Part shown: piece after piece, positions 1-20,547 of the stretch | How positions within the stretch are numbered: the first letter of the stretch is position 1 | Layout: every line of letters begins with the position of its first letter | DNA from: Gammaproteobacteria bacterium | GTDB taxonomy: Bacteria > Pseudomonadota > Gammaproteobacteria > Granulosicoccales > Granulosicoccaceae | Direction of reading: 5' to 3' | Length of the DNA stretch: 20,547 nucleotides | NCBI GenBank assembly: GCA_020444765.1 | Contig: JAGRHW010000015.1 | Coordinates: 1 to 20,547 of the forward strand | Translations under genes and position numbers: made by a program | Notes under the pieces: generated by a model | Database searches by the model: none | What the model saw: the letters and a program-made list of their open reading frames with translations, nothing else | What the model was told of the DNA's origin: nothing

Positions 1-1
1 C

Positions 2-1567
2 GAACGCGTGTTGTCGATGGTCGACAGCGTTTTGCTGCTGGTCGACGCCGTCGACGGACCGATGCCGCAAACCCGCTTCGTTACCCAGAAAGCCTTCAGC
101 ATGGGTTTTCGACCACTGGTGGTTATCAACAAGATCGACCGCGAAGGCGCGCGTCCTGAGTGGGCGCTCAATCAGACCTTCGACCTGTTCGACAATCTCG
201 GCGCCAGCGATGAGCAGCTCGACTTCCCGGTGATCTATGCCTCGGCCGTCAACGGCTATGCGGGCGACGATCCAGGTATTACCAGCGGCGATATGACAGC
301 GCTGCTCGAAGCCATCGTCAAGCATGTCCAGCATCCTGACGTGGATCCGGACGGCCCCTTGCAGATGCAGATTTCCTCGCTGGATTACAACAGTTATGTC
401 GGCGTTATCGGTATCGCTCGGATCAAACGCGGCACACTCAAGACCAACAATCCGGTCAGGGTCATCGATCGCAACGGCGAAGTGCGCAGCGGCAAGGTTC
501 AGCAGGTGCTGGGCTTTGACGGGCTGGAGCGGATTCAGGTTGATTCAGCCAGCGCCGGTGATATCGTCGCCATCACCGGGCTCGATCCGCTTAATATCTC
601 GGACACGATTTGCAGCCCCGAAACCGTCGAGGCCCTGCCGGCGCTGAGTGTCGACGAGCCGACGATCAGCATGATGTTCCAACCGAACAGCTCGCCTTTT
701 GCCGGCAAGGAAGGCAAATACATCACCAGCCGCAACATCTGGGATCGCCTGCAGCAGGAGTTGATCCACAACGTCGCCCTGCGGGTCGAACAGACCGAAG
801 ACGCTGAAAAATACCGGGTCTCCGGACGCGGCGAGCTGCATCTGTCAATCCTGATCGAGACCATGCGCCGCGAAGGTTTCGAACTCGCGGTGGGGCGACC
901 GCAGGTCATTATGCAGCGTAACGAAGCCGGCGAACTGGAAGAACCCTACGAAACGCTCACGGTGGATGTCGAGGACCGCCATCAGGGCGCGGTCATGGAA
1001 AAACTCGGCGAACGCAAGGGCGAACTCAAGGATATGGTGCCGGACGGCAAAGGCCGCGTACGCCTGGAATACATCATTCCGTCACGCGGCCTGATCGGCT
1101 TTCGCACCGAATTTCTGACCAGCACGTCCGGCTCCGGACTGCTGTACAGCAGTTTTGATCACTATGGGCCGCATATCAACACCACGATCGGCCAGCGCAT
1201 CAACGGCTCGCTGATTTCCAACGGCACCGGCAAGGCGCTCGGCTTCGCACTGTTCAACCTGCAGGAGCGCGGCAGACTGATTATCGGCGCCAATGAGATG
1301 GTTTACGAAGGCCAGGTCATCGGCATTCACTCTCGCGGCAACGACCTGACCGTCAACCCGCTCAAAGGTAAGCAACTGACCAATATCCGCGCCGCCGGCA
1401 CCGACGAAAACATCCTCTTGACGCCGCCGATCCGCATGTCGCTGGAACAGGCCCTGGAATTTATCGACGATGACGAGCTCGTCGAAGTCACACCGGAGTC
1501 GATCCGCATCCGCAAAAAATTCCTGCTCGAGCACGAACGCAAACGCGCATCCCGCAGCAAGGAGTAA
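2..1567 (+). CDS. typA: Ribosome-associated translational GTPase TypA/BipA (5'-truncated by window edge)
   Basis: The gene is open at the left edge of the window and ends at TAA; about 521 C-terminal codons of a protein usually near 605 residues are present. TypA is a ribosome-binding GTPase of the elongation-factor family that acts in 50S assembly and stress or cold adaptation. The missing part holds the P-loop and switch I. Visible are the end of the G3 region ([16 protein letters not shown]), the G4 motif NKID and the G5-like SAVNGYAG. These are followed by the EF-Tu-like domain II, EF-G-like domains III and V ([24 protein letters not shown]) and the BipA-specific C-terminal domain (RIRKKFL near the end). 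The reading frame is intact. A strong terminator follows 10 bp after the stop. Identification is by recognised family motifs. Confidence 0.97.
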
Positions 1568-1577
1568 CCCTTTCGAT

Positions 1578-1614
1578 AAATAAACACGCCGGTTTCAAAC
1601 CGGCGTGTTTATTT
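1578..1614 (+). terminator. Rho-independent terminator of typA
   Basis: A perfect inverted repeat with 18-nt arms (1578-1595 and 1597-1614) around a single central base. The GC core is ACGCCGGTTT/AAACCGGCGT, flanked by A-rich and T-rich outer arms, so the 3' arm ends in GTTTATTT. It lies 10 bp after the typA stop. The symmetry means it could work in both directions, although both flanking genes run on the plus strand. Confidence 0.9.
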
Positions 1615-1633
1615 GCGCCGGCGAAAAAGCATT

Positions 1634-1662
1634 TTCTCAGCGCAATCAGCTTTGGTTATACT
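1634..1662 (+). promoter_or_regulatory. Candidate sigma-70 promoter for the PLP enzyme gene
   Basis: TTCTCA (1634-1639, 4/6 to consensus) and TATACT (1657-1662, 5/6) are separated by 17 bp. They lie just after the typA terminator and leave a leader of about 50 nt before the ATG at 1719. The position fits the need for a new promoter after a strong terminator. The call rests on sequence match only. Confidence 0.45.
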
Positions 1663-1718
1663 GACCGGGCGGCCAGCAGCCGCAAATCGATGCTCCCCTT
1701 CTAACCGGACAGACAAGC

Positions 1719-2948
1719 ATGAAAACTCGCGGTTTTACCACGCGCATTCTACACAGCGACCGGCAAAGTCATATCGAACACGGCTCCTTGCATAAACCCG
1801 TGCACACCTCGATCGCCTTTGCCCACGAAAGCGCCGAAAGTATCGCCGAGGTATTCCAGGGCAAACAACCCGGATTCACTTATGGCCGCCAGATCAACCC
1901 GACCACCAATGCGCTGGAAGACAAGATCACGCTCATGGAAGACGGTCTGGCCAGCGTCTGTTTTTCGACCGGCATGGCCGCCATCGCCGCCTGCATGCTG
2001 GCCCTGCTGCGGAAAGGCGATCACTTGATATCGAGTTCGTTTCTGTTCGGCAATACCAACAGCTTTTTTACAACCCTGGAGAATTTCGGCATCGAGGTAA
2101 GCTTTGTCGATGCCACCGACGCTGCCAGTGTTTCCGCCGCTGTCAAAGCCAACACGCGCATGGTGTTCACGGAAACCATCGCCAATCCCTGCACGCAGGT
2201 CAGCGATCTGAAAGAAATCGGTGAACTCTGCGCGGAAAAAAATCTGCTCTATGTGGTCGATAACACCATGACCTCCCCTTGCGTTTTTCGCCCGAAGTCC
2301 GTCAAGGCCAGTCTCGTGATCAACTCCCTGTCGAAAATAATCTGCGGCCATGGCAATGCACTTGGCGGTTCGATAACCGAGACCGGGCTGTTCGACTGGC
2401 GCGGCTATCCGAATATCGCGGAAAACTACAAGTCCGGTAAGCCGGAAAAATGGGGCTTGCAGCAGATCCGCAAAAAAGGCCTGCGGGATACCGGTGGCAC
2501 GCTGGCGCCACAGGCCGCACACATCATCGCGGTCGGTGCGGAAACACTGGCCTTGCGGGCCAGTAAGGCCGGCGAGAACGCCCTGAAGCTTGCGCGCATG
2601 TTTCGCGATCATCCGAAAATAAAAAAAGTCTTTTATCCGGGCCTCGAACAGCACCCGGAGCACCAACGCGCGCAGGAACTGTTCAATACCTTCGGCGCGC
2701 TGATGAGTATCGAGCTGATCGACTCGATGGACTGTTTTGATTTTCTCGACCGCCTGCAAATGGTCATCATCTCCAGCAATCTTGGCGACAACCGCACGCT
2801 GGCGATTCCGGTTGCGCATACGATTTTTCATGAGATGGGCGCCGAGCGCCGCAGAACCATGGGCATAGGCGACAACATGATTCGCCTGTCGATCGGCATC
2901 GAGGACTATGGCGATCTGCATGACGATTTTATCCAGGCATTGCAGTAA
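1719..2948 (+). CDS. Cystathionine gamma-synthase-family PLP-dependent enzyme
   Basis: A 409-residue fold-type I PLP enzyme of the Cys/Met metabolism family (about 380-420 aa), likely cytosolic. Visible family features are YGRQxNPTTNALE (residues 55-67) for the phosphate-binding Tyr/Arg, STGMAAI (84-90), the DN pair at 181-182 that binds the pyridine nitrogen, and the Schiff-base lysine K206 in SLSKIICGHG. The segment matching LYGCT of methionine gamma-lyase reads LFGNT (109-113). The usual catalytic Tyr is therefore Phe, and the lyase-specific Cys is Asn. This marks a side branch of the family. The reaction could be gamma-replacement (cystathionine or O-acylhomoserine type) or gamma/beta-elimination, and the sequence does not decide. 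No biosynthetic partner gene is adjacent. It is probably monocistronic, flanked by terminators on both sides. Confidence 0.9.
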   Translation: MKTRGFTTRILHSDRQSHIEHGSLHKPVHTSIAFAHESAESIAEVFQGKQPGFTYGRQINPTTNALEDKITLMEDGLASVCFSTGMAAIAACMLALLRKGDHLISSSFLFGNTNSFFTTLENFGIEVSFVDATDAASVSAAVKANTRMVFTETIANPCTQVSDLKEIGELCAEKNLLYVVDNTMTSPCVFRPKSVKASLVINSLSKIICGHGNALGGSITETGLFDWRGYPNIAENYKSGKPEKWGLQQIRKKGLRDTGGTLAPQAAHIIAVGAETLALRASKAGENALKLARMFRDHPKIKKVFYPGLEQHPEHQRAQELFNTFGALMSIELIDSMDCFDFLDRLQMVIISSNLGDNRTLAIPVAHTIFHEMGAERRRTMGIGDNMIRLSIGIEDYGDLHDDFIQALQ

Positions 2949-2971
2949 GAGTCTGTCTGGACATCAACCCG

Positions 2972-2996
2972 CGCCGCCTGGCCTGGCGGCGTTTTT
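2972..2996 (+). terminator. Rho-independent terminator after the PLP enzyme gene
   Basis: A 7-bp GC-only stem CGCCGCC (2972-2978) / GGCGGCG (2985-2991), loop TGGCCT, followed directly by TTTTT (2992-2996). It lies 24 bp after the TAA stop of the PLP enzyme gene. Confidence 0.88.
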
Positions 2997-3404
2997 AAGC
3001 CATTTCCGTAAATCAATGACTTAGAGTCGCTTTTCCGTTGAACAGGTATTTCATGCCTGTTTACTGACGATCAGCCTTTAAAAACCGTGCGCGATTTCAA
3101 ACTACCGGCAGTTTTTTGCCACCGGCTATTTTCACCTGTTTTGCCCGGTTTTCTTTTGTCCTGATCGACGCTAATGCTTATCTTTTTGTTTTAAATTGTT
3201 TTTTCCGGCCAGACCAAGTTGCGATCGAGGTCGCTCGGATTATTTTGGGTTCGACGGCAAACCGCTCAGATTCGCCTCGGCGTCAAAATGTGAACACCTG
3301 CTCAGCAGCCCATCGTCAATTTAGCGACACTATCCCCACGTTGAATGACACGGTTTCCAGACAAGAGAAACCGGTTTTTGGGATAACAATAAGAGCGCAG
3401 AGCC
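2997..3404. other. Long intergenic region without a convincing gene
   Basis: About 400 bp between the terminator of the PLP enzyme gene and the next lipoprotein gene. A 124-codon open frame crosses it (3116-3490), but it lacks a ribosome-binding site, has a poor composition and runs into the lipoprotein gene in another frame. A weak promoter-like pair, TTGTCC and TATCTT with 17-bp spacing, occurs near 3157-3185. Near the 3' end is a hairpin with a T-run (listed separately). A small RNA or a long leader is possible but not shown. Confidence 0.4.
3351..3379 (+). terminator. Terminator-like hairpin just upstream of the lipoprotein gene
   Basis: A 7-bp stem CGGTTTC (3351-3357) / GAAACCG (3367-3373) with a 9-nt loop, followed by GTTTTT (3374-3379). 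It ends 25 bp before the ATG at 3405. It could end a small transcript arising in the preceding gap, act as an attenuator in the leader, or be chance. The stem is only moderately stable. Confidence 0.4.
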
Positions 3405-3788
3405 ATGACAAACTTCAAGCAGCTTTTCCAGATCCTTACTCTTTTGATTGCCGCGATTGCAGTGCAGGCGTGTTCATCCGATGCCGGTAAGCCACTCGCC
3501 GAAGCGAACTCTTCCGACCTGCTGGTTTCCGCCTCTGACCTTTATTGGGGAACCCGCGACGTCGGTGCCGAAACCACTCAGATCATGACGCTGAGCAATC
3601 AGAGCAGCAACGTAATCCGTATCAATTCGGTGAGCATTACCGGCGCCAACGCCAAGGAATTCAACAGTAGCCTGGACGAATCGGTAGCACTGGCGGCCGG
3701 CGAATCCATCGATATCGCCATCTCGTTCACTCCGCAAAGTGAAGGCCGAAAATACGCCTCGCTGGACATCGACTACGACAGGCTTTAA
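3405..3788 (+). CDS. Small lipoprotein with choice-of-anchor-D-like (ASH/Ig-type) domain, possibly truncated
   Basis: 127 residues. The N-terminus is a lipoprotein signal: hydrophobic 9-20, then AVQAC with the acylated Cys at 23. The mature part has the pattern of bacterial choice-of-anchor-D/ASH beta-sandwich domains: LxFG-like LYWGTRDVG (about 47-55), TQIMTLSNQSSNVIRI, ALAAGESIDIAISFTPQSEG, then YASLDIDYD. The stop falls where the last beta-strand of this fold is expected. In the next frame the sequence goes on as GFKTTVFGRVTAPDVPGQ, which looks like that missing strand. A one-base insertion near 3777-3783 could therefore have cut the protein short. The partner and function are unknown. No strong Shine-Dalgarno precedes the ATG. 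Confidence 0.65.
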   Translation: MTNFKQLFQILTLLIAAIAVQACSSDAGKPLAEANSSDLLVSASDLYWGTRDVGAETTQIMTLSNQSSNVIRINSVSITGANAKEFNSSLDESVALAAGESIDIAISFTPQSEGRKYASLDIDYDRL

Positions 3789-3801
3789 GACAACAGTTTT
3801 C

Positions 3802-3832
3802 GGTCGGGTTACGGCTCCAGACGTACCCGGCC
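3802..3832. other. Imperfect inverted repeat between convergent genes
   Basis: GGTCGGGT(T)ACG pairs with CGTACCCGGCC around a loop of about 8 nt, with one bulged T and one G-U pair. It sits between the 3' ends of the plus-strand lipoprotein gene and the minus-strand HIT gene, which suggests an mRNA-end structure. There is no T-run on either side, so I do not call it a terminator. Confidence 0.3.
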
Positions 3833-3902
3833 AACCTAATTACACATCATGTCTCGACCCGATACTGGCAGGCCGCAAGGTCTGCCTTTATCATTTCCGC
3901 GA

Positions 3903-4265
3903 TCAGAGTTTGTCTCGAATGGATTGCAGAAAGTCTTCCACCGGCAGTAAATCCAGCTTGCCCTCACGCTGCTTTTTACCCCAGACGGGCTCCGGAAAAT
4001 AACTGTCGTCGCGAAAGCGCGCCATGATATGCCAGTGCACTTTCGGCAGATAATTGGCAAACGAAGCGATATTGATTTTGTCCGGGCGGTAACAGGCAAG
4101 CATTTCCCGTTCGATCAGGTCCAGCAATCGCCAGATTTCCGCACGGGTTGCCGCATCGCATTCGCTGAACTCCTTATGCTCGCCTTTGGCGAAAATTTTC
4201 AGCCACGGTATTTCACTGGTTTCGGCCTCTATCCAGACCCATTCATTCTCGAACAAACGGCTCAC
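3903..4265 (-). CDS. HIT-family (histidine triad) nucleotide hydrolase-like protein
   Basis: 120 residues with a GTG start preceded by GGAGAG (plus-strand 4272-4277). HIT proteins are small nucleotidyl hydrolases or transferases acting on substrates such as Ap4A or AMP-lysine. The signature is KVHWHIMARFRDD (residues 76-87), with H77 and H79 forming the H-x-H part. The third triad position holds Ala rather than His, followed by Arg. An HWH-xx-(P/A)R form ending in DD and an aromatic-Pro-x-Pro-x-W stretch (YFPEPVW, 89-95) is, as far as I recall, typical of a proteobacterial HIT subfamily. Residues 20-70 give the usual N-terminal mixed alpha/beta part. It is transcribed towards the lipoprotein gene. 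The exact substrate is unknown. Confidence 0.85.
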   Translation of the reverse strand: MSRLFENEWVWIEAETSEIPWLKIFAKGEHKEFSECDAATRAEIWRLLDLIEREMLACYRPDKINIASFANYLPKVHWHIMARFRDDSYFPEPVWGKKQREGKLDLLPVEDFLQSIRDKL

Positions 4266-4485
4266 ACATCACTCTCCGGGGAAAAAAACAAGATTCAGCA
4301 AACTTATGGGATTTTAACAGGCGCCCGGGAACGACAATTGCTGCATACCGGTCAGCACAAGAATCTTCTGATCGACCAGCGGCGCCTGCAAACAGGTAAA
4401 TGTCAGCCACTATACGCAAAAATTTTTTTCCAAAAAACCACGAATTCACATGAAAAAAACACCATTGCATATAAACTCTTGAGCT

Positions 4486-5586
4486 ATGAATGTGTTTTCA
4501 AGACTGAATTTACCGGCTGGATTAGCTGCCGCCGTTTCCGGATATGTGCAAAAATCCCGCAAGTTCGTACACGCATTCGCCGCTGCCATTGAGCGAACAT
4601 GGCCGCGATGGCGTGAGCGTCTGCAAGGCCGTTTGCCGCTGTTTGCCAGTGGCCTGATTCTGCTGCTGGGCGGCTGGGTGCTGACCCGTGCGCTCTATGT
4701 GGAATCGCCACCCACGCAATTGACCAGTGACCAATCACCAGAGCCGTCGACCGCGCCTCAAAAACTGCCGTCTTTTATCGAATCACCAGTACCGGCAACG
4801 GCAATAACAAACAGCGGCGATAAGGACAAAACAGCTGAGCCAGCGCCTGCCAACGAAGAGAGCAAAACCGTCCAGACCGAGCAGGGAGAAACCGAATCAC
4901 CGATCATGCTGTCGAGATTCACCGTTCTGGCGATAGATGCCGGACACGGCGGCATCGATCCCGGTTCGATCGGCAGAAACGGTCTGACGGAAAAGGAAGT
5001 GACCTTGCGACTGGCGAAAAAAGTCCGTTCGCTGCTGTCTTCGGTGGATAATCTGCATGTCGCCCTGACCCGCTACGACGACCGCACCATCAACATCAAT
5101 ACGCGTACCGAGATCATCAAGGAAATCGGCGCGGATTTCGTTCTGTCGCTGCACATGAACGCGATTCCCCAGGAACAGATTACCCTGGTCGAGTCCTATT
5201 ACAAAACCAGCCGCCGAGCGCACATGTTGCGGGATGATTTTTTTATCAAGTCCAGTGACAGCAATATCGAGATTTCCCGCTCACTGGCGACGACTATTCA
5301 GGACGCCGTCTTCAAAACCGTCAAACGGCACAATGAAATTTCCGTCAATGCCGGCCTGAAAACAGATCCTATGCGCATACTCTCGCAAAACGAAGTGCCC
5401 GGTGCCCTGCTGGAAGTTACCTGCCTCAGCAATCCAGAAGAAGAAGAACGCCTGCGGTCCGACGAATACCTGGACAAGCTGGCCTATGCAATCGCCAACG
5501 GCATCAAGCAGTTTCTCAAAACCAACCTGGATGCGATGACCGTATCCACACTGACGCCGTTCACCGCCTCCACTTACGCCGACTGA
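4486..5586 (+). CDS. Membrane-anchored N-acetylmuramoyl-L-alanine amidase (Amidase_3)
   Basis: 366 residues. A cytoplasmic N-terminal tail of about 50 residues is followed by one membrane segment (about 52-70, FASGLILLLGGWVLTRAL), a low-complexity linker rich in Pro, Ser, Thr and Glu (73-140), and a zinc amidase domain (146-346). The zinc and catalytic residues are visible: H154 (DAGHGG), E169 (GLTEKE), H223 (SLHMNA) and E310 (ALLEVTCLSN). The enzyme cleaves the amide bond between MurNAc and the stem peptide. AmiA/B/C enzymes are exported by a cleaved signal and AmiC carries an AMIN domain. This one lacks AMIN and seems held in the inner membrane by a non-cleaved anchor with a long inner tail. 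TATAAA lies at 4470-4475, too close to the ATG for an ordinary leader. No partner gene is adjacent. Confidence 0.92.
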   Translation: MNVFSRLNLPAGLAAAVSGYVQKSRKFVHAFAAAIERTWPRWRERLQGRLPLFASGLILLLGGWVLTRALYVESPPTQLTSDQSPEPSTAPQKLPSFIESPVPATAITNSGDKDKTAEPAPANEESKTVQTEQGETESPIMLSRFTVLAIDAGHGGIDPGSIGRNGLTEKEVTLRLAKKVRSLLSSVDNLHVALTRYDDRTININTRTEIIKEIGADFVLSLHMNAIPQEQITLVESYYKTSRRAHMLRDDFFIKSSDSNIEISRSLATTIQDAVFKTVKRHNEISVNAGLKTDPMRILSQNEVPGALLEVTCLSNPEEEERLRSDEYLDKLAYAIANGIKQFLKTNLDAMTVSTLTPFTASTYAD

Positions 5587-5740
5587 TTGTTTTTTCAGCG
5601 GCTGCCGGGTTGCATTCACTGCCTGCCTGACAGAACGCCAGGCTTGCAAATTTCACCGAGAAAACAGTCTGGATACTGCCGGATTCCACTGAATATCAGA
5701 AAAATCCAGCATATTGCAATAACAGACCCCCGCAAAAAAA

Positions 5741-5750
5741 GCGGTTCCGC
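5741..5750 (-). terminator. Weak terminator-like hairpin after the HbpS-like gene
   Basis: On the minus strand, 7 bases after the TGA stop, GCGGAACCGC can form a short stem and is followed directly by seven T residues (complement of A5734-5740). The stem is only 3-4 bp, so termination would be weak. It lies in the convergent gap between the amidase gene and the HbpS-like gene (5587-5757), in which I see no other signal. Confidence 0.35.
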
Positions 5751-5757
5751 CCGAATC

Positions 5758-6249
5758 TCAGTTCATCATTTCCAGATCTTCGACAACCGCCTGTACACCG
5801 GCCATCGCGCAGGCTTCATCGGTTTCACCGGAAGGTGCGCCACTGACACCCACGGCGCCGTAAATCGTGCCGCCAGCTTCGATCAATACGCCGCCGGCGG
5901 ACATGGTCAGGCCGTCAACCGCGCCGATGGGTGAAGCCGACAAGTCGGTCAATTGTGAAGTCGCCACACTGAAGTTGGCAGCGGTATAGGCCTTTTCCTT
6001 GCTGATTTGCAGCGATATCGGCGGTGCCAGCGTATCGCGAAGGACAGCCTGCACGGTACCGTTTTTGTCGACCACGGTCGCAGTAACCTGCACACCCTGC
6101 TTGCGGCATTCCTCAACCGTTGCCTGGGCCACGCCTTGCGCGGCATCCAGTGTCAGGCGTTTTACCGCAACCACCGGCGATTCTTCGGCAATCGCCATCC
6201 CTGCAAGAAAAATCCCGGCCACGATGATGCTCGAACGAAATAAAGTCAT
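5758..6249 (-). CDS. Exported HbpS/GlcG-family heme-binding-type protein
   Basis: 163 residues. A signal peptide of about 21 residues ends at GMAIA-EE. The rest matches the HbpS/GlcG (DUF336) family: LTLDAAQGVAQATVEECRKQG, then VTATVVDKNGTVQAVLRD, the ISKEKAYTAA helix, the Gly-rich stretch SAGGVLIEAGG and GAVGVSGAPSGETDEACA. HbpS proteins bind heme or small ligands and form oligomers; GlcG accompanies glycolate genes. No such partner is present here, so the ligand is unknown. The ATG is preceded by a strong GGAGGA (plus-strand 6253-6258). It lies 166 bp downstream of the SCP2-like gene on the same strand and may share its transcript. Confidence 0.87.
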   Translation of the reverse strand: MTLFRSSIIVAGIFLAGMAIAEESPVVAVKRLTLDAAQGVAQATVEECRKQGVQVTATVVDKNGTVQAVLRDTLAPPISLQISKEKAYTAANFSVATSQLTDLSASPIGAVDGLTMSAGGVLIEAGGTIYGAVGVSGAPSGETDEACAMAGVQAVVEDLEMMN

Positions 6250-6415
6250 GTTTCCTCCACTACGGTTTTAGCGAGCCTGTCCGAAATCCCAGATACCAAC
6301 CGCACCCGGCTTTGTCTCTGATCTCTTTGCCTGAAACAATCTGGCACCTCAATACAGCCGCATTTCGCGTTGCTTCAGGGATTCCGGACAGGTTTATTCT
6401 CGCAATCCTTATCGG

Positions 6416-6919
6416 TTACTGGCAAGGCGTCTTATCACCGCCCAGCGAACCGGTCAGCTTCAGAAACTCACCGAACGGCTTCATAACACCCATCGCCTCC
6501 ATTTTCGGGCCGGTGAATTTCAGCTTGCCACTCATCATCGCACCCATTGCACCGCAGCCAAAATGCGCCGCACCGATGCAGGTCCAGTGCTCGTCCGTCG
6601 CGTGCATCTGGTAATCCATTTTTTTATTGAAAGCTTTGTCGTCAGGCGCGCCACCGTAAACGCACATTGCCTTGCCGTCCTGTTCAGCGATGGTCATCTG
6701 GACCTGCGTTTCTTCACCGCATTCAGTGCGATACATACGGACCAGCTTGTAACCGCGCTCGCCGTTGTTTTGCATCCATTTTTCGGCCAGCTCCGTGGTC
6801 AGTGCGTCATTGGCATTCCAGGCTTCACAGGCTGCGGCAGCCCATTCCGCATCCATAAATTCAGCGCTCGCCAAGGATGGCAGCGTGCCCAGCAGGGCCG
6901 CCATTACTAGTTTTTTCAT
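6416..6919 (-). CDS. Exported SCP2-like (sterol carrier/lipid-binding) domain protein
   Basis: 167 residues from the ATG at 6919. An ATG at 6931 would lie inside the GGAGGA ribosome-binding site, so it is not used. The signal peptide is MKKLVMAALLGTLPSLASA-EF. The C-terminal half resembles SCP2 lipid-transfer domains: GAMMSGKLKFTGPKMEAM and MKPFGEFLKL match the family's GKLKI-G-hydrophobic end. Several Cys residues (AACEAW, TECGEE, AMCVYG, WTCIGAAHFGCG, TPCQ) suggest disulfides in the periplasm. A bound lipid or hydrophobic ligand is an inference from the family. The gene lies between the HbpS-like gene and the frameshifted GlxA gene, all on the minus strand. Confidence 0.8.
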   Translation of the reverse strand: MKKLVMAALLGTLPSLASAEFMDAEWAAAACEAWNANDALTTELAEKWMQNNGERGYKLVRMYRTECGEETQVQMTIAEQDGKAMCVYGGAPDDKAFNKKMDYQMHATDEHWTCIGAAHFGCGAMGAMMSGKLKFTGPKMEAMGVMKPFGEFLKLTGSLGGDKTPCQ

Positions 6920-6923
6920 GTTT

Positions 6924-6929
6924 TCCTCC
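6924..6929 (-). promoter_or_regulatory. Shine-Dalgarno fixing the start of the SCP2-like gene
   Basis: GGAGGA on the minus strand, 4 nt before the ATG at 6919. It excludes the in-frame ATG at 6931, which overlaps it, and places the signal peptide at the N-terminus. Confidence 0.8.
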
Positions 6930-7048
6930 ATTTATGATCGGAGTGCGCAACGCACCCGGCCTGAGTGTATGCAAGCCGACACCTGTCGCGCTAATCCCCA
7001 TTGGAGAAGGAGGCGTCTATCCTTGTTGGCCAGAGCCGTGCGGTCGTC

Positions 7049-8049
7049 TCAGTGGCTGTTCGGCATGCCGAAGCCACGCCGGTATTCGTTGGTGGTAACA
7101 CCGACCTTACGCTTGAACAGGCGGCGAAAATAACTGTCTTCGGTGTAACCGATCTCTTCGAGAATCCCCATGATTGTATTATTGCCGTTTTCCAGCAGCC
7201 GCTGGCTTTTTCCACCCGAACATTCTGGATATATTCCAGTGGTGCTTGCCCGGTAGCGTTTTTGAAGCGCCGCTTGAAGGTCCGCTCGCTCAGACCGCTA
7301 TGCAGAACAGCTCGCGCCAGCAGGTCTTTTTCCGCCAGATGCTGCTGCATCCATTCCTGCACATCACGGATCACCAGATCTTCGCGCGCCAACGGCGCGG
7401 CCAGCGGAATACACGGTGTCTGCTTGTCAAACGAGCCGCTCAGCAAAAAGAATCGGTTGGCCTGACTGGCCATTTCACTGCCGGCAAAGCGTTCCAGCAG
7501 ATAGCTGGTCAGGTATTGCCACGAGGTCGAACCACCGGCGCAGATGATCCGGTCATCATCGGTCAGCACTTCGTCCGCCTGCAGATTGACCTCAGGAAAA
7601 TTCTGCCTGAACAGATCACGAAACGCCCAGTGCGTCGTCGCCAGTTTGCCGTCCAGCAAACCCGATTCTGCCAGCACGAAACTGCCGGCACAGATGCTTG
7701 CCAGTACGGCACCGCTCTGATACTGCTCAACCAGCCATCGGCTGAGTCGCGGATCGGTCCGGTAACGCCCGTCAGGACCCGGCGCAACCGACGGAATGAT
7801 CACCAGATCGGTCTTGCCGATTTGCGTAAAACTCAACGGACAGTCGAGCTTCATCTTGTTAAACGACTCGACCGCACCACAGTGCAAGCCGGCGATATTA
7901 ACCTTGAAATGGATTTGCGGCGCTTCACCACTGACGGCTTCCCAACACGGCCCCGTAGAGGAAAACACATCAAAGGGACCGCTTAATGTGTAACCCATAA
8001 CACCCTCCAGAGCGAGTATGGTTACATCTACGATTGGCACGTTCGACAC
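7049..8049 (-). pseudogene. GlxA-type regulator (DJ-1/PfpI + AraC HTH) with a one-base frameshift in the HTH region
   Basis: GTG start at 8049 (GTGTCGAACGTG). Residues 1-200 form a DJ-1/PfpI-type amidotransferase-like domain with the nucleophile-elbow Cys in SICAGSF (C120) and TTHW around H140. An AraC-type DNA-binding domain follows from about 224 (first HTH: LSERTFKRRFKNATGQAPLEY). After VEKA (282) the frame is lost: one base is missing near 7202-7203. In the next frame the expected end continues as RLLENGNNTIMG, EEIGYTEDSYFRRLF, GVTTNEYRRGFGMPNSH, with TGA at 7049-7051, giving about 333 residues, normal for the family. Without repair the frame runs on to 6991 with an unrelated Ser/Arg-rich tail and lacks the second HTH. 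It may be a real mutation or an assembly error. Divergent from mtoX, it is a candidate local regulator. Confidence 0.88.
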
Positions 8050-8211
8050 GGATTTGACCTTTTTAGACCTTTCTGATGACCATCAGCCACTGCATAATGA
8101 AAACTGTCATCAGCCAAGATATACAACACTATTTGAGGATAGCACCTAATAAGTTTAAATAATTACTTGTACTCACCATAAATATAACTAGCCAAATTGG
8201 AGAGAGGAACC
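8050..8211. promoter_or_regulatory. Divergent promoter/operator region between the GlxA-type gene and mtoX
   Basis: An AT-rich shared control region of 162 bp. It holds direct repeats GACCTTT at 8056-8062 and 8066-8072 (10 bp apart, one helical turn), a 12-bp palindrome TGATG-AC-CATCA at 8074-8085, and a 9-bp direct repeat CATCAGCCA at 8081-8089 and 8108-8116 (27 bp apart). TATAAC at 8183-8188 is the best -10 candidate for mtoX, but it has no good -35, which would suit activator control. Binding is inferred only. Confidence 0.45.
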
Positions 8212-9615
8212 ATGAAACCAAGAACAGAGAAAACCTTACCCGCCCTGAAGCGATCCCTGCTGGCCGCCGTGCTCGGCGCCGCCGTCGCAGCCCCCATGAG
8301 CGCACCGCTTATGGCCGACGAGACCTGCATGTCGCCCTATATGGCGAAAATCGTCGGTCAGGAAGATTTCATCTATGTCTGGACACTCGGCATGGAAGGG
8401 CTCGGTGACGAACAGGACAAGCTCGTCACCGTCGACGTCAATCCCAATTCGCCCAACTACGGCAAGGTCGTTAACAGCCTGTCGGTGGGCGGACGCAACG
8501 AAGCGCATCACTCCGGTCTGACCGACGATCGCAAATACCTGTGGGCCGGCGGCCTGGATACCAACAAGGTGTTTATCTTCGATGTGCACACCGATCCGGC
8601 CAAACCGACACTCTGGAAAACGATCGATACTTTCGTTTCGGACAGTGGCGGCGTGGTCGGCCCGCACACCACCTACGCCCTGCCCGGCAGGATGATGATC
8701 ACCGGCCTCAGCAATAACAAGGATCACGGCGGCCGCAGCGCGCTGGTCGAATACTCCAATGCCGGCGAATATATCGCCACGCACTGGATACCGACCGATG
8801 AAAACCTCGGTGGCGCCGAGAAAACCGGCAAGATCGCCGATGGCTACAACTACGACATCCGGGTACTGCCGCGCCGTAATGCAATGTTCACCTCATCCTT
8901 TACCGGCTGGTCCAACTACATGATGGACTTCGGCAAAATGCTGGCCGACGAGGAAGCCATGAAGCGTTTCGGCAACACCGTCGTGCAATGGGATCTGCAC
9001 AGCCGCAAACCACGCAAGGTGTTCGACGTACCCGGCGCGCCGCTGGAAATCCGTTGCGCCTGGCAGCCGAATAATAACTGGTGCGTTACCACCACCGCGC
9101 TGACCTCGAAAATCTGGCTGATTTACGAAGACGAGAAAGACGGCTGGCAGGCCAAACCCGTCGCGGATATCGGCGACCCGGCGAAAATCCCCCTGCCGGT
9201 GGATATTTCACTGACATCGGACGACTCCGGTCTCTGGGTCAACTCCTTTATGGACGGCAAAACCCGCTTTTTTGATATGACCGATCCGCACAACCCCAAG
9301 CAGGTCTACGAAAAAGTCATCGGTAAGCAAGTCAATATGGCCTCCTCCAGCTGGGACGGCAAGCGTGTTTACTACACCTCGTCTTTACTCGCCAACTGGG
9401 ATAAAAAAGGCGATGACAACGAGCAGTACATCAAGGGGTTCGAGTGGAACGGCAGCGAACTGGTCGAGAAATTCGCGATCGATTTCAAAGCTGAAAAGCT
9501 CGGTCGCGCGCACCAGATGCGTTTCGGCGCCTACAGCCTGTACACGCAAAATACCCCTGAAACGGTCGAGCGCGCGCTGGCGCAAGCGCCCGTACAGCAA
9601 TCTATCACGAAATAA
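8212..9615 (+). CDS. mtoX: Methanethiol oxidase, SBP56/SELENBP1 family
   Basis: 467 residues from the ATG at 8212, which has GGAGAGAGGA just upstream; a TTG at 8197 is inside that region and is rejected. The signal peptide covers about 1-35 (LAAVLGAAVAAP, then PLMA-DE), so the enzyme is periplasmic. Family marks in order: C39xxPY; EAHHSG (H99, H100), matching ELHHSG of human SELENBP1; GPHTTY (H152); GYNYDIRVLPRRN; PLEIRC; PVDISLTSDD; SWDGKRVYYTSSLLANWDK; and GRAHQMRFG (H434). The His residues are likely copper ligands. The enzyme oxidises methanethiol to formaldehyde, H2S and H2O2. Where human SELENBP1 has its selenium-binding Cys57 (SPQYC), this protein has SPNYG (G84). It is first in an operon with SCO1-MauG and SCO1 genes, as known for mtoX loci. 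Bacterial MTO is an established Cu-dependent enzyme of this family. Confidence 0.92.
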   Translation: MKPRTEKTLPALKRSLLAAVLGAAVAAPMSAPLMADETCMSPYMAKIVGQEDFIYVWTLGMEGLGDEQDKLVTVDVNPNSPNYGKVVNSLSVGGRNEAHHSGLTDDRKYLWAGGLDTNKVFIFDVHTDPAKPTLWKTIDTFVSDSGGVVGPHTTYALPGRMMITGLSNNKDHGGRSALVEYSNAGEYIATHWIPTDENLGGAEKTGKIADGYNYDIRVLPRRNAMFTSSFTGWSNYMMDFGKMLADEEAMKRFGNTVVQWDLHSRKPRKVFDVPGAPLEIRCAWQPNNNWCVTTTALTSKIWLIYEDEKDGWQAKPVADIGDPAKIPLPVDISLTSDDSGLWVNSFMDGKTRFFDMTDPHNPKQVYEKVIGKQVNMASSSWDGKRVYYTSSLLANWDKKGDDNEQYIKGFEWNGSELVEKFAIDFKAEKLGRAHQMRFGAYSLYTQNTPETVERALAQAPVQQSITK

Positions 9616-9627
9616 CCTTCCCGTTAT

Positions 9628-9663
9628 AGCCGGGGTCACCCCTGCGGGCCCCGGCTCTTTTTT
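9628..9663 (+). terminator. Terminator/attenuator between mtoX and the maturation genes
   Basis: An 8-bp stem AGCCGGGG (9628-9635) / CCCCGGCT (9649-9656), loop of 13 nt, followed by C and six T (9658-9663). It begins 12 bp after the mtoX stop and ends 16 bp before the GTG of the next gene. Partial read-through would give much more mtoX mRNA than mRNA for its downstream partners. Confidence 0.85.
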
Positions 9664-9679
9664 CAAACAGGATAACTCC

Positions 9680-11620
9680 GTGAATAGCGTTGTTGTATTA
9701 GCACGTTCGTCGGCGAATCCGCTGACTGTATCGGGCAGGCTTATTTTATTATTCCTGATGGCAGGTTTTGCAGAACTTTTGCCAGCCCAGGAACCGCTTG
9801 CCCCCGGTTATAATGAACTCTCCTACGAATTGCCTGAACCCGGCAGCTACCAACTGCCACCGTTCGGGACTGCGGCCGATGGCGAGGTTTTATCCGAAGA
9901 CGGCAAAACCCTCTCCCTGCATCAATTATTCGACGATAAGTACACACTGCTGAGCTTTATCTACAGCAATTGCAGCGATATCAACGGCTGTCCGCTCAGC
10001 GCCTATGTGTTTTATCAGATCAAATCAGCGATGCAGAAGGATGCCAGGCTTGCAAAAAAACTGCAACTGATCAGCCTGAGTTTTGATCCGGCACGCGACA
10101 CGCCGCCGGTCATGCGGCTGTATGGCAATAACTTCAAATACGCCGGTGCCAGAGGCGACTGGCACTTTCTGACGACCGGCTCGGAGGGCGAGCTCGAACC
10201 TATTCTGAAAGCCTACGATCAGGACCTGCAGCGTTATTACAGTGTCGAGGATGATACGCGCCTCGAATATGCGCATATCCTGCGGGTCTTTCTGATCGAC
10301 CCGGAAAAAAGAATCCGCAATATCTACAGTGTCGGTTTTTTACACGCGGACCTGGTTCTGCGCGATATACAAACCCTGTTTCTTGAAGAAAGCGCCAAGC
10401 CCGGCTCGACCCTGGAAGTCACGGAGCGCCTTGCCCAGCCCGGCGATTACAAGCACGGCTACGACGATACCTCCTATCAAAGCCGCTCGCGCGCACTGAC
10501 TGCTCGCCTCGGCGAAACGATGGATTTACTGAACAATACAATAAATCCACCACTCGGCCTGCCGCCGCTGCCGGCAAGCATGACCGACGGCCTCAGCGTG
10601 GAGAAAATCGAACTCGGCAAAAAACTTTTCTTCGATCGCAGACTGTCTCATAACGAAACCTTTTCCTGCGCGATGTGCCACATCCCCGAGCAGGGCTTTA
10701 CCAATAACGAACTGGCCAAGGCTGTCGGCATAGAAGGCCGAACGGTGCGGCGTAATTCACCAACGATTTACAATGTCGCCTATTATAAAAAATTCTTCCA
10801 CGACGGCCGCGAGGATTCCCTGACGCAACAAATCTGGGGACCTTTGCTGGCACACAACGAAATGGGCAACCCATCGGTCGGCGCGGTCATCGGCAAGATT
10901 AAATCCCTGCCGGATTACGAAGGCGCCTTCGAGGAAATTTACCAGGGCAAAAGCGTCAGCATGGAAACACTTGGCGACGCCATGGCCGCTTACCAGATCA
11001 GCCTGTTATCCGCCGATTCGCCGTTCGACCGCTGGTATTTCGGCAAGCAACAGGATGCCATCAGCGACAAGGCAAAAGCCGGTTTCAGTCTGTTCACCGG
11101 CAAGGCGGCTTGCGCAAGCTGTCATCTGATCGCCGATGATCATGCCTTGTTTACCGATCAGCAGCTGCACAATACCGGCAGCGGTTACCGTGAATCGATG
11201 GGCACGGGTTCAAAAACCCAACGCGTGAATCTCGCGCCGGGCGTGTTTGTCGATGTCGAGCGCGAGATCATCGATTCGGTGTCGGAAAAGCCACCATCTG
11301 ATCTCGGTCTCTACGAAATCACGCAGGACCCGCGCGACCGCTGGAAATACAAGACCCCGAGTTTGCGCAATATCGCTCACACCGCACCCTATATGCATAA
11401 CGGCGCGTTTGGAACACTCGAAGAGGTTGTCGAATTTTACAACCATGGCGGCGTAGCCAATGAAGATCTGGACCCTCGCATCAAACCACTCGGCCTGAAC
11501 CGTGAGGAAGTCAGCAGCCTCGTCGAGTTTTTACAAACCCTGGACGGCGATAATATCGATGCTCTCGTCAGCGATGCATTCACCGCGCCGGTCAGCGACT
11601 GTCAATGGATAGACAGATGA
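9680..11620 (+). CDS. SCO1-like domain fused to a MauG/diheme cytochrome c peroxidase domain
   Basis: 646 residues from the GTG at 9680, with AGGATAAC 6 nt before it; upstream in-frame codons lie inside mtoX and the terminator. A signal or anchor sits at about 20-36 (LILLFLMAGFAELLPAQ). Residues about 55-235 are a SCO/thioredoxin-like domain: LLSFIYSNC, C98-SDING-C104 (CX5C in place of the usual CX3C), SLSFDPARDTP, and the metal-ligand-type His199 in EYAHILRVFLID. Residues about 290-635 are a MauG/bacterial cytochrome c peroxidase domain: KLFFDRRLSHN, heme sites C330-AM-CH334 and C478-AS-CH482, HDGRED, TPSLRNI and APYMHNGAFGTLEE. It should act in the periplasm. The likely role is maturation of MtoX (copper delivery plus heme-driven oxidation), inferred from known mtoX loci that carry separate SCO1 and mauG genes. 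The last 16 nt overlap the next gene. Confidence 0.9.
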   Translation: MNSVVVLARSSANPLTVSGRLILLFLMAGFAELLPAQEPLAPGYNELSYELPEPGSYQLPPFGTAADGEVLSEDGKTLSLHQLFDDKYTLLSFIYSNCSDINGCPLSAYVFYQIKSAMQKDARLAKKLQLISLSFDPARDTPPVMRLYGNNFKYAGARGDWHFLTTGSEGELEPILKAYDQDLQRYYSVEDDTRLEYAHILRVFLIDPEKRIRNIYSVGFLHADLVLRDIQTLFLEESAKPGSTLEVTERLAQPGDYKHGYDDTSYQSRSRALTARLGETMDLLNNTINPPLGLPPLPASMTDGLSVEKIELGKKLFFDRRLSHNETFSCAMCHIPEQGFTNNELAKAVGIEGRTVRRNSPTIYNVAYYKKFFHDGREDSLTQQIWGPLLAHNEMGNPSVGAVIGKIKSLPDYEGAFEEIYQGKSVSMETLGDAMAAYQISLLSADSPFDRWYFGKQQDAISDKAKAGFSLFTGKAACASCHLIADDHALFTDQQLHNTGSGYRESMGTGSKTQRVNLAPGVFVDVEREIIDSVSEKPPSDLGLYEITQDPRDRWKYKTPSLRNIAHTAPYMHNGAFGTLEEVVEFYNHGGVANEDLDPRIKPLGLNREEVSSLVEFLQTLDGDNIDALVSDAFTAPVSDCQWIDR

Positions 11621-12183
11621 TTCCGCTCGTCTCGGGACGCGGAATCCTGCTTGTCCTGGCGATTCTTCTGGCATCAGGTTTTACGAGGGCCGAAACCCTG
11701 ATCGGCGGTGACTTCGAACTCACCGATCACCACGGTCAGCCCTTTTCTCTGACAGCCACACGCGGCAAGGTCACATTGCTTTTTTTCGGCTACACCTCCT
11801 GTCCGGATATTTGCCCGATAACCCTGACGGAAGTCTCCAGCATTCTTAAAACACTCGGTACAAGGGCAGATGAAATAGCGCCGATATTTATCTCGGTCGA
11901 TCCCCAACGCGATATGGTCGAACGGCTGGCTCAATACATCCCGTGGTATGACAAACGGCTGATAGGCTTGACCGGCACGCAGCACCAGATCGACGCCGTC
12001 ACCGACGCCTATCACGTACAGGTCCAACTGAACAGAAAGAGCCCCGACGATATGACTTACACCGTTGATCACAGCGCCGGCCTGTTTCTTATCGACAGAG
12101 CCGGTCGCCTGACGCAAATTATTCCGTTCGGCCTGCCGCGGGAACACAGCCTTCGGGCAATCGAGGATCTGCTCGACCAATAA
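11605..12183 (+). CDS. SCO1/SenC/PrrC family copper chaperone
   Basis: 192 residues from the ATG at 11605. A start at the ATG at 11617 (residue 5) would give an ATGA overlap with the stop of the fusion gene and is equally possible; neither has a clear Shine-Dalgarno, which fits translational coupling. The N-terminal hydrophobic segment 13-26 is a signal or anchor, followed by a thioredoxin-like domain. Copper ligands are the canonical C66-PDI-C70 motif (GYTSCPDICP) and H156 (VDHSAGLFLID); FISVDPQRD is the family's central strand. SCO proteins load copper into periplasmic or membrane enzymes, classically the CuA site of cytochrome oxidase. As the last gene of the mtoX operon, its more likely client here is MtoX. 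About 65 bp of plain sequence separate it from the repeat cluster. Confidence 0.92.
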   Translation: MDRQMIPLVSGRGILLVLAILLASGFTRAETLIGGDFELTDHHGQPFSLTATRGKVTLLFFGYTSCPDICPITLTEVSSILKTLGTRADEIAPIFISVDPQRDMVERLAQYIPWYDKRLIGLTGTQHQIDAVTDAYHVQVQLNRKSPDDMTYTVDHSAGLFLIDRAGRLTQIIPFGLPREHSLRAIEDLLDQ

Positions 12184-12248
12184 GCCGACCAGACTGCTCC
12201 TTATCAGGAGACCGGGGAACGTCACCTCCAATACCTCGATCGAAGCGT

Positions 12249-12332
12249 CGTCATCCCCGAGTGCCTTTGTCGGGGATCCGGCATCTCCACCCGACAGTCC
12301 GCTGCTGGATTCCCGCCTGCGCGGGAATGACG
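12249..12332. repeat. Double-hairpin repeat, copy 1 (84 bp)
   Basis: Bounded by CGTCAT and ATGACG. It contains two perfect 8-bp hairpins: ATCCCCGA/TCGGGGAT (12253-12260 with 12270-12277) and ATTCCCGC/GCGGGAAT (12309-12316 with 12321-12328). The middle part GCATCTCCACCCG..GTCCGCTGCTGG is shared with the other copies. The layout resembles a non-autonomous palindromic element (REP/MITE-like). Copies of the CCCGCCTGCGCGGGAATGACG type are common between genes in proteobacteria. Confidence 0.85.
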
Positions 12333-12395
12333 GGCAAAAACCTGCACCCTCTAAGCAACCCCTTCATTATCCGCAAATTTCCCGGCCAAGAAGAA

Positions 12396-12480
12396 CGTCA
12401 TCCCCGAGCGCTTTTGTCGGGGATCCAGCACCTCCACCCGGGCGGCCCGCAGCTGGATTCCTGCCTGCGCGGGAATGACG
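12396..12480. repeat. Double-hairpin repeat, copy 2 (85 bp)
   Basis: Same orientation as copy 1, beginning CGTCATCCCCGAG and ending GCGGGAATGACG. The first hairpin is perfect. The second has one G-T pair (ATTCCTGC with GCGGGAAT). It is separated from copy 1 by 63 bp of unrelated sequence. Confidence 0.85.
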
Positions 12481-12508
12481 GGCTAGCACAGGCATCAAAC
12501 AACCACTT

Positions 12509-12588
12509 CGTCATCCCCAAATGCTTTAGTCGGGGATCCAGTGCTTCCACCGGGCAGTCTGCTGCTGTACTCCTTCCAGGCAATAACG
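12509..12588. repeat. Double-hairpin repeat, copy 3, decayed (80 bp)
   Basis: Same orientation, only 28 bp after copy 2. The first hairpin keeps 7 of 8 pairs (ATCCCCAA with TCGGGGAT). The second hairpin has lost its pairing (ACTCCTTCCAGGCAATA) and the end reads AATAACG in place of AATGACG. It abuts the promoter region of tmcA. Confidence 0.75.
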
Positions 12589-12610
12589 GGTTCTTACGAC
12601 CAAATAACGC

Positions 12611-12616
12611 TATACT
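12611..12616 (+). promoter_or_regulatory. Candidate -10 element for tmcA
   Basis: TATACT (5/6 to consensus), 48 bp upstream of the tmcA ATG. The -35 region would fall at the right end of the decayed repeat (about 12588-12593, GGGTTC), a poor match, so the promoter is tentative. Confidence 0.35.
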
Positions 12617-12663
12617 CGGCGCAACGATTCCTTGTCCAGCCAGAGCCTGCTCCCAATAATCGA

Positions 12664-14808
12664 ATGACGTTGTTGCCGGTATCCTTTAACGATCGTCTCA
12701 AATCTGCCGTTGAAAAATCCCGCGCCGCCGGGCATCGCCTGCTGTTAGTGATCGCCGGGGATCAACAGCGAGCGCTACGCCTGGCCGAAAGCTTACTCAG
12801 CCAATTACCGCTGAAACAGCCGCTGGTTTTCGATGCCAGCGGTTCCACGACATCTGACCTGTCGTCGACGCAGAATGCCAAAAGCCTGCTCGGCAGCGAC
12901 ACCGAGGCAATTATTTTCAATGCCTGGGGCGGCTTTGACCCCGATGCCTTCGGTATTCTTTCCGGCACGGTGATCGGCGGCGGTTTATTCGTGCTGATCA
13001 CGCCCGCCCTGGATAGCCTCGAGGATTTTGCTGACCCTGAAAAAAAACGTCTGGCCGTTTATCCCTTGCATTCAAATAATGTCGACGGGCGTTATCTGGC
13101 GCGTCTCGCGACTATCATCAGGGAACGAATCCCGACAAGCCATAAAACTGGTCAGCTCGATTGCCGTTTACTTGAAACGACTTCAGCGCCCGTCAGCCAG
13201 CCGCAACGACTACCGACCGGCGATCAACAAAACGTCATCGACGCAATCATTTCGCTGACTGAAGTCAGGGACAAGCCTGCAGTTATGATGATCAGCGCCG
13301 ATCGAGGCCGCGGAAAATCCTCGGCGCTCGGCATCGCGGCCGCACACTTGCTGCAATCAAAACACTTGAATTCAATTATCGTCAGCGCCCCGTCACGCAG
13401 CACATTGCGGAGTTTTTTTCATCACGCAACAATACAGGCCGAAAAAACCCAGTTAAAAAATCTGAACTTTATCGCACCCGATGCCCTGCTGGCAGATTTA
13501 CCGCCCGCTGACCTGCTGATGATAGACGAAGCAGCTGCAATCCCTCTGCCGCTGCTGGCAAAAGCTCTGGACGCTTATCCGCGAATTGTGTTTTCCAGCA
13601 CGCTGCACGGCTACGAAGGGGCCGGACGGGGTTTTGCCCTGCGCTTCAAAGAGCTATTGAACCGGCAACGCCCGGACTGGCAATCGATCACGCTGAAAAC
13701 GCCGGTCCGTTACGCAGCCGATGATCCGCTAGAAAACTTTACCGACAAGCTGCTGATGCTGGATGCGGAACTGCCCGATCTGGAGAAAATCGACGACCTT
13801 CGCCCGGAAGACTGTGCGTTCCGCCAACTGTCGGCTGATCGTCTCTTGTCCAGCGAAGACGAACTGCGCAACCTTTTTGCGCTTTTAATACAAGCCCATT
13901 ATCAGACCAGACCGTTGGATCTGCGCCATCTGCTGGACGGCCCTAACCTGTCCATACATATTCTCGAATACCAAACGCTGCCGGTCGCCGCCGTTCTACT
14001 TGCCAGTGAAGGCCTTATCGGCGACGCCGCGTTGCGCGACGCCATCGTGCACGGCGAAAGACGACCACGCGGTCACCTGTTACCGCAACTGCTGGCCTAC
14101 CAGTATATGCAGGCTGAATTTCTTGAACAAAAGACCGCGCGTATCGTGCGCATAGCCGTTCATCCGCAATTACAACACCGGGGTTTCGGCTCCCGCCTGC
14201 TGAATGAGCTGCAACACTGGTGTGAAAAATCGGGCTATCATTCACTCGGCTCGGTATTCGGCATGACCACCGATCTGCTGGCATTCTGGCGCAAAAACGG
14301 CTATCAGCCATTGCACCTCGGCAGCAGCAGAAATGCCAGCAGCGCCGCTTACTCGGCGCTTGTTTTCAAACCCCTCGGCGAGCCGGCCAGCGCACTCGCC
14401 ACATACAGCCGCCATTACTTTGTTAACAGACTCGGCTTCCGTCAGAGTCATCGAAACACCGAAGAACTGGCGACCATAATTAACGATAAAGAAATCGGCG
14501 CAGCGACTGACGTTTCTTCTGTCCAACCAGACTCTGACAAATTAATACAAGCAGAAATAGAAAGCTATGTTTTTCGCGGCAGGGATTTTGAAACCGCGCA
14601 CTATGCGCTAAGTGTTTTTTTTGGTCGACAGGCCTCGGCGCTATCCCGGCTACCCGACAAGCAAAAGGAACTCATCGATGCGGTCGTTTCAGGCAGACAG
14701 GATTTTTCCGACGTTTGCCGCAGGCTCGGCATTTCCGGCAGAAAACACGCGGAAGCCTTGATAAAAGACGCCATCGAAAAAATTCTGGCTGAACAGCAGA
14801 CGTCCTGA
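12664..14808 (+). CDS. tmcA: tRNA(Met) cytidine acetyltransferase TmcA
   Basis: 714 residues from the ATG at 12664; E. coli TmcA is about 671. The frame is open back to 12541, but that part lies in the decayed repeat and has no family resemblance, so the internal ATG starting MTLLPVSFND is chosen. TmcA uses ATP and acetyl-CoA to make N4-acetylcytidine at the wobble position C34 of elongator tRNA-Met, securing AUG decoding. Domains: N-terminal DUF1726-type part (about 1-150), a RecD-like helicase/ATPase with Walker A DRGRGKSS (213-220) and Walker B LLMIDEAAAIPLP (284-296), a GNAT acetyltransferase with the acetyl-CoA loop QHRGFGS (504-510), and a C-terminal tRNA-binding region. It is tail-to-tail with the adaptor gene, 14 bp apart, with no visible terminator between. 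Confidence 0.95.
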   Translation: MTLLPVSFNDRLKSAVEKSRAAGHRLLLVIAGDQQRALRLAESLLSQLPLKQPLVFDASGSTTSDLSSTQNAKSLLGSDTEAIIFNAWGGFDPDAFGILSGTVIGGGLFVLITPALDSLEDFADPEKKRLAVYPLHSNNVDGRYLARLATIIRERIPTSHKTGQLDCRLLETTSAPVSQPQRLPTGDQQNVIDAIISLTEVRDKPAVMMISADRGRGKSSALGIAAAHLLQSKHLNSIIVSAPSRSTLRSFFHHATIQAEKTQLKNLNFIAPDALLADLPPADLLMIDEAAAIPLPLLAKALDAYPRIVFSSTLHGYEGAGRGFALRFKELLNRQRPDWQSITLKTPVRYAADDPLENFTDKLLMLDAELPDLEKIDDLRPEDCAFRQLSADRLLSSEDELRNLFALLIQAHYQTRPLDLRHLLDGPNLSIHILEYQTLPVAAVLLASEGLIGDAALRDAIVHGERRPRGHLLPQLLAYQYMQAEFLEQKTARIVRIAVHPQLQHRGFGSRLLNELQHWCEKSGYHSLGSVFGMTTDLLAFWRKNGYQPLHLGSSRNASSAAYSALVFKPLGEPASALATYSRHYFVNRLGFRQSHRNTEELATIINDKEIGAATDVSSVQPDSDKLIQAEIESYVFRGRDFETAHYALSVFFGRQASALSRLPDKQKELIDAVVSGRQDFSDVCRRLGISGRKHAEALIKDAIEKILAEQQTS

Positions 14809-14822
14809 GAGCCTGCCTATCC

Positions 14823-16052
14823 CTACTCGACAGTTCGTTGCTCAACCGCAACGCCATCCACCAGGTCTGTCGATGGATAAAGAATAACCTGATCTCCAAC
14901 CGCCAGCCCGTCAAGCACCTCAGCATCGATGCCGTTATCACGCCCGATGCTGATCTGATGCAACACCGCCTTGCCGTCACGCACCAGAAATACCGCCCAT
15001 TGCTGCCCATTACGAAACAGCGCGCTGGACGGCACGATCAAGGCATCGTCGTTCTGCCAGGTGATGATCCGCGCCTCAACCCGGTAACCGTGCCCCAGAC
15101 TTTGCCTGGCCTCGGGCGGATCGACGAAACCGATGATGGTATTGACCCGTTGCTCCTCCACGCCCAGCGCGGATGTTTTGGTAAAACCCCAGGGGTCAAT
15201 CCGTTTGATAACGCCGTTCAGATTGCCCTCGCCGCCCCAGTCTTGCAGAATGACCTTGTCGCCCACCGAGACCCTGACCGCATCGCTGGACAGCAATTCC
15301 ACCAGCACTTCGAGGTCGCTTTCGATATCACCGATTTCCATGATCGAGGTGCCGACCGGCAGCGTCGTTTCACTCTCCTGCTCAACCCGCAAAACCCGCC
15401 CGGAAGCCGGCGCATAAACCGGAATCAAGTCCTGCTTGCCGGCGCCGTTGTCACCGCCAAGCCCGGCTTCCCGAAAACTGATCAAGCGCGCGCGGGCATT
15501 GGCAAGCTGCGCCTCACTCATTGCAACACTGGCCTCGGCGGTGCCAAGCCTGGCTTCCGCGGCACGGACTTCACGCACGGCCTTGTCCAGCACCGACTGA
15601 CTGACCATCGCATCATCCCGCAGACGGCGGGTGCGCTGCAGTTCGGAATCCGCCAGATCGCGGTCGGCGATCGCGCCATTGAGTTCGGCTCTGGCCAGCC
15701 GCACGGCCGCTTCCGCAGCAGTCACCGCGGTACGCGCTTCCTCCCGGGAGCGCACATCGAGCACCGCCGGATTGGTCGGTAGCATCTGCGCCACCACGGT
15801 CTGCCCGCGGATTACCGCATCGCCGGGCTGCACATCCACGCGCAGCAGACGCCCGGCGACCGGCGTCGAGACAGTATAAACATCGTGCACCCGGGTGCGC
15901 CCTTCCTCGTCGATCGTCACACGCATCGGACCACGCGAAACCTCACCGATATCGACCATCACCGGCTGCGGCAAAAATGCATAGACCAGCGTCACAGCGA
16001 TCAGCGCCAGTACACCAAGGGTCAGAAACTTGCGGGAATTCTTTTTACTCAC
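14823..16052 (-). CDS. HlyD/RND-type periplasmic adaptor subunit of an ABC exporter
   Basis: 409 residues with a GTG start; the gene begins 5 bp after the stop of the permease gene. One N-terminal membrane anchor (about 8-26). First half-lipoyl (barrel-sandwich) segment around 57-90 (STPVAGRLLRVDVQPGD), a long Ala/Arg/Glu-rich coiled-coil hairpin (about 100-195), and the second lipoyl half (IPVYAPASGRVLRVEQESE, about 210-228). A beta-barrel segment (DLEVLVELLSSDAVRVSVGDKV) and membrane-proximal domain (IVPSSALFRNGQQWAVFLV) follow. Such adaptors link an inner-membrane transporter to an outer-membrane channel. No TolC-like gene is in the window, so the channel would be encoded elsewhere. Third gene of the ATPase-permease-adaptor operon; substrate unknown. 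Confidence 0.92.
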   Translation of the reverse strand: MSKKNSRKFLTLGVLALIAVTLVYAFLPQPVMVDIGEVSRGPMRVTIDEEGRTRVHDVYTVSTPVAGRLLRVDVQPGDAVIRGQTVVAQMLPTNPAVLDVRSREEARTAVTAAEAAVRLARAELNGAIADRDLADSELQRTRRLRDDAMVSQSVLDKAVREVRAAEARLGTAEASVAMSEAQLANARARLISFREAGLGGDNGAGKQDLIPVYAPASGRVLRVEQESETTLPVGTSIMEIGDIESDLEVLVELLSSDAVRVSVGDKVILQDWGGEGNLNGVIKRIDPWGFTKTSALGVEEQRVNTIIGFVDPPEARQSLGHGYRVEARIITWQNDDALIVPSSALFRNGQQWAVFLVRDGKAVLHQISIGRDNGIDAEVLDGLAVGDQVILYPSTDLVDGVAVEQRTVE

Positions 16053-16057
16053 GGTCG

Positions 16058-18421
16058 TTATTCTCTTGTCTTCAGCGCGGAAACGAGATCCGCCCTGTCC
16101 ATATCGTGTTTCACCACCCAGCCCGAGACGATGGCCGCAACCATAACTGCAATAGCGGCGACCGCATAACTGTCTGGCGAGATAACCGCAGGTATCTGGT
16201 AAAGCTCGGTACTGAAGCCGGCGGCAATCGCAAACGACAGATAATAACCAAGCACGGCCCCAAGCGGTATCGCCAGCAAGGTTACGACCGCCAGTTCGCC
16301 GAGCAACACAAAAGCGGCCTCGCCGTTGCTGAAGCCGATCACTCGCAGGCTGGCCAGATCACGCGCCCGCTCGGCGTAGGCGATCCGCGCGGCGTTGTAG
16401 ACGATACCGAAAGTGATGACTGCGGCAATCGCCAGCATGATAAACCGTGTCGCGCCGGCGCCGGAATCCATTTGTTTCTGCAAGGCCGCTCGGGCATCGC
16501 CTTTCAGGCTCACGCCGGCCACCGACGGCATATTCTTGAGCGTGCGGTAAATTTCGCTGCCGTAGGCGCTGTCGATACGCAGATAAGCGGCGGACACTCT
16601 GTTCGGCTCACGTAAAACGCGGTTCAGCGCATCGAGCCGCATAAACGCCGGTGAACCGAGCAGCGTTTCCGCCACCGCGGCGACCGGCACCGACAAGACA
16701 GGTCGCCGGCCTTCGCGGACCTCGACCGTCAGCCTGTCTCCGGGGGAAACGCCGAGAATCTCCGCCAGCGCCTGAGCCAGCACGATGCCGCTTTCGCCCA
16801 GCCGGATGGTCGCCATATCACTGTCAACCGCCCGATTCAGACGCGGCGAAGGCGTCAGACCGTTGATCGTGCCACGATGACTGGCAAGGCCGTGGCGCAA
16901 CACCACCGGCACGCTGCGCACCGCCTCCACTTCGATGACACCGGGCAGGGCTTGCAGTTCGAAGATCACCTTGTCCGATATCGCCTGATTGAAGCTGACC
17001 GTCACGTGACTGCGGTCGATAACATTGAAATTCAGCTCAACCAGTCGCTCGAAACCCGACATAATCCCGATCATCGCCACCGACAAGGCCATGCCCAGCG
17101 CAATGCCGATAACCGCGCCGGCCATCCGCCCGGGCTGACGGGTCAAACGCCTTAAGACCATGCGGCTCGGTTGATCCAGCAGAGCGCTGAACGCCATGCC
17201 GATTCGCCCGCTACGGCTGTAATCCGGTGGTGTCGGCGGGCTCATCGCGGTGGCCGGCGTCAGCGCAAAAACCCGCTGCAGGACCAGCAGGCCGCCGGCC
17301 GAGGCGGAACCGATACTGACCAGAATACCAATCAGGAAGGAAGCCGGATCAAGCCGGAAAACCAGAAACGGAAACTTGTAATACAGCAGATAGATATCAA
17401 CCAGCGCGCGGCCGCCGGCGATGCCGAGCAAACAACCAAGCATGGCACCGCCGACGGCAATTGCCAGAATCAGCTTGAAATAATGCGCGCCGACCTCGAG
17501 ATTGCTGTAACCGAAGGCCTTCAGCAAACCGATTTCCTCTCGCTCTGCCTGTACCATGCGCGAGATAACGATATACAGCAGAAACGCCGCCACACCGAGA
17601 AAAATCGGCGGCACGCTGGCATTGGTGGCGCGCAGACCGGCGATCTCTTCACTGATAAAAAGATTGGAAAACTGATCGGCAAGTTCATAGGCGCCGAGCG
17701 CACCGTAAGGCTCGAGCATTCTGTCTGCCGCTGTCAGGATTGCCGCCGGTCGCACGTCGCGAGTGAGCGATAACAGCGCCTCGTTAAACGCTCCCTCCAT
17801 ATCGTAGGCAGCGGCCAGCGCGGAACGGTTCATCCAGATCACGGCAAAACGCGAATCATCCGAAATCAGCTCGCCCGGCGCGGCGGTGTAGAGAAACTCC
17901 GGCGATTGTGCGATGCCGACAATGCGCAGTTCGCGGCGCGCACCGTTCATGGTCACGGTCAGTGTATCGCCGGGTTTCAGGCCATGCGCCCGGGCAAAAC
18001 TTTTCAGCAGCAGAATGCTATCGGAACGATCGCTTTGCGGCCGCCGCCCTTCATTCAGAAAGACGTCGTTCAGGCGCGGTTCGGCAAAATCGGGCAGCGA
18101 CACCGCCTGCGCCTGCACGGGTAAATCCTGGCCCGGAAGGTCAATCAGAGCGCTGCCGGTAACCCGGCCTTCAGCCGCCGCAACGCCGGGAATGGCGGCC
18201 AGATCGACGATCATCTGCGCCGGCGCGCGATTGACCGGAACAAACACCTCGGCCAGTCTGTAACGCTCGTAATATGCCCGCCGTGTTTCGTCCAGCGAGG
18301 TGATCAAGCCGGATTGCATGACCAGAAACAACACGCCGACCGCGATAACCGCGCCAATCGCAACAGCCTGCCCCTTGATCCGCCACAGGTCGCGCAGCAG
18401 TTTGCGGTCAAGCGGGCTCAT
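16058..18421 (-). CDS. FtsX/MacB-type ABC transporter permease
   Basis: 787 residues from the ATG at 18421 (MSPLDRKLLRDLW). The frame is open to 18514, inside the ATPase gene, but that extension is Arg/Ser-rich and unlike the family. GGAAGAACC precedes the chosen ATG. Topology: TM1 about 17-38; a large periplasmic MacB_PCD-like domain to about 270; three TM helices of the first FtsX domain (about 275-390, with REEIGLLKAFGYS as the coupling region). Then another TM near 440, a second periplasmic domain, and a second FtsX domain in the last 125 residues (RARDLASLRVIGFS). This duplicated form is typical of the 750-850-residue permeases paired with LolD/MacB-type ATPases. It lies 22 bp after the ATPase stop. 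Role: efflux or extraction of an unknown substrate. Confidence 0.92.
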   Translation of the reverse strand: MSPLDRKLLRDLWRIKGQAVAIGAVIAVGVLFLVMQSGLITSLDETRRAYYERYRLAEVFVPVNRAPAQMIVDLAAIPGVAAAEGRVTGSALIDLPGQDLPVQAQAVSLPDFAEPRLNDVFLNEGRRPQSDRSDSILLLKSFARAHGLKPGDTLTVTMNGARRELRIVGIAQSPEFLYTAAPGELISDDSRFAVIWMNRSALAAAYDMEGAFNEALLSLTRDVRPAAILTAADRMLEPYGALGAYELADQFSNLFISEEIAGLRATNASVPPIFLGVAAFLLYIVISRMVQAEREEIGLLKAFGYSNLEVGAHYFKLILAIAVGGAMLGCLLGIAGGRALVDIYLLYYKFPFLVFRLDPASFLIGILVSIGSASAGGLLVLQRVFALTPATAMSPPTPPDYSRSGRIGMAFSALLDQPSRMVLRRLTRQPGRMAGAVIGIALGMALSVAMIGIMSGFERLVELNFNVIDRSHVTVSFNQAISDKVIFELQALPGVIEVEAVRSVPVVLRHGLASHRGTINGLTPSPRLNRAVDSDMATIRLGESGIVLAQALAEILGVSPGDRLTVEVREGRRPVLSVPVAAVAETLLGSPAFMRLDALNRVLREPNRVSAAYLRIDSAYGSEIYRTLKNMPSVAGVSLKGDARAALQKQMDSGAGATRFIMLAIAAVITFGIVYNAARIAYAERARDLASLRVIGFSNGEAAFVLLGELAVVTLLAIPLGAVLGYYLSFAIAAGFSTELYQIPAVISPDSYAVAAIAVMVAAIVSGWVVKHDMDRADLVSALKTRE

Positions 18422-18443
18422 CCGGTTCTTCCGCCGGCCGGGC

Positions 18444-19172
18444 TCACCATTCGATCTCCTCGGGCGAGAGTTTGTTATCGTTTTCGACGATTTCGCGAAT
18501 ACAGCCGTCAGCAAAACGAATCACCCGATCCGCCATCACCGCCTGCGCCGCCGCGTGAGTGACGATCAACACCGTCGCACCCAGCGTTTCGTTGACCTCC
18601 TTCAACACCCGTAAAACGGTGCGACCGGTCTTGCTGTCGAGCGCACCGGTCGGCTCATCGCAAAACAGCACGGTCGGCTGCTTGGCAATCGCCCGCGCGA
18701 TCGCCACACGCTGTTGCTCGCCGCCCGACAGCTGACTCGGAAAATGGTCGGCGCGGTTGCCAAGGCCAACCAGGTCGAGCGCCTTGTCCGGCGTCATCGG
18801 ATCCCTGGCTATCTCGGTCACCAGTTCGATATTCTCCCGCGCGGTCAGGCTCGGCATCAGATTGTAAAACTGGAAAACAAAACCAACGTGATCGCGGCGG
18901 TAACGCGTCAACTGGGCGTCCGTCATATCACTCAGCGTCTGACGCTGGAAGTACACCACGCCTTCACTGCCGCGATCCAGGCCACCGAGAATATTCAACA
19001 ACGTCGATTTGCCACTGCCGGACGGACCGAGCAACACCACCAGCTCGCCGGCCGGTATCTCCAGATCAACGCCGCGCAACGCGTGTACCGCCGCGTCGCC
19101 CTCGCCATAAACCTTGGTCAGGCTACGGGTGGCAAACGTAGGGGCGGACTTTTCGGATGGATTTTGTTGCAA
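18444..19172 (-). CDS. MacB/LolD-type ABC transporter ATP-binding protein
   Basis: 242 residues. The start is TTG (minus strand TTGCAACAAAAT) with AGGGAA about 7 nt upstream; no ATG fits the N-terminus. Motifs: Walker [10 protein letters not shown] (49-57), Q-loop Q101 in FQFYNL, signature LSGGEQQR (148-155), Walker [13 protein letters not shown] (168-179) and the switch His in VTHAAA (H206). The family hydrolyses ATP to drive FtsX-like permeases that work on periplasmic substrates (LolCDE, MacB, DevBCA). It is the first gene of an operon with the permease and the adaptor. The rare start codon may keep its translation low. Confidence 0.94.
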
Positions 19173-19360
19173 CTGAATTCCCTGGCGCCAACAGACACGT
19201 AAAGGCGAAAGTGTAACCAGATTTTCCGCTGCTTTTCCAGAGCCGGGGATTTATGGAAGATCGGTGGATAAAGGCGCGCGTCTCTCTGCAACTCCCTGTA
19301 GATCCAACTAGCAAGACCGTCAAAATTCCCTTCTCTACTAATCTGATTACGCACCTCATC
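19173..19360. other. Gap between the repeat lipoprotein and the ABC operon
   Basis: About 190 bp between minus-strand genes. It should hold the promoter of the ABC exporter operon, but I see no strong -35/-10 pair and no hairpin with a T-run. A minus-strand open frame across it (from 19354) lacks a ribosome-binding site and is not called. Confidence 0.3.
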
Positions 19361-20383
19361 CTACTGTATCTCCAGTCCAAATCGCTGTTTGCAGTATTTT
19401 TCAGTAATCTCGCGAAACGGCTCTTCCATATAAAATTTATCGTGATGACTGCCGGCCCAATAAGCTTCCCTTCTTTCCTCCGTGTTTAGAATAACTTCCA
19501 TCAAGCTGCTTTTTGCGAACTTATATTCACCCAGTCCGAATGGTCTTGGTCTATCAAAGTATCCGTTCGCCGTATGCACGCACGTGTTTTCTGCGCCATC
19601 GTTTAAAACCAGGTATTTTCTTTTGTCTTCTATGGGCATTTCTATTAATTCCAGATGAAAGCGCGCCATATACATCAGTATATTTCTGAGCTTAAAGTTG
19701 TTTGGATAGGTCGTCAGTATCCACCATTGCACATCGTCCCTGACTCCGTCGTTGTCACTGTCCACACCCAGTACCGCACCTTTGTCCTTCCAACGATCGT
19801 GACCGGATGGGATGCTTTCACCGGATTTCTGAACATCCAATTGCATTTCCAACCCAAACAATTTTTTGCAATTCTCTGCATTAACTTTGTCGCTCATATA
19901 GAATCCCGAGCCTAGATTGCTTCTTGTCCAATAGGCCTCCTTTCGTTCTGGCGTATTCAGAATTACTTTGTTCAGTTTTTTCTTTGGCATTACCAGGTCT
20001 TGTAGCGCATAGCCGTACAGAAATCCGTTAACAAATAGCACGCACTCATATCGAGTATCATCATTCATGTACGTGTATATCTGCTTACGGTCCAGTGGCA
20101 TTTGTAGTAACCCCTGTTCGGAACGTGCGACATACATCAGCACATTCCTGAGATTTTTATCATCCGGATAGGTTGCCAGTATCCACCGTTGCACATCATC
20201 CCTGACCCCGTCGTTGTCACTGTCCACACCCAGTATCGTGCTGTTACCTTCCCATCGGCCGGGATCGGGCGGTATGCCCTCACCGGGCTCAAGGTCCACG
20301 TAGTAGTAACTGGGTATCGAACAATACGCCAAGCACGACGCTATCAAGATAAGAAATACAGATAGTAGAATTTTCTTCTTCAT
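19361..20383 (-). CDS. Lipoprotein with two tandem ~154-residue repeats and DxDxDG calcium-type loops
   Basis: 340 residues from the ATG at 20383 (MKKKILLSVF); a TTG at 20410 overlaps the upstream gene and is not preferred. The N-terminus is a lipoprotein signal with lipobox IASC and acylated C17. The mature protein is an internal duplication with an offset of 154 residues. Each half has W, then LGVDSDNDGVRDDVQ (52-65 and 206-219; a DxDxDGxxDD loop as in thrombospondin type 3/EF-hand-like calcium sites), WIL-TYP, LRN-LMY-AR, MP-x4-K-x-Y, a single Cys, VILNT-ER-EAYW, and a closing C-x5-GLE. I do not recognise a named family. Base composition is clearly more AT-rich than the neighbouring genes. 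The upstream partial gene seems to be a homologue. Function unknown; a surface or periplasmic role is inferred. Confidence 0.8.
   Translation of the reverse strand: MKKKILLSVFLILIASCLAYCSIPSYYYVDLEPGEGIPPDPGRWEGNSTILGVDSDNDGVRDDVQRWILATYPDDKNLRNVLMYVARSEQGLLQMPLDRKQIYTYMNDDTRYECVLFVNGFLYGYALQDLVMPKKKLNKVILNTPERKEAYWTRSNLGSGFYMSDKVNAENCKKLFGLEMQLDVQKSGESIPSGHDRWKDKGAVLGVDSDNDGVRDDVQWWILTTYPNNFKLRNILMYMARFHLELIEMPIEDKRKYLVLNDGAENTCVHTANGYFDRPRPFGLGEYKFAKSSLMEVILNTEERREAYWAGSHHDKFYMEEPFREITEKYCKQRFGLEIQ
19704..19773. repeat. Intragenic direct repeat, unit A (70 bp)
   Basis: It matches 20166-20235 at 65 of 70 positions, starting GGATAGG and ending CACCCAGTA. It encodes the DxDxDG loop and flanking Trp-Ile-Leu of the second protein repeat. 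The offset of 462 bp is exactly 154 codons. Confidence 0.85.
20166..20235. repeat. Intragenic direct repeat, unit B (70 bp)
   Basis: Partner of 19704-19773 with five differences. It encodes the DxDxDG loop of the first protein repeat. The high DNA identity in this part alone, against looser protein similarity elsewhere in the repeat, points to recent duplication or gene conversion of the loop segment. Confidence 0.85.
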
Positions 20384-20393
20384 AATTGAGTAC

Positions 20394-20547
20394 TCACTTC
20401 TCAATCTCAAACCTGCAGTTGTCCTTCCATCGGTTCATTGGATTACCCAAAAAAAACTGTCCCTCAAGCAGTGCATTGTAGGCTTCATAAACAAGAGACC
20501 TGTCCTTGGTATCGAGTATTTCCGAATGCAGTAGTGCGGAATAGGTA
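20394..20547 (-). CDS. 3' end of a gene homologous to the repeat lipoprotein (partial)
   Basis: The frame is open from the right edge and ends at TGA (plus-strand 20394-20396); 50 codons are visible. The segment EILDTKDRSLVYEAYNALL, then GQFFLGNP and DNCRFEIEK, can be aligned to the repeat ends of the next gene, which read VILNT-ER-EAYW, G-FYM and NCKKLFGLEMQ. The shared order is IL-(N/D)-T, R, EAY, G-x-F, N, C, and Glu near the C-terminus. So it is likely another member of the same family. The stop lies 10 bp before the ATG at 20383, so the two genes are probably co-transcribed. The full length and any signal peptide are outside the window. Confidence 0.6.
   Translation of the reverse strand, partial: TYSALLHSEILDTKDRSLVYEAYNALLEGQFFLGNPMNRWKDNCRFEIEK

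Follow-up and report, generated by a model that had tools for sequence, protein, structure and literature searches.

A methanethiol oxidase operon with a SCO-diheme fusion, and co-variation of the diheme enzyme with two tryptophans of MtoX

The mtoX operon found in the window (the whole 20,547-nucleotide stretch of DNA that was analysed) would encode a methanethiol oxidase together with its own maturases: the diheme part of a SCO-diheme fusion protein would oxidise MtoX tryptophan by way of Trp233 and Trp342, and the SCO parts would handle copper. We give this reading a probability of roughly 0.55. Oxidation of MtoX by the diheme enzyme at or through these two residues is most likely, because both tryptophans, a CX5C motif in the SCO domain and the MauG-like enzyme vary together from locus to locus. 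As judged by sequence comparison, this three-way co-variation is the new element here. The fusion, the operon order and the idea of copper and TTQ maturation are already published for Methylophaga and Hyphomicrobium (PMC5739008, PMC6548844; both, like PMC10936201, are cited from excerpts). In the first of these, mtoX is accompanied by SCO1/senC and mauG or, in Methylophaga thiooxydans, by a gene in which the two domains are fused; its authors propose that MtoX is loaded with copper and, from structure 2ECE and a mass match, that it has a TTQ cofactor. The second gives the order mtoX, SCO1-MauG fusion, SCO1/SenC/PrrC gene. The co-variation of MtoX tryptophans with MauG was not found in a full-text literature search, which leaves subscription journals mostly outside and is thus weak evidence of novelty, and within the same coverage no paper on CX5C in a SCO protein was found.

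The features of the operon are collected in Table 1. The gene order proposed in the earlier note (mtoX, SCO-MauG fusion, SCO1) was confirmed by domain matches. The 16-nt overlap that it gave for the last two genes depends on the start chosen and is uncertain, because ATG 11605 yields those 16 nt and 11617, the second ATG in frame, would leave only a 4-nt ATGA overlap. The best start of the fusion gene is the GTG at 9680, with AGGA 7 nt upstream. An assembly or frame error as the origin of the fusion was ruled out, considering that the frame is open over its full length and that relatives recur. The hairpin between mtoX and the fusion gene has a stem of about 10 bp and a z of -2.45 against shuffles (9610-9680), and the consensus terminator scan did not report it. 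With such a hairpin in the intergenic region the fused maturase may be produced in lower amount than MtoX. This arrangement is not general, since a hairpin and T-run within 110 nt 3' of mtoX were present in only 8 of the 52 MtoX genes examined. A scan of 7900-12400 for sigma-70-like promoters gave none.

Table 1. Features of the mtoX operon, in positions of the window.
Feature	Position	Strand	Remarks
mtoX	8212..9615	+	ATG 8212, stop 9615, 467 aa
MtoX Trp233 codon (R. pomeroyi Trp223)	8908..8910	+	absent from MauG-less MtoX
MtoX Trp342 codon (R. pomeroyi Trp332)	9235..9237	+	absent from MauG-less MtoX
MtoX Trp396 codon (R. pomeroyi Trp386)	9397..9399	+	second Trp of published TTQ proposal; retained in MauG-less MtoX
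GC-rich hairpin then six T, possible attenuator	9628..9663	+	between mtoX and fusion gene
SCO-diheme (MauG/MbnH-like) fusion gene	9680..11620	+	stop 11620, 646 aa; PF02630 + PF03150, homologs
CX5C motif of fused SCO, Cys98-SDING-Cys104 (CSDINGCP)	9971..9991	+	
His199, third possible ligand of fused SCO	10274-10276	+	
First heme motif, CAMCH	10667..10681	+	
Second heme motif, CASCH	11111..11125	+	
Tyr587 in FYNHGG, MauG-type axial Tyr position	11438..11440	+	
Stand-alone SCO1	11605..12183 (or start 11617)	+	PF02630 E 5.5e-46; CX3C (CPDICP) + His (DHS)

By homology, MtoX is taken to be a periplasmic copper-dependent methanethiol oxidase. It reached 780.5 bits against the NCBIfam equivalog NF052453 (methanethiol oxidase), whose cut-off is 650, and matched Pfam PF05694, the SBP56 family of propeller fold; the AF2 model (mean pLDDT 86.7) had 2ece as its best fold match in the PDB. 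A hydrophobic N-terminal leader was read from the sequence by eye. The four copper-ligand histidines, whose role is described in PMC5739008 and PMC10936201, are all present (His99, His100, His152 and His434, equivalent to residues 88, 89, 141 and 424 of R. pomeroyi).

The fused SCO domain matched Pfam SCO1-SenC over residues 72-211 (E 1e-14, 55.1 bits against a threshold of 22.8). The standard copper motif of SCO proteins is CX3C, and this motif and its histidine are seen in the stand-alone SCO1. The fused domain has CX5C instead, with His199 retained. C98, D100, N102, G103, C104, P105 and H199 were invariant in the 22 fusions aligned, all of which read C-x-D-x-N-G-C-P at the motif; in other MauG-bearing loci it reads C-x-D-x-x-G-C-P. 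There are also triple fusions, SCO-diheme-SCO: among the 120 database matches listed for the fusion four relatives have about 800 residues, and in the two of them that were aligned (P0013 and P0064) the C-terminal SCO domain carries CX3C. Considering that SCO(CX5C), diheme and SCO(CX3C) occur there in a single chain, it can be argued that the downstream SCO1 belongs to the same machinery.

The diheme part of the fusion belongs to the CCP_MauG superfamily (PF03150, residues 308-457, E 4e-52, 177.1 bits, with two CXXCH motifs). From the tyrosine at its axial position and its scores we assign it to the MauG/MbnH type, as a member of neither named family. Its best NCBIfam match was TIGR04039 (MbnH), with 212.4 bits for a cut-off of 362.85, followed by TIGR03791 (TTQ-forming MauG), with 198.3 bits for a cut-off of 443.85, so that the domain, which had been equated with MauG, stays below both cut-offs and is slightly nearer MbnH. 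The axial-ligand role of the FYNHGG tyrosine is one that we carry over from MauG by assumption. This tyrosine was found in 47 of the 48 diheme domains above 300 bits in the loci, the remaining one (L151) being cut by a contig end. An AF2 model of the whole fusion was poor (pLDDT 65.8, pTM 0.43) and was left unused.

It could be supposed that this domain is a peroxidase or an electron acceptor, which removes H2O2 or takes the electrons of MtoX in turnover, and not a maturase. Peroxidases have a methionine where MauG has the axial tyrosine, and the tryptophan of their FWDGR motif sits between the hemes. The window has FHDGR, with His374 unchanged in all 22 fusions aligned, and in the 38 of 48 diheme domains where the pattern of this region was found the residue is histidine in 31 and tryptophan in 1. 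These residues, together with the tyrosine at the methionine position, make a peroxidase or acceptor quite improbable, even taking into account the family membership, the proposal of H2O2 as a product of MTO (PMC6548844) and the fact that bacterial cytochrome c peroxidases are matched about as well as MbnH (in a single-sequence PDB search 3o5c, a peroxidase, and 6e1c scored alike). Such a function would also leave unexplained the joint loss of two MtoX tryptophans with MauG.

MbnH converts tryptophan to kynurenine or hydroxylated tryptophan, and by an MbnH-like reaction one MtoX tryptophan could become a copper ligand. The family ranking given above agrees with this, as does the best PDB match of the diheme profile, 6e1c 'Di-heme enzyme', presumably an MbnH. 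The scores are, however, far below the family cut-offs, and it is two tryptophans that track the enzyme, not one; a single modified residue seems to us hardly probable.

The dedication of the fusion to mtoX was supported by its distribution. The profile of the mtoX-linked SCO domain was run on 369 genomes of the gammaproteobacterial class and gave 35 matches of at least 186 bits; below them came one of 97 bits, adjoining an outlying MtoX (G315), and then other SCO proteins of at most 77 bits among the matches listed. Thirty-three of the 35 domains adjoin mtoX and share its strand, the matched stretches being 131-410 nt apart, and in this sample the fusion is thus not an element found mostly away from mtoX, the outcome that would have spoken against the earlier proposal. 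Of the two exceptions, one lies at a contig start in a genome whose mtoX is broken over other contigs (G125) and the other on a different contig from mtoX (G368), which there has a separate diheme gene adjoining. The MtoX model matched in 53 of the 369 genomes and exceeded its cut-off in 32, and the mtoX-linked SCO type was found in all of these 32. By frame length, 27 of the 35 SCO domains are fused and 8 separate; both domains were seen in 23 of the fused cases (including L128, whose frame is broken), G368 was assigned by coordinates, and G125, G178 and G355 by frame length alone.

Outside this class, the MtoX model matched 39 of 385 alphaproteobacterial genomes, 8 above cut-off (a second draw gave largely the same genomes), and 36 of 398 genomes in a sample of the phylum, 4 above cut-off, one of which was already among the earlier genomes. 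In the alphaproteobacterial loci with both partners, SCO and diheme protein are separate genes ordered like the domains of the fusion. All separate genes sharing one locus follow this order except in the gammaproteobacterial locus L139, where the diheme gene is on the opposite side of mtoX. Among lower-scoring SBP56 proteins, 33 of 34 had no such SCO or diheme gene above threshold in the fetched stretch, the diheme threshold being 150 bits (L190 and L191, with at most 59 bits some kb from SBP56, were counted as partnerless); the remaining one (L123) shares its cluster with a real mtoX set.

The architecture with PF02630 and PF03150 in one protein is recurrent: both domains were present in 120 of 120 database proteins among the matches listed, a count that takes in the protein of the window (in all, 4849 matches had passed E 0.001). 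Since all of these carry both domains and 33 of 35 SCO domains adjoin mtoX, the fusion is not a product of chance. Service of the SCO and MauG-like proteins to another enzyme was ruled out by the tie to mtoX. A genome scan with the whole fusion as query kept 80 loci, but only two (L001 and L002) were true SCO-diheme fusions, both adjoining mtoX; the other 78 matched the diheme part alone, many as two diheme domains, and were excluded from the counts.

The co-variation was followed in 52 MtoX rows with readable gene context. In 44 rows CX5C, W233 and W342 went together with a diheme gene in the same locus, and in one (L133) the diheme gene and both tryptophans were present with no such SCO in the locus. 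In six rows (L158, L159, L194, L195, L196 and L197) there was no diheme gene in the locus, the orthologous SCO had CX3C, and MtoX had F, L or K at 233 and F at 342. L147 is a degenerate second MtoX copy with one copper ligand lost, in a genome that also has a normal set. One locus (L156) has two mtoX and was counted twice, and L125 and L126, from two genomes, are almost the same locus. The set omits the contig-cut L148, the MtoX fragments of G125, G178 and G355 (these three counted in the SCO tally), weaker fragments in other gamma- and alphaproteobacterial genomes, and lower-scoring SBP56 of the phylum sample that had not been fetched earlier; L165 was kept among 37 lower-scoring rows. L158 and L159 come from G467 and G429, in which a genome-wide search gave no full diheme homolog (a best match of 45.5 bits and none, respectively), and for the four plasmid cases, L194 and L195 (Microvirga) and L196 and L197 (Skermanella), the absence was judged from fetched regions, 6 kb each side. 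Further genomes sought by family or order near G467, G429 and G459, 1 to 4 in each search, gave no new case.

We then compared all conserved positions of MtoX. In the 45 MauG-associated rows 143 columns were at least 95% conserved, and 11 of them were changed in the MauG-less clade, that is, kept in no more than 2 of the 6 MauG-less MtoX or in fewer than half of 120 relatives: Q50, P78, V149, T153, G173, T176, W233, M238, L262, A276 and W342. W233 and W342 are the sole tryptophans in this list, and M238 is its sole other residue among Trp, Tyr, Cys, His and Met. Among the tryptophans at least 90% conserved (57, 111, 233, 260, 302, 312, 342, 381, 396 and 412), only 233 and 342 were changed. The 120 proteins nearest the MtoX of L158, taken without gene context, have tryptophan at 233 in 23 cases and never at 342, and L, I, R, K, F, H, V, A or Q stands in place of W233. 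Two distant MauG-less relatives (L149 and L150) and 34 lower-scoring SBP56 are also without both tryptophans. The mechanism of the earlier note, copper delivery coupled to heme-driven oxidation, is therefore supported by the 52 rows as regards the link of the diheme enzyme to MtoX tryptophan; copper delivery by the fused SCO gains no support from its motif, which is CX5C and not CX3C, as in all 44 MauG-bearing rows having the domain in the locus.

In the published reading the MauG homolog forms TTQ from Trp233 and Trp396, and Trp342 would be a mere relay or irrelevant. TTQ was proposed in PMC5739008 and the supposed residues of R. pomeroyi, Trp223 and Trp386, were named in PMC10936201. It is consistent with this that W233 does track MauG, and that W233 and W396, by the secondary structure of the AF2 model, both come after strand 2 of a propeller blade, from which position they could face each other. 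W396, however, was kept in all 52 rows, thus in 6 of 6 MauG-less MtoX, as well as in 120 of 120 of their relatives and in 28 of 34 lower-scoring SBP56. Its retention without MauG argues that W396 has a MauG-independent role. Taking into account also that W342 tracks MauG as strictly as W233, a quinone formed by Trp233 and Trp396 appears unlikely.

The direction of change was read from quick trees without bootstrap, built without the trait columns and carrying long-branch warnings. The six MauG-less MtoX fell in a clade of 24 rows, some without gene context (SH-aLRT 99), nested within MauG-associated MtoX, and the CX3C SCO of the MauG-less loci formed one group (91) inside the CX5C group, the nesting branches having 84-88. 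Considering this nesting, the likely order would be loss of MauG, return to CX3C and W342F first, and repeated decay of W233 afterwards. In a tree without column 233, the W/non-W state at this position changed at least 6 times and the residue at least 22 times; so many replacements fit a constraint released after the loss of MauG. The joint loss of MauG, CX5C and W342 on one branch has, for that very reason, limited weight. Unrelated changes of MauG, SCO motif and both tryptophans on that branch would account for it too, given that both quick trees place the MauG-less rows in a single clade (L149 and L150, on very long branches, aside) and that nine other conserved MtoX columns changed there. 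Such a coincidence is nevertheless rather unlikely: among conserved tryptophans only 233 and 342 changed, W233 afterwards decayed to many residues, and both are missing as well from L149, L150 and the lower-scoring SBP56.

L148 (genome G245) could be a counterexample to the link between MauG and Trp233. Its MtoX, 79% identical to that of the window, has W233, and in this genome there was no diheme homolog match and no SCO of the mtoX-linked type (best E 2.1e-7). The gene runs into a contig edge short of position 342, at the end from which the partner genes would be expected to follow, and because mtoX is cut before any downstream gene the absence is more probably due to incomplete assembly than to a real loss.

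Returning to maturation by the diheme enzyme, we infer from sequence its chemistry, the copper step and the role of both tryptophans as substrate. The operon would provide a periplasmic copper-dependent methanethiol oxidase with dedicated maturation factors. Using an oxidant, the diheme part would draw electrons from MtoX tryptophan; Trp233 and Trp342 would be either the substrate or the path that oxidation has to take, and the product would be an oxidised or cross-linked tryptophan near the copper site. The fused CX5C SCO would act only alongside the diheme enzyme, where it probably docks MtoX and deals with copper or thiols, and the stand-alone CX3C SCO1 probably loads copper. MtoX of R. pomeroyi, expressed by itself in E. 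coli, removed methanethiol (77 uM), with sulfane sulfur as the main product and no H2O2 formed (PMC10936201), and human SELENBP1 made in E. coli was active with copper (PMC10362175). The modification is therefore not needed for every activity. The E. coli-made activities may be partial, since the R. pomeroyi enzyme gave no H2O2 there.

As a more tentative extension, on which we would not bet, there may be two kinds of MtoX, one in which a SCO(CX5C)-diheme maturase oxidises or cross-links Trp233 and Trp342 (R. pomeroyi 223/332) and another that has lost this maturase, has gone over to a CX3C SCO and uses copper only. The CX5C SCO would then be a new kind that works only beside a diheme tryptophan oxidase, and the modified site would not be Trp223-Trp386.

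Marine and soil sulfur cycling includes the methanethiol oxidase step, and the protein-derived quinone proposed for this enzyme in PMC5739008 is not yet settled in the papers found, as far as the excerpts go. Comparing MtoX with and without MauG, where two tryptophans track the enzyme, reduces the quinone question to a few mutants, mass measurements and named organisms. The contribution is a testable assignment of the target of the diheme enzyme, together with a class of CX5C SCO tied to that enzyme.

By comparison with known systems, the MauG of methylamine dehydrogenase (TIGR03791) is, we assume, like the diheme domain of the window in having two hemes and an axial tyrosine and in being linked to the maturation of a redox enzyme; unlike it, the window's domain is fused to SCO. 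MbnH (TIGR04039, PDB 6e1c), the nearest diheme family by score, we liken to this domain for what we take to be its copper context, but the TIGR04039 model is without a SCO domain. In Microvirga and Skermanella (NZ_CP016617, NZ_CP141050, NZ_CP086108 and NZ_CP086112) the orthologous SCO directly follows mtoX, as in the window; they differ in having no MauG-like gene within 6 kb each side, a CX3C SCO and MtoX without W233 and W342. The functions and the order of the window recur in Ruegeria pomeroyi and Hyphomicrobium sp. VS, as mtoX, SCO1/senC and mauG (PMC5739008), SCO and MauG-like protein being in separate genes, unlike the fusion; in R. pomeroyi, whose MauG-like gene is SPO_RS21190, the SCO (L198) has CX5C (CGDVNGCP) and MtoX both tryptophans, like the window. 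The closest arrangement is that of mto-clusters 1 and 2 of Methylophaga thiooxydans, where mtoX is followed, as in the window, by the SCO1/MauG fusion and SCO1/SenC/PrrC, with periplasmic maturation proposed (PMC6548844, PMC5739008) and neither CX5C nor the tryptophan co-variation brought up in the excerpts; these clusters carry persulfide dioxygenase, SqrB and SulP genes, and the window has tmcA next.

A hairpin followed by a T-run separates mtoX, the methanethiol oxidase gene, from the SCO-diheme fusion gene (see table below). Within 110 nt 3' of mtoX the same arrangement was found for 8 of the 52 mtoX genes examined, and it was also strong in L134 and L136.

Upstream, the cystathionine gamma-synthase family gene lies in the neighbourhood of mtoX and is a possible methanethiol source; against the methionine gamma-lyase model it scored under that model's cut-off. 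The HbpS-like protein, encoded near the diheme gene, has a leader-like N-terminus. In the regulator gene the helix-turn-helix end is read in a different frame, and the gene therefore has a frameshift, either a true one or an assembly error. Downstream, the motifs of the intergenic stretch give WIPACAGMT-like peptides when read in frame, and the stretch looks like a dispersed repeat. The lipoprotein-like protein carries GVDSDNDGVRDDVQ twice.

Features of the window around mtoX and the fusion gene
Feature	Positions	Strand	Remark
Cystathionine gamma-synthase family gene	1719-2948	+	NF004609, 681 > 555 bits
HbpS-like heme-degrading family protein	5758-6249	-	family match
DJ-1/AraC-type (FtrA-like) regulator	6991-8049	-	divergent from mtoX
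Hairpin + T-run	9610-9680		between mtoX and fusion gene
Intergenic stretch, repeated short motifs	12240-12660		before tmcA
Lipoprotein-like protein	19361-20410	-	internal duplication

Among the mtoX loci of other genomes, a contig end cuts the MtoX of L148 (2-1066), which has W233, and no diheme partner for it was found in its genome, G245. L147 holds a second mtoX copy (7920-9494) without partner genes, which looks degenerate, and the copper ligand His100 is replaced by Gln in its product. In L156 (7902-10731) two tandem mtoX copies, both keeping W233 and W342, precede one SCO-diheme pair, and in L123, L135, L140, and L144 a second diheme gene adjoins the SCO-diheme fusion.
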